Shown here piece by piece: positions 1 through 64,000 of a DNA stretch of 64,000 bases. The notes under the pieces are model-generated. The model searched no databases, was not told the DNA's origin, and saw nothing but the letters and a program-made list of their open reading frames with translations. How positions within the stretch are numbered: position 1 is the first letter of the stretch; each line of letters begins with the position of its first letter. The DNA comes from Streptomyces sp. CB01635 (GTDB taxonomy: Bacteria; Actinomycetota; Actinomycetes; Streptomycetales; Streptomycetaceae), in contig NZ_NNBL01000002.1 of assembly GCF_002803065.1 (NCBI RefSeq), positions 1 through 64,000 on the forward strand. The letters run 5' to 3'. The position numbers were made by a program, and so were the translations under genes.

Positions 1-53
1 CGCCGATGGTACTGCAGGGGGGACCCTGTGGGAGAGTAGGACGCCGCCGAACT
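1..53 (+). rRNA. rrf: 5S rRNA, 3' end (partial)
   Basis: The first 53 bases match the conserved 3' half of actinobacterial 5S rRNA, including the GATGGTACTGC helix segment, the purine-rich GGGAGAGTAGG stretch and the closing CGCCGAAC end. The rest of the gene, and presumably the 16S and 23S genes, lie to the left of the window. A strong hairpin follows within ten bases, as expected for the end of an rrn operon. Confidence 0.93.
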
Positions 54-61
54 AATTTTGA

Positions 62-106
62 AGAAAACCCCCGTAACGGATGAGAATCCTGTTACGGGGG
101 TTTTCT
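62..106 (+). terminator. rrn operon terminator
   Basis: A perfect 16-bp inverted repeat (62-77 with 91-106; core CCCCCGTAAC / GTTACGGGGG) ends in a T run on the + strand. It follows the 5S rRNA 3' end directly, so it is an intrinsic terminator for the rRNA operon. Confidence 0.92.
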
Positions 107-181
107 GCGTTTAAGGGATTGATCCCCTTTTTCGGCCGACCCCCTTTTCAGGGCCCGGCCAAATGCTGTGCGGGGATACAG

Positions 182-772
182 TCAGGAATTCAGGCCACGG
201 AGGACGAGATCCGTGAGGGCCCTGAACTCCTCGTCGATGCCGGCCTTCTGCCACTCACCCGCGTACGCCGGATCGTGGAAGCGATTCGTCGCGTCGAATA
301 CCGCGCGGGCGGTCAGAGCGGGGTCGGGGTGGGGGAGGCTGAACTCCCCCCTGGCGACGCCGTCTTGAATGATGTGATCGAGCTGCATGATCAGCTCACC
401 GACGTGGAGTTCGACCACCCGGCTGTTCTCGCTGATCAGAACTTGGTAGGTGGCGAAGAGCTGCGGGTCGTCGCCTGCCTTGCGGCGTTTGGCCGCGAAC
501 AGTGTCGAGAACCATTGGCGCAACAGGGCGGGCGACGTCAGCGAGCCATCCGTCGTCAGGAGTTGCAGTTCATTCGTGGTGCGGTCGAGCCAGCGCTTCG
601 TGACCGCCTCGCGCAACTGTGCCTTTGTGCCGAAATGCCGGTAGACACTGCCGTGGCTGACGCCCAGCGCGCGGGCCACGTCGACGACGGTCGCCTTCGC
701 GGGACCGTGGCGACGCAGCACCTCCTCGGTCGCCTCGAGGATGCGCTCGGTGGTCAGGGTCTCGGTTGCCAT
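182..772 (-). CDS. TetR/AcrR family transcriptional regulator
   Basis: The 196-residue protein has an N-terminal TetR helix-turn-helix at about residues 12-55, with the typical pattern DVARALGVSHGSVYRHF followed by a linker and an alpha-helical ligand-binding domain. It lies 24 bases downstream of the aldo/keto reductase gene on the same strand, so the two are probably co-transcribed from the promoter near position 1900. A perfect 15-bp inverted repeat in that promoter is the natural candidate operator, which implies autoregulation together with control of the reductase. The ligand is unknown. The family call rests on the helix-turn-helix pattern; the operon and operator assignments are inference. 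Confidence 0.88.
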   Translation of the reverse strand: MATETLTTERILEATEEVLRRHGPAKATVVDVARALGVSHGSVYRHFGTKAQLREAVTKRWLDRTTNELQLLTTDGSLTSPALLRQWFSTLFAAKRRKAGDDPQLFATYQVLISENSRVVELHVGELIMQLDHIIQDGVARGEFSLPHPDPALTARAVFDATNRFHDPAYAGEWQKAGIDEEFRALTDLVLRGLNS

Positions 773-796
773 GATGCCGACCGTACCGGGCGGAGA

Positions 797-1831
797 TCAG
801 CGCTCGCTGTCGAGGTGTGCCATCTGTGCCTCGGGATAGCGGTCACCGGCGGCGGCACCGGCCGGGACGGCCTTCTCGATAGCGGCGAGGTCCGCCGAGT
901 CCAGGGTGACGTCGAGAGCGCCGAGCGCCTCCGTCAGTCGGTCCCTGCGACGGGCGCCGACCAGGGGCACGATGTCGTCGCCGCGGCTGAGGACCCAGGC
1001 GATGGCGACCTGCGCGACACTGGCGCCCTTCTGCTCGGCGATCTTGCGCAGCGACTCGACGAGGTCGAGATTGTGCTGGAGGTTCTCACCCTGGAAGCGC
1101 GGGCTCATTCCGCGGAAGTCGTTCGCGGCGAGCTTGCGGTCCCGGCCGAAGTGCCCGGAGATCAGACCGCGCGACAGGACCCCGTACGCCGTGACGCCGA
1201 TGCCGAGCTCGCGGGCGACCGGCAGGATCGCTTCCTCGATGCCGCGGGAGATCAGCGAGTACTCGATCTGCAGATCGGAGATGGGGGCGGTGGCCGCGGC
1301 CCGCCGGATCGTGTCGGCACCGACCTCGCTCAGGCCGATGTGCCTGACGTGTCCCTTCTCGACGAGCTCGGCGATGGCCCCGACGGTCTCCTCGATCGGT
1401 ACGTCGGGGTCGACACGGGCGATCCGGTAGACGTCGATGTGGTCGACGCCGAGGCGCTGGAGCGAGTACGCCGCGAAGTTCTTCACGGCGGCCGGCCGGC
1501 CGTCGTAGCCGGACCAGCCACCGTCCGGGTCCCGGAGAGCGCCGAACTTCACGCTGGTCAGCGCCTTCTCGCGGTGTGCGGCGGGGGCGGTCCGCAGGGC
1601 CTCCCCGATCAGCATCTCGTTGTGCCCCATCGCGTAGAAGTCGCCGGTGTCGAGCAGGGTGATGCCGGCGTCGAGGGCCGCGTGAACGGTGGCGATGGAC
1701 TCGCCCCGGTCGGCCTCGCCGTAGAGCGCAGACATCCCCATGCAGCCGAGCCCGATGGCGGACACCTGAGGACCGGTGGAGCCTAGGGAGCGGAGGTGGA
1801 GAGTGGGGGAGGTGGGAGTGGTGGGGGACAT
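797..1831 (-). CDS. Aldo/keto reductase
   Basis: The 344-residue protein is an NADPH-type aldo/keto reductase TIM barrel. It has the N-terminal GLGCMGMS strand, the DTGDFYAMG segment that carries the catalytic Asp and Tyr, and a Lys in the following SVKFGA strand. The usual catalytic His motif (normally an H-R-x-D element) reads YRIARVDPD, so His is replaced by Ala; I recall the same in an actinobacterial subfamily, so this is not by itself a sign of decay. AAGGAACG lies just upstream of the ATG. The gene leads an apparent operon with the TetR gene downstream. The substrate is unknown; the context suggests an inducible detoxification enzyme. Confidence 0.88.
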   Translation of the reverse strand: MSPTTPTSPTLHLRSLGSTGPQVSAIGLGCMGMSALYGEADRGESIATVHAALDAGITLLDTGDFYAMGHNEMLIGEALRTAPAAHREKALTSVKFGALRDPDGGWSGYDGRPAAVKNFAAYSLQRLGVDHIDVYRIARVDPDVPIEETVGAIAELVEKGHVRHIGLSEVGADTIRRAAATAPISDLQIEYSLISRGIEEAILPVARELGIGVTAYGVLSRGLISGHFGRDRKLAANDFRGMSPRFQGENLQHNLDLVESLRKIAEQKGASVAQVAIAWVLSRGDDIVPLVGARRRDRLTEALGALDVTLDSADLAAIEKAVPAGAAAGDRYPEAQMAHLDSER

Positions 1832-1894
1832 AGAGCGTTCCTTGGGTCGGTGCCGTCAGTTCGAGAGTTCGGTGTCTCCCTATCCACGATGACA

Positions 1895-1930
1895 TGACAA
1901 CTGACAGATTTCAATATCTGTCAGTTGTCA
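1895..1930. promoter_or_regulatory. Perfect palindromic operator upstream of the reductase/TetR operon
   Basis: A perfect 15-bp inverted repeat (TGACAACTGACAGAT, 6-base spacer, ATCTGTCAGTTGTCA) lies 64-99 bases upstream of the aldo/keto reductase ATG. A further partial copy, ATCTGTCA-like, follows on the right. Its size and position fit a TetR-type operator controlling the reductase-TetR operon. The binding protein is inferred from proximity. Confidence 0.7.
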
Positions 1931-1981
1931 TCTGTCAGCTGTCGCGCGATGCCGGGCCCAATCGTTGTCGGACCCTCTGCC

Positions 1982-2029
1982 GGGTGGCCGGGTGGCCGGG
2001 TGGCCGGGTGGCCGGGTGGCCGGGTGGCC
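1982..2029. repeat. 8-bp tandem repeat, six exact copies
   Basis: Six perfect copies of GGGTGGCC run from 1982 to 2029. The unit is not a multiple of three and lies in the non-coding gap between the divergent reductase and VOC genes, so it is a simple-sequence tract open to slippage rather than coding sequence. Confidence 0.95.
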
Positions 2030-2248
2030 GGTTTCGCTGTTGAGCCCGTCCCGGTTGGGCGTTAGCGTTCTTTGTATGACTGCCGGGTCGGCCTTGGGCC
2101 GCGTACGAGTGAGGCGCCCGGCCTTCGGGTGAGGGTGGCGCGGGGCCGAGGGCCGCCGCGTGTCTCCGTGTTCCTTCCCGGCGCCCGTGTGCGGGTGCCG
2201 CGTTCCTTCAGCAGCCGAAGAAGCGTATGAACCGGAGAACTGTCACCC

Positions 2249-2632
2249 ATGTCTGCTCAGTTGAATCACACCGCCGTCTATGCCCACGACCGTCATCTCT
2301 CGGCCGAGTTCCTCGCCGCCGTGCTGGGGTTGAAGGTCGGCGCTCCGTTCGGGCCGTTCCTGCCGGTCGATCTCGGTAACGGCGTGACCCTCGACTTCTA
2401 CGAGAAGCGCGACGAGCCCATCCAGTCGCAGCACTACGCCTTCCTCGTGCCCGACGAGGAGTTCGACGGGATGATCGGCCGCCTCGCCGCCGTCGGAGTC
2501 ACCTACTTCGCGGACCCCAGCCACACCGAACCCGGCCGGATCAACAGGCTCTTCGGCGGTTGCGGCGCGTACTTCAGCGATCCCGACGGGCACAACATGG
2601 AGATCATGACTCGCCCCTACGTTCGCCCCTAG
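2249..2632 (+). CDS. VOC (glyoxalase/bleomycin resistance) family protein
   Basis: The 127-residue protein has the paired beta-alpha-beta-beta-beta fold of the vicinal oxygen chelate superfamily: an N-terminal LNHTAVYAHD strand with a candidate metal His, and a C-terminal YFSDPDGHNMEIM motif, which is the family hallmark with a metal-binding Glu. Its length is typical for a single-chain member that dimerises. The specific reaction cannot be read from sequence; relatives include dioxygenases, glyoxalase-like enzymes and binding proteins. It stands alone, transcribed toward the convergent exporter gene that ends only 16 bases downstream. Confidence 0.85.
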   Translation: MSAQLNHTAVYAHDRHLSAEFLAAVLGLKVGAPFGPFLPVDLGNGVTLDFYEKRDEPIQSQHYAFLVPDEEFDGMIGRLAAVGVTYFADPSHTEPGRINRLFGGCGAYFSDPDGHNMEIMTRPYVRP

Positions 2633-2647
2633 CGGGTGGGGCGGGCA

Positions 2648-4090
2648 TCACCCCACCACCCGCGGCAGTCGCACGCTCAGTGCTGTCGTCAGGGCGATGC
2701 CCGCCAGTTGCGCCAGCAGGGTCGTGACCAGCGCGTCTCGTGCGCCCAGGCTTGGGATCAGGGCGAGGAACAGGGAGCCGAGTGTGGCTACGCCGAGGGC
2801 CAGGGCCGACTGCTGGGTGGTGATCATGACGCCGCTGCCTACTCCCGCCCGCGACGCCGGTACCTCGGACAGGATGAGCCGGAAGAGTATGGGGAGTTGG
2901 AGTGCCTGTCCCGCGCCCGCGAGTGCGGCGCCCGGCATCAGTTCCAGGACGCCCAGGTCGGGCCAGGTTCGCCAGGCCGCGAGGGCGATCAGGACGACGC
3001 CGGCCCCCTGGATGATGCCGCCCGCGGTGACGATCCGGGTGCCGTAGCGGGCGATGAGGCGCGGGCCGGCGAGGGACACCGCGAAGAAGGCGACGGCCAT
3101 GGGCGCGAGGGCCAGGCCCGCCGGTACGGGGCCGAGGTGTTCGCCCTGCTGGAGCGCCACTGCGATCACGAACATGAAGCCGCTGAACCCGATGGAGAAC
3201 GGCACGACCATGATCAGGCCGCGGCGCAGTGAGACCAGCGCGAAGAGGCTGGGTGGGACCAGTGGGGTGCGGCCATGGCGGTCCGCACGGCGTTCCACCT
3301 GGTAGAAGGCGTACGCGATGAAGGGGAAGACCGCGAGCGAGAGCCACGTCCACAAGGGCCAGCCCGCCGCCCTGCCCTCGGTCAGGGGTGCGAGGAGCGT
3401 GAGCAGGGACGCGGCGAGGAGTACCGTGCCGGGGCCGTCGACCGGCTCGGGGTGCTCGGAGCGCGTCTCGGGAACGGCGCGGGCGGCCAGGAAGAGGCCG
3501 ACGAGGACTACGGGCACGTTCACCAGGAACACCGACCGCCAGCCGGTCCCGAACACGTCTGCTGCGATGAGGACGCCGCCCAGGATCTGGCCGGCGACCA
3601 TGGACAGGCCCGCCGTCGCCCCGTACAGGCCCATGGCCTTCGCCCGGCGCCGGCCCGTCGTCGTCGACTGGATGGTGGCGAGGACCTGCGGGAGCATCGC
3701 GGCCGACGCGGCGCCCTGCGCGACGCGCGCGGCCACAAGGGTCCAGGCGTCGGGGGCGAGGCCGCAGGCCAGCGAGGTCAGGCCGAAGGCGATCATGCCG
3801 CCGAGGAACAGCCTGCGTCGGCCGAAGAGGTCGCCGAGCCGTCCGCCGAGGACGAGCAGGACGGCGTACGCGAGTCCGTAACCGGCGACGACGAGTTCGA
3901 GGAGCGCCTCGCCCGCGGCCAGGTCGTGGCCGATGGTGGGCAGGGCGACGTTCACGATGAAGAAGTCGATGAGAGGGAGGGCGGCGCCTACGAGCACGGT
4001 GAAGAGCCCGAGTCCGCCGAGTGCCGGTGGGGCCGTGGCGGAGCGGGCAGTGGTGGCGACAGAGAGGGAACGGGTCCCGGTTCCGGTCAT
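2648..4090 (-). CDS. MFS drug exporter, DHA2 (EmrB/QacA) type
   Basis: The 480-residue membrane protein has about 14 predicted hydrophobic helices, the DHA2 pattern. Motif A-like GGRLGDLFGRRRLF follows helix 2, and a VNVALPTIGHDL segment follows helix 1. The reading frame extends 24 codons further upstream, but I place the start at the ATG at 4090 (MTGTGTRS) because the upstream codons cover an operator-like region and look non-membrane. It is divergent from the regulator at 4192 and shares a 101-base control region containing repeated CTGGTA half-sites. The family suggests proton-driven efflux of a drug or toxic metabolite; the substrate is unknown. Confidence 0.87.
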   Translation of the reverse strand: MTGTGTRSLSVATTARSATAPPALGGLGLFTVLVGAALPLIDFFIVNVALPTIGHDLAAGEALLELVVAGYGLAYAVLLVLGGRLGDLFGRRRLFLGGMIAFGLTSLACGLAPDAWTLVAARVAQGAASAAMLPQVLATIQSTTTGRRRAKAMGLYGATAGLSMVAGQILGGVLIAADVFGTGWRSVFLVNVPVVLVGLFLAARAVPETRSEHPEPVDGPGTVLLAASLLTLLAPLTEGRAAGWPLWTWLSLAVFPFIAYAFYQVERRADRHGRTPLVPPSLFALVSLRRGLIMVVPFSIGFSGFMFVIAVALQQGEHLGPVPAGLALAPMAVAFFAVSLAGPRLIARYGTRIVTAGGIIQGAGVVLIALAAWRTWPDLGVLELMPGAALAGAGQALQLPILFRLILSEVPASRAGVGSGVMITTQQSALALGVATLGSLFLALIPSLGARDALVTTLLAQLAGIALTTALSVRLPRVVG

Positions 4091-4093
4091 GGA

Positions 4094-4159
4094 TACCAGC
4101 GTCGTCGGGCGCTCAGACTGGTACCAGAGTGTCCTTATCCTGGTAGAAGGACTACCTGG
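4094..4159. promoter_or_regulatory. Multi-site operator between exporter and regulator
   Basis: The divergent promoter region carries several TACCAG/CTGGTA half-sites: TACCAG near 4094, the 10-bp palindrome CTGGTACCAG at 4118-4127, and the inverted pair CCTGGTAG (4139-4146) and CTACCTGG (4152-4159) with one mismatch. The repetition points to cooperative binding, most simply by the regulator encoded at 4192. Confidence 0.6.
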
Positions 4160-4191
4160 CAACAGGCTCCGTGGCGCGGCAGGCTGGAGGC

Positions 4192-5190
4192 ATGACCACG
4201 ATGGCGCGGGATACTACGACGACTGTGGCAGAGGGACGGGCGCGGGCCGAGGCGGAGGCCCCGGCTCAGGCGGAGGCCCAGGCTCAGGCTCAGGCGAAGG
4301 CCGGAGGGCGGCCCGGGCAGGTGGCGCCCCCGCTCGAGTCGCCCAAGCGCGAGTCCGAGATCCGGCGGCACGAGCTCGCCGACTTTCTGCGCAGCCGTCG
4401 CGCTCGCATCACCCCCGAGCAGGTCGGGCTGCCGCGCGGCCGGCGCCGGCGTACCCCCGGGCTGCGGCGTGAGGAGATCGCGCAGCTGTCCGCGGTCGGG
4501 GTCACCTGGTACACGTGGCTCGAGCAGGCGCGGGACATCCAGGTGTCGGTGCAGGTCCTGGACGCGCTGGCCCGCACGCTGCTCCTCGACGCGAGTGAGC
4601 GCGCGCATCTCTTCCAGCTCGCCGGGGCCGTCGATCCGTCGCCCGCGGCGAGCTGTCAGACCGTCACGCCGGCGCTGCGTCTGATGCTGGAGAAGCTGGA
4701 GCCGCTGCCCGCCTGCATCCAGAACAGCCGGTACGACATCCTCGCGTACAACCGTACGTACGGGCGGCTGCTGTGCGATCTGGACACGGTGGCACCCGAG
4801 GACCGCAACTGTATGGTGCTGATCTGCACGAACGAGCAGTGGCGGAAGTCGTTCGTGTTCCTGGAAGACACGATCCGGCTGATGGCGGCCAAGTTCCGCG
4901 GGTCGATGGCCGGTCATCTGGGCGAGCCCGCCTGGGAGTTGCTGCTCAAGCGGCTCGAGGACGAGTCGCCGGAGTTCCGTGAGGCGTGGCAGCTGCACGA
5001 GGTGGTGGGCACGCGCAGCAAGACGAAGTACTTCCGCAACGCGTACGTCGGGCCGCTGTCCCTGGTCCACACCGATCTGTGGCTCGGCCCGGACCAGGGG
5101 GCCCGTCTGGTGACGTACACGCCCGCCGACGAGGAGTCCCGGGAGCGGCTCGACCGGCTTCAGGAGCTGGCGCTCGCCGCGGCCTCCTGA
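4192..5190 (+). CDS. Helix-turn-helix regulator with MmyB-like ligand-binding domain
   Basis: The 332-residue protein begins with a low-complexity Ala/Gln/Glu segment (residues 10-40), then an XRE-type helix-turn-helix at about 60-125 (LADFLRSRRARITPEQVGL through RREEIAQLSAVGVTWYTWLEQ), then a C-terminal domain of the MmyB/MmyR type that binds a small ligand. The frame runs back to a GTG at 4171, but the ATG at 4192 has a well-placed CTGGAGG, so I use it. It is divergent from the DHA2 exporter, which it probably represses. The repeated CTGGTA sites between them are the likely targets. The family call is firm; the regulatory target is inference. Confidence 0.88.
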   Translation: MTTMARDTTTTVAEGRARAEAEAPAQAEAQAQAQAKAGGRPGQVAPPLESPKRESEIRRHELADFLRSRRARITPEQVGLPRGRRRRTPGLRREEIAQLSAVGVTWYTWLEQARDIQVSVQVLDALARTLLLDASERAHLFQLAGAVDPSPAASCQTVTPALRLMLEKLEPLPACIQNSRYDILAYNRTYGRLLCDLDTVAPEDRNCMVLICTNEQWRKSFVFLEDTIRLMAAKFRGSMAGHLGEPAWELLLKRLEDESPEFREAWQLHEVVGTRSKTKYFRNAYVGPLSLVHTDLWLGPDQGARLVTYTPADEESRERLDRLQELALAAAS

Positions 5191-5274
5191 GTCTCCTGCT
5201 GCTCCGGCAAGGCGCCAGGGGCTGGTGGGAGGCCGACCCGGGGAACGGCCACGCCGTGGCCGGCGGCGGTCGCT

Positions 5275-6744
5275 TCAGGAGCTGGCGCCCGCCGTGGCCT
5301 CCTGGATTTCCGGCTGTTCCAGGCAGCGGGCGGTGCGCTGTGCTGTGGAGCGTGCCCAGCGGCCGCTGGTGAGGAGGCCGACCAGGAGTACGGCGAGGCC
5401 GCAGCCCACGATGATCCACCAGCCGCCGCGGCTCGCGTCGACGAACGTGGTCGCGTACGCCGATGTGCCGACGGCCCCCGCGACGCCCGACGCGAGGACC
5501 GCGCCGATGACGGCGACGCCGAGGGTCTGGCCGATCTGCCGGCTGGTGGAGGCCACCGCGGCGGCGACGCCCGCCTGGGCGCGGGGCATGCCGGAGACAG
5601 CGGTGTTCGTGATGGGGGCGTTGACGAAGCCGAAGCCCAGGCCGAACAGGACGTAGCCGATGAAGCGGGTCACGTTCGACGTCTCCGCCTCGAACGCGGC
5701 GAACAGGAGGCCGCTCGCCGTCATCGCGATGCCCGCGACGAGCAGCGGGATCCTCGGGCCGCGGCTGCCGACGATGCGGCCGGAGACCGGAGCGCACACC
5801 AGGGTCATGGCCGCCATCGGCAGCATCCACAGGCCTGCGTCCAGGGCGTCGAGGCCGCGTACGTTCTGCAGGTAGAGCGTCGACAGGAACAGGAAGCCAC
5901 CGAGCGAGGCGAACGCGCTGATCGCTATCACCGTGGCGCCGCTGAAGGGTGCCGAGCGGAAGAAGCGCAGGTCGATGAGGGGTTCGGCGCGGCGCGGCTC
6001 GTAGGCGATCAGTCCGATGAGGGCCACGAGGGCGAGCAGCGCGAACGTCGCGATGGTGGGGGACGTCCACCCCGCTTCGGGGGCCTCGATGATCGCGTAC
6101 GTGAGTGAGCCGAGGAGCACCATGACGAGGAGCTGCCCGATCGGGTCCGTGCGGCGCGGCTTGGGGGCGCGGGACTCGGGGACGTAGCGGATGGTCAGCA
6201 GGAGGGCGGCGAGGCCCACCGGCAGGTTGATCCAGAAGATGGAGCGCCAGCCGACCGAGTCGACGAGGACGCCGCCCACGATGGGGCCCGCGGCCATGGA
6301 GATACCGACGACGCCGCCCCAGACGCCGATGGCCCGGGCGCGTTCGCGGGGCTCGGTGAACGTGTTGGTGATGATCGACATGGCGACGGGGTTGAGCATC
6401 GAGCCGCCGACCGCCTGGACCATGCGGAACACGATGAGGGACTCCAGGTTCGGCGCCACCGAGCACAGCACCGAGCCCACGGTGAAGATCACCAGGCCGG
6501 CCTTGAAGATCCGGCGGCGCCCGATCCGGTCGGCCGTCGAGCCCGCCAGCATCAGGAGCGACGCGAGGACCAGCGTGTACGCGTCGATGGTCCACTGCAT
6601 GCCGGAGACGCTCGCGCCGAACTCCTTCTGCATGCTCGGCAGCGCGACGTTCAGGACGGTGTTGTCGAGGCTGACGATCAGCAGGCTCATGCAGCAGATC
6701 GCGAGGACGAGCATCCGCCGGCGGGGAGTCAGTGGGGGTGGCAT
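5275..6744 (-). CDS. MFS drug exporter, DHA2 (EmrB/QacA) type
   Basis: The 489-residue protein has about 14 hydrophobic helices. Diagnostic segments include DNTVLNVALPSM after helix 1, LAGSTADRIGRRRIF as motif A, and a SIFWINLPVGL stretch in the middle, typical of actinomycete antibiotic exporters. The open frame extends far upstream, but MPPPLTPRRRM at 6744 is the natural start because helix 1 begins ten residues later. It lies tail to tail with the regulator gene and is divergent from dusB; I see no clear operator. Substrate unknown. It is the second DHA2 exporter within 4 kb and is not a recent duplicate of the first. Confidence 0.87.
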   Translation of the reverse strand: MPPPLTPRRRMLVLAICCMSLLIVSLDNTVLNVALPSMQKEFGASVSGMQWTIDAYTLVLASLLMLAGSTADRIGRRRIFKAGLVIFTVGSVLCSVAPNLESLIVFRMVQAVGGSMLNPVAMSIITNTFTEPRERARAIGVWGGVVGISMAAGPIVGGVLVDSVGWRSIFWINLPVGLAALLLTIRYVPESRAPKPRRTDPIGQLLVMVLLGSLTYAIIEAPEAGWTSPTIATFALLALVALIGLIAYEPRRAEPLIDLRFFRSAPFSGATVIAISAFASLGGFLFLSTLYLQNVRGLDALDAGLWMLPMAAMTLVCAPVSGRIVGSRGPRIPLLVAGIAMTASGLLFAAFEAETSNVTRFIGYVLFGLGFGFVNAPITNTAVSGMPRAQAGVAAAVASTSRQIGQTLGVAVIGAVLASGVAGAVGTSAYATTFVDASRGGWWIIVGCGLAVLLVGLLTSGRWARSTAQRTARCLEQPEIQEATAGASS

Positions 6745-6880
6745 GTATCCGACGGTAGCCCGACGGCGGGCGGGGGCGCCCGCCAGGTCGGGGACAACCC
6801 TGGGCTGGGCTGTCCGCCAGGTGGGGGACAATGGAGAACTGCCCCTGCCCACAGCCCCACGATTTCGGAGAGCCCGCCCG

Positions 6881-8011
6881 ATGTCCCAGCAGCTCACCAT
6901 CGGTCCGCACCTCGTGCAGCCGCCCGTGGTCCTCGCGCCCATGGCCGGGATCACGAACGCGCCCTTCCGCACCCTGTGCCGGGAGTACTCCGGCGGCAAG
7001 GGCCTCTTCGTGAGCGAGATGATCACGACGCGGGCGCTGGTCGAGCGCAACGAGAAGACCATGCAGCTGATTCGCTTCGACGCGAGTGAGCAGCCCCGGT
7101 CGATCCAGCTGTACGGCGTCGATCCGGCGACCGTCGGCAAGGCCGTCCGCATGATCGCCGAAGAGGATCTCGCCGATCACATCGACCTGAACTTCGGCTG
7201 CCCGGTCCCCAAGGTGACGCGCAAGGGCGGCGGCTCCGCGCTCCCGTACAAGCGGAATCTGCTGCGGGCCATCCTGAAGGAGGCCGTCAGCGGGGCCGGG
7301 GACCTGCCGGTCACGATGAAGATGCGCAAGGGCATCGACGACGACCACATCACCTTCCTCGACGCGGGCCGGATCGCCGTCGAGGAGGGCGTCACCGCGA
7401 TCGCCCTGCACGGGCGGACCGCGGCGCAGCACTACGGCGGCACGGCCGACTGGGACGCCATCGCCCGCCTGAAGGAGCACGTCCCGGAGATTCCCGTCCT
7501 CGGGAACGGCGACATCTGGTGCGCCGACGACGCGGTGCGGATGATGCGCGAGACCGGCTGCGACGGTGTCGTGGTGGGGCGCGGCTGCCTGGGGCGGCCG
7601 TGGCTGTTCGGTGATCTCGTCGCCGCCTTCGAGGGCACGGGCGCGCCCGCCGCGCCCGACCTGCGCAAGGTCGCCGACGCGATGGTGCGGCACGCCGGGC
7701 TGCTCGGCGAGTGGATCGGCGACGAGGCACGCGGTGTCATCGACTTCCGTAAGCACGTGGCCTGGTATCTGAAGGGCTTCTCGGTCGGTTCCGAGATGCG
7801 CAAGCGGCTCGCCGTCACGTCGTCGCTCGCCGAGCTGCGCGCGGGGCTCGACGAGCTGGACCTCGACCAGGCGTGGCCCGTGGGCGCGGACGGGCCTCGC
7901 GGCCGTACGTCCGGCAACAACCGGGTGGTGCTGCCGGACGGCTGGCTCAAGGACCCGTGGGACTGCGCGGGCGTCAGTGAGGACGCGGAGCTGGACACGT
8001 CCGGGGGGTGA
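6881..8011 (+). CDS. dusB: tRNA-dihydrouridine synthase B
   Basis: The 376-residue FMN enzyme reduces uridine to dihydrouridine in tRNA D-loops. Visible family marks are the N-terminal APMAGITNAPFR motif, the NFGCPVPKVTRKGGG segment that contains the catalytic Cys, and the GNGDIWCADDA and GVVVGRGCLGRPW phosphate-binding loops. The frame extends much further upstream as a shadow of the exporter; the ATG at 6881 begins the conserved N-terminus and is preceded by CGGAG. The C-terminal 50 residues carry the helical tRNA-binding extension. The gene is divergent from the exporter and convergent with the glycosidase operon. Confidence 0.95.
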   Translation: MSQQLTIGPHLVQPPVVLAPMAGITNAPFRTLCREYSGGKGLFVSEMITTRALVERNEKTMQLIRFDASEQPRSIQLYGVDPATVGKAVRMIAEEDLADHIDLNFGCPVPKVTRKGGGSALPYKRNLLRAILKEAVSGAGDLPVTMKMRKGIDDDHITFLDAGRIAVEEGVTAIALHGRTAAQHYGGTADWDAIARLKEHVPEIPVLGNGDIWCADDAVRMMRETGCDGVVVGRGCLGRPWLFGDLVAAFEGTGAPAAPDLRKVADAMVRHAGLLGEWIGDEARGVIDFRKHVAWYLKGFSVGSEMRKRLAVTSSLAELRAGLDELDLDQAWPVGADGPRGRTSGNNRVVLPDGWLKDPWDCAGVSEDAELDTSGG

Positions 8012-8061
8012 CGTGTCGCGGGGGAGTTGTTTCACCCACTCCACCCCGCCCCTTCCCGGAA

Positions 8062-8080
8062 CCGGGGGCTCTGCCCCCGG
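8062..8080. terminator. Hairpin between convergent dusB and glycosidase genes
   Basis: CCGGGGGC and GCCCCCGG form a perfect 8-bp stem around a three-base loop, 50 bases after the dusB stop, in the gap between two convergent genes. There is no long T run, as is usual in Streptomyces, so its terminator role is plausible rather than shown. Confidence 0.45.
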
Positions 8081-8178
8081 ACCTCCGGACCCCCGGTCGC
8101 TCAAAGGCCGCGACCGGCTGAAAGACCTCCCCAAGACCCCGACGCCCGAAGACCCCGGTCGGCCGAAGACCCCCGTTG

Positions 8179-10170
8179 CTAATAGACCGCCGTGAGCAGC
8201 GCGAGCGGCGCCGCCGCCGACCGTGACTCGCGCTCGCACGCGTGCGGGTAGGGGACGGGCGCCGGGTACGACTCCCGCGCGTACCCGGCGAGCACCTCGG
8301 GCAGCCGGTGGCCGGAGGCCGCTGCGGCCTCCACCAGCGCGTTCGCCACCGTCCGCGCCTCGTCATGCAGTCCGTAGCGGGCGAGCCCGAGCGCGATCAG
8401 CGCGTTGTCGTGCGGCCACACCGAGCCCCGGTGGTAGGAGAGCGGGTGGTAGGCGGCCTGCCCCGCCGCGAGCGTGCGCACCCCCCAGCCGGAGAAGAAG
8501 TCGGGCTCCAGGAGACGCCGGCCGACCACTTCCCCGTACTCCTTGTCGAGCAGGCCCGACCACAGGAGATGGCCCGCGTCGGACGCCAGCGCGTCGACGT
8601 GTCGCCCCTCGCCGTCCAGGGCGAGCGCGGGGAACGCGCGGTCCGCCATCCAGAAGTCCCGCTGGAACCGGTCCCGCAGATCCGTCGCCGTCTGCTCCAG
8701 AAGGTCCGCGTACACCGGGTCGTCCCAGGCCGTGCGGGCGAGCGCGGCCGTGCGGCGCAACGCGTCGTACGCGTAGCCCTGGGCGCCCGCCGCCGTCACG
8801 GGTCCCGTGGGGCGGCTGCCGTCGGCCGAGCAGATGGCGCCCGGCGAGTCCTTCCAGTTCTGGTTGGCGAGGCCGCCCCGGTCGGCGCGGTAGACGAGAT
8901 AGCCGCGTGAGGTGAGGCCGCCGTGGTCGAGCATCCAGCTGACGGCGGCCCGCGCGTGCGGTTCGAGGCGGCGGGCCGTCGCCACGTCGCCGGTCCGGTC
9001 CGTGTACGCGCCGAGCAGGACGAGGAAGAGGGGCGTCGCGTCGACGGAGCCGTAGTAGCGGGCGAAGGGGACCTGGCCGAAGTGCGCCAGCTCGCCGTGC
9101 CGCACCTCGTGGACGATCTTGCCGGGCTGGGCCACGGCGCCCTCGGTGGACTCCGTGGCCTGCGTCGCGGCGAGCACCGGGAGCGTCGCGGCGGCCAGCC
9201 CCGGCCGGTAGGGGAGGGCGAACAGGGAGGTCAGGAGCGCGTCACGGCCGAGGAGCGTGAGGAACCAGGGGACGCCCGCGCCCGGCACGCTCAGCCGCTC
9301 GCCGTCCGGGCCGGTGGCCGGGACCTGAAGCACGGCCAGGTCGGCCAGGCCCCTCGTGCACGCCGCGGCGAGTCCGGGCCAGGCGGCGGGCAGGGTGACG
9401 TCCCGGGTGAACTCCTCGGTGCGCGCGGCGAGTTCGGCCGCCGCGTCGGCGGGGGACGCGGGCACCGGAGTACGGGGGGCGCCGTGTGGGCGGGCCGCGA
9501 CGCGCAGGTTCAGGTCGGCCGTGCCGTGCCCGGTCAGTTCGAGAGACCAGACGAGGCGGCGGGCGCCGGTGCCGGTCTCCTCGACGGCGTCGGGCGCGGG
9601 CTCTGCGGTCACCGTGGTCGACGAGCGCCACTCGCCCCGCCGGTAGCCGAACCGGACGCCGTCCTCCAGGACCGACCGGGAGCGGACCGCGCCGGTCTTC
9701 GCGTACGTGCGGTGGTCGGCGCGCAGCTCGAACTGGTCGGTGAAGTCCGCGTCTACGGTCAACGCGAGCTGTACCGTCGTCGGCACCGCGCGGTTGGAGA
9801 CGACCCGCAGGGTCTCGACGAACGCGCCGTCCGCCACGGCCTGTTCGCGGAAGAGCGTGTACGCGGGCGGCTCCAGGCGGCCGCCGCGCGGCACCAGTAC
9901 ACAGCGCGCCACGCCTTCACCGGCGCCGGTCCGCCCGGCCGCGTCCCCGCCGGTTCGCCCGCCCGCGTCCCCGCCCGGCCGTCCGGCGGGCGTGAGCACT
10001 TCGGGTGCGGCGCCGTCCGCCGTGAGCTGCCAGCGGCTGAGGTGCCGGCCGTCGCGCACGAACAGGCCGTCGGGCGAGCCGGATCCGCGTACGCCGCTGA
10101 TGTCGCCGCCGGGGCCGATCGCCGCGAACGTGGCTCCCCGCACGAGCAGTTGATGCTGTCGGTCCGTCAT
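8179..10170 (-). CDS. Glycogen debranching/amylo-alpha-1,6-glucosidase-type glycosidase
   Basis: The 663-residue protein has an N-terminal beta-rich domain of the bacterial glycogen-debranching N-terminal type (starting QLLVRGATFAAIGPGGDISG), then an (alpha/alpha)6 barrel. The barrel carries the LLGRDALLTSLFALPYRPGLA, YYGSVDATPLFLVLLGAY and HRGSVWPHDNALIALGL segments shared by amylo-alpha-1,6-glucosidase and trehalase-like enzymes. It probably acts on alpha-linked glucans or glycosides in the cytoplasm; there is no signal peptide. Its ATG overlaps the stop of the upstream glycosidase (ATGA, 10167-10170), so the two are translationally coupled. The substrate is uncertain: glycogen, trehalose or a plant-derived glycoside are all possible. 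Confidence 0.82.
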   Translation of the reverse strand: MTDRQHQLLVRGATFAAIGPGGDISGVRGSGSPDGLFVRDGRHLSRWQLTADGAAPEVLTPAGRPGGDAGGRTGGDAAGRTGAGEGVARCVLVPRGGRLEPPAYTLFREQAVADGAFVETLRVVSNRAVPTTVQLALTVDADFTDQFELRADHRTYAKTGAVRSRSVLEDGVRFGYRRGEWRSSTTVTAEPAPDAVEETGTGARRLVWSLELTGHGTADLNLRVAARPHGAPRTPVPASPADAAAELAARTEEFTRDVTLPAAWPGLAAACTRGLADLAVLQVPATGPDGERLSVPGAGVPWFLTLLGRDALLTSLFALPYRPGLAAATLPVLAATQATESTEGAVAQPGKIVHEVRHGELAHFGQVPFARYYGSVDATPLFLVLLGAYTDRTGDVATARRLEPHARAAVSWMLDHGGLTSRGYLVYRADRGGLANQNWKDSPGAICSADGSRPTGPVTAAGAQGYAYDALRRTAALARTAWDDPVYADLLEQTATDLRDRFQRDFWMADRAFPALALDGEGRHVDALASDAGHLLWSGLLDKEYGEVVGRRLLEPDFFSGWGVRTLAAGQAAYHPLSYHRGSVWPHDNALIALGLARYGLHDEARTVANALVEAAAASGHRLPEVLAGYARESYPAPVPYPHACERESRSAAAPLALLTAVY

Positions 10171-11648
10171 CCCCAGGTCCCTCCCTCGTGCCGCTCCAGC
10201 GGCTCCTGCAGCAGATCCAGGGCGAGTGCGGCGCTCCATGCGAAGCCGCGCGCGCCGCAGCCGCGCCCCGTGTACGGATCCACGTATTCGGCGAAGGCCG
10301 TGTCGAGCGCCGTGCCGAGCAGCGCGGCGCGCAGGCGTTCGGCCTCCGCGTGCTCGCCGTGGAGGCGCAGGCCGCGCTCGATCAGCCAGTTCGTGTTGAA
10401 CCAGGCCGGTCCGCGCCAGTAGCGGTGCGGGTCGAAGGCCGGTCCCGTCAGGTCGTAGCTCGGCACGAGCCGCACCGCGGTGCCGAGGCCGAAGCGAGGG
10501 CCGCGGGCGACGCGCAACAGTCCGGCGGTCACGTGCCGAGGCAGCGTCGGCAGGATGAGCGGGATCAGGCCCGAGACGCCGTACTCGGGGATCAGGGCGG
10601 GGGGTGAGGACCGGCCGGCGGTTCGGGGTGTGTCGTGTCCCGGTGCGCGGGGCGCGTGGTGGCCGTCGGCCGCGCCGCGCAGGTCGCGGCAGAAGAACAT
10701 GCCCGTCACCGGGTCCCACAGGCGCTCGACCAGCGCTGCCGTGAGGCGTTCGGCGCGGGCGTGGCGGGCCGTGCCCGCGGCGCCGAGTTCGCAGGCGATG
10801 CGGGCGAGGGCGTGTTCGGAGGCGATCAGGAGGGCGTTGAAGGAGGGGTCCTCTACGGCGAACTCGCCCTGCCCGTCGGCATATTGGCCGTTCCGGTAGT
10901 CCGTCGCCAGGCGCACGTACCGGCCGTAGTCGAGGTCGGTGGGGCGGTCGTCGGGCGCGCCGTGCTCCAGGTCGGCGCGGCGGAACGCGCGCGCGGGCGC
11001 CGGGGCGATCCGGCTCAGCGGGGCGTCCCAGCACGGGCTGTTGTCCATGCCCTGCTCCCAGGGATGGATCACGCTGGCGAGGCCGCCACCGCCCAGGTCC
11101 CTGCGGTGCAGGAGGTAGCGGTGCCAGGCCGCGAGCTTCGGATAGACGCGGGCCAGGAACGAGCGGGACCGGGACAGGCCCGGGTCGGCGCGGTGCACGA
11201 GCCAGGCCGCCAGCGCGTGCACCGGCGGCTGCACGATGCCGGAGGTCTGCACGGAGCGCGGCGCTCCGGCCGCCCGTCCCGAAGTGGAGGAGCGCCAGAA
11301 GTCGGGGCTGGGAAAGTAGGCGTCGAGGGGGACGGAGGGGTTGAACACGATGTGCGGCACCCGGCCGTCGCCCCACTGCGCGTCGAACAGCGTCTCCAGC
11401 TCCAACTGGGCGCGCAGCGGCGACACATGACGTGACCCGATGGCAACGAACGCGGAGTCCCACGACCACTGGTGCGGATAGAGGGTGCGGGAGGGGACCG
11501 TGGACGTGCCCGTCCAGTTCGTCTCCAGGACCCGTGCCGCCTGCTCGCGCAGCGCGGCCCGCTCGAGCGAGGGCGCGGCGACGGCATCGGAGGCGCGGCG
11601 CAGAGCCGCACCGGTCCGCCGGGTTGTGCGGTCCACACGAACTCCCAC
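10167..11648 (-). CDS. MGH1-like (GH63/trehalase-fold) glycoside hydrolase
   Basis: The 493-residue protein is an (alpha/alpha)6-barrel glycosidase related to GH63/GH37 enzymes and mannosylglycerate hydrolase. It contains YPHQWSWDSAFVAIG near the N-terminus, VIHPWEQGMDNSPCWD in the middle (candidate acid residues), YWRGPAWFNTNWLI, and a C-terminal EYVDPYTGRGCGARGFAWSAA segment. No signal peptide is present. The start is a GTG at 11648 with no clear ribosome-binding site, so the transcript may be leaderless or the start slightly internal. It heads an operon with the debranching-type enzyme, is divergent from the ROK regulator at 11745, and is probably controlled by it. The substrate is not known. 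Confidence 0.82.
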   Translation of the reverse strand: MGVRVDRTTRRTGAALRRASDAVAAPSLERAALREQAARVLETNWTGTSTVPSRTLYPHQWSWDSAFVAIGSRHVSPLRAQLELETLFDAQWGDGRVPHIVFNPSVPLDAYFPSPDFWRSSTSGRAAGAPRSVQTSGIVQPPVHALAAWLVHRADPGLSRSRSFLARVYPKLAAWHRYLLHRRDLGGGGLASVIHPWEQGMDNSPCWDAPLSRIAPAPARAFRRADLEHGAPDDRPTDLDYGRYVRLATDYRNGQYADGQGEFAVEDPSFNALLIASEHALARIACELGAAGTARHARAERLTAALVERLWDPVTGMFFCRDLRGAADGHHAPRAPGHDTPRTAGRSSPPALIPEYGVSGLIPLILPTLPRHVTAGLLRVARGPRFGLGTAVRLVPSYDLTGPAFDPHRYWRGPAWFNTNWLIERGLRLHGEHAEAERLRAALLGTALDTAFAEYVDPYTGRGCGARGFAWSAALALDLLQEPLERHEGGTWG

Positions 11649-11657
11649 GGTCTGTCA

Positions 11658-11695
11658 GTTAAGCCGTATCCAGCATAGAGTTACGTCTACTTAAC
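11658..11695. promoter_or_regulatory. Candidate ROK operator between divergent glycosidase and regulator
   Basis: The inverted half-sites GTTAAG (11658-11663) and CTTAAC (11690-11695), 32 bp centre to centre (about three helical turns), lie in the 96-base divergent promoter region, which is locally AT-rich. Their placement over the glycosidase promoter fits a repressor site for the adjacent ROK protein. Assignment is by proximity. Confidence 0.45.
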
Positions 11696-11744
11696 CAGCA
11701 AAACCCAATATGTAACGCGCAGTTGATGAACGCAAGGGGTGCGA

Positions 11745-13007
11745 ATGGCCGGGGACCGGACGAGAGAGCGGCCGCGGAGCCAGACGAGCGCCGGGGATCT
11801 GCTGGACCTCGTGCGCAGCGGCCGGGCGACCACGCGCGGCGCGCTCCAGGAGGCCACCGGGCTCTCCAGGGCCACCGTCGGCCAGCGCCTCGACCGGCTC
11901 TTCCGGGCGGGCTGGCTGCGTGAGGGCGCGGGCGGTCCGGCCGGGTCGCCGACGGGCGGGCGGCCCTCCCTGCGCCTGGAATTCGACGACGCCCACGCGG
12001 TTGTGCTCGCCGTCTCCCTCGACACCCGGCACGCGCGCGCCGCCGTCCTCACCCTCACCGGCGAGCTGCTCGCCGAGCGCTCCGGCGCCCTGTCCGTCGA
12101 CGAGGGGCCGGAGCGGGTGCTCGGCGCGCTCGGCGGCTGGTTCGCCGGGCTGCTGAAGGAGGCGGGGCGGACCGCGGACGCGGTGTGCGGCATCGGGATC
12201 GGGGTCCCGGGTCCCGTGGACAGCGCCACGGGCCGCGTCGTACAGCCGCCGATCATGCCGGGCTGGGACGGCTACGACATCAGGGGCCGCCTGGGCCGCG
12301 CCTTCGCCGAGCAGACGGGCGGCGGCGGTGATGTGCGTGACGCGGGTGGTGCAGAGGGCGCAGGCGGCGTCCCCGTTCTCGTGGACAACGACGCCAACCT
12401 GATGGCCTACGGCGAGCAGCGCACCGGACACCCGGACTGCGCGGCGTTCGCCCTCGTCAAGGTGTCCACCGGCATCGGCGCCGGCGTCGTCGTCGGCGGC
12501 CGGATCTACCGGGGCATCGACGGGGGAGCGGGCGACATAGGGCATATCCGGGTGCCCGAGGGCGCGGGCACGCTGTGCCGGTGCGGCTCGTACGGGTGCC
12601 TGGCCTCGGTGGCGAGCGGGCGCGCCCTTGCGCGGCGGCTCACCGAGGCCGGGGTGCCGGCGGAGTCGGGATCGGATGTGCGGGAGCTGCTCGCCGAGGG
12701 GCACCCCGAAGCGGTGCGCCTGGCACGGGAGGCCGGGCGCAGCGTGGGCGAGGTCCTGGCGACGGTGGTGACCCTGCTCAACCCGGGGGTCCTGATGATC
12801 GCGGGGGATCTGGCCGGAACCCCCTTCCTCACGGGCGTACGCGAGCTGCTCTACCAGCGGGCCCTGCCGCGCTCCACCGCTCATCTGGACGTGGTCACCG
12901 CGCGGCTCGGCGAGCGGTCTGCCCTGGTGGGGGCGGGTGCGCTGGTCGTGGAGCACCTCTACGCGCCGGACCGGGCGGAGGAACGGCTCGCGGCGCTCGG
13001 CCTGTGA
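11745..13007 (+). CDS. ROK family transcriptional regulator
   Basis: The 420-residue protein has an N-terminal winged helix at about residues 10-70 (DLVRSGRATTRGALQEATG then LSRATVGQRLDRLF), followed by a ROK sugar-kinase fold. The ROK signature includes GIGIGVPGPVDSATG, VDNDANLMAYGE and a zinc-binding CRCGSYGCL motif near residue 280. The ATG at 11745 is preferred over the in-frame GTG at 11739 because AAGGGG is correctly spaced before it. ROK repressors usually sense a sugar or sugar phosphate and control adjacent catabolic genes; here the divergent pair of glycosidases is the obvious target. Whether it retains kinase activity cannot be judged here. Confidence 0.9.
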   Translation: MAGDRTRERPRSQTSAGDLLDLVRSGRATTRGALQEATGLSRATVGQRLDRLFRAGWLREGAGGPAGSPTGGRPSLRLEFDDAHAVVLAVSLDTRHARAAVLTLTGELLAERSGALSVDEGPERVLGALGGWFAGLLKEAGRTADAVCGIGIGVPGPVDSATGRVVQPPIMPGWDGYDIRGRLGRAFAEQTGGGGDVRDAGGAEGAGGVPVLVDNDANLMAYGEQRTGHPDCAAFALVKVSTGIGAGVVVGGRIYRGIDGGAGDIGHIRVPEGAGTLCRCGSYGCLASVASGRALARRLTEAGVPAESGSDVRELLAEGHPEAVRLAREAGRSVGEVLATVVTLLNPGVLMIAGDLAGTPFLTGVRELLYQRALPRSTAHLDVVTARLGERSALVGAGALVVEHLYAPDRAEERLAALGL

Positions 13008-13067
13008 ACGCCCGCTTTGCGTCCGGATGCTGACATCGAAGGGCCCGGAAACGGCGTGATTCTCGCC

Positions 13068-13082
13068 ACCCCTGATAGGGGT
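13068..13082. terminator. Short hairpin after the ROK gene
   Basis: ACCCC-TGATA-GGGGT forms a 5-bp stem with a five-base loop, 60 bases after the ROK stop codon. It is short and lacks a T run; it could end ROK transcription or simply be part of the palindrome-rich ppdK upstream region. Confidence 0.35.
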
Positions 13083-13085
13083 AGC

Positions 13086-13199
13086 GCTCAGATGAGCAAC
13101 TTGAAGGCGGCTGTACATTTCTAAGGCATGGCACTGAGTGCCACCGTTCGATCATTTACAACTTGAACTCACCTGAGTGTGGAGTGCGCTCACCTGAGC
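13086..13199. promoter_or_regulatory. Cluster of CTCA-N2-TGAG palindromes upstream of ppdK
   Basis: Three perfect 12-bp palindromes of one form occur: GCTCAGATGAGC (13086-13097), ACTCACCTGAGT (13167-13178) and GCTCACCTGAGC (13188-13199). The last two are exactly 21 bp apart, two helical turns, so one protein could bind both on one face. A separate palindrome GGCACT-G-AGTGCC lies at 13130-13142. The binding factor is unknown. Confidence 0.65.
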
Positions 13200-13223
13200 G
13201 ATATTTGGCGTCTACGGGGGTTG

Positions 13224-13244
13224 TGTCTTCAAGAAATGAAGACA
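13224..13244. promoter_or_regulatory. Stem-loop in the ppdK upstream region
   Basis: TGTCTTCA and TGAAGACA form a perfect 8-bp inverted repeat around AGAAA, about 160 bases before the ppdK start. It could be an operator or an RNA hairpin in a long 5' leader. Confidence 0.5.
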
Positions 13245-13401
13245 AGGTTCTCGGTGCCGCTGCCTGTTAGTTACTTTCGATCTAGCGGCGGACGGGTGGT
13301 TACGGCCGTATGACGCACAAGTGGACGTACCCAGATGCCTTCGATCTGGGTATGTTCCTCGCCGTCAGGGCAGCCACCGAGTCATCGAGGAGTCGAGACC
13401 C

Positions 13402-16119
<2,718 letters not shown>

Positions 16120-16200
16120 GAACCGGTCCGCAAAACTCCGGAGCCGTTGTCTGGGTGCCCGACCCTCACGAAAGGCAGCGGCTCCGGTGCACCGAAGGAG

Positions 16201-16234
16201 AGGGCGGTACCCCTTGTGCGGGGGGTGCCGCCCT
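16201..16234 (+). terminator. ppdK terminator
   Basis: A 13-bp stem (AGGGCGGTACCCC paired with GGGGTGCCGCCCT, one G-U pair) with an 8-base loop is followed by TTCG, about 80 bases after the ppdK stop. Confidence 0.75.
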
Positions 16235-16236
16235 TT

Positions 16237-16294
16237 CGTGTGGGCGGGGGCGGGCGCTCTTGGAAGTCGTGTGGGCGGGGGCGGGCGCTCTTGG
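16237..16294. repeat. 27-bp direct repeat
   Basis: Two identical 27-base copies (beginning CGTGTGGGCGGGGGCGGGCG) occupy 16237-16263 and 16268-16294, a 31-bp period, between the ppdK terminator and the GH20 gene. Confidence 0.9.
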
Positions 16295-16353
16295 GAGTTC
16301 TGTGATGTCCGTTCCCTTGTGAGGCCCGGAAGGCAAGTGGTGTAGTCCAATGC

Positions 16354-18738
16354 ATGCCTCCGAGTAACGGTTCGATTTCACCGCGTCTGTCACGCCGCTC
16401 GTTCGTCACCGCCCTCGCGGTGACCTCGGCAGTCACCGCCCTGCCGCTCGGGCTCGGGTCCGCCGCCGCGCGGGCCGCGGGCGGGAACGCGGCCAACGAA
16501 CGCCCCGTCGTCATCCCCGCCCTCCAGAACTGGGCCGGATCCACGGGCCGCTACCGGCTCGAAGCGGGCGCGCCGATCGTCGTACAGGCCGCGAAAGCGA
16601 GTGAACTCCTGGCGCTCGCCCGGCAGTTCGCCGATGATATCGAAGAGGTCACCGGCATCAGGCCCGGCGTCCCCCGCGCCGGCCGCGGAGTGCGTGGCGG
16701 CCTGCGGCTCGTCCTCGACCCGGCCGACCGGCACGCGCCCGGCGGCGACCGGTACGCCGAGGAGGGTTACACCCTCCGCGTCACCGCGGCCGCCGTCACG
16801 GTCACCGCACCCACCCGCACCGGCCTCTACTACGGAACCCGCTCGGTCCTGCAGATCCTCCTGCGCTCCGACGGGCGCCGCGAACTGCCCACCGGCACCG
16901 CGCACGACTGGCCCGACTACCGGCTGCGCGGCTTCATGCTGGACGCGGGCCGCCGCTTCTTCACCCCGGGCTTCATCCGCGACCAGCTGCGCCTGATGGG
17001 CTGGTTCAAGCTCAACGACCTGCAACTGCATCTGAACGACAACGAGATCAGCCCGGCCGGCGGCGACTGGTCCCAGGCCTACGACGCGTTCCGGCTGCGC
17101 AGCGACAAGCCCGAATGGGCCGGGCTCGCCGCGCCCGACGGCTCGTACTCGCGGGGGGACTGGGACTCCTTCGAGGACACCGCGGCCGCCCACGCCGTCC
17201 AGCTCACCCCCGAGATCGACGCGCCCGCGCACGCCCGCTCCTTCGTGCGCTTCCGCCCCGAACTCGGCCTGAAGGGCGGCAACTCCGACCACCTCGACCT
17301 CGCCAAGCCGGAGACGACGGCCTTCATGAAGAAGGTCTTCGACGAGTTCGCGCCCTGGTTCCGCAGCCCCGAGATCCACTACGGCGCCGACGAGTACACC
17401 GGCCCCGAGGAGCAGTACCGCGGCTACTTCAACGCGATGGCCGCCCACCTGCGCACCCTCGGCAAACACCCCCGCGCCTGGGGCAGCCTCACCGAGATGG
17501 CACCCTCCGGCACCTCCGGCTACGACCGCGACGTCACCATCCACAGCTGGAACAACGGCTGGTACGGGCCCAAGGCCGCCACCGCCGACGGCTACGAGAT
17601 CGTCAACACGAACGACGGGCTCCTCTACGTCGTCCCGTTCGCCACCTACTACCACCCGCTAGGCCTCGACGGCCCCTACCTGTACGAGAGCTGGGCCCCG
17701 CACGTTTTCCCCGGCGACCAGAGCCTCCAGCCGCACGACCCGAAGCTGCGCGGCGCCATGTCCGCCGTGTGGAACGACCTCGTGCACGCCACGTACACCC
17801 AGCAGGCCGTCCACGGTCTGGTCGAGAAGACCTTCGGCACGCTCGCTCAGAAGATGTGGAGCGGGTCCGGAGCGGGCCTGAGCTACCGCGACTTCACGGC
17901 CGAGCTGCGGCGTGGGATCGCCGGACCCGGGCTCACCACCCTCACGCCCACCCTCGCCGAACCCGACCAGATCTCCCTGGACGCCCCCGCCACCGCCTCC
18001 TCCACGGCGGCGGGAACCCGCCCCGTGTACGCCACCGACGGCAGCCCGGTCACCCGGTGGACCAGCGGCCGCGAGCGCGCTCCCTGGCTGGCCGTCGACC
18101 TCGGGCAGAGCCGGCCCGTACAACGCGTGCGCGTCGAATGGGGGCCGGAGCACGGCACCGCGTACGCCGTCGAGGTCTCCGACGACGGCGTCGCGTGGCG
18201 CACCGTCGCCGAGCGCACCGGCCGCGACCGCGCGGGCTGGGACGAACTCGGCTTCCCGGCGACCACCGCGCGCCATGTACGCCTGCGCGGCCGGGAGCGC
18301 GCGAGCACGCGCTACTCGGTGTGGAGCCTCCAGGTGTACGACATCCCCGACCTGGCGCTCGGCCGCCCCACCACCGCGTCCTCCGCCGAGACGGCCACGC
18401 TCACCGCGCCCAACGCCACCGACGGAGATCCGGGCACCCGCTGGGCGTCGAAATACACCGACGGCGAGTGGATCGAGGTCGACCTGGAGCAGACCCGGAC
18501 CGTGCGGCGGATCGTCCTCGACTGGGAGACGGCCGCGGGACGGGACTACGACCTCCAGGTCTCCGCCGACGCCACCGGCTCGTCCTGGCGCACCGTCGCC
18601 GCGCGCCAGGGCCGCACCACGGCCGGGGTGGACACGGTCGACCTCGACGCCGTTCAGGCGCGGCGGGTGCGGATGCTCGGGGTGAAGCGGCAGACGACGT
18701 ACGGGTACTCGCTCTACCGGTTCGAAGTGCGGGGCTGA
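16354..18738 (+). CDS. Secreted GH20 beta-N-acetylhexosaminidase with discoidin domains
   Basis: The 794-residue protein carries a Tat signal peptide: RLSRRSFVTALAVTS then a hydrophobic stretch and an AARAAG cleavage region near residue 40. A GH20b-like domain comes first, then a GH20 barrel with GFMLDAGRRFFTPGFIRDQLRLMG and the catalytic Asp-Glu in HYGADEYTG (about residue 347). Two F5/8-type-C (discoidin) carbohydrate-binding modules follow from about 545, each with a TDGSPVTRWTS or TDGDPGTRWAS signature. The expected role is release of N-acetylglucosamine from chitin oligomers or glycoconjugates outside the cell. A large hairpin follows the gene. Confidence 0.9.
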   Translation: MPPSNGSISPRLSRRSFVTALAVTSAVTALPLGLGSAAARAAGGNAANERPVVIPALQNWAGSTGRYRLEAGAPIVVQAAKASELLALARQFADDIEEVTGIRPGVPRAGRGVRGGLRLVLDPADRHAPGGDRYAEEGYTLRVTAAAVTVTAPTRTGLYYGTRSVLQILLRSDGRRELPTGTAHDWPDYRLRGFMLDAGRRFFTPGFIRDQLRLMGWFKLNDLQLHLNDNEISPAGGDWSQAYDAFRLRSDKPEWAGLAAPDGSYSRGDWDSFEDTAAAHAVQLTPEIDAPAHARSFVRFRPELGLKGGNSDHLDLAKPETTAFMKKVFDEFAPWFRSPEIHYGADEYTGPEEQYRGYFNAMAAHLRTLGKHPRAWGSLTEMAPSGTSGYDRDVTIHSWNNGWYGPKAATADGYEIVNTNDGLLYVVPFATYYHPLGLDGPYLYESWAPHVFPGDQSLQPHDPKLRGAMSAVWNDLVHATYTQQAVHGLVEKTFGTLAQKMWSGSGAGLSYRDFTAELRRGIAGPGLTTLTPTLAEPDQISLDAPATASSTAAGTRPVYATDGSPVTRWTSGRERAPWLAVDLGQSRPVQRVRVEWGPEHGTAYAVEVSDDGVAWRTVAERTGRDRAGWDELGFPATTARHVRLRGRERASTRYSVWSLQVYDIPDLALGRPTTASSAETATLTAPNATDGDPGTRWASKYTDGEWIEVDLEQTRTVRRIVLDWETAAGRDYDLQVSADATGSSWRTVAARQGRTTAGVDTVDLDAVQARRVRMLGVKRQTTYGYSLYRFEVRG

Positions 18739-18747
18739 GTACTCCGA

Positions 18748-18819
18748 GAGGGGAAACGGGGGTGCGGGGTTCCGCATCTACTGGCCGGTAAGTACAGTCG
18801 GGCACCCCCGTATCCCCTC
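18748..18819 (+). terminator. Large inverted repeat after the hexosaminidase gene
   Basis: Two 18-base arms (18748-18765 and 18802-18819, one mismatch; core CGGGGGTGC / GCACCCCCG) are separated by 36 bases, starting ten bases after the GH20 stop. The arms probably form a terminator for the GH20 transcript; the right arm reaches to 17 bases before the next start codon, so it may also affect the SDR leader. Confidence 0.65.
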
Positions 18820-18836
18820 GTCCAGGGAGCACAGCC

Positions 18837-19751
18837 ATGACCGGCTGGAACGCGAGCGACATCCCCGACCAGAGCGGCCGCACGGCCGTGGTGACCGGCG
18901 CCAACAGCGGCATCGGCTACATCACGGCACGCGAGCTGGCCCGCAAGGGCGCCCACGTCGTCCTCGCCTGCCGCAGCGAGGCGCGGGGCACGGCCGCCCT
19001 CGACCGGCTGCGCTCCGAAGTGCCGGGCGCGCAGGCCGAGTTCGAGCAGCTCGACCTGGGTGACCTGTCGTCCGTGCGGAAGTTCGCCGGAGCGCGCGGC
19101 AGCGGGGAGCGGCTCGACCTGCTGATCAACAACGCGGGCGTGATGGCGCTGCCCCTCGGGCGGACCGCCGACGGCTTCGAGACGCAGTTCGGCGTCAACC
19201 ACCTCGGCCACTTCGCGCTGACCGGGCTGCTCCTGCCCCGGCTCCTCGACACGCCCGGCGCCCGCGTCGTCAGCGTCTCCAGCATGTTCCACGTCCTCTC
19301 GGACATCGACATCGCGGACCTCAACAGCGAGCGCCGCTACCGGCGCTGGATCGCGTACGGCCGTTCCAAGACGGCGAACCTGCTGTTCATCCACGAGCTG
19401 GCGCGCAAGCTGGCGGCGCGCGGGTCCGACGTCGTAGCGGCGTCCGCGCACCCGGGGTACGCGTCCACGAACCTCGCGACGCAGGGCGTGCGCATGGAGG
19501 GCCGCAAGGCCGTCGAGCGCGTCGTCGAGCTGGGCAACCGGGTCATCGCCCAGCCCGCCGAGGCAGGCGCGCTGCCCACGCTGTACGCGGCGACGGAACC
19601 CGGTGTGCGCCCGGACTCGTTCACCGGGCCGTCCCTGATGATGTGGCGCGGGGCGCCCGCGAAGTCGTGGCGGGCCGGGCGGACCCTCGACGACGTGGCG
19701 GGGGAGCGGCTGTGGGCGGCGTCGGAACAGCTGACGGGCGTGACGTTCTAG
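18837..19751 (+). CDS. SDR family oxidoreductase (retinol-dehydrogenase-like)
   Basis: The 304-residue protein is a classical short-chain dehydrogenase. It has VVTGANSGIGYITA at residues 21-34 (NAD(P)-binding Gly motif), LACRSEARG, the NNAGVMALP motif, and the catalytic YGRSK of the Tyr-x-x-x-Lys pair. The long C-terminal part and the overall sequence resemble the retinol dehydrogenase/protochlorophyllide reductase-like group. CAGGGAG lies at good spacing before the ATG. No pathway context: the neighbours are a hexosaminidase and a small membrane protein. Substrate unknown. Confidence 0.87.
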   Translation: MTGWNASDIPDQSGRTAVVTGANSGIGYITARELARKGAHVVLACRSEARGTAALDRLRSEVPGAQAEFEQLDLGDLSSVRKFAGARGSGERLDLLINNAGVMALPLGRTADGFETQFGVNHLGHFALTGLLLPRLLDTPGARVVSVSSMFHVLSDIDIADLNSERRYRRWIAYGRSKTANLLFIHELARKLAARGSDVVAASAHPGYASTNLATQGVRMEGRKAVERVVELGNRVIAQPAEAGALPTLYAATEPGVRPDSFTGPSLMMWRGAPAKSWRAGRTLDDVAGERLWAASEQLTGVTF

Positions 19752-19772
19752 GGCGAACCACCAGGACCCCCG

Positions 19773-19804
19773 CTCTCGGCTTCGCTCGGGCGGGGGACCC
19801 CCAC
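19773..19804. repeat. Dispersed GC-rich palindromic repeat (intergenic copy)
   Basis: This 32-base segment (CTCTCGGCTTCGCTCGGGCG then GGGGACCCCCAC) closely matches a 34-base segment at 39247-39280, inside dgt. I recall similar sequences as frequent intergenic repeats in Streptomyces. Here it sits between two convergent genes, where it may act as a bidirectional terminator. Confidence 0.7.
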
Positions 19805-19844
19805 GACCCCGCTCCCTGATCCGGCCTGATCCAAACGAAAGGCC

Positions 19845-20402
19845 CTAGTCCAGCTCCGAGGCCTCGAACACCGCGCGGGCCGCGTCGCCGTCGATGCGGG
19901 CCGCGAGGCGGTCGACGACCGGGGTGCCGCAGCGGAGCAGCCCGTTCGCACGGGCCCGGCGCGCGCCCGTCTCCAGGCGGTGCCAGACGACGGGGTTGTC
20001 GGTGAGCACCTTCGGGTCCAGCTCGACGCGCCCGCCGAGCGCGTCCCGCAGCACGAGCCGCGGCGTCACCCCGTCGCTGTGGCGCACCGACGTGAGCAGG
20101 TCCGTGCAGACCCGCCGTGTGCCCCAGACGCCGCGCACGGCGAGCCAGCCGGGACCCGCGCTGACCAGCGGCGGATGCAGCACGGCGTGCAGCAGCGCCG
20201 AGAGCCCCGCCCACAGCCCGACCCGCGCCGCGCTGAGCGTGCCGTTGGCCGTGTCGATCACCAGGATCAGGCAGAACAGCGTGAGCGCGCAGAACACCGC
20301 CGCCCGCAGATCGGCGGCCCACCGCCGGTCCCGCACCACCGTGTCCTGCGAAGCCGGCGCCGCCGCCCGCCCGCGGGATCCCGCCCTCGTGTCTCGTCCC
20401 AT
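19845..20402 (-). CDS. Membrane protein with PH-like cytoplasmic domain
   Basis: The 185-residue protein has two adjacent hydrophobic segments at about residues 32-54 (AAVFCALTLFCLILVIDTA) and 60-80, followed by a soluble domain rich in beta strands (LVSAGPGWLAVRGVWGTRRV, then PRLVLRDALGGRVELD). This two-helix plus PH-like arrangement is common among small actinobacterial proteins of unknown function. I start it at the ATG at 20402; an in-frame ATG lies three codons upstream. It is divergent from the sugar ABC operon. No specific role can be assigned. Confidence 0.72.
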   Translation of the reverse strand: MGRDTRAGSRGRAAAPASQDTVVRDRRWAADLRAAVFCALTLFCLILVIDTANGTLSAARVGLWAGLSALLHAVLHPPLVSAGPGWLAVRGVWGTRRVCTDLLTSVRHSDGVTPRLVLRDALGGRVELDPKVLTDNPVVWHRLETGARRARANGLLRCGTPVVDRLAARIDGDAARAVFEASELD

Positions 20403-20622
20403 GCAGCGCACCGTAAGCCCGTGCGGCGCCCCAGGTCAGCACTCTTGACGCGTCGCTGATCCAGCGGCCGCGCACGTTGACGCCGTGCTGACGGGAGGGC
20501 CGACATACGGCTGTAGTCCCTCTGTCGTAATCCGGCCGCATGGTTGATCGTTGGGCCGTCGGAATCCGTGGACGCCGAAAGGACCCGGCGTTCAAGAGCA
20601 GCGAGAAGCAGGGGGACGATCA

Positions 20623-21870
20623 ATGACCATCAGCCGCAGGGGACTGCTCGGGACCGGCGCCGCGCTGGGGCTGCTCACCGCGTGCGGCTCCAACACGGGC
20701 CGGGACGACGGCGGTGCGGGCGGCGAGCCGGAGCTGGCGCAGTGGTACCACCAGTACGGCGAGCAGGGCACCGAGCAGGCCGTGAAGAAGTACGCCGCCG
20801 CGTACGAGAAGGCGCACGTCACCGTCCAGTGGCGGCCCGGCAACTACGACGAGCAGACCGCCGCCGCGCTCCTCACCGACTCGGGCCCCGACGTCTTCGA
20901 GGTCAACGGGCCCACCCTCGACCAGATCCAGGGCAAGCAGATCGCCGACCTCACCGGCCTGTTCGAGGGGGTCAAGGACGACTTCAACCCGGCGGTCCTC
21001 GCTCCGAAGACGTACGACGGCAGGATCTGGGCGATCCCGCAGGTCATCGACATGCAGATGCTCTACTACCGCAAGAGCCTGCTCGCCGACGCGGGCGTCG
21101 AGCCGCCGGAGACGCTCGACGAGCTCGTGGACGCCGCGAAGAAACTCACCTCGAAGAAGACGAAGGGACTCTTCCTCGGCAACGACGGCGGCGCGGGCGT
21201 CCTCGGCGGTACGCCTCTGTACGCGGCCGGCCTCGAACTCGTCACCGAGGACGGCAAGGTCGGCTTCGACGACCCGGCCGCCGCGCGAGCCCTCGGCAAG
21301 ATCCACCAGCTGTACGCCGGCAAGTCGCTGCTCCTGGGCGCGCCCTCCGACTGGTCCGACCCGTCGGCGTTCGTCCAGGGCCTGACCGCCATGCAGTGGT
21401 CCGGCCTGTGGGCGCTGCCCACCGTGCAGAAGGAGCTCGGCGACGACTTCGGCGTCCTGCCCTTCCCGAAGGACGGCGCGGGCAGGCCGTCGGTGCCGGT
21501 CGGCGCATACGGCGCGGCGGTCTCCACCCGTGGCGAGCACCAGCAGGCCGCGAAGGACTACCTCAGGTGGCTGTGGATCGACCGCACCGAATACCAGGAG
21601 GACTTCGCCCTCTCGTACGGCTTCCACATCCCGGCCCGTATCTCGCTGGCGAAGAAGGCCGCGAAGCTGCGGAAGGGCGCGGCGGCCGACGCCGTCCGCT
21701 TCACGACCGACCACGGCTTCGCCCAGCCCCTGAGGTGGACACCCGCGAGCCAGACCGCGTACCAGGACGCCCTGAGCCGCATCATCAAGGACGGCGCGAG
21801 TCCGGACAGCGAGCTCAAGGGAGTCGTGCGGAAGGTGTCGGCCGAGCTCGACCGCGTGAAGAAGAAGTGA
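20623..21870 (+). CDS. ABC sugar transporter, solute-binding lipoprotein
   Basis: The 415-residue protein has an N-terminal signal combining a twin-arginine motif (SRRGLLG) with a lipobox, LLTAC at residues 17-21, so it is an exported lipoprotein anchored at the membrane. The body is a family 1 extracellular solute-binding protein (MalE type), with segments such as WYHQYGEQGTEQAVKKYAAAYE and DSGPDVFEVNGP. GCAGGGGGA precedes the ATG. It is the first gene of a three-gene importer operon and its stop overlaps the next GTG. No ATPase is encoded nearby; Streptomyces often uses the shared MsiK ATPase. The substrate is probably an oligosaccharide. Confidence 0.92.
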   Translation: MTISRRGLLGTGAALGLLTACGSNTGRDDGGAGGEPELAQWYHQYGEQGTEQAVKKYAAAYEKAHVTVQWRPGNYDEQTAAALLTDSGPDVFEVNGPTLDQIQGKQIADLTGLFEGVKDDFNPAVLAPKTYDGRIWAIPQVIDMQMLYYRKSLLADAGVEPPETLDELVDAAKKLTSKKTKGLFLGNDGGAGVLGGTPLYAAGLELVTEDGKVGFDDPAAARALGKIHQLYAGKSLLLGAPSDWSDPSAFVQGLTAMQWSGLWALPTVQKELGDDFGVLPFPKDGAGRPSVPVGAYGAAVSTRGEHQQAAKDYLRWLWIDRTEYQEDFALSYGFHIPARISLAKKAAKLRKGAAADAVRFTTDHGFAQPLRWTPASQTAYQDALSRIIKDGASPDSELKGVVRKVSAELDRVKKK

Positions 21871-22850
21871 GCCTGCGGCAAGAGGGCCGCCGCCAGGCGA
21901 TCCCTCGGCAGAGAGGCCGCGGGCAGGGCGGCACGGCACGGAAGTGGGCCGGAGTCCAGAACCGCACCCTCTGGTTCTGGATCTTCGTCGGGCCCTTCCT
22001 CCTCGGCCTCGGCGTCTTCACGTACATCCCGCTCGGCTGGAGCGTCTACCTCAGCTTCTTCGACGCGCACAACACCGTCACCCCGAGCGACTTCGTCGGC
22101 CTCGGCAACTACACGGCGATGCTGGAGAACGAGGCCTTCACCGACAGCCTGTGGACCTTCCTCGTCTTCTCGCTCTTCATCGTGCCCGCGACCTACGCGC
22201 TCTCGCTCGCCCTCGCCCTGATGGTGAACCGGCAGCGCCGCGCCCAGGCGTTCTTCCGCTCGGTCTTCTACCTACCCGCAGCCTGCTCGTACGTGGTGGC
22301 GGCCCTGATCTGGAAGATGTCGATCTTCAACGGGGTGCGGTTCGGGCTCGCCAACACCGTGCTCGGCTGGTTCGGCGGTGACCAGATCGCCTGGCTGTCG
22401 ACGACCGACCCGCCCTGGTACTGGGCCGTCATCGTCACCGTACGGCTCTGGCTCCAGGCCGGCTTCTACATGGTGCTGTTCCTCGCGGGGCTCCAGCGCA
22501 TCAGCCCCACCCTCTACGAGGCGGCGGCCGTCGACGGGGCGCGGCCCGGCTGGCAGGTCTTCCGGCACATCACGTTCCCGCAGCTGCGGGCCACCTCCGT
22601 GGCGGTCGTCCTGCTCCTCGTCATCAACGCCTTCCAGGCCTTCGACGAGTTCTACAACCTGCTCTCGGACGCCCGCGGCTATCCGCCGTACGCCAGGCCC
22701 CCGCTCGTCTACCTCTACTACACGGCGCTCGGCCAGGGGCAGAACCTCGGGCTCGGCAGTGCGGGCGCGGTGCTGCTCGCGCTGATCATCGCGGTGGTGA
22801 CGGTAGGGCAGGCCAAGTGGTTCGGCCTCGGCCGCAAGGAGGCACAGTGA
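21867..22850 (+). CDS. ABC sugar transporter permease (MalF type)
   Basis: The 327-residue inner-membrane protein has six or seven hydrophobic helices after a basic N-terminal segment of about 30 residues. The EAA loop that contacts the ATPase reads YEAAAVDGARPGWQVFRHITFP. The start is the GTG at 21867 that overlaps the upstream stop by four bases, so translation is coupled. It pairs with the following MalG-type permease. The N-terminal extension (residues 1-28) is arginine-rich, and a later start is possible. Confidence 0.92.
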   Translation: MSLRQEGRRQAIPRQRGRGQGGTARKWAGVQNRTLWFWIFVGPFLLGLGVFTYIPLGWSVYLSFFDAHNTVTPSDFVGLGNYTAMLENEAFTDSLWTFLVFSLFIVPATYALSLALALMVNRQRRAQAFFRSVFYLPAACSYVVAALIWKMSIFNGVRFGLANTVLGWFGGDQIAWLSTTDPPWYWAVIVTVRLWLQAGFYMVLFLAGLQRISPTLYEAAAVDGARPGWQVFRHITFPQLRATSVAVVLLLVINAFQAFDEFYNLLSDARGYPPYARPPLVYLYYTALGQGQNLGLGSAGAVLLALIIAVVTVGQAKWFGLGRKEAQ

Positions 22851-23686
22851 GGGACGAATCCCGGGTCAGGGCCGGCCGCGCCCTGCGCCTCGCCCTGCTG
22901 ATCGCGCTGGCGCTCCTGTTCCTGATCCCGTTCTACCTCCTGGTACGCAACGGGCTCGCGGCGGAGAGCGACATCACCTCGCCCGAGTGGACGTTCTTCC
23001 CGTCCTCGCTGCGCTGGGGAAACGTGCGGGAACTCTTCGCCGACACGTCCGTCCCCTACGCCCGCTCCCTGCTCAACTCCGCGCTCATCGCGGTTGCGAC
23101 GACGCTCGGCACCCTGCTCCTCGCCTCGCTCGCCGGCTACGGCCTGGCCCGCATCCCGTACCGGCACGCGAACAAGGTCTTCTACGCGATCCTCGGCACC
23201 CTGACGGTCCCGGCCGCGGTCACCTTCGTGCCGAGCTTCGTGCTCGTCTCGTCGCTGGGCTGGATCTCGACGCTGCGCGGCCTGATCGTCCCGACCCTGT
23301 TCTCCGCGTTCGCGTGCTTCGTCTTCCGCCAGTACTTCCTCGGTTTTCCGGGGGAGCTGGAGGACGCGGCGCGCGTCGACGGGCTCGGCTACTGGCGTAC
23401 GTACTGGCGGGTGGTCGTGCCCAACTCCCGGCCCGTCTTCGCGGCCGTCGGCACCATCGTCTTCATCGGCGCGTGGAACTCGTTCCTGTGGCCCCTGGTC
23501 ATCGGCCAGGACCGCAACGCGTGGACCGTCCAGGTGGCACTGTCGTCCTTCACCACGGCCCAAGTGGTGCGACTCCACGAGCTGTTCATCGCGGCGGCCG
23601 TGTCGATCGTGCCGCTGCTCGTGGTGTTCCTGTTCTTCCAGCGGTGGATCGTGGCGGGGGTGGAACGCTCGGGCATCGACGACTGA
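22847..23686 (+). CDS. ABC sugar transporter permease (MalG type)
   Basis: The 279-residue permease has six hydrophobic helices. Its EAA loop reads LEDAARVDGLGYWRTYWRVVVPNSRP, the cytoplasmic contact for the ATPase. The GTG start at 22847 overlaps the preceding stop codon by four bases. It is the last gene of the importer operon; only 20 bases separate its stop from the convergent SDR gene. Confidence 0.92.
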   Translation: MRDESRVRAGRALRLALLIALALLFLIPFYLLVRNGLAAESDITSPEWTFFPSSLRWGNVRELFADTSVPYARSLLNSALIAVATTLGTLLLASLAGYGLARIPYRHANKVFYAILGTLTVPAAVTFVPSFVLVSSLGWISTLRGLIVPTLFSAFACFVFRQYFLGFPGELEDAARVDGLGYWRTYWRVVVPNSRPVFAAVGTIVFIGAWNSFLWPLVIGQDRNAWTVQVALSSFTTAQVVRLHELFIAAAVSIVPLLVVFLFFQRWIVAGVERSGIDD

Positions 23687-23706
23687 CCCCACCCCCTCTC
23701 TACGGG

Positions 23707-24474
23707 CTATGCGGCCGAGCCGCCGTCGATCACCAGGTCGGCGCCGACCACGGACGCGGCGTCCTCGGACGCCAGGTACAGCACGGCGGCGGCGACCTCG
23801 TCCGGTGCCGAGACCCGGCCGAGCGGTGACTGCTCCTTCATGCGGACGGCCCGCTCGGCCTCGGTCTCGCCGGGGAGCAGGGACATGGCGGTCGCGGAGG
23901 GGCCCGGGCTCACCGCGTTGATACGGACCCCGTCACCGATGTGGTCGAGGGCCGCGCCCCTGGTCAGGGCGGAGACGGCCGCCTTCGACACGGCGTAACC
24001 GGTCACGCCCGCCCGGGACTTGTGGGAGCCGAGGTTGGAGGAGATGTTGACGATCGCGCCGCCGCGCTCCTGCGTCCGCATCTGCGCGACCTCGGCCTGG
24101 AGGGCGAGAAGCACGCCGGTGACGTTGATGTCGAGCATCGTCTGCCAGTCACCGGACGCGAGTTCAGCGACGGGGCCCGCGCCGCGGAAGACGCCGGCGT
24201 TGTTCACGGCGACGTCGAGCGACCCGAACCGCTCGACGATGGCACGCACCAGGTCCTGAAGGTCTCCGGCCCGGCTCACGTCGGCGGTGTGCGCGACGGC
24301 GGTGCCGCCCGCCGCTTCGATGAGGTCCACGGTCGCGTCGAGGGTGGCGCGGGTCCGTCCGGCGACGACGACGCGCGCGCCCTCGGCGGCGAAGGCGAGC
24401 GCGATGGCCCGCCCGAGCCCGGTTCCGGCACCGGTGACGAGGACGTTCCTACCGGCGAAGCGACTGCGGGACAT
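23707..24474 (-). CDS. SDR family oxidoreductase
   Basis: The 255-residue protein is a classical SDR: VLVTGAGTGLGRAIALAFA (Gly-rich cofactor loop), NNAGVFRGAG, ISSNLG with the catalytic Ser, and YAVSK with the Tyr-Lys pair, ending in ADLVIDGGSAA. AAGGAG lies six bases before the ATG. It is downstream of a TetR gene on the same strand, with a 118-base gap that carries a palindrome resembling one in the TetR gene's own promoter. That pattern points to repression by the TetR protein and induction by an unknown substrate. Confidence 0.9.
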   Translation of the reverse strand: MSRSRFAGRNVLVTGAGTGLGRAIALAFAAEGARVVVAGRTRATLDATVDLIEAAGGTAVAHTADVSRAGDLQDLVRAIVERFGSLDVAVNNAGVFRGAGPVAELASGDWQTMLDINVTGVLLALQAEVAQMRTQERGGAIVNISSNLGSHKSRAGVTGYAVSKAAVSALTRGAALDHIGDGVRINAVSPGPSATAMSLLPGETEAERAVRMKEQSPLGRVSAPDEVAAAVLYLASEDAASVVGADLVIDGGSAA

Positions 24475-24522
24475 GAAGGGCTCCTTGGAGGGTGGGCCGG
24501 GCGGGTGGATCAGGCATTTCCA

Positions 24523-24535
24523 GAACGATTGGTTC
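24523..24535. promoter_or_regulatory. TetR-type operator upstream of the SDR gene
   Basis: GAAC-GATTG-GTTC is an inverted repeat 49 bases upstream of the SDR start. It shares the GAACGAT core with ACTG-GAACGAT-CAGT at 25221-25235, in front of the TetR gene, which suggests one repressor for both sites. Confidence 0.6.
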
Positions 24536-24592
24536 AGTATGCGGGCATGCGGAAGGGCCCATGGGTGAGTCAGGGGGCGGCCCCTCGGTCGC

Positions 24593-25201
24593 TCAGGAGC
24601 TCACTGGCGCAGCCGCTCGGTCCAGGAGGCCGAGCGCCTGCTCCGCCGCGTCCCGTACGCGCCCCGGGTCCGACGATGCCTTGCCGACGACGCGCATGCC
24701 CTGCATCAGGACGAGCAGCAGGCGGGCGAGTGCCCGGGGGTCGCGGTCGGCGGGCAGCTCGCCCTGGGCCCGCGCCCGGGTGAGCGTGGCCTGCAGCAGC
24801 GTCTCGATGTGCTCCCAGCTACGTTCCACGCGGCGTGCGGCGGCCGTGTCGTGCGGGGCCAGCTCTGTCGCCGTATTGGTGACGAAGCAGCCGGTCAGGC
24901 GCCGTTCGTCGGCCGTCGCCTCGGCGGCGAAGCGCCGGACGAGCCCGCGCACGGCCGGCAGCGCGGGGCCGCCGGCCGACAGGTCCGCGAGGATGGCCGC
25001 GTCGGCGGACTCGGCGTACCGGTCCATGGCCTTCAGGTACATCTCGTGCTTGTTGCCGAAGGTCGCGTAGATGCTGGCGCGGCCGATGCCGAGATGGTCG
25101 ACGAGGTCCGCCATCGACGTCGCCTCGTAGCCGCGCCGCCAGAACAGCTCCAGGGCCGACTGGAGTGCGGCGTCCGGATCGAATTCCTTGGTCCTGGCCA
25201 T
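24593..25201 (-). CDS. TetR/AcrR family transcriptional regulator
   Basis: The 202-residue protein has an N-terminal TetR helix-turn-helix (MADLVDHLGIGRASIYATFGNKHEM, residues 30-55) and a C-terminal domain of the TetR_C family found in AcrR/NemR-like repressors (LARLLLVLMQGMRVVGKA). It probably represses the adjacent SDR gene and itself; near-identical palindromic cores lie in front of both genes. The inducer is unknown. Confidence 0.9.
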   Translation of the reverse strand: MARTKEFDPDAALQSALELFWRRGYEATSMADLVDHLGIGRASIYATFGNKHEMYLKAMDRYAESADAAILADLSAGGPALPAVRGLVRRFAAEATADERRLTGCFVTNTATELAPHDTAAARRVERSWEHIETLLQATLTRARAQGELPADRDPRALARLLLVLMQGMRVVGKASSDPGRVRDAAEQALGLLDRAAAPVSS

Positions 25202-25220
25202 GGAAAGAAGACTAGGCGTA

Positions 25221-25235
25221 ACTGGAACGATCAGT
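25221..25235. promoter_or_regulatory. TetR-type operator upstream of the TetR gene
   Basis: ACTG-GAACGAT-CAGT, an inverted repeat with 4-bp arms and the GAACGAT core, lies 20 bases before the TetR start codon. It matches the site before the downstream SDR gene at 24523-24535. Confidence 0.55.
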
Positions 25236-25251
25236 CAAGAAGTGCGGCCGG

Positions 25252-25614
25252 TCACGCGAGGCTCGGCGTCGTCTGTACGGCATACGTGGCCACCGCGTAC
25301 GCCTCGTCGTCGAGGCACGTGCCGCTCTCCAGGTCGAAGCGCTGCTTGAGCAGCGGTGACGCGACGAACGGGCGGCCCTGTGACGAGCCGATCAGGCCGC
25401 GGGAGAGGACCGCGGCGCCCGTGAACGGGTCACGGTTGCCGACCGCGTACAGGCGGCCCGAGCGGTCCAGGAACACGGCGGCCTGCCGGCCGTCGGGGAG
25501 CAGCGCCGCGACCCCGCGGCCCGGGGTCAGCCGGGCCAGCTCGCATACCGTGAACCAGGCGTCACCCAGGTGGAGTTGCACCATCACGGCGGTCTTCTCG
25601 GGAGCGACGGTCAT
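25252..25614 (-). CDS. nirD: Nitrite reductase (NADH) small subunit
   Basis: The 120-residue protein is the Rieske-fold small subunit that partners the siroheme large subunit NirB. It has the expected WFTVCELARLTPGRGVAALL opening and SRGLIGSSQGRPFVASPLLKQRFDLESG core. The iron-sulfur ligands of true Rieske proteins are absent, as is normal for NirD. Its start overlaps the nirB stop by four bases (25611-25614), so the two are co-translated. It closes a three-gene operon: FAD reductase, nirB, nirD. Confidence 0.93.
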   Translation of the reverse strand: MTVAPEKTAVMVQLHLGDAWFTVCELARLTPGRGVAALLPDGRQAAVFLDRSGRLYAVGNRDPFTGAAVLSRGLIGSSQGRPFVASPLLKQRFDLESGTCLDDEAYAVATYAVQTTPSLA

Positions 25615-28166
25615 GACGTCACCGATCCTTCCAGGGGGCGGGAGCCGATGGAGAGCAGGGGCAGGTCGGGCTTGATCTGGTCGCGCTCCGGGACGAACCG
25701 CACCAGCGGGTCCGGGGCGTCGGGCGCGTTCACGAAGGACACGAAGCGCTCCAGGCGCTCCGGGTCGTCGAGGGTGTCGGCCCACTCGTCGCGGTAGTGC
25801 GCGACATGGTCGGCCATCAGGGCCTCCAGCTCGTCGCAGAGGCCGAGGGAGTCGTGCACGACGACGTCCCGTACGTGGTCGAGGCCGCCCTCGATCCGTT
25901 GCAGCCAGCCCGCCGTGCGCTCCAGACGGTCGGCCGTGCGGATGTAGAACATCAGGAACCGGTCGATCAGCCGGATCAGCTCGGCGTCGGAGAGGTCCTG
26001 CGCGAGGAGGTCCGCGTGGCGTGGGGTCGCGCCGCCGTTGCCGCCCACGTACAGGTTCCAGCCGTTGGCCGTGGCGATCACCCCGAAGTCCTTCGACTGG
26101 GCCTCCGCGCACTCGCGCCCGCAGCCCGAAACGGCCGACTTCAGCTTGTGCGGCGCCCGCAGACCCCGGTAGCGCAGCTCCAGGTCGATCGCCATGCGCA
26201 CGGAGTCCTGGACGCCGTAACGGCACCACGTCTGCCCCACACACGACTTCACCGTCCGCAGCGCCTTGCCGTACGCATGGCCCGACTCGAAGCCGGCGTC
26301 CACCAACCGTGTCCAGATCAGCGGCAGTTGCTCGACCCGCGCGCCGAACAGGTCGATCCGCTGACCTCCGGTGATCTTTGTGTAGAGGCCGAAGTCGCGC
26401 GCCACCTCGCCGATCACGATGAGCTTCTCCGGGGTGACCTCGCCGCCGGGGATGCGAGGCACGACCGAATAGGAGCCGTTCTTCTGGAGGTTGGCGAGGA
26501 AATGGTCGTTCGTGTCCTGGAGGGCCGCCTGCTCGCCGTCGAGGACATGGCCGTCGGCGCCGATCGTCGGGGCGAGCGAGGCGATGATCGAGCCGACGGC
26601 CGGCTTGCAGACCTCGCACCCCTCGCCGCCGCGCGCGCCGTCACGCCCGTGCGCGTCGAGCAGGTCCGCGTACGACGCGATCCGCTTGACCCGGACGATC
26701 TCGTAGAGCTCGGCGCGAGTGTGCGGGAAGCAGCCGCACAGGCCCTTGTCGCCGCTCTGGGGCAGGAGCTGGCCGATCAGCTTCACGCAGCTGCCGCAGC
26801 CCGTACCGGCCTTGGTGCACTTCTTCACCTCGGGCAGCGTGGCGTGGGCCTGGATCTCTTCCTTGGTGACGTTGTGGCAGGAGCAGATCACCGCGTCGCC
26901 GGGCAGCGCCTCCGGGCCCAGCGCCACCGGCGCCCCCGCCCCCGCGGGCAGCACCAGCTGCTCGGGCGCCACGGGCGGCACCGAACCGGTCAGCGCGCGC
27001 AGCGTCCCGTACGCCTCCGCGTCCCCGACCAGGATCCCGCCGAGCAGTTCCCCCTCCGGACCCACGACCAGCTTCTTGTACGTGCCCGAGCGCGAGTCCG
27101 AGTAGACGACGTCGAGGCAGCCGTCGGCCGCGCCGTGCGCGTCGCCGAACGACGCCACGTCCACGCCGAGCAGCTTCAGCTTCGTCGACAAGTCGGCACC
27201 GGTGAACTGCCCCTCCTCCGACGCGATCGAGGCGGCCGCCGTCTGCGCCATCTCGTAGCCCGGCGCGACCAGGCCGTACACGCGGCCGTCCACGGCCTGC
27301 GCGCACTCGCCGATCGCGTACACCGCCGGGTCGCTGGTGCGGCAGCGCTCGTCGACGGTGATGCCGCCGCGTTCGCCGACTGTGAGCCCCATGTCGCGGG
27401 CGAGCTGGTCGCGCGGCCGTACGCCCGCCGAGAACACCACCAGGTCGGTCGCCAGTTCCGAGCCGTCCGACAGCTTCATGGCGCGCACCGCGCCGGCCGT
27501 ACCGTCGGGGCCCTCGGTCAGGATCTCCTGCGTGCCGACGCCCGTGTGGACGCTCAGGCCCATGCCCGTGATGGTGCGCAGGAGGGCCGCGCCGCCGCCC
27601 TCGTCGACCTGCACCGGCATGAGGCGCGGCGCGAACTCCACGACGTGCGTGTCGAGGCCGAGGCCGCGCAGGGCGCCCGCCGCCTCCAGGCCGAGCAGCC
27701 CGCCGCCCACCACGGCCCCGGTCGTGGCGTGCTTCTTCGCGTACTCCTCGATCGCGAGCAGGTCCTCGATCGTGCGGTACACGAAACAGCCCGTCGCGTC
27801 CTTGCCGGGCACGGGCGGCACGAACGGGTAGGAGCCGGTCGCGAGGACGAGGGCGTCGTACGTGACCTGGAGACCGGAGCGCGCCGTGACCGTCCGCGTA
27901 TCGCGGTCGATGTGCTCGGCGGGGTCCCCGAGGTGCAGCTCGATGCCGTGCCGGGCGATGAACTCCGCGTCCGTGAGCGAGAGTTCGTCCGGTGTGCGGC
28001 CCGAGAAGTACGAGGTGAGCTGGACCCGGTCGTAGGCGGGGCGCGGCTCCTCGCACAGCACGACGACGCGGTGCGTGTCCGTGAGCCCGCGCTCGGCGAG
28101 GGCCTCGAGGAAGCGCTGGCCGACCATGCCGTGGCCGACGAGGACGAGTGTGGGCGTGGTGGGCAT
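25611..28166 (-). CDS. nirB: Nitrite reductase (NADH) large subunit
   Basis: The 851-residue cytoplasmic enzyme reduces nitrite to ammonium with NAD(P)H. Domains in order: an FAD/NAD(P) reductase module (residues 1-320, LVLVGHGMVGQRFLEAL), a BFD-type [2Fe-2S] region (ICSCHNVTKEEI through GTGCGSCVK, about 420-470), then the ferredoxin-like and siroheme/[4Fe-4S] halves with SCVGQTWCRYG and SGCGRECAEAQ supplying the four cysteines. It sits between the FAD reductase (one base upstream) and nirD (overlap). Siroheme would be supplied in part by the chelatase at 38067. A GlnR-like box precedes the operon. Confidence 0.96.
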   Translation of the reverse strand: MPTTPTLVLVGHGMVGQRFLEALAERGLTDTHRVVVLCEEPRPAYDRVQLTSYFSGRTPDELSLTDAEFIARHGIELHLGDPAEHIDRDTRTVTARSGLQVTYDALVLATGSYPFVPPVPGKDATGCFVYRTIEDLLAIEEYAKKHATTGAVVGGGLLGLEAAGALRGLGLDTHVVEFAPRLMPVQVDEGGGAALLRTITGMGLSVHTGVGTQEILTEGPDGTAGAVRAMKLSDGSELATDLVVFSAGVRPRDQLARDMGLTVGERGGITVDERCRTSDPAVYAIGECAQAVDGRVYGLVAPGYEMAQTAAASIASEEGQFTGADLSTKLKLLGVDVASFGDAHGAADGCLDVVYSDSRSGTYKKLVVGPEGELLGGILVGDAEAYGTLRALTGSVPPVAPEQLVLPAGAGAPVALGPEALPGDAVICSCHNVTKEEIQAHATLPEVKKCTKAGTGCGSCVKLIGQLLPQSGDKGLCGCFPHTRAELYEIVRVKRIASYADLLDAHGRDGARGGEGCEVCKPAVGSIIASLAPTIGADGHVLDGEQAALQDTNDHFLANLQKNGSYSVVPRIPGGEVTPEKLIVIGEVARDFGLYTKITGGQRIDLFGARVEQLPLIWTRLVDAGFESGHAYGKALRTVKSCVGQTWCRYGVQDSVRMAIDLELRYRGLRAPHKLKSAVSGCGRECAEAQSKDFGVIATANGWNLYVGGNGGATPRHADLLAQDLSDAELIRLIDRFLMFYIRTADRLERTAGWLQRIEGGLDHVRDVVVHDSLGLCDELEALMADHVAHYRDEWADTLDDPERLERFVSFVNAPDAPDPLVRFVPERDQIKPDLPLLSIGSRPLEGSVTS

Positions 28167-28167
28167 C

Positions 28168-29391
28168 TCAGAGTCCTCCGTCGTGAGTGAGCAGGTGGAG
28201 CAGGGGTGCGCCGTCGTCGGGCAGCGGGTCGTCGGCCTCCCAGGCCCGGGCGAGCGCCCCGACCGTGCCGAGCTCGCCGACCAGCACCCCGCCGACGAGC
28301 CGGTCACCGCGGACGACGACCTTGCGGTACGTGCCGCGGGTCGCGTCGGCGAGCTGCACGACGTCGTCACCGGGCAGCGCCTCGGGCTCCCCGAACGCCG
28401 CGAGGTCGAGCGGCCCGGCCTCGTGCGGCAGGGTCAGCCGGGTGAGGGTCCGGGTGCCCGCGTAGGGGCGCCGCCGGCCGGAGAGCAGGTTCTCGGCGAG
28501 CGCGTCGGCCTGTTCGACGGCTGGGGTCGCGAGCCCGTAGACGCGGCCCGCGTGCTGGGCGCAGTCCCCGACCGCGCGGACACGGGGGTCCGAGGTGCGC
28601 AGATCGTCGTCGACGACGATCCCTTCGCGCACGTCGAGTCCCGCTGCCAGCGCGAGCCCCGTACGGGGACGCACCCCGCACGCGAGGACCGTCAGATCCG
28701 TGCCGAGCACATAGCCGTCGGCGAGCTCGACGCTGCGGACCGCCCCGTCGACGACGCCCACGCCCCGTACGCGGCACTGCGTGTGCACCTCGACGCCGCG
28801 CGCGGTGAGGTGCTCGTGCACGAGACGCGAGGACCGCGGGTCGAGCTGGCGCTCCATCAGGCGCTCGGACTGCTGCGTGAGCACCACCTGGGCGCCGCGC
28901 CGGGCGAGCGCACGGGCCGCGGACACCCCGAGGAGCCCGCCGCCGACGACGACCGCGCGCACCCCGGGAACCACCGCCCGCGACAGCGCCAGGCAGTCGT
29001 CCATGGTGCGGAAGGCGTGCACCCCGCCCGGCAGCTCAGCCGCACCGGGCGCGAACAGGCCGCGCAGAGGAGGCAGGACCGGGTTCGACCCGGTGGCGAG
29101 TACGAGGGTGTCGTACGGGACGTCGGAGCCGTCCTCGCAGCGCACCACCTGCTCGTCGCGGTCGATACGCACGGCGCGGGTCCGCAGGTGCGTTCCGGTG
29201 TGGCGGGGCAGCGCGATGACGTCGGCGCCGTAACTGCCCGCGAGGACCTCGGCGAGCAGCACCCTGTTGTACGGGGCGTGCGCCTCCTCGCCGATGAGTA
29301 CGGCGGCAGCGCCCAGGCGCCGGGCGAGCCGGGTACCGGCGAGGCCGGTGCCGATCACCACCACGCGTCCGAGGTCCGTCGAAAAGGTCAT
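28168..29391 (-). CDS. NAD(P)/FAD-dependent oxidoreductase of the nitrite-reductase operon
   Basis: The 407-residue flavoprotein resembles the N-terminal reductase module of NirB: VVVIGTGLAGTRLARRLG (FAD loop), VVVGGGLLGVSAARALARRGAQ (NAD loop) and VRAVGDCAQH (flavin-binding). It heads the operon with nirB and nirD, with one base between its stop and the nirB start. Such proteins in actinomycetes are thought to deliver electrons to the assimilatory nitrate reductase, which has no reductase domain here (nasA, 34653). A GlnR-like box lies 46-61 bases upstream of its ATG. The family is clear; the electron acceptor is inference. Confidence 0.87.
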   Translation of the reverse strand: MTFSTDLGRVVVIGTGLAGTRLARRLGAAAVLIGEEAHAPYNRVLLAEVLAGSYGADVIALPRHTGTHLRTRAVRIDRDEQVVRCEDGSDVPYDTLVLATGSNPVLPPLRGLFAPGAAELPGGVHAFRTMDDCLALSRAVVPGVRAVVVGGGLLGVSAARALARRGAQVVLTQQSERLMERQLDPRSSRLVHEHLTARGVEVHTQCRVRGVGVVDGAVRSVELADGYVLGTDLTVLACGVRPRTGLALAAGLDVREGIVVDDDLRTSDPRVRAVGDCAQHAGRVYGLATPAVEQADALAENLLSGRRRPYAGTRTLTRLTLPHEAGPLDLAAFGEPEALPGDDVVQLADATRGTYRKVVVRGDRLVGGVLVGELGTVGALARAWEADDPLPDDGAPLLHLLTHDGGL

Positions 29392-29436
29392 GCACGGCAG
29401 CCTGCGGGGCCGGTGTTACCCGGCCGCATCCCTCCC

Positions 29437-29452
29437 GTTTCCCGCGGGGAAC
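29437..29452 (-). promoter_or_regulatory. Candidate GlnR box for the nir operon
   Basis: On the - strand the sequence reads GTTCC-CCGCGG-GAAAC, 46-61 bases before the first gene of the nir operon. It matches the Streptomyces GlnR pattern gTnAc-n6-GaAAc with one deviation in the first half. GlnR is the established activator of nirB in Streptomyces, so this is the expected place for a site. Confidence 0.6.
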
Positions 29453-29489
29453 GCTGCGCTCAGCGCGCACGAGGAGGGAGTGTGAGGGC

Positions 29490-30134
29490 TCAGCGGCTGC
29501 CCGTCAGATGCGCGAACACCACGACGTTCCCCCGGTAGCCGGTCTGCTTCGAGTAGCCGCCCCCGCAGGTTATGACGCGCAGCTCGGGCCGGTCGGCCGC
29601 GCCGTACACCTTCTCGTCGGGGAAGGCGCGGGCGTCGTAGACCTCGACGGCGTCGACGGTGAACACGGCGACGGAGCCGTCGCGGCGGTCGACCTCGATG
29701 GTGCGGCCCCTGGTCAGCGCGCCCAGGTCGTAGAAGACGGCGGGCCCCTCGGCGTTGTCGACGTGGCCGGCCACGACCGCTGTGCCGCGGACGCCGGGCG
29801 CGGTACCGGCGTCGTACCAGCCGGCCAGGTTCTTCTGCTCCGGCGGCGGGACGCCCAGGCTGCCCTGCGGGGTCAGGGCGAGCCCCATGAGCGGTGCGTC
29901 GACCCGGATCGAGGGGATGCGTATGCGGTCGGGGGGCGAGGAGGAGAGGGGGGCCGCGCCCGGCGGCTCGTGGCCGGTGCCGGGGAGCGCGGACCCGGCC
30001 TGCGCCGTGGACGGCTGCGGCGGTCCGTGTATCTCGGTGCCCTGGAGCAGCAGCCAGGCGCCCAGACACAGGGCGAGAGTGGTGACCGCGGCTATGAGTC
30101 CGCTGCTGACTCTGCGGCGGCGCGCCTGAGGCAT
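29490..30134 (-). CDS. Class F sortase
   Basis: The 214-residue protein has an N-terminal membrane anchor (residues 9-28), a Pro/Ser-rich linker, and a sortase beta barrel. The catalytic residues are visible: His in VVAGHVDN, Cys in RVITCGGGY and Arg in GYRGN. Actinobacterial class F sortases are membrane enzymes of uncertain substrate, thought to attach or cleave surface proteins. The upstream gene on the same strand encodes an exported protein with a C-terminal transmembrane helix and Arg tail, so the two may be an enzyme-substrate pair. Confidence 0.9.
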   Translation of the reverse strand: MPQARRRRVSSGLIAAVTTLALCLGAWLLLQGTEIHGPPQPSTAQAGSALPGTGHEPPGAAPLSSSPPDRIRIPSIRVDAPLMGLALTPQGSLGVPPPEQKNLAGWYDAGTAPGVRGTAVVAGHVDNAEGPAVFYDLGALTRGRTIEVDRRDGSVAVFTVDAVEVYDARAFPDEKVYGAADRPELRVITCGGGYSKQTGYRGNVVVFAHLTGSR

Positions 30135-30269
30135 CGGCTTCTCCAGGTCGGAATCGGTGGGGGCGCCTTCCTCTCCCGGCCGCGGGAGGGGGGTGCGTGG
30201 CCGGGAGAGGAGAGGACAAGCGGTACCAGGGGGCCGGAGGGACAGCGGAGGTCGTCCGTCCGGCGCCCG

Positions 30270-30791
30270 TCAGATCCCTTCGCCTCTCGCCCGGCGATGC
30301 AGGAGCCAGGTACCGCCCGCGGCGGCGACGGCAAGCGCTGCCACTCCCGCCGCGGTCTTCACGGGGTCGGTGCCGAGCGCGCCGCCGACCCCCGTCTTCA
30401 CATGGCCTTTCGGAAGGGCCTGGTCCGACGATGAGGCGAGCGCGACCGTCAGATCGCCCGTCACCTGCCCGCCGCCGGAGCACTTCGCGACGATCTCGTA
30501 CGTCCCGGGCGGCGCCGACGGAGGCACCTGGAACCGCCCCACGGCGTCCTTCGCCTGCGAGCCCGGGGCGAGCATGAAGGTGCCCGCGCCGACCGCGCTC
30601 GCGTCCCCGGCGGCGGCGCGGCTCGCACCGCACGCGGTGGTGTTGACGGTGACCGTGGCGCCCGCGGTGGCGTTCGCCGGGTACACCTCGAGACCGCCCG
30701 AGCCGCCCTTACCGGCGTACGAGGGCGCGGCGGTCAGTGCCGCGGCGGCCGCGGCGAGCGCGGCGGCGGTCAGCAGGCGGGATGTGCGCAT
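30270..30791 (-). CDS. Exported protein with C-terminal membrane anchor, possible sortase substrate
   Basis: The 173-residue protein has a Sec signal peptide (residues 1-25, ending PSYAG), an Ig-like beta-rich middle (GTYEIVAKCSGGGQVTGDL) with two Cys residues likely to form a disulfide, a short KGHVKTGVGG linker, one transmembrane helix (about 143-163) and a basic tail (HRRAR). This is the layout of a sorting signal, though no canonical LPxTG is present. The ATG at 30791 follows GGAGGAG; the frame extends 21 codons further. The class F sortase gene is directly downstream. Function unknown. Confidence 0.75.
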   Translation of the reverse strand: MRTSRLLTAAALAAAAAALTAAPSYAGKGGSGGLEVYPANATAGATVTVNTTACGASRAAAGDASAVGAGTFMLAPGSQAKDAVGRFQVPPSAPPGTYEIVAKCSGGGQVTGDLTVALASSSDQALPKGHVKTGVGGALGTDPVKTAAGVAALAVAAAGGTWLLHRRARGEGI

Positions 30792-31045
30792 CGTGTCGTG
30801 CTCCTCCGAGGGGGCACGGCCCGCGGCACCCCCAAGTGCCGCTGCGTCGGTCACGCCCCTGCCCTACCGAGGTAAGTGGCACTCGCCCCGTAACGCCTCC
30901 TGATGCACCATCAGAAAACCGGTGAAAGGGCGTCATCTGACACCCCGGCAGGTACATTCCAGCAGGTCACCGACGCGTCGAAGAAAAGAAGCCGAAGGGG
31001 GAGCGGACGCCGGTGAACGGGTGACCGGACCCGCGCGGCGCCCGC

Positions 31046-31082
31046 TTGACCTCAACCAAGCTTCAGGTAACAGGCTTGCGCC
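31046..31082 (+). promoter_or_regulatory. SoxR-type promoter with probable leaderless start
   Basis: ACCTCAACCAAGCTTCAGGT at 31049-31068 is an imperfect palindrome that matches the SoxR-box form (CCTCAAG/CTTGAGG arms) in 14 of 16 arm positions on the opposite strand. TTGACC (31046-31051) and CAGGCT (31071-31076) give a 19-bp spacer, the lengthened type used by MerR-family activators. CAGGCT is six bases before the ATG, so transcription would begin at the start codon. Confidence 0.75.
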
Positions 31083-31721
31083 ATGAACACCACAGCGGTG
31101 CAGACCGCAGCCCCCGTCACCGTCCCCGTTTCCGCCCCCACCGAGGCCCCCGTACGGGTCGCAGTCGTCATCGGCAGCAACCGCGAGGGCCGCTTCGGCC
31201 CGGTCGTCGCCGACTGGCTCATGTCCCTGCTCGGGGAGCGCCCCGACCTCGCCGTCGACGTGATCGACGTAGCCGCCACCGACCTGCCCACCGCACTCTC
31301 CTACGACCCGTCCGCCGAGGTACGGGCCGAGCTGGCCAAGGTCACCCCGAAGCTGGCCGCGGCCGACGCCTTCATCGTCCTCACCCCCGAGTACAACCAC
31401 TCCTACCCGGCGTCCCTCAAGAACGTCATCGACTGGCACCACGCCGAATGGCAGGCCAAGCCGGTCGGCTTCGTCTCCTACGGCGGCATCTCCGGCGGCC
31501 TGCGCGCGGTCGAGCACCTGCGCACCGTCTTCGCCGAGCTGCACGCCGTCACGGTCAGGGACACCGTCTCCTTCACCCATGCGGGCAGCCACTTCGACGC
31601 ATCCGGCGCCCACCGCGACCCCGAGGCGCCGGCCACCGCGCTGAAGGCGATGCTCGACCAGCTGGCGTGGTGGGCGAAGGCGCTGCGGGAGGCGAAGGAG
31701 GTGCGTCCGTACGGCAGTTGA
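31083..31721 (+). CDS. NADPH-dependent FMN reductase, SoxR-regulated type
   Basis: The 212-residue flavodoxin-fold protein has VAVVIGSNREGRFGPVVADWL (flavin phosphate loop), LTPEYNHSYPASLKNVIDW and VSYGGISGGLRAVEHL, the marks of the NADPH-dependent FMN reductase family. No ribosome-binding site is visible; the promoter position implies a leaderless transcript. In S. coelicolor a reductase of this family (SCO2478, from memory) belongs to the SoxR regulon and answers to redox-active antibiotics; the SoxR-like palindrome here fits that role. It stands alone, with a terminator shared with the convergent protease gene. Confidence 0.88.
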   Translation: MNTTAVQTAAPVTVPVSAPTEAPVRVAVVIGSNREGRFGPVVADWLMSLLGERPDLAVDVIDVAATDLPTALSYDPSAEVRAELAKVTPKLAAADAFIVLTPEYNHSYPASLKNVIDWHHAEWQAKPVGFVSYGGISGGLRAVEHLRTVFAELHAVTVRDTVSFTHAGSHFDASGAHRDPEAPATALKAMLDQLAWWAKALREAKEVRPYGS

Positions 31722-31736
31722 GACCGGGCAGCCGAA

Positions 31737-31765
31737 GGCCCCCGCAGCCGACGACTACGGGGGCC
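31737..31765. terminator. Bidirectional terminator between reductase and protease
   Basis: GGCCCCCG and CGGGGGCC (8-bp perfect stem, 13-base loop) lie between the stops of two convergent genes, with T-containing flanks on both sides. Confidence 0.7.
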
Positions 31766-31785
31766 TCCCCCACTCATGCGCGATG

Positions 31786-33435
31786 TCAGCCCACGGACAC
31801 GGCAGACCAGGTCGCGGCCACGGCGGCGTACTCCGCGCTGCCGGCGCCGTACAGGTCCTTCGCCGCACTGAGGGTCGCCGTGCGGGCGCCCGCGTAGTTC
31901 GTCGAGGACGTCATGTAGACGGTCAGGGCCCGGTACCAGATCTTGCCGAGCTTGTCCTTGCCGATGCCGCTCAGCGTCGAGCCGTTGCACGTCGGGCTGT
32001 TGTGCTGGACGCCGCCGATGACCTTCGGCCCACTGCCTTCGGCCAGCAGGTACGCGAAGTGGTTGGCGACCCCGGACGAGTAGTGCACGTCGAGGTTGCC
32101 GACCGACGAGCTCCAGCAGTCGGCGGAGTTGCCGTCCTTGCTGGGCTTGTCCATGAAGCGCAGCGCGGGCTGGCCGAAGCCGGGCTTCACGATCTTCTCG
32201 CCGATGAGCCAGTCGCCCGGGTCGGACGCGTTGTTCGCGTAGAACTCGACGAGCGTGCCGAAGATGTCGGACGTCGCCTCGTTCAGACCGCCGGACTCGC
32301 CCGAGTAGGTGAGCCCCGCGGTCTTCGACGTGACGCCGTGCGACATCTCGTGCCCGGCGACGTCGAGCGCCACGAGCGGCCCGAACGTCGAGCCGTCACC
32401 GTCGCCGTACGTCATGCAGAAGCAGGTGTCGTCCCAGAAGGCGTTGTTGTAGTTGCTGCCGTAGTGGACGCGGTTGTACGAGCCCTTGCCGTCGCCGCCG
32501 ATGCCGTTACGGCCGTGGACGTTCTTGTAGTAGTCCCACGTCGTGTCGGTCCCGTACTGGGCGTCCACGGCGGCCGACGAGCGGTCGGAGTTCGCGCCCG
32601 TGCCCCAGTGGTTGTCGGCGTCGGTGAACACCACCGCGGGAGCGCGGCTCCAGCAGATGGTCAGGATGCAGCCGTCGGTCTTGTTCTGCGCGTCACCCGA
32701 GTAGGTGCCGCCCCGCGTCGCGTCCTTGAGCTGGTACGTGGACCCGGACTGGGTCGTCTCCAGCGGGACCGTGCCCGCGTAGAGGGACTTTCCGTCGCCG
32801 GTCGCGGTCTCGATGCTGTCCCAGGCGTCGATCTGCTTGCCGGTGGTGGCGTCGGTGAGGACGACGCGGGCGACCGGGTTGCCGAGCGAGTCCTTGCCCG
32901 CGGTGTCCGTGCGCCACGCCAGCTTCGGCGCGCCGTGCAGCGCGTCCACGACGAGCGCGGGCTTGGCGACGACCTTGCGCAGGAGCTCGCCCGGATTGGC
33001 GGCGCGCAGCGCGGCGGCGGCGATGTCGGCGGCCTTCGGGGCGGGGAGCCCCGGCGTCACGCTCGGCACGGCGAGGTCGCCGAGTACCGCGCGGTTCGCG
33101 GAGCGGTAGCCGCCGTCGCGGTTCAGATGGACGACGAAGTCGCCGCCGAGAACCGGCAGTTGGCGGTAGGTGCGGTTGTAGCGCACATGCTGGGTGCCGT
33201 CGGCGTCGACGACGACGTCCCGCACGGAGGCACCCTGCGAGCCGGTGATCCCGAGGCGGGCGGCCTCGGCGGTGAGCGCGGCCGTCGCATGGCGTACGGC
33301 GTCGGCCCGGGTGGGTGGCGTGGGGTCGCCGGAGTCGGCGCCCGCGGTGGGGGCGAGGGCGGCGGCCATCAGGGTGGCGGCCGCCGTTGCTATGCCGGCG
33401 GTGGTGAGTCGCGATGTGGTCCGGGCAGGTCTCAT
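31786..33435 (-). CDS. Secreted M4 family metalloprotease (thermolysin-like)
   Basis: The 549-residue preproprotease has a Sec signal peptide (residues 1-33), an FTP/PepSY propeptide (TYRQLPVLGGDFVVHLN) and a mature M4 domain. The zinc site is HEMSH at about 361-365 (HExxH) with the third ligand in GLNEATSDIFG, and the catalytic His lies in SGVANHFAYLL. The C-terminal peptidase subdomain is complete, with no extra binding modules. It is an extracellular neutral protease. A perfect 14-bp palindrome 70 bases upstream is a likely operator. The convergent FMN reductase shares its terminator. Confidence 0.94.
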   Translation of the reverse strand: MRPARTTSRLTTAGIATAAATLMAAALAPTAGADSGDPTPPTRADAVRHATAALTAEAARLGITGSQGASVRDVVVDADGTQHVRYNRTYRQLPVLGGDFVVHLNRDGGYRSANRAVLGDLAVPSVTPGLPAPKAADIAAAALRAANPGELLRKVVAKPALVVDALHGAPKLAWRTDTAGKDSLGNPVARVVLTDATTGKQIDAWDSIETATGDGKSLYAGTVPLETTQSGSTYQLKDATRGGTYSGDAQNKTDGCILTICWSRAPAVVFTDADNHWGTGANSDRSSAAVDAQYGTDTTWDYYKNVHGRNGIGGDGKGSYNRVHYGSNYNNAFWDDTCFCMTYGDGDGSTFGPLVALDVAGHEMSHGVTSKTAGLTYSGESGGLNEATSDIFGTLVEFYANNASDPGDWLIGEKIVKPGFGQPALRFMDKPSKDGNSADCWSSSVGNLDVHYSSGVANHFAYLLAEGSGPKVIGGVQHNSPTCNGSTLSGIGKDKLGKIWYRALTVYMTSSTNYAGARTATLSAAKDLYGAGSAEYAAVAATWSAVSVG

Positions 33436-33505
33436 CGGGCTCCTAGTGACGGCGCGCGGGCGCGCTGAGGGGGGTCACACTGATGACGTCTCAGATTTAA
33501 AGGTC

Positions 33506-33519
33506 CATGACATGTCATG
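33506..33519. promoter_or_regulatory. Palindromic operator upstream of the M4 protease
   Basis: CATGACATGTCATG is a perfect 14-bp palindrome, flanked on the right by a further TGTCC copy (GTCC...ATGTCC), 71-84 bases upstream of the protease ATG. Position and symmetry fit a dimeric regulator; which one is unknown. Confidence 0.6.
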
Positions 33520-33601
33520 TCCATAGCGCCCCCGTGGTGGAGCTGTGAATAGGTGTTCACGTGCAGAATCAAGGAGCGCACGGCCCGTGAAAGGAACGGA
33601 C

Positions 33602-33928
33602 ATGAACGCACTGGCCCTGACGGTCCTCACGGCGACCGACGACGAGGCAAAGGCCCGAGCCCTGGCCACGGGAGCGGTCGAGGCGCGCCTGGCGGCCTGC
33701 GCCCAGATCGCGGGCCCGGTCATGTCGGTCTACCGCTGGCAGGGCAGCACGGAGACCGCCCAGGAATGGCAGGTGCTACTCAAAACCACGGCAGAGGGCT
33801 ACGAGGCCCTGGAGTCCTGGCTGTTGGAGGCACACGACTACGAGACGCCCGAGATCATCGCGACACCGGTGGTGCGGGGCAGTGCCGGTTACCTGGCGTG
33901 GATCGCGGGGGAGACGGGCGGAGCCTGA
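33602..33928 (+). CDS. cutA: Divalent cation tolerance protein CutA
   Basis: The 108-residue protein is CutA1-like. It has the N-terminal VLTATDDEAKARALATGAVE segment, the LAACAQIAGPVMSVYRWQG core and the YETPEIIATPVV strand. The family forms very stable trimers and was linked to copper tolerance in E. coli; its biochemical role remains unsettled. AAAGGAAC precedes the ATG. It is divergent from the M4 protease and ends 94 bases before the convergent DoxX gene. Confidence 0.92.
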   Translation: MNALALTVLTATDDEAKARALATGAVEARLAACAQIAGPVMSVYRWQGSTETAQEWQVLLKTTAEGYEALESWLLEAHDYETPEIIATPVVRGSAGYLAWIAGETGGA

Positions 33929-34022
33929 GCGCGGGAGCCGGAAAAGCCGACGGCCCGAGCGCTCCAGCACCCGGACCGTCACCAGCTCACCGATGCGCGA
34001 CGTCACCGATTCACGACCGACC

Positions 34023-34574
34023 TCACTTACGCAACACCAGCGTGATCCCCGCCACGACCAGACCGAGGGCCACGGCCGCGACTCCGTATCCGAGGCGGTG
34101 GGACCGAAGCCCCGGCAGAAAGCGGTCGAAGGCGATGCGCCCCGGGCCGGTCAGGGCGAGCGCCACCGCGCCGAGGGCGATCAGGAGCTCGTACTCGATG
34201 CCCTGCGGCGCGAAGAATCCGCCGCCCCACTTCACGGCGATGGCATTGACCAGGGTGCCGACCACGGCCGCGGCGGCCAGCGGGGTGAGCAGACCGAGCA
34301 CGAGGCCGAGCCCGCCGAGGGTCTCGCTGAGCCCGGCGACCAGGGCGAACGCCTTCGGCGACGGGTAGCCGGACGCGGCGAAGAACTGCCCGGTGCCGTC
34401 GATCCCGCCTCCGCCGAACCAGCCGAAGAGCTTCTGCGCACCATGCGCGGCCATGGTCAGGCCGAGGGCGAGGCGCAGGACGAGAAGACCGAGGTCATAG
34501 GCGTGGGCGGGCGCGGCGGGGGCGGGGGAGCCGGGCGCGCGGAGCGGCCCGAGCTGGTTCGCGAGAGAGGTCAC
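34023..34574 (-). CDS. DoxX family membrane protein
   Basis: The 183-residue protein has four hydrophobic helices and the DoxX hallmark RLALGLTMAAHGAQKLFGWFGG. The frame opens at an ATG at 34604, but that codon directly abuts a palindrome and lacks a ribosome-binding site, whereas the in-frame GTG at 34574 has CAGGAG at good spacing, so I use the GTG. DoxX proteins are small inner-membrane proteins, in actinobacteria linked to redox stress; the exact function is unknown. The palindrome at 34605-34620 suggests MarR-type control. Confidence 0.85.
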   Translation of the reverse strand: MTSLANQLGPLRAPGSPAPAAPAHAYDLGLLVLRLALGLTMAAHGAQKLFGWFGGGGIDGTGQFFAASGYPSPKAFALVAGLSETLGGLGLVLGLLTPLAAAAVVGTLVNAIAVKWGGGFFAPQGIEYELLIALGAVALALTGPGRIAFDRFLPGLRSHRLGYGVAAVALGLVVAGITLVLRK

Positions 34575-34604
34575 GTGGGGGTTCTCCTGACTCGGAAGGG
34601 ACAT

Positions 34605-34620
34605 GCTTGAACTTTCAAGC
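34605..34620. promoter_or_regulatory. Palindromic operator upstream of the DoxX gene
   Basis: GCTTGAA-CT-TTCAAGC is a perfect 16-bp inverted repeat, 31-46 bases before the GTG start of the DoxX gene. The TTGAA-N2-TTCAA form is typical of MarR-family sites. No MarR gene is adjacent. Confidence 0.65.
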
Positions 34621-34652
34621 TATGCCCAAGCTAACCGCCAGCCCACGATGTT

Positions 34653-36764
34653 TCAAACGTGAACGACACCGTCCGAGCGGTCACCGGAGCCGGAGTCGAT
34701 ACCGGCCGCCTCGACCCGTACCGCGCACACCTTGAACTCCGGCATCCGGGACGTCGGATCGAGAGCGGGGTTGGTCAGGTTATTGGCGCGCCCGGCGCCC
34801 GGCCAGTGAAACGGCATGAACACTGTGTCGGGCCGGATGCCCGCCGTGATCCGGGCGGGCGCCTCGGCCCGCCCGCGCCGGGAGACGACGGCGACCGGCT
34901 CGCCCTCCGCCACCCCGATCAGGGCGGCGAGCCGCGGATGCAGCTCCACGAAGGGGCCGGGCGCGGCGGCGTTGAGCTCGGCCACGCGCCGGGTCTGCGC
35001 ACCCGACTGGTACTGCGACACGACGCGCCCGGTCGTCAGATGGACCGGGAACTCGGCGTCCGGCTCCTCGGCGGCGGCCCGGTGCGAGACGGCGACGAAC
35101 CGGGCCCGCCCGTCGTCGGTGGCGAACCGTTCCAGAAAGAGCCGGGGCGTCCCGGGATGTTCCTCTTCAGGACAGGGCCAGAACACCCCGTCCTCCTCGA
35201 CGAGCCGCCGATAAGAGATCCCCGCATAGTCGGCAGGCCCCCCTTCCGAAGCCAGCCGCAACTCCTCGAAAACCTCCTCAGGATCGGCCGGGAACCCCTT
35301 CTCCACCCCCAGCCGCCCGGCCAGCTCACGCAGCACCTCCAGATCGCTCCGCACCCCGTCCGGAGGCGAGATCGCCCGACGCCGCAGCAGCACACGCCCC
35401 TCCAGACTGGTCACGGTCCCCGTCTCCTCGGCCCACTGGGTAACGGGAAGCACCACATCGGCAAGAGCGGCGGTCTCGGAAAGCACCACATCGGCCACGG
35501 CCAGAAAGTCGAGCGACCGCAGCCTGCCCTCCACGTGGGCGGCGCGAGGAGCCGACACCACCGGATTCGACCCCATGACCAGCAGAGCCCGTACGTCACG
35601 CCCCAGCGCGTCGAGCAGTTCGTACGCGGAACGGCCGGGCCCGGGAAGGGAGTCGGGGTCAACGCCCCACACGCCGGCCACGTGTGCACGCGCCGCAGGG
35701 TCGGTCAGCTTCCGGTACCCGGGCAGCTGGTCGGCCTTCTGCCCGTGCTCGCGCCCGCCCTGCCCGTTGCCCTGCCCGGTCAGGCACCCGTACCCGGAAA
35801 GGGGCCGCCCGGCGCGCCCGGTTGCGAGGCACAGGTTGATCCAGGCGCCCACGGTGTCGGTGCCCTTGGACTGCTGCTCGGGCCCACGCGCGGTGAGCAC
35901 CATCGCGGCCTCGGGCTCGCAGAACATCCGCACGGCCTCGCGCAGTTGAGGCACCGGAACGCCGGTCACGCGCTCCACGTACTCGGGCCAGTGCGCCATC
36001 ACGGCGGCCCGCGCGTCCTCCCAGCCGCGGGTCCGCGCGCGCACGAACTCCTCGTCGACCCGTCCCTCGGTCACCACGAGATGCAGCATGCCGAGGGCCA
36101 GGGCGAGATCGGTCCCGGGCCGGGGCGCGAGATGGAGGTCGGCGAGCTCGGCGGTGCGCGTGCGGCGGGGGTCGATGACGACCAACGTGCCGCCGTTCTC
36201 CCGCAGTTCGTTCAGATAGCGCACAGCAGGGGGCATGGTCTCGGCCATGTTCGACCCGACCAGGACCACACATCCCGTACGCGGAATGTCCTCAAGGGGG
36301 AACGGCAGCCCGCGGTCGAGCCCGAACGCGGCGAGCTGCCCCGCCGCGGCGGACGACATGCAGAACCGCCCGTTGTAGTCGATCTGCGAGGTCCCGAGCA
36401 CGACCCGGGCGAACTTCCCGAGCCCGTACGCCTTCTCGTTGGTGAGCCCGCCCCCGCCGAAGACCCCGCACGCGTCCGGGCCATGAGCAGAACGCGTACG
36501 GGAGAGCCCCTCGGCGACACGGTCAAGCGCCTCACCCCAAGAAGCGGCCTCGAGCGCGCCCCCTTTGCGAACAAGCGGCCCACTCAACCGCACCCCCGGC
36601 TCGAGCACGGCAGCGGCCGTACGCCCCTTCCCGCACAGGGCGCCACGATTGACGGGAAACCCGGCACGCTCCGCGACCTCGACAACACCAGAGGCAGTCG
36701 GGACGAGATTCATCCCGCACTGAAGGGAGCAGTAGGGGCAGTGGGTGGGCGTGACAGTGAGCAT
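34653..36764 (-). CDS. nasA: Assimilatory nitrate reductase catalytic subunit
   Basis: The 703-residue cytoplasmic molybdoenzyme reduces nitrate to nitrite. The N-terminal CPYCSLQCGMNL with a later LCGKG Cys binds a [4Fe-4S] cluster. The bis-MGD domains follow: YNGRFCMSSAAAGQ, VVLVGSNMAETMP, VIDPRRTRTAELADLHL, and a C-terminal molydopterin-dinucleotide-binding barrel (HLTTGRVVSQYQSGAQTRR). No signal peptide and no attached FAD or BFD domain are present, so electrons must come from a separate protein, possibly the FAD reductase at 28168. I place the start at the ATG at 36764; an in-frame start three codons upstream exists. The upstream region contains an 80-bp tandem repeat. Confidence 0.93.
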   Translation of the reverse strand: MLTVTPTHCPYCSLQCGMNLVPTASGVVEVAERAGFPVNRGALCGKGRTAAAVLEPGVRLSGPLVRKGGALEAASWGEALDRVAEGLSRTRSAHGPDACGVFGGGGLTNEKAYGLGKFARVVLGTSQIDYNGRFCMSSAAAGQLAAFGLDRGLPFPLEDIPRTGCVVLVGSNMAETMPPAVRYLNELRENGGTLVVIDPRRTRTAELADLHLAPRPGTDLALALGMLHLVVTEGRVDEEFVRARTRGWEDARAAVMAHWPEYVERVTGVPVPQLREAVRMFCEPEAAMVLTARGPEQQSKGTDTVGAWINLCLATGRAGRPLSGYGCLTGQGNGQGGREHGQKADQLPGYRKLTDPAARAHVAGVWGVDPDSLPGPGRSAYELLDALGRDVRALLVMGSNPVVSAPRAAHVEGRLRSLDFLAVADVVLSETAALADVVLPVTQWAEETGTVTSLEGRVLLRRRAISPPDGVRSDLEVLRELAGRLGVEKGFPADPEEVFEELRLASEGGPADYAGISYRRLVEEDGVFWPCPEEEHPGTPRLFLERFATDDGRARFVAVSHRAAAEEPDAEFPVHLTTGRVVSQYQSGAQTRRVAELNAAAPGPFVELHPRLAALIGVAEGEPVAVVSRRGRAEAPARITAGIRPDTVFMPFHWPGAGRANNLTNPALDPTSRMPEFKVCAVRVEAAGIDSGSGDRSDGVVHV

Positions 36765-37206
36765 GAGGCCCACACTGCGCGCACGCTGTTACGCGACAGC
36801 CCACGCCCGATTACACGCAAGGCACGACGCCCTCTTAGCGGCACCGGCGGGACGGTGAGAACAACGGCGGATCAGCCGTGAAACCGTCGCGAGGGGACGT
36901 GGGGGTGTGTCCGCCCGGAGCACGGAGGTGCAGGCGCCGGTGAAGGGACACAGGGCGGAGGCGCCACGATGGCGAGGACGGACACACCCCCGCGGCCCCG
37001 CCCCACGTCACACGAGGCGACTGAGCGAAGCCGCACACGAGGAGCATCAGCGAAGCCGAACGTCACACGAGGCGATTGAGCGAAGCCGAACAACAGGCGA
37101 TTGAGCGAAGCCGCACACGAGGAGCATCAGCGAAGCCGACCGTCACACGAGGCGATTGAGCGAAGCCGAACAACAGGCGATTGAGCGAAGCCGCACACGA
37201 GGAGCA
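36765..37206. other. Repeat-rich region upstream of nasA
   Basis: This 442-base gap holds a 13-bp inverted repeat pair (GGGGGTGTGTCCG at 36901-36913 and CGGACACACCCCC at 36979-36991) and an 80-bp tandem repeat from about 37013 to 37217. Short reading frames here arise from the repeats, whose 80-base period is not a multiple of three. GTAAC-like half-sites exist near nasA but no full GlnR box is evident. Confidence 0.75.
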
Positions 37207-37217
37207 TCAGCGAAGCC
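37013..37217. repeat. 80-bp tandem repeat, about 2.5 copies
   Basis: The string GGAGCATCAGCGAAGCC recurs at 37041, 37121 and 37201, exactly 80 bases apart, and the units 37041-37120 and 37121-37200 differ at only a few positions. Each unit contains four smaller GAAGCCG-type motifs at roughly 20-base spacing, so the array looks like a nested duplication. The last copy runs into the 3' end of the SanA-like gene. Confidence 0.92.
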
Positions 37218-37881
37218 CCACCTCAAGAGCCTCCCGAACCCCAGGCTCCCGTTGGCCGAGAAACCGGGGATCGGGCCGGAACACGGAGTCGATGACGGCC
37301 TTCCCCGCAGCGAGCACCTCACGGGCCCCGCCGTAATACCAGGTCACGTCGTGCCGGTCGTCGACGCCGACGCCGTACGACGAGACGCCCGCCGCCTCGC
37401 ACAGGGCGACCGCGCGCCGAATGTGGAACCCCTGGCTGATCAGCACGGCCCGGTCGACCCCGAAGATCTTCTTGGCCCGCACGCACGAGTCCCACGTGTC
37501 GAACCCGGCGTAGTCGCTGACAACGGCCTTGTCCGGCACCCCGTGCCGGGTCAGATAGGCGCGCATGGCGTCGGGCTCGTCGTAGTCCTCGCGGCTGTTG
37601 TCGCCGGTCACCAGAAGGACCCGGATCCGCCCGTCACGGTAGAGCCGGGCCGCGGCGTCGAGCCGGTGAGCGAGATACGGCGAAGGCTCGCCCTCCCAGA
37701 GCCCGGCCCCGAACACCACAGCGACATCCGTGCGCGGCGCATCGTCAACCGTACGCAGCCGGTCCCCGGTCACCACAAACATCCACGTAGCCGGCAACAG
37801 CGCCAGCACACACACGGCCACTGCGCCCTGTACGAACAGCCGCCACCCCCGTCGCGTACGCGGCAACCGGATCCGCACCAC
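37207..37881 (-). CDS. SanA/YdcF-like DUF218 membrane protein
   Basis: The 224-residue protein has one N-terminal membrane helix (residues 14-36, AVAVCVLALLPATWMFVV) and an external DUF218 domain: DVAVVFGAGLWEGEPSPYLAHRLDAA, RVLLVTGDNS, YAGFDTWDSCVRAKKIFG and SQGFHIRRAVALCEAAG. It resembles SanA of E. coli, linked to envelope barrier function and vancomycin sensitivity at high temperature. The frame opens at 37950, but GTG at 37881 follows GGAGGGGT and begins just before the anchor, so I use it. Its C-terminal codons overlap the 80-bp tandem repeat. Confidence 0.85.
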   Translation of the reverse strand: MVRIRLPRTRRGWRLFVQGAVAVCVLALLPATWMFVVTGDRLRTVDDAPRTDVAVVFGAGLWEGEPSPYLAHRLDAAARLYRDGRIRVLLVTGDNSREDYDEPDAMRAYLTRHGVPDKAVVSDYAGFDTWDSCVRAKKIFGVDRAVLISQGFHIRRAVALCEAAGVSSYGVGVDDRHDVTWYYGGAREVLAAGKAVIDSVFRPDPRFLGQREPGVREALEVGLR

Positions 37882-38066
37882 TGACCCCCACCCCCACCCC
37901 TCCGAAACGTCGTCGCACGACTGGACGCACGTTTCCGCCGGCCGGTTCACGCGGCAAGCGAGGACCCGACCACCTCACATCCGTCCGAACACCCGGTGAG
38001 CCCAGGGGAAGCGACCCGTCACCGCCCCGCAACGACGCCGCAACCTCCCGCGGACAGGATCGGTTC

Positions 38067-38972
38067 ATGACGGCGTCGAAACATCAGCGCGACGAGCCCA
38101 CCGGCACGGCCCACCTCGACAGTACGGCGCAACTCATGACCAGGATCACCAGTCAGCTCGGCACCCAGCTGAGCCATGTCAGGCTCGACGGCAGCCGCCG
38201 CACGCTCCCGCAGGCCCCGCCCACCCCGCCGGCCCTGGTGGTCGTGGCGCACGGCAGCCGCGACCCGAGGGCGCTCGCCACGGTCCACGCCCTGCTGGAC
38301 AAGGTGCGCGAGGAACGCCCGGGACTCCCCGTCCACCTCGGCCACATCGAGCTGAACGAACCGCTCCTGACCGACACCCTCGCGGGCCTCGCCCCCGGCC
38401 GCGCCGTCCTGACCCCGCTGCTCCTGTCCCGCGGCTACCACGTAAAGCAGGACATCCCGGGAGCCCTGGCCACGGCCCCGCACCTGACGGCCCGCGTCGC
38501 CCCGCCACTGGGCCCCCACCCGCTCCTCGTGGAAACGCTGTACGCCCGCCTGGTAGAGGCAGGCTGGGACCCGCGCCCCGACGCCCGTACGCGCAGGACC
38601 AGCGGCGTAGTCCTCGCGGCGGCCGGCTCCCGCGACCCCGACTCGGCCGTCGACACGGCCCGTACGGCCGCGCTCCTGGCGAACCGGCTCGGTGTCCCGG
38701 TGGTGCCCGCCTACGCGAGTGCCGCCGCGCCCACCGTCCCGGCCGCGCTGCGGGCGCTGGCCGCGAGAGGCAGGCACCGAGCCGCCGTCGCCGCGTACTT
38801 CACGGCGCCGGGCCGCTTCGCCACGCAGTGCGCGCAGGCCGCCCCCTGGATAGCCGCCGCCCCGCTCGGCGCGCACACGGCGATGGCGCGCCTCCTGCTC
38901 CACCGCTACGACACGACGCTCGCGTCCCCGGCGCGACCCGCTCCCGTACAGCGGCAGCTCACGTCGGCCTGA
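38067..38972 (+). CDS. Sirohydrochlorin chelatase (CbiX family)
   Basis: The 301-residue protein has two CbiX-type halves. The first has VVVAHGSRDPRALATVHALL with the metal-site His and a second His in SRGYHVKQDIP. The second half, from about residue 180, has VVLAAAGSRDPDSA, where the HGS motif is AGS, so that His is lost. The family inserts iron or cobalt into sirohydrochlorin, the last step to siroheme, the cofactor of NirB and sulfite reductase. Its place beside nasA, and within 10 kb of nirBD, fits nitrite assimilation. The N-terminal 45 residues are a polar extension. Confidence 0.87.
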   Translation: MTASKHQRDEPTGTAHLDSTAQLMTRITSQLGTQLSHVRLDGSRRTLPQAPPTPPALVVVAHGSRDPRALATVHALLDKVREERPGLPVHLGHIELNEPLLTDTLAGLAPGRAVLTPLLLSRGYHVKQDIPGALATAPHLTARVAPPLGPHPLLVETLYARLVEAGWDPRPDARTRRTSGVVLAAAGSRDPDSAVDTARTAALLANRLGVPVVPAYASAAAPTVPAALRALAARGRHRAAVAAYFTAPGRFATQCAQAAPWIAAAPLGAHTAMARLLLHRYDTTLASPARPAPVQRQLTSA

Positions 38973-39005
38973 CCGTTTGTCACCGCGTGCCTTTACTGTC
39001 AGTCC

Positions 39006-40397
39006 ATGGAAGGCACGCACGAGACACCCGCAGCGAAATCGGTCCCAGCCATCCCTACCGCCCCATCGCACCCCATCGACCAGTCCGGCTACGACGCAGC
39101 GGCGGCGGAGCGCTGGGCCCCCGAGCCGGACAAACGCCCCGGCCGCACCGCCTTCCAGCGCGACCGCGCCCGCGTCCTGCACTCCTCGGCGCTGCGCCGC
39201 CTCGCGGGCAAGACCCAGGTAGTCACCCCCGGCACGATCCCCCAGGCTCTCGACTCCGCTCGAGCAGGGGGGACCCCCATCCGAGCCTGGGACGCCAGCC
39301 CCCGCACCCGTCTGACGCACTCCCTGGAATGCGCGCAGGTGGGCCGGGAGCTCGGCGCGGCGCTCGGCTGCGACCCGGACCTCGTGGAGACGGCCTGCCT
39401 CTCGCACGACATGGGCCACCCGCCCTTCGGCCACAACGGCGAACAGGCGCTGAACGAGGTGGCGCAGGACTGCGGCGGCTTCGAGGGGAACGCGCAGTCG
39501 CTGCGCCTGCTGACCCGTATCGAACCCAAGCGCTTCGTCCAGAGCGCCGACACGGACGAGCTGGTCAGCGTAGGCCTGAACCTCACGCGTGCCGCGCTGG
39601 ACGCCGCGACGAAGTACCCGTGGCCCCGCGGCGGCCACCCCACCGACCCGGCCTCGCCCAAGTTCGGCGTGTACGAGGACGACCGCCCGGTCTTCGACTG
39701 GATCCGCAAGGAGTCACCCGAGCGACGCACCTGCTTCGAGGCGCAGGTCATGGACTGGTCGGACGACGTCGCGTACTCGGTGCACGACCTGGAGGACGGC
39801 CTGCACGCCGGCCACCTGGACCCGAACATGCTGCACGCCGAACCGGAGCGCCGTGACATCTACGCGGTCGCGATCGGCCGTTACGTGCCGGCGGACACGG
39901 ACCCCGAAGAGCTCGCGGCGGCGCTCGACCGGCTCCTCGACCAGGAGTGGTGGCCGCACGGCTACGACGGCACGGCGGTCGCGCAGGCCCGCCTCAAGGA
40001 TGCGACGAGCCAGCTCATCGGCCGCTTCTGCCTCGCGGCGGAGGGCGCCACGCGTACCCGGTACGGCTCGGGCCGCCTCACGCGCTACGAGGCCGAGCTG
40101 GTGGTGCCGCGCGAGGCACGGTACGAGTGCGCGGTCCTCAAGGCGGTCGCCGACCGGTACGTGATGCAGCGCCCGCAGCAGGAGCGGCTCCGCGCCGACC
40201 AGCGCATCGTCGTGGCGGAACTCGCCGAGGCGCTCACCCTGCGCGCCCCCGACGGCCTCGACCCGCAGTTCCGTGCCCTGTTCGACACGGCGGGCGACGA
40301 CCGCTCCCGCAAGCGCGTGATCGTCGACCAGATCTCCTCCCTCACCGACGCCTCGGCCCGCGAGCTGCACGCGCGGCTGACAGGGCCCCGTCCATGA
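39006..40397 (+). CDS. dgt: Deoxyguanosinetriphosphate triphosphohydrolase (dGTPase-like)
   Basis: The 463-residue HD-domain enzyme hydrolyses dNTPs to nucleosides and tripolyphosphate, controlling nucleotide pools. The family N-terminus [22 protein letters not shown] is followed by the HD motif [16 protein letters not shown] and [19 protein letters not shown], with the closing Asp in [16 protein letters not shown]. Between TQVV and the HD helix, residues 80-96 ([17 protein letters not shown]) form an unusual insert that is encoded by a dispersed palindromic repeat (39242-39290). The gene lies upstream of the ferredoxin-reductase-like gene and dnaG in a replication-linked cluster. Confidence 0.93.
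39242..39290. repeat. Dispersed palindromic repeat inserted in frame within dgt
   Basis: This 49-base segment has perfect 8-bp inverted ends (CCAGGCTC at 39242, GAGCCTGG at 39283-39290) and an internal GGGGGGACCCCC hairpin. Bases 39247-39280 closely match the intergenic repeat at 19773-19804. It lies in frame and adds about 17 residues to the dGTPase between two conserved segments. Confidence 0.75.
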
Positions 40398-40671
40398 GGG
40401 CGTCGCCCAGCGGGGTGCGGCGGTGCAGGCCGGTGTTGCCGCGCCGCAGCGAACCGACGGGACCCGCCTCCCGCAGGACCGTGGCGCGCCGGCTCGCGGT
40501 GGACGCGGTCGGCCGCAGCAGCCGGGCCAACTGCACGGTCGTACGCGGATGTTCGAGGGCTTCGAGGGCTTCGAGGGCGAGCGCCTGGGGGGTCGGCCAC
40601 CCCGGCGCGGATCCCGGAGGATGCACGAGGACGGGGTCGAGCAGCGGGTCGGTCAGCGCCACCGGTGACAC
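40342..40671 (-). pseudogene. Remnant of an ArsR-type winged-helix regulator
   Basis: On the - strand the frame reads QLARLLRPTASTASRRATVL, REAGPVGSLRRGNTGLHRRT and PLGDALMDG, a good match to the winged-helix C-terminus of ArsR-like regulators (for example of the DUF5937 type): helix, recognition helix, wing, then a TPLGDAL end. Only about 100 residues remain, the N-terminal two thirds being absent, and the 3' end overlaps the last 56 bases of dgt on the opposite strand. I read it as a decayed gene. A GTG at 40671 could start a short product, so a small functional protein is not excluded. Confidence 0.6.
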
Positions 40672-40886
40672 GACGCAGAAGAACGACGGGGCCCGCACCG
40701 CGCTGCGCCGCGGAGCGGGGTTCGTGCGGATCGCGCTCCTGTGCACGGTCGTCGCCCTCGTCGCGAAACCGGCCATCGACCACTGGGCGTGACGAAAAGA
40801 TGCCCTGTTCGGACCATGCCCCCTTCCCGCATCACGCTCCGTGCGGGACGCTCGCATATGGCGCCATGGCAAAGAGGAGGCATCAC
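40672..40886. other. Gap between regulator remnant and ferredoxin-reductase-like gene
   Basis: About 215 bases with no convincing gene. A + strand frame ends at 40792 with a hydrophobic stretch (FVRIALLCTVVALVAK), but it has no plausible start nearby. The promoter of the flavoprotein gene is presumably in the AT-richer part after 40792. Confidence 0.55.
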
Positions 40887-42161
40887 GTGGTCGACGCGGA
40901 TCAAACGTTCGTCATTGTCGGAGGCGGGCTCGCCGGAGCGAAAGCGGCCGAGACGCTGCGCTCCGAGGGCTTCAACGGCAGAGTGATCCTCATCGGGGAC
41001 GAGAGGGATCATCCGTACGAACGCCCACCCCTGTCCAAGGGCTATCTCCAGGGCAAGGAGGAACGGGACAGCGTCTTCGTCCACGAACCGGCCTGGTACG
41101 CGCAGAACGACATCGAGCTGCACCTCGGCCAGACCGTCGTAGCGGTCGACCCGGCCGTGAAGAACGTCCGGCTCGGCGACGGCACGGTCGTCCACTACGA
41201 CAAGCTGCTCCTGGTCACCGGCGCCGAGCCGCGCCGCATGGACATCCCGGGCACCGAGCTGGCCGGCGTGCACCACCTGCGCCGCCTCGCCCACGCGGAG
41301 CGCCTGAAGGGCGTCCTCGCCTCTCTCGGCCGGGACAACGGCCACATCGTGATCGCGGGCGCGGGCTGGATCGGCCTGGAGGTCGCCGCGGCGGCCCGCG
41401 AGTACGGCGCCGAGGTCACCGTCGTCGAGCCCGAGGCAACCCCGCTGCACGCGGTCCTCGGCCCCGAAATCGGCCAGATCTTCGCCGACCTGCACGCCGA
41501 GCACGGCGTCCGCTTCCACTTCGGGACCCGCCTCACCGGCATCACCGGCCAGGACGGCATGGTCCTCGCCGCCCTCACCGACGACGGCGAGGAGCACCTG
41601 GCCCATGACGTGCTGGCCGCGATCGGCGCCGCCCCGCGCGTCTCGCTCGCCGAGTCCGCCGGGATCGAACTCGCCGACCGTTCGCACGGCGGCGGCATCG
41701 CCGTCGACGCCTCGCTGCGCACCTCCGACCCGGACATCTACGCGGCCGGTGACGTGGCGGCCGTGCAGCACCCCCTGTTCGGGACCCGGCTGCGCGTCGA
41801 GCACTGGGCCAACGCGCTCAACGGCGGCCCGGCCGCCGCGCGCGCCATGCTGGGCCAGGAGGTGACGTACGACCGCGTGCCGTACTTCTTCTCCGACCAG
41901 TACGACGTCGGCCTCGAGTACTCGGGCTGGGCGCCCCCGGGCTCGTACGACCAGGTGGTCATCCGCGGGGACGCAGGCAAGCGGCAGTTCATCGCGTTCT
42001 GGCTCAAGGACGGGCGGGTGCTCGCCGGGATGAACGTGAACGTGTGGGACGTCACGGAGACCATCCAGGCCCTCATCCGCTCCGGTGTCAGGCCCGGGGC
42101 CGAACGCCTGTCGGATCCGTCCGTCGCGCTCACGGCGCTGCTTGAGGGGGAGGACGGGTGA
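40887..42161 (+). CDS. Ferredoxin/rubredoxin reductase-like FAD oxidoreductase
   Basis: The 424-residue flavoprotein has FVIVGGGLAGAKAAETLR (FAD), HIVIAGAGWIGLEVAAAAREYG (NAD) and DIYAAGDVAAVQHP (second FAD contact), with a C-terminal reductase domain ending in DVTETIQALI. This is the ferredoxin-NAD(P) reductase group that feeds ferredoxins of P450 or dioxygenase systems; no ferredoxin gene is adjacent. The start is the GTG at 40887, preceded by AGAGGAGG at good spacing; an in-frame ATG lies seven codons upstream. dnaG follows after 34 bases with its own promoter. Confidence 0.88.
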   Translation: MVDADQTFVIVGGGLAGAKAAETLRSEGFNGRVILIGDERDHPYERPPLSKGYLQGKEERDSVFVHEPAWYAQNDIELHLGQTVVAVDPAVKNVRLGDGTVVHYDKLLLVTGAEPRRMDIPGTELAGVHHLRRLAHAERLKGVLASLGRDNGHIVIAGAGWIGLEVAAAAREYGAEVTVVEPEATPLHAVLGPEIGQIFADLHAEHGVRFHFGTRLTGITGQDGMVLAALTDDGEEHLAHDVLAAIGAAPRVSLAESAGIELADRSHGGGIAVDASLRTSDPDIYAAGDVAAVQHPLFGTRLRVEHWANALNGGPAAARAMLGQEVTYDRVPYFFSDQYDVGLEYSGWAPPGSYDQVVIRGDAGKRQFIAFWLKDGRVLAGMNVNVWDVTETIQALIRSGVRPGAERLSDPSVALTALLEGEDG

Positions 42162-42195
42162 CGTGAGTGTCGGCGGGTCACCGTAGAATTCTTGC
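42160..42195 (+). promoter_or_regulatory. dnaG promoter, probably leaderless
   Basis: TGACGT (42160-42165) and TAGAAT (42184-42189), 18 bases apart, precede the dnaG GTG by only six bases, with no ribosome-binding site between. Transcription would start at the GTG. Confidence 0.55.
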
Positions 42196-44094
42196 GTGGC
42201 AGGCAGGATCAATGACGAGGACGTGAAGGCGGTCCGGGACGCGGTCCCGATCGACGCCGTGGTGTCCGAGTACCTGCAACTGCGCAACGCGGGCGGCGGG
42301 AACCTCAAGGGCCTGTGCCCCTTCCACGACGAGAAGTCGCCGTCCTTCCAGGTCAGCCCGAGCAAGGGCTTCTTCCACTGCTTCGGCTGCCAGGAGGGCG
42401 GCGACACCATCACGTTCGTGATGAAGGTCGACCACCTCTCCTTCTCCGAGGCCGTGGAGCGCCTCGCCGGCCAGGCGGGCATCACCTTGCGGTACGAGGA
42501 GGGCGGCTACAACCCGTCGCACCAGCGCGGTGAGCGCATCCGCCTGGTCGAGGCGCACAAGGCGGCCGCCCAGTTCTACATGGACCAGCTGGAGAGCGCC
42601 GAGGCGGAGATCGGCCGTAAGTTCCTCGCCGAGCGCGGCTTCGACCAGGCCGCCGCCGCGCACTTCGGCGTCGGCTACAGCCCGGCCGGCTGGGACCACC
42701 TCACGCGCTTCCTGCGCGGCAAGGGGTTCACCGACAAGGAGCTCATCACCTCCGGGATCGCGCAGGAGGGCCGCCGCGGCCCCATCGACCGCTTCCGCGG
42801 CCGCCTGATGTGGCCCATCCGCGACATCGGCGGCGAGGTCGTCGGCTTCGGCGCCCGCCGCCTGCGCGACGACGACAACGGTCCGAAGTACCTGAACACG
42901 CCCGAGACGCCGATCTACAAGAAGTCCCAGGTGCTCTACGGCATCGACCTCGCGAAGAAGGACATCGCCAAGTCGAGCCGCGCGGTCGTCGTCGAGGGGT
43001 ACACGGACGTGATGGCCTGCCATCTCGCCGGCATCACCACCGCCATCGCGACCTGCGGCACGGCCTTCGGCGGCGACCACATCAAGATCCTGCGCCGCCT
43101 CCTCATGGACAACGGGAGCGCCCGTGTGATCTTCACCTTCGACGGCGACTCGGCGGGCCAGAAGGCCGCCCTGCGCGCCTTCGAGGACGACCAGAAGTTC
43201 GCCGCCGAGACGTACATCGCCGTGGCCCCCGACGGCATGGACCCCTGCGACCTGCGCCTGGCCAAGGGCGACGAGGCGGTCGCCGACCTCGTCGAACCCC
43301 GCACCCCGCTCTTCGAGTTCGCCCTGCGCCACATCGTCTCCCGGTACGACCTGGAGACCCCCGCCGGCCGCGCCTCCGCGCTGGACGAGGCCGCCCCCGT
43401 CGTCGCCCGCATCAAGAACAGCGGCGCGCAGCACGAGGTAGCCGTCCAGCTCGCCGGCATGCTCGGCATCCTCGACACGCAGTTCGTCGTCAAGCGCGTC
43501 TCGCAGCTCGCCCGCTGGGCCCGCGACCGCGGTGGCCGCGGCCCCGCCCCGGCCCGCCCGCAGCAGTCCTACGAGGCCGCGGCGACGCGCGCCTCCGCCG
43601 CCGGCCCCGCCCTCACCCTGCGCAACCCCGTGTACGCCACCGAGCGCGAGCTGCTCAAACTGGCCCTCCAGCGGCCCGAGTTGGTCTCCCCGGCCTTCGA
43701 CGCGTACGGCGTGGACGAGTTCACCGCCGCCCCGTACGCCGCGGTGCGCGAGGCGATCATCGAGGCGGGCGGCGCCGACCTCGGCACGCAGGACCCGCAG
43801 GCGTATCTCGTACGCGTCCGGGAGGTGGCGCCCGACGACGCGGTGCGCGCCATGGTCACCGAGCTCGCCGTCGAGGCGATCCTGCGCAGATCCGTCGACG
43901 AGGTGTACGCGGGCCAGCAGCTCGTCGCCGTGCGCCGCCGCGCCGTCGACCGGCGCATCCGCGACGTACAGGGCTCCCTGACCCGCCTGGGCACGCACGG
44001 CGACCCGGCGCGCCTGTCCGCCGTCCAGGAGGAGCTGATGGTCCTCCAGCGCTACGACAGGGCACTGCAGGACCTCGGCGCGCAGGCGCTCTGA
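42196..44094 (+). CDS. dnaG: DNA primase
   Basis: The 632-residue enzyme makes RNA primers at the replication fork. The zinc-binding domain shows [11 protein letters not shown] followed by [10 protein letters not shown] (CHC2 type). The RNA polymerase core follows with the [11 protein letters not shown] segment and a TOPRIM subdomain carrying [11 protein letters not shown] and [13 protein letters not shown] (catalytic acidic residues). The helical C-terminal domain from about residue 470 would contact the DnaB helicase. The GTG start has a -10-like TAGAAT six bases upstream and no ribosome-binding site, so the mRNA is probably leaderless. Confidence 0.97.
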
Positions 44095-44419
44095 CCGCTG
44101 CGCCCCGCGGGCCCGTGACGAGGGTCCGCCCGGCCGGTTTCGGTCCGCCCGGCAGGGGCAGGCGTCGTGCACGGTAACCGGGCGGTCACGCACCGGACTC
44201 AAAAAGTCACCGCACGCCCCTCGTGGCAGCGTTGTGTCGTACAGCACACTGGGTCCGGTGCCTGAGTCCTCGGAGCGCGGCCGGAACCCCGACAACGGGT
44301 CCGACACCCCCGCGGTTCCGCCTATCGCGTACGGGACGGACAGCGGTGTGGCCGCCGTCGCCGATCCCGGTGTACCCCTGCCGCACGCCTCAGCAGCGAT
44401 CACCTTGGAGGTCGCCCCC
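44095..44419. other. Leader region of the sigma factor gene
   Basis: The 325 bases between dnaG and the chosen sigma start contain no separate gene that I can support. The sigma frame itself is open from 44234, so part of this region could encode an N-terminal extension; the Shine-Dalgarno at 44406-44410 argues for the later start. No clear promoter could be assigned. Confidence 0.5.
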
Positions 44420-45661
44420 GTGCAGACCCAGACCCTCAGCCAGACCGGTGCCGCGCGTCAGAGCGCACAGGGCGCCCCCGCGCCGGACACGGACGGAGAG
44501 GCACTCCCGGCCGTCCCCCAGCAGAGGGGGCCGGAGAACCACCCGGACTCCGACCCGCCCGACGATCCCGCCGACGCCCCTCTGACGTCCGGCGCCGCCG
44601 AACTGCCGGAACCGGAGCCAGAGCCAGGGCCCGAGTCGGAGACGGAGCCGCGGGAGGCCGGGCCCCGCCCGCCCGTCGCCCTCCTCCTCGACACCGTGGA
44701 AGCCGAGACTCCCGAGCCCCCTGCCTCCCGCAGCCGCACCGACACCGGCGGCCCGTCCTCGGACCTGTTCCGCCAGTACCTGCGCGAGATCGGACGGATC
44801 CCGCTGCTCACGGCCGCGGAGGAGGTCGACCTGGCCCGCAAGGTCGAGGCCGGACTCTTCGCCGAGGAGAAGCTGACGGGCACCCCCGACCCCGACTCCC
44901 AGCTCGCCATCGACCTCGACAAACTCGTCGTCATGGGCCGGATGGCGAAGCGCCGCCTCATCGAGGCCAACCTCCGCCTGGTCGTCTCGGTCGCCAAGCG
45001 CTACGTGGGCCGCGGCCTGACCATGCTGGACCTGGTCCAGGAGGGAAACCTCGGCCTGATCAGGGCGGTCGAGAAGTTCGACTACGCCCGCGGCTACAAG
45101 TTCTCGACGTACGCGACCTGGTGGATCCGGCAGGCCATGTCGCGGGCCCTCGCCGACCAGGCCCGCACGATCCGCGTCCCGGTGCACGTCGTCGAGCTGA
45201 TCAACCGGGTCGTCCGCGTCCAGCGCCGCATGCTCCAGGAACGCGGCTACGAACCCACCCCGGAAGAGGTCGCCGCCCACCTCGAACTCGCGCCCGAGCG
45301 GGTCAGCGAAGTCCTGCGCCTGGCCCAGGAACCGGTGTCGCTGCACGCGCCGGTGGGCGAGGAGGACGATGTCGCGCTGGGCGACCTGATCGAGGACGGC
45401 GACGCGACGTCCCCCGTCGAATCGGCCGCGTTCCTCCTCCTGCGCCAACACCTGGAGGCGGTCCTCTCGACCCTCGGCGAACGCGAACGCAAGGTGGTCC
45501 AGCTCCGCTACGGCCTGGCGGACGGCCGCCCTCGCACGCTGGAGGAGATCGGCCGCATCTTCGGGGTGACCCGCGAACGCATCCGCCAGATCGAGTCCAA
45601 GACCCTCAACAAGCTGCGCGACCACGCGTTCGCCGACCAACTGCGTGGCTATCTGGACTGA
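44420..45661 (+). CDS. hrdA: RNA polymerase principal-type sigma factor (HrdA-like)
   Basis: The 413-residue sigma-70 family protein has region 1.2 ([30 protein letters not shown]), region 2 with [50 protein letters not shown], region 3, and region 4 ending [18 protein letters not shown]. The sequence before residue 115 is acidic and Pro-rich. I use the GTG at 44420 because GGAGG is seven to nine bases upstream; the frame is open to 44234. Gene order beside dnaG matches HrdA in S. coelicolor (SCO2465, from memory). It is a non-essential paralogue of HrdB. The exact paralogue name is inferred. Confidence 0.85.
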
Positions 45662-45662
45662 T

Positions 45663-45795
45663 GGTGGCGCGGGGCTGTGACATGTGCGGCTCCGCCGCGT
45701 GGGCGCGCTCAACCCCCACGACCCGCACAGAGAACCATCAGGGGCGCGGGGAACTGCGCAAACAAGCCACGAACGACCCGCACGCAGAACCCCGC
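45663..45795. repeat. Dispersed Streptomyces intergenic repeat (GCGCGGGGCTGTGACATGTG type)
   Basis: The segment after the sigma stop contains GCGCGGGGCTGTGACATGTG, CGGCTCCGCCGCGTGGGCGC, then AACCCCCACGACCCGCA and a second block, GGGGCGCGGGGAACTGCGC. I recall this combination from many Streptomyces intergenic regions. It lies between convergent genes, where it may also help end transcription. Confidence 0.65.
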
Positions 45796-45810
45796 CGCCC
45801 CATGACGCGC

Positions 45811-47739
45811 CTAGTCCACCTCGGCAACGGCCTGCGCGAACTGCGCGTTGTACAGCCGCTCATACGCCCCACCGGCAGCGCGCAGCGCCTCGTGCGTGCC
45901 CTGCTCCACGATGTCCCCGTTCTCCATCACCAGGATGGTGTCGGCATCGCGGATCGTGGACAGCCGGTGGGCGATGACAAAGCTGGTCCGCCCGTGCGCG
46001 AGCCGCGCCATCGCCGTCTGGATGAGCACCTCGGTACGGGTGTCGACCGAGCTCGTCGCCTCGTCGAGGACGAGTATCACCGGGTCCGAAAGGAACGCGC
46101 GCGCGATGGTGATGAGCTGCTTCTCACCGGCGCTGACGCCCGCCCCCTCATCGTCGATCACGGTGTCGTAGCCCTCGGGCAGCGTCCGGATGAACCGGTC
46201 CGCGTGGGCGGCCCGTGCCGCCTCCTCTATCTGCTCCCGCGTGACGTCCTTGGTGGCGCCGTACGCGATGTTGTCCGCGATCGTGCCGCCGAACAGCCAC
46301 GTGTCCTGGAGCACCATGCCGATCCCGGAACGGAGTTCGTCGCGCGACATCTTCGCCACGTCGACCCCGTCGAGGGTGATGCGCCCGCCGGTCACCTCGT
46401 AGAAGCGGAGCAGCAGGTTGACCAGCGTCGTCTTGCCGGCGCCCGTCGGGCCCACGATGGCGACGGTGTGACCCGGCTCCACGGCGAGCGACAGGTCCTC
46501 GATGAGCGGCTTGTCCTGCTCGTAGCGGAACGACACGTTCTCGAACTCGACGAGCCCGCGCAGCAGATCGGGCTTCTCGCTCGGCACCGGGTCGGCCTCC
46601 TGCTCGTCCGCGTCGAGCAGTTCGAAGATCCGCTCGGCCGACGCGACGCCCGACTGCACCAGGTTCGCCATCGAGGCGACCTGCGTCAGCGGCATGGAGA
46701 ACTGCCGCGAGTACTGGATGAACGCCTGGACGTCACCGATCGACAGTGAACCCGAGGCGACCCGCAGGCCACCCACCACGGCGACGAGCACATAGTTCAG
46801 GTTCGACACGAAGAACATCAGCGGCTGCATCATCCCGCTGTTGAACTGCGCCTTGAACCCGGCCTCGTAGAGCGCGTCGTTCTGCTCGGCGAACGCCTTC
46901 GCCGACTCCTCCTGACGCCCGAACACCTTCACCAGGGTGTGGCCGGTGTACATCTCCTCGATGTGCGCGTTCAGCTTGCCGGTGGTCTTCCACTGCTGCA
47001 CGAACTGCGGCTGCGACCGCTTGCCGACCCGCGTCGCGATCAGGAACGACAGCGGCACCGTCACCAGCGCCACCAGCGCGAGCAGCGGCGAGATCCAGAA
47101 CATCATCACCAGCACGCCGATGATGGTGAGCAGCGAGTTGATGAGCTGGCCCATCGTCTGCTGGAGCGTCTGCCCGATGTTGTCGATGTCGTTCGTGGCG
47201 CGGCTGAGGACCTCACCGCGCTGCCGCTTGTCGAAGTACGACAGCGGAAGGCGCGACAGCTTCGCCTGGATGTCCTCGCGCATCCGGAAGACGGTCTTGT
47301 TGAGCGCCCGGTTCGACAGCCGCGTCGCCACGGCCATCAGGAGACCGGCCCCCAGGAACGTACAGAGGGCGAGTCCCAGCACGGAGCCCACGGCGTCGAA
47401 GTCGATGCCCTGGCCGGGCGTGAAGTCGATCCCGGAGAGCATGTCGGCGACCCCGGAGTCACCCTTGGCCCGCATCCCCGCGATGACCTGCGCCTTGCTG
47501 CTCCCGGACGGCATCTCACGCCCGATGATGCCCGCGAAGACCAGGTCGGTCGCCCGGCCCAGGATCTTCGGGCCCAGCACCGACAGGCCCACACTCAGGA
47601 CGACGCACGCGACCATCGCGAGCATCGTCGTCTTCTCGGGCCTGAACTGCCTGATGAGCCGCTTGCCCGAGCCCTTGAAGTCCATCGAACGCTGGTCGGG
47701 GCCGCCCCCGCCCATCATCCGCCCGCCTGGCCCCGCCAT
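45811..47739 (-). CDS. ABC exporter, fused membrane and ATP-binding subunit (MdlB/LmrCD-like)
   Basis: The 642-residue half-transporter has six membrane helices in the first 370 residues and an ATPase domain with Walker A GPTGAGKTTLVN, signature VSAGEKQLITIARA (VSAGE, a variant of the usual LSGGQ) and Walker B VILVLDEATSSVD, then a H-loop His in VIAHRLSTIRDADT. The non-consensus signature fits a heterodimeric exporter with one degenerate site; its partner is the adjacent gene, whose stop overlaps this start by one base (TGATG). Substrates are likely lipids or drugs. An N-terminal Gly-rich extension precedes the first helix. Confidence 0.9.
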   Translation of the reverse strand: MAGPGGRMMGGGGPDQRSMDFKGSGKRLIRQFRPEKTTMLAMVACVVLSVGLSVLGPKILGRATDLVFAGIIGREMPSGSSKAQVIAGMRAKGDSGVADMLSGIDFTPGQGIDFDAVGSVLGLALCTFLGAGLLMAVATRLSNRALNKTVFRMREDIQAKLSRLPLSYFDKRQRGEVLSRATNDIDNIGQTLQQTMGQLINSLLTIIGVLVMMFWISPLLALVALVTVPLSFLIATRVGKRSQPQFVQQWKTTGKLNAHIEEMYTGHTLVKVFGRQEESAKAFAEQNDALYEAGFKAQFNSGMMQPLMFFVSNLNYVLVAVVGGLRVASGSLSIGDVQAFIQYSRQFSMPLTQVASMANLVQSGVASAERIFELLDADEQEADPVPSEKPDLLRGLVEFENVSFRYEQDKPLIEDLSLAVEPGHTVAIVGPTGAGKTTLVNLLLRFYEVTGGRITLDGVDVAKMSRDELRSGIGMVLQDTWLFGGTIADNIAYGATKDVTREQIEEAARAAHADRFIRTLPEGYDTVIDDEGAGVSAGEKQLITIARAFLSDPVILVLDEATSSVDTRTEVLIQTAMARLAHGRTSFVIAHRLSTIRDADTILVMENGDIVEQGTHEALRAAGGAYERLYNAQFAQAVAEVD

Positions 47740-49538
47740 CAGGCCGCCTCCGCTTCCGTCAGCTGGGAGAGAACGATCTCCCGGTACGTCTCATTGCCGG
47801 CCATCAGCTCGTGATGGGTGCCGGTGCCCACGACATGGCCCTCGTCGAGGACCACGATGCGGTCCGCGTCGCGGATGGTGGAGACCCGCTGGGCCACGAT
47901 CACCACGGTCGCCTCGGCGGTCTCGTGCCCCAGCGCGGCCCGCAGCGCGGCGTCCGTCGCGTAGTCGAGCGCGGAGAACGAGTCGTCGAAGAGATAGATC
48001 TCGGGCCGCTGTACCAGCGTCCGCGCGATCGCGAGCCGCTGGCGCTGACCGCCGGACACATTGGTGCCGCCCTGCGCGATCGGGGAGTCGAGCCCGTTCT
48101 CCAGCTTCTTCACGAAGTCCTTGGCCTGCGCCACCTCCAGGGCGTGCCACAGGTCCTCGTCACTCGCGTCCGGATTGCCGTACCGCAGATTCGTCGCGAC
48201 GGTCCCCGCGAAGAGGTACGGCTTCTGCGGCACGAGCCCGACGGTCCTGGCGAGGAGCGCCGGCTCGATGGTGCGCACGTCGACGCCGTCCACCAGGACC
48301 TCGCCGTCGGTCGCGTCGAACAGCCGCGGCACCAGGCCGAGGAGGGTGGACTTGCCGCTGCCGGTCGAGCCGATGACGGCGGTCGTCTCACCGGGGCGCG
48401 CGGTGACCTGGATGGCCTTGAGCACGGGCTCCTCGGCACCCGGGTAGCGGAAGCCCGCGTCCCGGATCTCCAGATGACCGTGGCGGCGCAGCTCCCGCAC
48501 CGGCGCGGACGGCGGCACGACGCTGGACTCGGTGGAGAGGATCTCCTGGATGCGCTCGGCACAGACCTCGGCGCGCGGCACCATCATGAACATGAAGGTG
48601 GCCATCATGACGCTCATCACGATCTGCATCAGATAGGCGAGGAACGCGGTGAGCGCGCCGATCTGCATGCCGCCGCTGTCGATGCGGTGCGCGCCGAACC
48701 AGACGACGGCGATCGACGAAATGTTCACCACGGTCATGACGATCGGGAACATCAGCGCGAGGAGCTTGCCGGTACCGAGGGAGACCGCGGTCAGATCGGC
48801 GTTGGCCTCGCGGAAGCGCTCCTTCTCGTAGTCGTCGCGTACGAAGGCGCGGATGACGCGGTTACCGGTGATCTGCTCGCGCAGCACCCGGTTCACCGTG
48901 TCGAGCCGCACCTGCATGGTGCGGAACAGCGGGCGCAGGCGGCGCACGATCAGGCTGACGCTGATTCCGAGGACCGGGACCACGGCGAGCAGCACGCCGG
49001 ACAGGGGCACGTCCTGGCCCAGCGCCATGACGATGCCGCCGACGCACATGATCGGCGCCGACACCATCAGCGTGAACGTCATGAGCGTGAGCATCTGGAC
49101 CTGCTGCACGTCGTTCGTCGTGCGGGTGATCAGGGACGGCGCCCCGAACTGGCCCATCTCGCGTGCCGAGAAGGACTGCACGCGGTCGAACACGGAGGCC
49201 CGGACGTCCCGTCCGAGCGCGGACGCGGTGCGGGCGCCGTAGTACACGGCGCCGATGTTGCAGACCATCTGGACCACGGTGATCGCGATCATGATGGCCC
49301 CGAAGGCCAGGATGTAGCCCGTGTCCCCCTTCACGACACCGTTGTCAATGATGTCCGCGTTGAGGGTGGGCAGGTAGAGCGAGGCGCAGGTCTGCAGAAA
49401 CTGCAGCAGCACCAGCACGCCGATGGGTTTCTTGTACGGACTGAGGTACGTCCGAAGGAGTCGTATGAGCACGCTCGGTCTCTCGAAGTCGGCCGACATG
49501 ACGGGGGTCAGTGATGCACGACCCCCATCGTCCGACAC
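47739..49538 (-). CDS. ABC exporter, fused membrane and ATP-binding subunit (MdlA-like)
   Basis: The 599-residue partner has six membrane helices and an ATPase with Walker A GSTGSGKSTLLG, the canonical-type signature NVSGGQRQRLAIARTL and Walker B YLFDDSFSALD, where the catalytic Glu is Asp-Ser (DDS), the usual sign of a degenerate half in heterodimeric exporters. Start choice is uncertain: GTG at 49538 or ATG at 49499, the latter following a hairpin (GGGGGTC 49503-49509 / GACCCCC 49520-49526) that could hide or replace a ribosome-binding site. It is the first gene of a two-gene operon. Confidence 0.9.
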   Translation of the reverse strand: MSDDGGRASLTPVMSADFERPSVLIRLLRTYLSPYKKPIGVLVLLQFLQTCASLYLPTLNADIIDNGVVKGDTGYILAFGAIMIAITVVQMVCNIGAVYYGARTASALGRDVRASVFDRVQSFSAREMGQFGAPSLITRTTNDVQQVQMLTLMTFTLMVSAPIMCVGGIVMALGQDVPLSGVLLAVVPVLGISVSLIVRRLRPLFRTMQVRLDTVNRVLREQITGNRVIRAFVRDDYEKERFREANADLTAVSLGTGKLLALMFPIVMTVVNISSIAVVWFGAHRIDSGGMQIGALTAFLAYLMQIVMSVMMATFMFMMVPRAEVCAERIQEILSTESSVVPPSAPVRELRRHGHLEIRDAGFRYPGAEEPVLKAIQVTARPGETTAVIGSTGSGKSTLLGLVPRLFDATDGEVLVDGVDVRTIEPALLARTVGLVPQKPYLFAGTVATNLRYGNPDASDEDLWHALEVAQAKDFVKKLENGLDSPIAQGGTNVSGGQRQRLAIARTLVQRPEIYLFDDSFSALDYATDAALRAALGHETAEATVVIVAQRVSTIRDADRIVVLDEGHVVGTGTHHELMAGNETYREIVLSQLTEAEAA

Positions 49539-49609
49539 TCCACCCGCGTTACCTCAACCGATTTAGCCAAGTCCGCGCCAAGAAACCCACGTGGAGCGGG
49601 ACGAAACGC

Positions 49610-51049
49610 TCATGCCCCCACGGAATCGAAGGCTCCGGGGTGCGTCTGCTCCCGTACGGCGGTGAACTGCTGGCGCACCGCCTGCCCGACGGGCAGTTCC
49701 TCGCCCGGCTCCAGAACCTGCGCGGCCGCGCCCTGCCACTGCGGCAGCTGACCGCTCAGCGCCCACGCCGCCTGCCGCGCCGCACCGAGCGCCGCGTAGT
49801 CCGCGGGCTGCGGCACCACGACCTGCGTCCCGAACAGCATCGGCGCCGCCGCCTGCACCGCCGGCAGCTCGGCCGCCGCTCCGAGCAGGAACACCCGCCG
49901 CACCCCGACCCCACGCGCCCGCAGTACGTCCATGGCGTCCCCGAGCCCGCACAGCATGCCCTCGAACGCGGCCCGCGCGAGATGCTCCGGCTTCATCGAC
50001 TCCCGCCGCAGCCCGCTCAGGGTGCCCGCGGTGTGCGGCAGACTCGGTGTCTTCTCGCCCTCCAGATACGGCAGCATGACCAGCCCGTGCGAACCGGGGG
50101 TCGACTTCATCGCCAGGTCGGACAGCTCCTCGATCCCGGAGAGCCCGAGCATGTCGGCCGTACCGCGCAGGGTCCGCACCGCATTGAGCGTATGGACGAC
50201 GGGCAGATGCATGCCGGTCGCGTCGGCGAGCGAGGTGATCGTCCCGGACGGATCGACGAGTGCCTCGTGGTGCACCGCCATGACCGACCCCGAGGCGCCG
50301 AGTGACACCACGGCGTCGCCCTGCCGCACCCCGAGCCCGAACGCCGCGGCCATCGTCTCGCCCGTACCGGCAGAGATGATCAGCCCCTCCGGAGTGGTGC
50401 CCGCCGCGTCCCCGGGGCCGAGCACCTCCGGCAGCATCGCCTGGTGCCCGAGTGCCAGCTCGACCAGGTCAGGCCGGTACGAGCCGCTCGCCGCCGACCA
50501 GTAGCCGGTGCCCGAGGCGCCGCCCCGGTCGGTGGTCCGCCGCGAGGGCCGGCCGAGGAGCTGCCACACCAGCCAGTCGTGGGCCTGGAGCACGAGCGCG
50601 ACCCGCTGCGCGGCCTCCGGCTCGTGCTTCGCCAGCCACCGCAGCTTCGTCACCGGATGCGCGGCCTGCGGCACACACCCGACGGCCTGCGCCCACGCCT
50701 CGCGCCCGCCGAGCCGGTCGATGAGATCCGCGGCCGAGGCCTGCGTCCGCTTGTCGCCCCCTGGCATTGCGGGGCGCACGGTGTTGCCCTGCGCGTCCAG
50801 CGGCACCAGCGCGTTCTGCTGCGTGGAAACTCCGATGGCCTGCACGCCTTCGAGCAGCCCGCCGCCCGCGGCCTCGCCGAGTGAGAGGAGCCACGCCTGT
50901 GGATCGACATCGGCGGGACGGCCGCCGCCCTCGGCGGATTCGAGCGGGTGCGGGGCATAGCCCTGCTTGAGCACGGCACCGGAGTCCGCGTCACAGACCA
51001 CGATCCGAGTGAAATCGGGCGAACTGTCCAGCCCGGCGACTATCCCCAT
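49610..51049 (-). CDS. FGGY family carbohydrate kinase (xylulokinase-like)
   Basis: The 479-residue kinase has the FGGY layout: VAGLDSSPDFTRIVVCD (phosphate loop 1), IGVSTQQNALVPLD, and a C-terminal ATP-binding half with VSLGASGSVMAVH and FLLGAAAELPAVQAAAPML ahead of the FGTQVVVPQPADYAALGAARQA segment. The sequence is closest in appearance to xylulokinases. The start is the ATG at 51049 with CAGAAT six bases upstream and no ribosome-binding site, suggesting a leaderless transcript. It has no sugar isomerase or transporter beside it, so the substrate stays open. Confidence 0.88.
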   Translation of the reverse strand: MGIVAGLDSSPDFTRIVVCDADSGAVLKQGYAPHPLESAEGGGRPADVDPQAWLLSLGEAAGGGLLEGVQAIGVSTQQNALVPLDAQGNTVRPAMPGGDKRTQASAADLIDRLGGREAWAQAVGCVPQAAHPVTKLRWLAKHEPEAAQRVALVLQAHDWLVWQLLGRPSRRTTDRGGASGTGYWSAASGSYRPDLVELALGHQAMLPEVLGPGDAAGTTPEGLIISAGTGETMAAAFGLGVRQGDAVVSLGASGSVMAVHHEALVDPSGTITSLADATGMHLPVVHTLNAVRTLRGTADMLGLSGIEELSDLAMKSTPGSHGLVMLPYLEGEKTPSLPHTAGTLSGLRRESMKPEHLARAAFEGMLCGLGDAMDVLRARGVGVRRVFLLGAAAELPAVQAAAPMLFGTQVVVPQPADYAALGAARQAAWALSGQLPQWQGAAAQVLEPGEELPVGQAVRQQFTAVREQTHPGAFDSVGA

Positions 51050-51136
51050 GACTGAATTCTGCCGCACTCCGCGGCGGCCCCGTCCCGCGGGCCGGGGCCG
51101 GGGCCGAAGACCCGCTGAGCGGCGGGGCCGCGGGGC

Positions 51137-51445
51137 TCAGGTATTGCTGGTGCCCCAGTCGTCCTCGAAGCCGTCGCCGCCCTGGCCGCGCTCCCGCAGC
51201 GAGCGCACCCGGCCGGCCACCGAGTCGGGGACCCGGCTCTCGACCTTCACGCTCACCGAGTGCATGGCCTTGCCCGCGAAGTGACGCGTCTGCTGGGCCG
51301 CCGACTCCGCCGTGTTCCGGACGGCGGGGTTCTGCGCGAACCCGCGGGCGGACTTCTTCAGCTGCTCGTACCGCTCGCGTCCGGCCCGGGTCCCGAGCAC
51401 GTAACCCAGGGCCAGACCGGCGACGAATGTGAGCCGGTAGCGCAT
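51137..51445 (-). CDS. YtxH-like small membrane-associated protein
   Basis: The 102-residue protein begins with a short hydrophobic helix, RLTFVAGLALGYVLGTRAG, the glycine-patterned anchor of YtxH-type general stress proteins, followed by a charged amphipathic region (RERYEQLKKSARGFAQN) and an acidic C-terminus. The ATG at 51445 follows GGGAAGG; an alternative GTG lies three codons upstream. No pathway can be inferred. It is upstream of, and on the same strand as, the FGGY kinase gene. Confidence 0.78.
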   Translation of the reverse strand: MRYRLTFVAGLALGYVLGTRAGRERYEQLKKSARGFAQNPAVRNTAESAAQQTRHFAGKAMHSVSVKVESRVPDSVAGRVRSLRERGQGGDGFEDDWGTSNT

Positions 51446-51483
51446 GGCTGTCACCCTTCCCTTGTGATCACCGGGGGAACCGA

Positions 51484-51515
51484 TTGGCGGAGCACCCCCC
51501 TGCTTGCGCTAATGT
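51484..51515 (+). promoter_or_regulatory. Possible promoter of the tRNA-Asn pair
   Basis: TTGGCG (51484-51489) and the AT-rich GCTAATGTATG (from 51508) lie about 70 bases before the first tRNA. The spacing is close to vegetative consensus but the elements are weak. Confidence 0.35.
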
Positions 51516-51582
51516 ATGTGTCGCAGCGAGCGCACGCCCCCTGGCGAGTGCCCAGGTAGATGCGTTCGATGCAACGAGACAT

Positions 51583-51655
51583 TCCCCTGTAGCTCAATTG
51601 GCAGAGCAGCCGGCTGTTAACCGGCAGGTTACTGGTTCGAGTCCAGTCGGGGGAG
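51583..51655 (+). tRNA. tRNA-Asn (GTT), copy 1
   Basis: A 73-base cloverleaf with acceptor TCCCCTG/CGGGGGA, D-arm GCTCAATTGGCAGAGC, anticodon stem CCGGCT/ACCGG around the GTT anticodon, and T-arm CTGGTTCGAGTCCAG. CCA is not encoded (the next bases are CTC). The second copy follows after five bases. Confidence 0.96.
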
Positions 51656-51660
51656 CTCGA

Positions 51661-51733
51661 TCTCCTGTAGCTCAATTGGCAGAGCAGCCGGCTGTTAACC
51701 GGCAGGTTACTGGTTCGAGTCCAGTCGGGAGAG
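51661..51733 (+). tRNA. tRNA-Asn (GTT), copy 2
   Basis: Identical to copy 1 apart from one acceptor-stem base pair: the third pair is T-A rather than C-G (TCTCCTG/CGGGAGA). The change is compensatory on both strands of the stem, so both genes look functional. A strong terminator follows. Confidence 0.96.
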
Positions 51734-51739
51734 CTGACG

Positions 51740-51774
51740 GACAAGACCCCCGGGGAACCCCCGGGGGTCTTGTC
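51740..51774 (+). terminator. Terminator of the tRNA-Asn pair
   Basis: GACAAGACCCCCGGGG with GGGGGTCTTGTC forms a long stem (outer arms GACAAGACCCCC/GGGGGTCTTGTC, 12 bp) six bases after the second tRNA-Asn. Confidence 0.85.
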
Positions 51775-51920
51775 GTGTCGTCTTCTCCACCAGGTGGAAC
51801 CGTCTGCGGGCGCGGCGAGGTCCTCTACGTCGAGCAAGGCCGAGCATCCGGAGCAGGAGATCGTATGAGCGGCTATGCTGCGGCAGACGGCGCGCACACA
51901 TGTACGCGCCACGCCGTAAC

Positions 51921-51997
51921 GGGGCGGTAGCTCAGCCGGTTAGAGCAGCGGACTCATAATCCGTCGGCCGTGGGTTCGAGTCCCACCCGCCCCACCA
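51921..51997 (+). tRNA. tRNA with CAT anticodon (Met or lysidine-modified Ile2)
   Basis: A 74-base cloverleaf with acceptor GGGGCGG/CCGCCCC, D-arm GCTCAGCCGGTTAGAGC, anticodon loop CTCATAA, T-arm GTGGGTTCGAGTCCCAC, and an encoded CCA (51995-51997). It lacks the three G-C pairs typical of an initiator tRNA. Elongator tRNA-Met and tRNA-Ile2 share the CAT anticodon and cannot be told apart with certainty by eye. Confidence 0.93.
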
Positions 51998-52862
51998 AGG
52001 GTTTCCGATGCAGGAACGTTTTAACCTGCGACACACCGGAGCGTCCGTCGTTCGGCGGACGTGATTACCCGTCAGGTGGACCGTCGGCCGCCCGCTGCCG
52101 GCCCGAAGAGCTGGCGACCGCGCCGTTGGGTGCAACCTCCGTCACCTGGCTCGGGGGAGCCGCGAGCCGGTCGAGCGGGTCATCGATGACGATGCCCCTC
52201 GGCGCCTCAGGGGCCGGGCAGGTGTGCGCTCGCTGATCTGATCGATCCGCCCCTGCGCCCCCTGCCACTTCTTCGGCCCGCAACGGATTCGCCGCCGAGG
52301 CGCTGCACCTGCCTGGACGGGGCGTCGCGCGCGGTAGGGGAGTGTCCGAAAGAACGGCGGCCGGACGAGAGGGTGCTCTCCCCGTCCGCGAAGAGGGACA
52401 CCATCGACGTCGAGATCGCGGACGGTCGGGTCGCGAACCGGCCCGGTCTGCGTGGCGACGGCCGGGGCCGCCGAAGGCGCCCGGAACGCCCGGGGCACCC
52501 TGGGGATCACGAGGCAGCCGCCCTGAAGCGCGGTCTGCGTGGCGTCGACGAGCTTCGCCCCGACCGGCAGGGGGCGCGAGCGACTGCGCGCCACGCGGAA
52601 ATCCGCGACACGCCGTCGGAGGCTTGAGCAGTCGTCAGCGAGTCACCTGATAGGGCTAACGAGATGTCAACTCGCCTGTAAATCAAGCCAATTGAGAGTC
52701 GATGTGAGTGCCGCAGTCGACAGGTGCCGCCGCCGGCATACGGCCACTCGGATTATTTCTCGCATTTTCAGCACGTCTTATAAGTGATGAATGGGGCGAT
52801 TTATGTATCTTCTTTCACAGAGCGGCTGTCCGGCCGATCTCTCCGAGAAGGAAGAAACTGAC
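51998..52862. other. Gene-poor stretch after the tRNA genes
   Basis: This 865-base stretch shows only arginine-rich reading frames typical of random high-GC sequence (for example 52142-52594 on the - strand and 52342-52650 on the + strand), none with a recognisable fold. From about 52640 it becomes AT-richer with TTATAAGT near 52777, probably the promoter of the secreted protein gene. It may be a decayed remnant of an element integrated beside the tRNA; no integrase fragment is evident. Confidence 0.55.
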
Positions 52863-53402
52863 ATGAGCAAGCGCTCCATTGCTGTCACCGCCGCTATTGC
52901 CGGCGCTGCAGCCCTCGCCGCCACCGGCATCAACTACGCCGCTGCTGCCGGCACGGAGGCCGCCCCGGCTGCTCCGGCTGTTCGTCAGGCGGCTGCTCCC
53001 GCGGCGGCGCCCCTCGGTGGCGACTCCGGCCAGGGCAAGGAGAAGGAAGACAACAACTACGGCGGCTACAAGCACGAGGGACGGATCCACTTCAACGAGC
53101 GGTCCTACTCGGCCTGGTCGGATGGCTGCATCACTGTGGTCAGCGGTCTGGGCTCGCGTAGCTTCAACGTCCGCAACGACAGCAGGAAGACTGTTGAGGT
53201 CTTCCGTGGCGCGACCTGCGACAACGGGTCTCCCATTGCCACGGTCGGACCGTGGAGCACCAGCAACAGCATCGTGCCCCTCCGCCACATCCGCGGCGGC
53301 GTGTTCGTCAAGAACGGCGTTGTAGGCAGCTTCCGTGTGGTCGACGACCACCGTGGTGGCTACGGCGGCGGCTACGGCGGCGGCGGCAAGGGCGGCTGGT
53401 AA
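52863..53402 (+). CDS. Secreted glycine-rich-tailed hypothetical protein
   Basis: The 179-residue protein has a Sec signal peptide (residues 1-27, MSKRSIAVTAAIAGAAALAA), an Ala/Pro-rich linker, a small beta-rich domain (GRIHFNERSYSAWSDGCITVV through VVGSFRVVDDH) with two Cys residues likely to form a disulfide, and a Gly/Tyr repeat tail (GGYGGGYGGGG). GAAGGAAG precedes the ATG; the frame begins at 52791 but earlier codons look non-coding. Codon third positions are less GC-biased than in the core genes. I do not recognise the family; it is probably a surface or extracellular protein. Confidence 0.75.
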   Translation: MSKRSIAVTAAIAGAAALAATGINYAAAAGTEAAPAAPAVRQAAAPAAAPLGGDSGQGKEKEDNNYGGYKHEGRIHFNERSYSAWSDGCITVVSGLGSRSFNVRNDSRKTVEVFRGATCDNGSPIATVGPWSTSNSIVPLRHIRGGVFVKNGVVGSFRVVDDHRGGYGGGYGGGGKGGW

Positions 53403-53833
53403 CACCGGCCGCTGGAATAGTTGAGGCCCCGGCCCGCCGGAATCGGGCCGGGGCGATCAACGAAAGGTTATCCCAGCCGGGCACGCCGCGCCCGAGATGG
53501 CTGAATGCTCGTACGGACCACCTCACGGTCCGTGCCTGCATCGCGGTGATCTCGGGCGCACCCATGGGCATGTCGCGCTTCGTCGAAGGCGTGCCGAGGT
53601 ATGCCCGGTTCCTCGGGCTCGATCGAGCCCTCCAAGTCGCGTCGGCTGTCGTCGGTCATGCTGCACATTCCGTATACGGACGGGGGTATACGAAACGGCG
53701 TCATGGCCGACCAGCCGAGAATCGCAATGGGTGGGATGCCGGCCGTGCACGGGCTGGGCATTCACCAGGCGGCGGACTGTCTTGCTCCGTCGATCCGTGA
53801 CGTCGAATCCGCCCCTTCGGACTTGAGGGATGC
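53403..53833. other. Intergenic stretch before the SLATT-like gene
   Basis: It begins with a hairpin terminator at 53426-53454. The rest holds overlapping short frames on both strands without a convincing gene. A + strand frame ending at 53837 overlaps the next start codon by four bases but shows no recognisable domain. Two GTATAC motifs lie at 53672 and 53686. Confidence 0.5.
53426..53454 (+). terminator. Terminator of the secreted protein gene
   Basis: GCCCCGGCCCG and CGGGCCGGGGC form a perfect 11-bp stem with a seven-base loop, 24 bases after the stop codon. Confidence 0.8.
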
Positions 53834-54718
53834 ATGAAAATGCCGCAGAGATCGCTCACGAAAACGAAGACAACGGCCGCCGCTGCAATCTCGCAAAGAC
53901 TTGAAGAGACCATCGAAAGCTCCGAGTACTGGGCAAGAAGGATGCCGCGCGAGGCAGTCCGCCTGGTACGCAAGGAGCGCCTCTACGGCGTCGCCGCAGG
54001 AGGGGTCAGCCTCCTCACCGGCCTTCTGGCCTGGCCTGTGGTGGCCGAGTCCTCCGTGCTCACGGCGCAGGTTCTCATCTCCGGGCTGTCGGGCCTGGCA
54101 GCGCTGGCCATTGCCGCCCCCTACGCGAGCGGCCTGACTGATCGCGGCGAGGACTCCGTCAAGCTGGGCAGCGCGTACGGGGAAATGCATCGCGAACTCC
54201 TGCGCGGCAGAGAGCAGATCACCGCGGGATCCGCGGAGACTACGTCTCAACTGCCCGGATTCTACCAACAGTTCGACTACATCGAGGAACGCAGAGACTC
54301 CCTCGGAATTCGGCCCATTCCCTCAAGGGTGAGCGCGTCCGGCGTTCCGCTGGCCGGCGAGGTCGGGCAGCGAGAGCGGGCCGTTCCGATCGCACCGAGA
54401 AGATGCTCGAATAGGTCGGCACCCGAGGCGCCGGTGGGTAGCGGTCGTACCGTGGTCGTGGATCAGGATGCGGTCGCCACGCTCATTTATCTCGTGGCGA
54501 ATCAGTTGGTGTCGCAGAATCACCTTCAGCCACATATCTGCGGGCAGAGTTCGACGGGGCGCCTCGAACAGCATTGGCAGCCCGCCTTGCCGTTCGACTC
54601 CTCACGAAGTGAGGACCCGGGAAGGCGTGAGGAAAACCGCCTCACGGCAACGTCTCAAGCGCTTCGCTCGAAGCTTTCCGGTCCGGCGGGGCCACTGCGA
54701 CGATTCAGCCGTTCATGA
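53834..54718 (+). CDS. Two-TM SLATT-like protein with long polar tail
   Basis: The 294-residue protein starts with a charged helix (ISQRLEETIESSEYWARRMPREAV), then two closely spaced membrane helices at about residues 52-74 (GVAAGGVSLLTGLLAWPVV) and 83-101 (SGLSGLAALAIAAPYASGL), then a helical segment resembling the post-membrane region of SLATT proteins (GSAYGEMHRELLRGREQI). SLATT domains are predicted pore-forming effectors of nucleotide-signalling defence systems. From about residue 155 the sequence turns polar and unlike the family, which may be an accessory tail or the result of a frameshift. No cyclase or nucleotide sensor is adjacent. Codon use is less GC-biased than the core. Confidence 0.5.
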   Translation: MKMPQRSLTKTKTTAAAAISQRLEETIESSEYWARRMPREAVRLVRKERLYGVAAGGVSLLTGLLAWPVVAESSVLTAQVLISGLSGLAALAIAAPYASGLTDRGEDSVKLGSAYGEMHRELLRGREQITAGSAETTSQLPGFYQQFDYIEERRDSLGIRPIPSRVSASGVPLAGEVGQRERAVPIAPRRCSNRSAPEAPVGSGRTVVVDQDAVATLIYLVANQLVSQNHLQPHICGQSSTGRLEQHWQPALPFDSSRSEDPGRREENRLTATSQALRSKLSGPAGPLRRFSRS

Positions 54719-55158
54719 CGGTGCGTCCGGGCACGAACGGCGAGCGGTGCGGGGCCCGCGCGCTGCCGGCTACTGAGGGCCCATCGCCGGACCGGGCCCC
54801 GAAGACGTCAGCCGATCGGCTGAGCGGAAGTGCCCGGCGAGCCCTTGCATCCGTCACACGCAGGGGCTCGGCCCGGCTGAACCGAGCGGCGCGAGCGGCC
54901 TGGCGAGCCGCCCGGTGACGAGGCGGTCCTGGGAGCCGTATCCGTAGGCGAACCTGCGTGGTGCGCAAGGTACTTGGCGGCGTGCGGCCGGGACGGCCGG
55001 ACGCCGCCGCAGTCCGCCAGGCCCCGGACAGGCCGTTCCCCGACACCGGTCGCGGCGCGGCCTCGCGTCACTGTTGATGTGTCCAGTCACGCGAACAGCG
55101 CAACGTTCCCACCGGAGCTCACGCGCGGGATCGGCCGGCCCGTAGCACCGTTCGCCGT
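54719..55158. other. Gene-poor stretch in the accessory patch
   Basis: The 440 bases show only arginine- and proline-rich frames on both strands with no recognisable fold or ribosome-binding site. I see no repeat or hairpin of note. Confidence 0.5.
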
Positions 55159-55425
55159 ATGGACTCCACTCCGATAGTCGTGCACCCGCCCGCCCCCACC
55201 GGGGGCCGACGGGTAGCAATCCAGGGGCACGTCGCCGGGATCGTCCGAAGTGATGCCGACCTCGTCGAACTCCTCTGCCAGGCCGGCGTGACGGTTCACA
55301 GTGCTCTCCTCGACGACGAGGCATGGGTGAAGTGGCGGGGAGGGCGAGCCCACCACTACGCGTCCACGGTGAACATCGTGGACGCGCCAAGGGCCAGCGA
55401 GTCTCCACAGCCTCCTCAGTCATGA
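55159..55425 (+). CDS. Small hypothetical protein (actinobacterial conserved type)
   Basis: The 88-residue protein opens TPIVVHPPAPTGGRRVAIQG and continues with DADLVELLCQAG and DDEAWVKWRGGRAHHY, a pattern I recall from small conserved Streptomyces hypotheticals of about 70-80 residues. The conserved part ends near residue 68 at the WRGGRAHHY element. No function or domain name is known to me. It lies in the gene-poor patch between the SLATT-like gene and mbl, and the opposite-strand frame here is a shadow. Confidence 0.65.
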   Translation: MDSTPIVVHPPAPTGGRRVAIQGHVAGIVRSDADLVELLCQAGVTVHSALLDDEAWVKWRGGRAHHYASTVNIVDAPRASESPQPPQS

Positions 55426-55765
55426 CGCTCCGCGCGTGCGGACATGAGCCGCCCCATGCCGGCGACCGGAGGCTCCCGATCGTCTGCCCGGGCCGGCCTT
55501 CGCCGCCGAGCTGATCGGCGCCGGTCGGCGCACCCTGCTGATGGGTGTGGTGGCGCTGGTCCTGTGCGTGGGTCTCGGACTCCTTGATGATCTGTGGCCA
55601 CCCGGCCGGCCTCGATGGCCGTGCGCCGCAACGCATCCGTGGAATGCCCGAGCCCGCCCGCCTGAGCACCGGCCCCGGGGCTCGTTGCGCAGGCGGGCGG
55701 GCTCGGACCCGCGACACGCGACATCGAAGGACGTCCCCGCGCCGCGTCGAACCGGGTCGCCGGAA
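55426..55765. other. Gene-poor stretch before the mbl 3' end
   Basis: A + strand frame around 55500-55600 gives a hydrophobic segment (LLMGVVALVLCVGLGLLDDL) that could be a remnant of a membrane protein, but no complete gene can be drawn. The rest is featureless. Confidence 0.45.
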
Positions 55766-56803
55766 TCAGCCGGCCACCGGGGTGAGGGTGAGGGGCTGGA
55801 CCTTGCCCTCCAGCATCGCGCCGAGGCCGAGTACCGCGCAGATGTCGGGGCGTTCGGCGATATGGACCGGTACGCCCGTGGCGTCGCGCAGCATCTGGTC
55901 GAAACCGGGCAGCAGCGCGCTGCCGCCGACCATCATGATGCCGCGGTCGGCGAGGTCGGCCACCAGGTCGGGCGGGCAGTCCCGCAGGACCTTGCCGATG
56001 CCGTCGAGGACGGCGGTCAGCGGGGTGTGGATCGCGTGGCGCACGGCCGCCGTGTCGACCACCACCGAGCGGGCCAGGCCCGTCGCCACGTCCCGGCCGT
56101 GGATCTCCGTCGACTCCGGGCCGTACGGGGTGAGGCCATTGCCGCTGAGGGCGATCTGCAGGGGACGTACGGACTGGGACGGGAGCATCAGTTCGTGGTG
56201 CTGGCGCAGGTGCTGGACCACCGCGTGGTCGATGGCGTCGCCGCCGACCGGGATGCGCTGGGCGGTCACGATCGAGCCCAGCGACAGGACGGCGATCTGT
56301 GTCGTGGCCGCGCCGCACACGATGATCATCGTGCCTTCGGGGCGCTCCACGGGCAGGTCGCAGCCGACGGCGGCGGCGATGAGGGTGTCGACGAGTTCGA
56401 CGCGGCGCGCCCCGAGCCCGACCAGGGTCTCGACGGCGGCGCGCTGCGCGAGCGGGTCGGCGTCGTGCGGGGTGCAGGCGGCGGCGCGCAGCCGGGGCTT
56501 GCGGCGCAGCGCGCGGCGCAGCTTCTCGCCGATGAGGTGGCGCAGCATGCGCTGGGCCATGTCGATGTCGATGACAGTGCCGCCGGAGACGGGGCGCATG
56601 ACGCGGATGTAGTCGGGGGTGCGGCCCGTCATCTTCTCGGCGAGCTCACCGACCGCGATCAGGGCGCCGGTGCGGGTGTTGACGGCGGCGGCGCTCGGCT
56701 CGTCGACGACGAGGCCCGCGCCCTTCACGTACACCCGGGTCCGCGCGGCCCCCAGGTCGACGGCGAGATGGCAGCGGCGCAACTGCTCCAGACTGACGGT
56801 CAT
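55766..56803 (-). CDS. mbl: MreB-like protein (Mbl)
   Basis: The 345-residue protein has the actin-like MreB fold: phosphate-1 HLAVDLGAARTRVYVKG, GTVIDIDMAQRMLRHL, phosphate-2 TMIIVCGAATTQIAVLSLG, and the adenosine motif GIMMVGGSALLPGF with DICAVLGLGAM. In Streptomyces MreB and Mbl act in spore-wall synthesis rather than in rod shape; Mbl of S. coelicolor (SCO2451, from memory) is a divergent, partly shortened homologue. The length of 345 is close to full MreB. GGGAGGAT precedes the ATG at 56803; the frame extends upstream. It is divergent from the exporter at 56956. Confidence 0.88.
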   Translation of the reverse strand: MTVSLEQLRRCHLAVDLGAARTRVYVKGAGLVVDEPSAAAVNTRTGALIAVGELAEKMTGRTPDYIRVMRPVSGGTVIDIDMAQRMLRHLIGEKLRRALRRKPRLRAAACTPHDADPLAQRAAVETLVGLGARRVELVDTLIAAAVGCDLPVERPEGTMIIVCGAATTQIAVLSLGSIVTAQRIPVGGDAIDHAVVQHLRQHHELMLPSQSVRPLQIALSGNGLTPYGPESTEIHGRDVATGLARSVVVDTAAVRHAIHTPLTAVLDGIGKVLRDCPPDLVADLADRGIMMVGGSALLPGFDQMLRDATGVPVHIAERPDICAVLGLGAMLEGKVQPLTLTPVAG

Positions 56804-56944
56804 GGCAGATCCTCCCGAGAGCGCAGACCGTGACGGGTCGTCAAATAACGGCCCTCCTGAAATCCTGCGGCGGGGTGGCGCCGGGCGCGCGCTGGAATGA
56901 GCCGGGCGGGGTTCCGCCGGACGGGTGGTCTTGCCGGGCGTTGT

Positions 56945-56955
56945 TAGCATCCCGT
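56945..56955 (+). promoter_or_regulatory. Leaderless-type -10 element of the EntS-like gene
   Basis: TAGCAT at 56945-56950 lies five bases before the GTG at 56956 with no ribosome-binding site between, which fits a transcript starting at or within a base of the start codon. No matching -35 element is obvious. Confidence 0.45.
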
Positions 56956-58287
56956 GTGACCAGCACCCCGTCCTCGCCGGACCAGGCAGACGCCTCCGAG
57001 ACCCCTGCGATATCCGCTCCGGCACTGGTGAAGGGCCCCGCTCCGGGTGGTCGTCGCCGGATTCTCGCCGATCTCACCCCGCTGCGTATCTCCGTCGACT
57101 ACCGGCGCCTGTGGGTCGGCAACACGGTGTCCTGGACGGGCCAGGCGATGACCGCGCTCGCGGTGTCCCTCCAGGTGTACGACATCACGCACTCCAGCTT
57201 CTCCGTGGGCCTGGTCGGCCTGTTCTCGCTGGTCCCGCTGGTCGTCTTCGGCCTCTACGGGGGTGCCATCGCGGACACGATGGACCGGCGCAAGCTCGGC
57301 CTGTACAGCGCGACCGGCTCGTGCGCGCTGTCCGTGGCACTGGCCGTCGCGGCGCTCGCCGGCTACCACCGCGTCTGGCTGCTCTACGCGGTCGTGGCCC
57401 TCCAGGCGATGTGCGGGGCGCTCAACTCACCGGCGCGCACCTCGATGATCCCGCGCCTCCTGCCGCCCGAGCACCTGCCGGCGGCGAACGCGCTCAACTC
57501 CATGACGAGCACAGCCGGCAGCCTCATCGGCCCCATGCTGGGCGGCGTCGTGGTCGGCCTGTGGGGCTACCAGACGGCGTATCTGATCGACGCGGTCGCC
57601 TTCTCGGCGGCGTTGTACGCGATGTGGCGGCTGCCGGCGATGCTGCCGGACGCGCCGCAGGGGGAGCGGCGCAAGCGGGCGTCCGTGGTGGACGGCCTGC
57701 GGTTCCTGGCCGGGCGGCCCAACCTCCGGATGACCTTCTTCACGGACATGTGCGCGATGGTCCTCGCGTATCCGCGGGCGCTGTACCCGGCCGTCGCGCT
57801 GCTCTGGTACGGCGGCGACGCGCGGACGACCGGCCTGCTCGTCGCCGCTCCCGCGGTGGGCGCGCTGTTGGGCGGGGTGTTCTCCGGCTGGCTGGGCCGC
57901 GTGCACCGCCACGGCCTGGCGATCGTCCTCGCCGTGTGCGCGTGGGGCCTCGCGATCGCCGTCTTCGGCCTCACCAGAGACCTCTGGCTCGGCCTCTTCT
58001 TCCTCGCGCTCGCCGGCTGCGCGGACACGGTCTCGATGGTGTTCCGCGGCACGATGCTCCAGGTCGCGGCCCCCGACGAGATGCGGGGCCGCCTCCAGGG
58101 CGTCTTCATCGTGGTCGTGGCGGGCGGCCCCCGTCTCGGCGACTTCGTCGCAGGCTCGACGGCCGACCTCGCGTCCCCCGCGGTGGCGATCACGGGCGGC
58201 GGCGCGGCGTGCGTGGTGGCGGTCCTGCTGCTGGCCCTGAAGTGGCGCAAGTTCCTGAAGTACGACGCGAGGAAGCCGACAGCGTGA
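56956..58287 (+). CDS. MFS transporter, EntS (MFS_3) type
   Basis: The 443-residue protein has about 12 hydrophobic helices after a 45-residue polar N-terminus. Segments such as YRRLWVGNTVSWTGQAMTAL, GGAIADTMDRRKLG (motif A) and RTSMIPRLLPPEHLPAANAL are characteristic of the MFS_3/EntS group, which includes siderophore exporters. No siderophore gene is adjacent, so the substrate is unknown. The GTG at 56956 has a -10-like TAGCAT just upstream. It is divergent from mbl. Confidence 0.87.
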   Translation: MTSTPSSPDQADASETPAISAPALVKGPAPGGRRRILADLTPLRISVDYRRLWVGNTVSWTGQAMTALAVSLQVYDITHSSFSVGLVGLFSLVPLVVFGLYGGAIADTMDRRKLGLYSATGSCALSVALAVAALAGYHRVWLLYAVVALQAMCGALNSPARTSMIPRLLPPEHLPAANALNSMTSTAGSLIGPMLGGVVVGLWGYQTAYLIDAVAFSAALYAMWRLPAMLPDAPQGERRKRASVVDGLRFLAGRPNLRMTFFTDMCAMVLAYPRALYPAVALLWYGGDARTTGLLVAAPAVGALLGGVFSGWLGRVHRHGLAIVLAVCAWGLAIAVFGLTRDLWLGLFFLALAGCADTVSMVFRGTMLQVAAPDEMRGRLQGVFIVVVAGGPRLGDFVAGSTADLASPAVAITGGGAACVVAVLLLALKWRKFLKYDARKPTA

Positions 58288-58665
58288 GGGCTGTCGGGGC
58301 GTCCCCAGTTCGTCACGAACTCCCTCGGTCCGTCGGGGCACTTGGTAAAGGCGTGGTGAGCAGGCGCAGGTCGGGGTGCGCTGTGACCGGTGCGCCCGGA
58401 ACGTACGACGGCGCAACGGGGGATGCAGACGGCCTGGGACGAGTGGGAGCAGAGAAAGGGCGCCGCCCCCAGCGGCAGGCCGCTCGGATGCAGCTGAACG
58501 AGGCGGGCACCGCGGACGGTGACGGGGACCTCGTGGTGCGGCAGGACGACCTCGGCGCCGCTGTCGGTGATCACATGGACGCAGGCCACGACCTTGCGCC
58601 GGTCACCAGGAAGCCGGCCCCGATCCGGCGCCCGCACTCGATCCTGGCGTGCCGGCGCGCGCTGT
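58288..58665. other. Intergenic stretch between convergent genes
   Basis: 378 bases between the MFS stop and the 3' end of the trypsin-co-occurring-domain gene. A - strand frame gives VITDSGAEVVLPHHEVPVTV near 58540-58600, which might be a fragment of a lost gene, but there is no supported start or end. No terminator-like hairpin stands out. Confidence 0.45.
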
Positions 58666-59004
58666 TCACGCGTCGTCCGTGGCCGTGCGGTCCTTCGCCG
58701 ACCAGGTGAGCTTCACCACCAGATGGCCCTCGGCCGTGCCCTTGGCGATCACCGCTCCTGCTTCGGCGGACATCTTCACGCCGAACTCGATCTCCACGCC
58801 GTCCGGCTTGAGCGGCCCCTCGCGAAAGACCCGCAGTGCCGACTCGGCAGCCGAGCGCGCCCCGTCGAGCGCGGACTCGAACGTGCCCACCGCCTGCGCC
58901 GTGGGCAGGCCCCCGCGCGAGACGAGCCGCACCCCTGTCTCGTCGGACGCCTCGAAGACCACGGTCGTGTGGTCCTTGGTCTCGTACTCCACCAAACCGT
59001 CCAT
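58666..59004 (-). CDS. CU044_2847 family protein (trypsin-co-occurring domain 1)
   Basis: The 112-residue protein matches the small CU044_2847 family as I recall it: an N-terminal strand (LVEYETKDHTTVVFEA), a helical segment (FESALDGARSAAESALRVF) and the diagnostic C-terminal strands (PDGVEIEFGVKMSAEAGAVIAKGTA). The family is defined by co-occurrence with trypsin-like peptidases in predicted conflict or signalling systems. No trypsin-like gene is in view, but a subtilase (S8) gene is divergent, starting 258 bases away. No signal peptide. The biochemical role is unknown. Confidence 0.8.
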   Translation of the reverse strand: MDGLVEYETKDHTTVVFEASDETGVRLVSRGGLPTAQAVGTFESALDGARSAAESALRVFREGPLKPDGVEIEFGVKMSAEAGAVIAKGTAEGHLVVKLTWSAKDRTATDDA

Positions 59005-59262
59005 GCCGCCCCCGTGAAACCGGTCGAAACGTGTGGCACATGCCTAACCCCATTGTGGCCGAGGGGCGTTGAGGCTGTCAGCCGCACGCGGACGCCGGCA
59101 TCGGGGTGGCGTCCGGATTGTGTCCGGACCGCCCCCTGGCGGGAAGGTGCCAGGGCAGCTTCCCGCCAGCTCCCGTCAATGTCGCCGTAACAGTGCGCAC
59201 TTCACACTCTTCGCAGCGCTCGGGTAACACCCCATACCCGAGGCCTACGAAGAGAGGCAACG

Positions 59263-62200
59263 ATGACCAGAGGACCAGCGAGACGGAGCGCGGCCCTGCT
59301 GTCGGCCGGGCTCGCGCTCGCGCTGCTTCCGGGCGGGCAGGCCGTCGCCGGTGACACCGCCACCCCGGCGGCCCGCGCCACCACGCCCGCCGCCCGCGCC
59401 GCCCACACAGTGACCCTGGTGACCGGCGACAAGGTGACCGTCACCGACCTCGGCGGCGGGAAGAAGGCCGTCACCGTCGACCGCGCGAAGGGCGCGACCG
59501 GCGCCGTCAGGACCCAGGTGAACGACGGGAAGATCAGCGTCGTACCTGACGAGGCGCGCCCCTACCTCGCGGCCGGAACGCTGGACGCGCGGCTCTTCGA
59601 CGTGAGTGAGCTGATACGCCAGGGGCTTGCCGACAGCAAGGCCGATGCGACGCCGCTCATCGTGTCGTACGCAGGCAAGAGCGCCCGTTCCGCCGCGCGC
59701 ACCCCGAAGGGCGCCGACCGCACCCGCGGCCTCGACAGCATCGGCGGCGCCGCCCTGGACGCCGGCAAGGGCCGTACGTTCTGGAACGCCGTGACCGCCC
59801 CCGAGGGCAAGGACTTCGCCGACGGCATCGGCAAGATCTGGCTCGACGGCCGCGTCAAGGCCGACATGGCCGAGAGCAACGAGCAGATCGGTACCCCGAA
59901 GGCCTGGGAGGCCGGGCTCACCGGCAAGGGCGTCAAGGTCGCCGTCCTCGACACCGGCTACGACGCCACGCACCCCGACCTCGCGTCCCGCGTCACCGAG
60001 TCCAAGTCCTTCATCGAGGGCCAGGAGGTCGCGGACGGCAACGGCCACGGCACCCACGTCACGTCGACCGTGGGCGGCAGCGGAGCCGCCTCCGACGGCA
60101 AGGAGAAGGGCGTCGCCCCCGACGCGACCCTCGCCGTCGGCAAGGTCCTCAGCAACCAGGGATCCGGCAGCGAGTCGCAGATCATCGCCGGTATGGAGTG
60201 GGCCGCCAAGGACATCCACGCCAAGGTCGTCTCGATGAGCCTCGGTTCGTCCGAGGCGAGCGACGGCACCGACCCGATGGCCGCCGCCGTGAACTCGCTG
60301 TCCAAGGAGACCGGCGCCCTCTTCGTCATCGCCGCGGGCAACTCCGGTGCCCCCGGCTCCATCGGCTCGCCCGGCGCCGCCGACTCCGCCCTCACCATCG
60401 GCGCCGTCGACTCCGCCGACGAGGCCGCCTACTTCACCAGCAAGGGCCCCCGCTTCGGGGACAACGGGCTCAAGCCCGACCTGTCCGCGCCCGGTGTCGG
60501 CATCCTCGCCGCCCGCTCCTCGCTGGTCCCCGGCAGTGGTGCGTACACCAGCATGAGTGGTACGTCGATGGCGACGCCGCACGTCGCCGGTGTCGCGGCC
60601 CTGCTTGCCCAGAAGCACCCCGACTGGACGGGCGCGCAGCTCAAGGACGCGCTGATGTCGACGTCCAAGGAGCTCGCCGACTCCGCCTACGACCTGGGCT
60701 CGGGGCGCGTCAGCGTGCCCGACGCCGTGACCGCGGACGTCACCGCGACCGGCAGCGCCGACCTCGGCTACTACAAGTGGCCGTACGAGAGCAACAAGCC
60801 GGTCACGAAGACGGTCACCTACAGCAACTCCTCCGACAGCGCGGTGGAGCTGACGCTGACCGCGGAGGGCGCGGCCGACGGCGTCGTCTCGCTCGCCGAC
60901 AGCAAGCTGACCGTGCCGGCGCACGGCACCGCCTCCACGACCGTGACCGGTGACGGCGCCAAGGCCGCCGTCGGGAACACCAGCGGGCGCATCGTCGCGT
61001 CCGTGGCCGGAAAGCCCGTCGCGCACACGGCGTTCGGAATGGTCAAGGAGGAGGAGCGGTACACGCTCACCGTCCATGTGAAGGACCGGGACGGCGCCGC
61101 GACGGCCGCGTATCTCGGCGTGCAGCAGCTCGTCGGGAACACCGATCCGTTCCCCGCCACGGTCGGTGACTCCGGCACCCTCCAGCTGCGCCTGAAGCCC
61201 GGCTCGTACTACGTCGAGTCCTACCTCGACGTGCACGGCAGCCACGGCAAGGACTCCCTCGGACTCGGCTACCTCGCCGACCCCGAGATCAAGCTCGACC
61301 GGGACCGCGAGATCACCCTCGACGGGCGGCAGTTGAAGGAGGTCAAGGCCGACGTCGGCCGGACCACCGAGACCCGCCACCTGCTCATGGAGGCCGACCG
61401 GAAGGCGGGCGGCGCCGACTACATGAGCGCGGTCCAGCTGCCCGTCAAGTACGACAGCATCTTCGCGGCTTCCACCCACAAGGTCACCGACGGGTCCTTC
61501 GAGTACCGCACCGTGTGGCGCCTCGGGAAGCCCACGCTCCAGGTGGACGGCCTGCGCGAGGCAGTCGTCCAGCCCGGCAGCAGCCTCACCGAGGGCCGCA
61601 GCAGGCTCGCGGTCGTGGATGCCGGGGCCGGCGCGCCCGCCGACTACGCGGGCAAGAACGTGCGCGGCAGGGCCGTCCTCGTACGGCGTACCGACGCGCT
61701 CTCCCCGGCCCAGCTCGCCCAGGCCGCGCAGGACGCGGGCGTCAAGGCGCTGTTCGTCACCGACGGCGCGGCGGGCCGGCTCAACGCCTGGTTCGGCACG
61801 GACGACGACACGGACCGGCCGCTCCAGATCGCGACGGTCGACTCCGCGGACGGCGCGAAGCTCGCGGCGGACGCGAAGGCGGGCCGCAGTGTCACGATGA
61901 CGGGCACCCGCAACACGCCCTGGGTGTACGACGTCACCGACGAGCACAAGGGAGCCGTCCCGAGCGGCGACCTGACCTACCGGCCCCGCAAGTCCGACCT
62001 GGCCGTCATCGACGCCAAGTTCCATGCGGTGAAGCCCCAGGCGGGCGGCGAGTTCCGCTACTCGATCACCGACACCTTCCGCATCGGCCTCGGCTTCCTG
62101 CAGAAGATCGACTACCCGGCCGAGCGCACCGACTACGTCTCCACCGGCACCGGCCAGAAGTGGCACGAGTCCGTCCAGACGGGCCCGACCGACCTGGAGC

Positions 62201-62937
62201 AGCGCAGCGGCCTCATCACGTACAAGGGCGGCAAGCACTCCGAGCTCGACTGGTTCAAGCCGGTCTGGCACCCGTGGCTCGGCACCGGTCTCGGCTGGGG
62301 CCAGCAGCGCTCCGGCGACACCCTCCAGTTCAACGTGCCCGGCTGGGGCGACTCCGGCCCCGACCACACCGGCTTCGGCGACGTGTGGAGCGACAGCACC
62401 CAGACGCAGAACTCCGAGGTGTACGTCGACGGGGTGCTCGCGGACCGCAAGAAGAGCTCCGCCGTGTACGTGTGGGACGCCGACCCGGCCGAGCACACCT
62501 ACAAGGTCGTCACCGACACGACGCTCGATGCCGCGCGCTGGAAGCTGGCCACGAAGGGCCACTCGGAGTGGACGTTCAAGTCTGCCGAGACCCCCGACGA
62601 CCGGTGGACGTTCCTGCCGCTGCTCAACCTCGGCTTCGACGTGGACACCGACCTCGCGGGCAACGTGCGCGGCGGACACCGGGTCTCCGTCGGGATCAGC
62701 TCCGAGTACGTCAAGGGCGCCCCGGACACCGGGAAGATCGGCGGCGGCACCCTCGAGGCCTCGTACGACGACGGCAAGACCTGGACGAAGGTCGCGCTCG
62801 ACGGGCACGGCGCGTCCTGGAAGGGCACGCTGAAGGTGCCGGGCGACGCGCAGTACGTGTCCCTGCGCGCCTCGGCGAGCGACGACCGGGGCGGCAAGGT
62901 CACTCAGGAGATCATCCGGGCGGTGGGGGTCAAGTAA
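59263..62937 (+). CDS. Large secreted subtilase (S8 family serine peptidase)
   Basis: The 1224-residue protein has a Sec signal peptide (residues 1-29), a propeptide to about 205, and an S8 domain with the full catalytic triad: Asp230 in VAVLDTGYDATHPDL, His262 in NGHGTHV and Ser435 in SGTSMATPHVAG. After the peptidase come beta-rich domains, among them a PA-like insert near 790-840 (GRAVLVRRTDALSP), and a long C-terminal region without a recognised fold, ending in strands that resemble Ig-like modules. AGAGAGG lies upstream of the ATG. It would degrade extracellular proteins. A terminator follows; the divergent gene encodes a trypsin-co-occurring-domain protein. Confidence 0.93.
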   Translation: MTRGPARRSAALLSAGLALALLPGGQAVAGDTATPAARATTPAARAAHTVTLVTGDKVTVTDLGGGKKAVTVDRAKGATGAVRTQVNDGKISVVPDEARPYLAAGTLDARLFDVSELIRQGLADSKADATPLIVSYAGKSARSAARTPKGADRTRGLDSIGGAALDAGKGRTFWNAVTAPEGKDFADGIGKIWLDGRVKADMAESNEQIGTPKAWEAGLTGKGVKVAVLDTGYDATHPDLASRVTESKSFIEGQEVADGNGHGTHVTSTVGGSGAASDGKEKGVAPDATLAVGKVLSNQGSGSESQIIAGMEWAAKDIHAKVVSMSLGSSEASDGTDPMAAAVNSLSKETGALFVIAAGNSGAPGSIGSPGAADSALTIGAVDSADEAAYFTSKGPRFGDNGLKPDLSAPGVGILAARSSLVPGSGAYTSMSGTSMATPHVAGVAALLAQKHPDWTGAQLKDALMSTSKELADSAYDLGSGRVSVPDAVTADVTATGSADLGYYKWPYESNKPVTKTVTYSNSSDSAVELTLTAEGAADGVVSLADSKLTVPAHGTASTTVTGDGAKAAVGNTSGRIVASVAGKPVAHTAFGMVKEEERYTLTVHVKDRDGAATAAYLGVQQLVGNTDPFPATVGDSGTLQLRLKPGSYYVESYLDVHGSHGKDSLGLGYLADPEIKLDRDREITLDGRQLKEVKADVGRTTETRHLLMEADRKAGGADYMSAVQLPVKYDSIFAASTHKVTDGSFEYRTVWRLGKPTLQVDGLREAVVQPGSSLTEGRSRLAVVDAGAGAPADYAGKNVRGRAVLVRRTDALSPAQLAQAAQDAGVKALFVTDGAAGRLNAWFGTDDDTDRPLQIATVDSADGAKLAADAKAGRSVTMTGTRNTPWVYDVTDEHKGAVPSGDLTYRPRKSDLAVIDAKFHAVKPQAGGEFRYSITDTFRIGLGFLQKIDYPAERTDYVSTGTGQKWHESVQTGPTDLEQRSGLITYKGGKHSELDWFKPVWHPWLGTGLGWGQQRSGDTLQFNVPGWGDSGPDHTGFGDVWSDSTQTQNSEVYVDGVLADRKKSSAVYVWDADPAEHTYKVVTDTTLDAARWKLATKGHSEWTFKSAETPDDRWTFLPLLNLGFDVDTDLAGNVRGGHRVSVGISSEYVKGAPDTGKIGGGTLEASYDDGKTWTKVALDGHGASWKGTLKVPGDAQYVSLRASASDDRGGKVTQEIIRAVGVK

Positions 62938-62979
62938 CTCTGCCTGTGCGGGTGTTCTGACCTGTAGGGATGTACTGAC

Positions 62980-63017
62980 CGAAGGCCCGGTTCGGCAACC
63001 GCCGCGCCGGGCCTTCG
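62980..63017 (+). terminator. Subtilase terminator
   Basis: CGAAGGCCCGG (62980-62990) and CCGGGCCTTCG (63007-63017) form a perfect 11-bp stem with a 16-base loop, 42 bases after the stop codon. Confidence 0.8.
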
Positions 63018-63081
63018 CGTGCGTCCCAGCGGTCCGGGTGTCCACCCTGTGATACGTCTTGTCCGCCATGCGGGAACGCTC

Positions 63082-63117
63082 TTGTGGGTGCGCGGTGGCC
63101 GCGGGCAGGATGCGTCC
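63082..63117 (+). promoter_or_regulatory. Leaderless promoter of the leader peptide
   Basis: TTGTGG (63082-63087) and CAGGAT (63106-63111), 18 bases apart, place transcription start at the ATG at 63118. No ribosome-binding site precedes it. Confidence 0.5.
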
Positions 63118-63228
63118 ATGGCTCCGGTACTCGTCTCGCGCGTGCTCGTCTCGCGCCGCCACGTGGATCTTCTGCGTGTGTCGACGATGCTCTGTCCGGC
63201 CGCACCCGGCACCGACGCCCTTTCCTGA
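63118..63228 (+). CDS. Short regulatory leader peptide (HVDL-type)
   Basis: This 36-residue open frame contains VSRRHVDLLRVSTMLCP, the form of the putative leader peptides annotated in Streptomyces (Arg-rich start, HVDLLRV, then a Cys). I recall these upstream of sulfur and cysteine-linked genes. Here it is followed after 110 bases by a monooxygenase of the sulfonate-degrading type. The ATG has a -10 like CAGGAT six bases upstream, so translation is probably leaderless. The Cys codon near the end suggests ribosome stalling when cysteine is short, which would control a downstream hairpin. The VLVSR motif is duplicated at residues 4-8 and 9-13. Confidence 0.7.
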   Translation: MAPVLVSRVLVSRRHVDLLRVSTMLCPAAPGTDALS

Positions 63229-63236
63229 GGCCGCGC

Positions 63237-63262
63237 CGGGGAGGCATCCCCTCGCCCGGCCC
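63237..63262 (+). promoter_or_regulatory. Candidate attenuator hairpin after the leader peptide
   Basis: Within 40 bases of the leader stop, GGGGA-GGCA-TCCCC forms a short hairpin, and the flanking GCCGGG and CCCGGC can extend or replace it. This is the kind of alternative pairing expected of an attenuator, but no T run follows, so a translational mechanism is equally possible. Confidence 0.4.
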
Positions 63263-63338
63263 GCCCGCGTCCCGTGTCCTGAAGGCCGGTTCGCTCCCGC
63301 AGTAGTCCACGCCCCCGCGCGATTCCCGAGGTGTCGTC

Positions 63339-64000
63339 ATGCCCGAGAACCACCCTCTGCTGCACTGGTACCTGCCGGCCCGCCGGCCCGCCGACATCGA
63401 CTCGCTGGCTCCCACGGCCCTGGCCGCGGAGCGCGCCGGGTTCGACTCGCTCTCGATCCCGGCCGGCGGCCCCGACCCGTGGGCGCTCGCGTCCGGGCTC
63501 TGTCGCCACACCGAGCGGATCGGCTTCCTCGTCGCCCTGCCCACCGGGAGCGCGGGCCCCACCGTCATCGCCCAACAGGCCGACGCCTTCCGCCGGTTCG
63601 CGGGCGGCCGTCTGAGGCTCGATGTCGGCGCGCACGGCGCCGGGCTGACCCATGACCAGCGCTACGGGCGCACCGACGAGGTGATGGCCGTCGTGCGAGA
63701 CCTGCTCGACGGCCGGCGCATCGACTTCCAGGGGGAGCATGTGCAGGTCGAGGGCGCCCAGCTGAGCGATCCGGCCGTCGAGCATCCGGTGCCGCTCTAC
63801 TTCGGGGGCGAGTCCCCGGACGCCGACGGCATCGCGGCCCGGCGGGCCGATGTGCGGCTGGTGAGGAGCGCGCCGCCCGCTGTCGTCGCGGAGCGTATCG
63901 CCCGCTCGCGGGACCGGAATCCGCGGCTGCGGTACGGGCTCCGCCTGCGCCTGGTGGGTCGAAGCGAGGCGTCCGAGGCGCGGGACGCGGCGGGCCGGAT
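63339..64000 (+). CDS. LLM class flavin-dependent monooxygenase (SsuD-like), partial
   Basis: The frame runs off the right edge after about 220 residues. The visible part has the N-terminal strand LLHWYLPARRPADIDSLAP, GFDSLSIPAGG, IGFLVALPTG and FAGGRLRLDVGAHG, the bacterial luciferase-like barrel with an alkanesulfonate monooxygenase flavour (R-x-G-R-L pattern). SsuD-type enzymes desulfonate organosulfonates for sulfur nutrition. The ATG at 63339 follows CCGAGGTG. The short HVDL leader peptide upstream supports a sulfur-regulated role. The substrate is uncertain, and F420-dependent relatives share this fold. Confidence 0.8.
   Translation, partial: MPENHPLLHWYLPARRPADIDSLAPTALAAERAGFDSLSIPAGGPDPWALASGLCRHTERIGFLVALPTGSAGPTVIAQQADAFRRFAGGRLRLDVGAHGAGLTHDQRYGRTDEVMAVVRDLLDGRRIDFQGEHVQVEGAQLSDPAVEHPVPLYFGGESPDADGIAARRADVRLVRSAPPAVVAERIARSRDRNPRLRYGLRLRLVGRSEASEARDAAGR

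Follow-up and report, generated by a model that had tools for sequence, protein, structure and literature searches.

In TnaC-type arrest peptides, certain residues are conserved and keep a constant spacing to the codon at which the ribosome stalls. The leaders analysed here, called HVDL leaders after their motif, resemble these peptides in their fixed spacing and in that four members have a stop codon at the critical position, nine codons after the motif Asp (D+9). They differ in the signal proposed for them, which is the supply of Cys-tRNA and not a free ligand, and their arrest is a prediction.

Attenuation by cysteine was put forward by Shell et al. (2015; PMC4633059), and Canestrari et al. 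(2020) are reported to have found, in M. smegmatis, leaderless short ORFs rich in Cys codons that attenuate in response to cysteine. As described in work citing that paper, these ORFs resemble the leader predicted in this study, being short ORFs of leaderless type with Cys codons upstream of sulfur genes, but they contain a run of Cys codons, whereas the present leader has a single one. Seliverstov et al. (2005; PMC1262725) predicted Cys leader peptides upstream of mycobacterial cys operons, found no terminators and suggested Rho; the leaders predicted for cys operons of mycobacteria, P. acnes and B. longum have Cys codons near the stop and no terminator, as here, while Streptomyces copies and the HVDL motif were not found in the excerpts of that paper. 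In Rhodobacterales, uORFC-8-2 upstream of cysS is a Cys-codon attenuator, as is proposed for the present leader, but according to the available extracts it has two tandem Cys codons, predominantly UGC, and an intrinsic terminator (PMC8632094). As the cysS leader uses mostly UGC, sensing of cysteine as such does not need UGU. For S. lividans, a -10 element of TAnnnT, 17% leaderless transcripts and eight leader peptides have been described, none of them given as cysteine-dependent in the portions of the paper drawn on here (PMC8079986).

The leader under study lies in a stretch of 64,000 nucleotides of Streptomyces sp. CB01635 (hereafter the window). An ATG frame of 36 codons followed by TGA (MAPVLVSRVLVSRRHVDLLRVSTMLCPAAPGTDALS; 63118..63228, forward strand, as are all features below unless stated) ends 110 nt upstream of the ATG (63339) of a luciferase-like monooxygenase gene, just as an earlier note on this sequence had it. 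A Peptidase_S8 subtilase gene on the same strand (1224 aa, 59263-62937) ends 180 nt upstream of the leader. The frame holds VSRRHVDLLRV and one Cys codon, the pattern by which it had been recognised as a putative leader peptide, and this recognition is supported by a family-wide alignment and by NCBIfam model NF042934 ('putative leader peptide', cis_reg_atten), which matches the 36-aa product with 25.5 bits (E 7.4e-6), 1.5 bits short of its curated cut-off (27 bits); in the genome-wide profile search the score was 23.6 bits. The leader has R-x-H-[VI]-D-L-x-R, a Cys at Asp+9 and a position upstream of a gene as a short ORF, which is the feature list derived for the NF042934 family in this analysis from 207 aligned leaders. 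The model itself shows the same motif, concerns residues and is silent on the UGU codon described below. The NCBIfam models of the Cys-rich M. smegmatis leaders Ms4527A and Ms5788A gave 19.7 and 15.2 bits with the window leader, under their 45-bit cut-off, and Pfam gave no match for it. The sole Rfam match (mir-921, minus strand, E 0.3) was dismissed as spurious.

Within the leader, the motif R-R-H-V-D-L-L-R (63154..63177; Asp codon 63166-63168) is followed at Asp+9 by the Cys codon UGU (63193..63195), the predicted stall codon, which is present in all ten window-type leaders. Between the ATG and the motif, an in-frame tandem repeat (63127..63156) encodes VLVSR twice, a duplication common among orthologues to the window, L034 and L035 only; it indicates that the length of the N-terminal part is free and the spacing from motif to Cys is not. 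Scanning of named genome contigs yielded 17 orthologous loci of the downstream gene, and a leader was present in the 500 nt upstream in 16 of them (nine of window type, seven of Kitasatospora type). The peptide is conserved at these loci; the earlier note had made its reading depend on conservation in relatives. Three genomes among 61 relatives encode a close homologue (E<=1e-50), with the leader seen only in the window's own genome. Of the 17 codons between D-7 and D+9 in the ten window-type leaders, eight differ by synonymous changes alone, five are invariant and four show residue changes.

The downstream gene (63339..64000, continuing to 64211 beyond the window; Pfam, NCBIfam and ORF list) encodes 290 aa and is preceded by a Shine-Dalgarno (SD)-like GAGG (63328..63331). 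It had been assigned to the sulfonate-degrading type. The 220 aa inside the window score 131.1 bits with the SsuD model TIGR03565, against a cut-off of 518.2, and the full 290 aa match only Bac_luciferase in the Pfam scan; these results make it an SsuD-related luciferase-like monooxygenase and do not support membership of SsuD itself. In the ORF list, the next long gene-like frames 3' of this gene are on the opposite strand.

A leaderless start had been proposed for the leader from the placing of its -10 element, and comparison supports this prediction. The -10-like CAGGAT (63106..63111) is located 6 nt upstream of the leader ATG, and a -35-like TTGTGG (63082..63087) 18 nt upstream of the -10. 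All nine window-type orthologous leaders (L034 and L035 and, from a comparison that chose the best of several starts per leader, L036, L038, L040, L045, L047, L048 and L050) had CAGGAT, CAAGAT or CACGAT at the identical 6 nt spacing, and TTGTGG, TTGTCG, TTGTCC or similar was seen at the -35-like place in several orthologues. A sigma-70 consensus scan showed no promoter-like site at the leader start region. Measured in the fairer way, from the nearest in-frame ATG or GTG, NANNNT occurs 6 or 7 nt upstream of the start in 102 of 206 leaders compared with 6.3% for other spacings, and an SD-like element precedes the start in 22 of the 206. Leaderless starts are thus supported, on these sequence grounds, for leaders throughout the family.

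Searching the window's genome with NF042934 gave 36 matches at E<=10, of which 12 exceed the cut-off and 16 have E<=1e-3; 23 of the best 24 were examined (C1:212153 was left out) and 20 were kept as leaders. Matches were found in 15 of 198 genomes of a phylum sample (E<=1e-3) and in 192 of 296 genomes, representing 77 of 114 genera, of a class sample (E<=5e-4), with none in 14 control genomes of the latter search. Genomes of the same genus have 3 to 14 HVDL-type leaders each at E<=5e-4.

The genes downstream were scanned for 19 of the 20 kept leaders of the window's genome (all except the gene after C9:113388). Eight are clear sulfur or cysteine genes (cysO-cysM, sulfatase, ssuE-ssuD, sir/nir, sfnB, ssuC, rhodanese and cysteine dioxygenase type), five are flavin or luciferase-like oxidoreductases, among which the window's own gene is counted, and six are others or have no match. 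Best matches include cysO-like with cysteine synthase, sulfatase, two NtaA/DmoA-type monooxygenases, ssuE-ssuD, sir/nir, sfnB and ssuC, of which SsuE and cysteine synthase (cysKM) alone exceed their curated cut-offs. GST_C, PAP2, rhodanese, cysteine dioxygenase type, an NMT1-type binding protein, FMN reductase, flavin reductase, SDF symporter and ROK were also matched, and one gene has no match. The tie to sulfur supply, drawn earlier from the monooxygenase gene, is in this way supported by the family as a whole. At least seven HVDL-type leaders occur within about 35 kb of one contig of this genome (G000:C9, about 85000-128000; L053-L055), adjoining monooxygenase, sfnB, FMN reductase and transporter genes; this cluster is likely to be a sulfur-scavenging island.

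Leaders were aligned on the motif Asp (D0) using 107 rows from the window's genome, the phylum sample and the orthologues, and 107 from the class sample (81 places from the best matches listed, plus 26 loci). Removal of duplicates and of five rows left 207 unique leaders, which mix orthologues and paralogues and are not independent. The five rows were C9:85145 (17.7 bits, YVDLARV, Arg at D+9), C1:668324, C7:121355 and G112 (no motif), together with the poly-Cys leader G153:C23, which has Gly where the motif Asp is expected and TGT at the place equivalent to D+9. As the Asp anchor missed this last leader, the presence of Asp in 207/207 holds partly by construction. The codon at D+9 is TGT in 199 leaders, TGC in two, TGA in three and TAG, GGG and AGC in one each, so that UGU is used by 199 of the 201 leaders with Cys at this position. 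Cys codons elsewhere have another composition, with TGC 147 and TGT 23 from D-7 to D+8, TGC 62 and TGT 39 on the 3' side of D+9, and TGC 174 and TGT 41 in the downstream genes. The rule holds in 60 of 61 single-Cys leaders, in 13 of 14 poly-Cys rows and in all seven Kitasatospora-type leaders, in which the Cys at D+5 is TGT in four and TGC in three. A pyrimidine comes directly after UGU in 184 of 199 cases, and codons beginning with G number two at D+10 versus 54 at D+11.

The motif shows a different kind of constraint. Arg at D+3 is invariant (207/207) and written as CGC 122, CGT 35, CGG 30, AGG 16, CGA 3 and AGA 1; Arg at D-4 is found in 206 leaders with five codons; Leu at D+1 is found in 204, and the motif Leu is likewise written with varied synonymous codons. 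All 207 leaders have Val, Ile or Met at D-1, and D-2 is His in 150 and Ala in 53. Since the Arg and Leu codons vary synonymously and UGU at D+9 is all but fixed, selection acts at the peptide level within the motif and at the codon level for the Cys. The combination suggests a stall that joins a nascent chain with a slow codon and would report the supply of Cys-tRNA. Stalling at Arg, His or Cys codons had been considered for this class: the alignment singles out Cys, and speaks against Arg, given its varied codons, and against His, which is replaced by Ala in 53 of 207. The literature searched gave no mention of the UGU rule, although Canestrari et al. (2020) or D'Halluin (2023) may mention it. 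The window leader is a genuine leader of a known kind and follows this family-wide codon rule; the stall, the signal and the output are predictions.

The rule has one group of exceptions. All six leaders grouped upstream of a GST_C-type gene (G000:C9:94443 (L053), G218:C2:85366, G239:C28:10012, G185:C1:1355838, G250:C1:6969491 and G394:C12:120730) are Cys-less at D+9, where they have TGA, TAG, TGA, TGA, GGG and AGC, and they keep HIDL-x-RV-x-SA despite this loss. These leaders may either be relics or indicate that a different slow step, for example termination, can serve the motif as well.

The tRNA reading gave two tRNA-Cys genes, both with anticodon GCA; it covered 46 loci and all but seven of the 67 matches, six of the seven being long and one not called by ARAGORN. 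With GCA as the only anticodon found, UGU would be read by G-U wobble. The two genes (L254:1611-1684 and L284:100-172) are quite different in sequence, and the lower-scoring second one (60.8 bits) may have been acquired recently. Both have A36-A37-A38 in the loop, which we take to be the recognition motif of MiaA, and MiaB is encoded with a score over its cut-off. A speculative and rather doubtful extension is that HVDL leaders form a class-wide sulfur sensor reading one wobble codon: decoding of UGU by tRNA-Cys(GCA) would fall when Cys-tRNA is scarce, and also when shortage of sulfur or Fe-S leaves A37 lacking the methylthio modification (MiaB, ms2i6A); this slow step would be turned into a locked ribosome by the HVDL nascent chain.

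We consider it somewhat probable that the window leader, with R-x-H-V-D-L-x-R, a UGU nine codons after the Asp and a likely leaderless start, is a switch that turns on the monooxygenase gene through a predicted stall at UGU when cysteine is short; for the family, ribosomes would likely stall at UGU under such shortage and so switch on sulfur-scavenging genes. The short leader gene would be translated from a leaderless mRNA until UGU enters the ribosomal A site. The motif would by then occupy the upper exit tunnel, about 5 to 12 residues back from the P site, and may slow or lock the ribosome there. The wobble at UGU and the usual pyrimidine after it would slow decoding to the point where a drop in Cys-tRNA is reported, and the parked ribosome would cover the next 15 nt or so. 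Against this explanation stand the score under the NF042934 cut-off, the uneven SD pairing described below and two further observations. Cysteine sensing leaves the six Cys-less GST_C-group leaders unexplained, and the leader of the cysteine dioxygenase-type gene has the same layout, for which induction on cysteine shortage has the wrong sign. This latter leader (L061, G000:C1:43260, with relatives) has a conserved W-R-R-V-H-M-D-L, and for an enzyme that breaks down cysteine the direction of control to be expected is hard to understand.

As regards the output, a small hairpin after the leader stop (GGGGA-GGCA-TCCCC, 63238..63251) had been taken for an attenuator. The hairpin exists, but among nine aligned window-type leaders it occurs only in the window and its close relative L034 and is thus not conserved. 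The leader region folds no better than shuffles (z -0.32 and +0.29), and no intrinsic terminator or antiterminator was found in the window. A trp-type transcription attenuator was rejected on the same fold values and the lack of a terminator-like site. Of the earlier note, the ORF, the motif and the -10 placement are confirmed, the reading as a leaderless leader peptide tied to sulfur is supported by the family, and the attenuator hairpin is not supported.

A candidate for the output is the stretch of 15 nt following UGU that a parked ribosome would cover (63196..63210), which duplex calculation marks as a possible partner of the SD; its complementarity to the downstream SD in some gene groups implies that parking would free the SD, a form of translation attenuation. 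Among 174 leaders with a recognisable downstream start, these 15 nt favour their own over swapped SDs (z -6.1, kinship ignored). With one leader per peptide cluster (24) the preference is weak (p 0.07, 0.36, 0.01, 0.05 and 0.14 in five draws), and 20 of 31 groups show it when leaders are sorted by downstream gene (p 0.022), a test in which none of four other segments is significant. Swaps within groups gave z -4.5 for DUF4395 (control segments -3.5 and +0.7), -2.5 for sir, -2.1 for the cysteine dioxygenase and flavin reductase group, -0.3 for rhodanese and +1.4 for cysO. Pairing is clearest upstream of DUF4395 genes, where different sequences keep pairing, and of cysteine dioxygenase-type genes, where most of the copies listed have CCGUCCUG in the leader as the complement of CAGGACGG at the SD. 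Consensus folds of the cysteine dioxygenase group also pair the segment after UGU with the SD, and no structure common to groups was found among the folds listed. In the window, the duplex with its own SD has -14.5 kcal/mol, with 5-9% of swapped pairs equal or better (21 nt from UGU), and its gene group shows no excess of own-SD pairing in within-group swaps (z +0.4). A single SD-masking rule for all members is not supported, the preference being weak by cluster and absent for cysO, rhodanese and the window's group. Freeing of the SD by a parked ribosome is the inferred output for some gene groups, and a candidate for the window's gene.

The stall could also arise from scarce Cys-tRNA alone, UGU being a slow wobble codon and the motif residues irrelevant. 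Cysteine attenuators without such a motif are known, for instance the mostly UGC cysS leader of Rhodobacterales (PMC8632094, as excerpted), and mycobacterial members of the family bear runs of Cys codons; yet the motif preserves its residues while their synonymous codons vary freely, has a fixed spacing to UGU, and persists in leaders that lost the Cys codon, which makes this simpler account unlikely. A comparably low probability is given to Rho-dependent, tnaC-like attenuation, in which a stall near the leader end would hide a C-rich Rho loading region beginning at the stop, and in the absence of a stall Rho would end transcription before the gene. Over 29 gene groups, the skew of C over G after the leader stop is 0.23, compared with 0.01 ahead of the promoter (p 4e-9) and 0.13 within the gene (p 0.004), Rho is encoded (main rho at C3) and the window has no terminator that could be found; Rho was also proposed for mycobacterial cys leaders, though called weak in the passages of that paper used here (Seliverstov et al. 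2005; PMC1262725). In the window, however, the skew is just 0.12 to 0.15, C-richness has other causes, and the SD pairing seen with other gene groups favours control of translation. A second Rho-like gene (G000:C13:11993-13078) scores 495 bits, under the 509-bit cut-off.

That UGU is fixed for a reason at the RNA level, as a UGU-Y cleavage or protein-binding site, and not for its decoding, would fit the C or T that follows it in 184 of 199 leaders, by which the constraint extends past the codon; we hold it to be very unlikely, because every such UGU stands in frame at D+9 of a peptide conserved in its residues, and because its pairing with the downstream SD is rarer than in swapped pairs (bases 27-29 are paired in 24-33% of own and 38-44% of swapped pairs, which also disfavours fixation through SD pairing). 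Residue-level conservation would fit a small protein that functions in trans and has no part in regulating the next gene, but this is barely credible for a peptide that lies upstream of one and the same gene at 16 of 17 orthologous loci, precedes many different genes per genome and is constrained at codon level.

If the predicted stall at UGU is preferred, the annotation 'putative leader peptide' becomes a hypothesis with a named stall codon, and one likely mechanism would serve the 3 to 14 leaders of each same-genus genome. A codon rule of 199/201 beside a residue motif predicts that a synonymous change of UGU to UGC would alter regulation, a rare and directly testable prediction, and natural variants with a stop, Ser or Gly at D+9 are available for testing the role of the stall.
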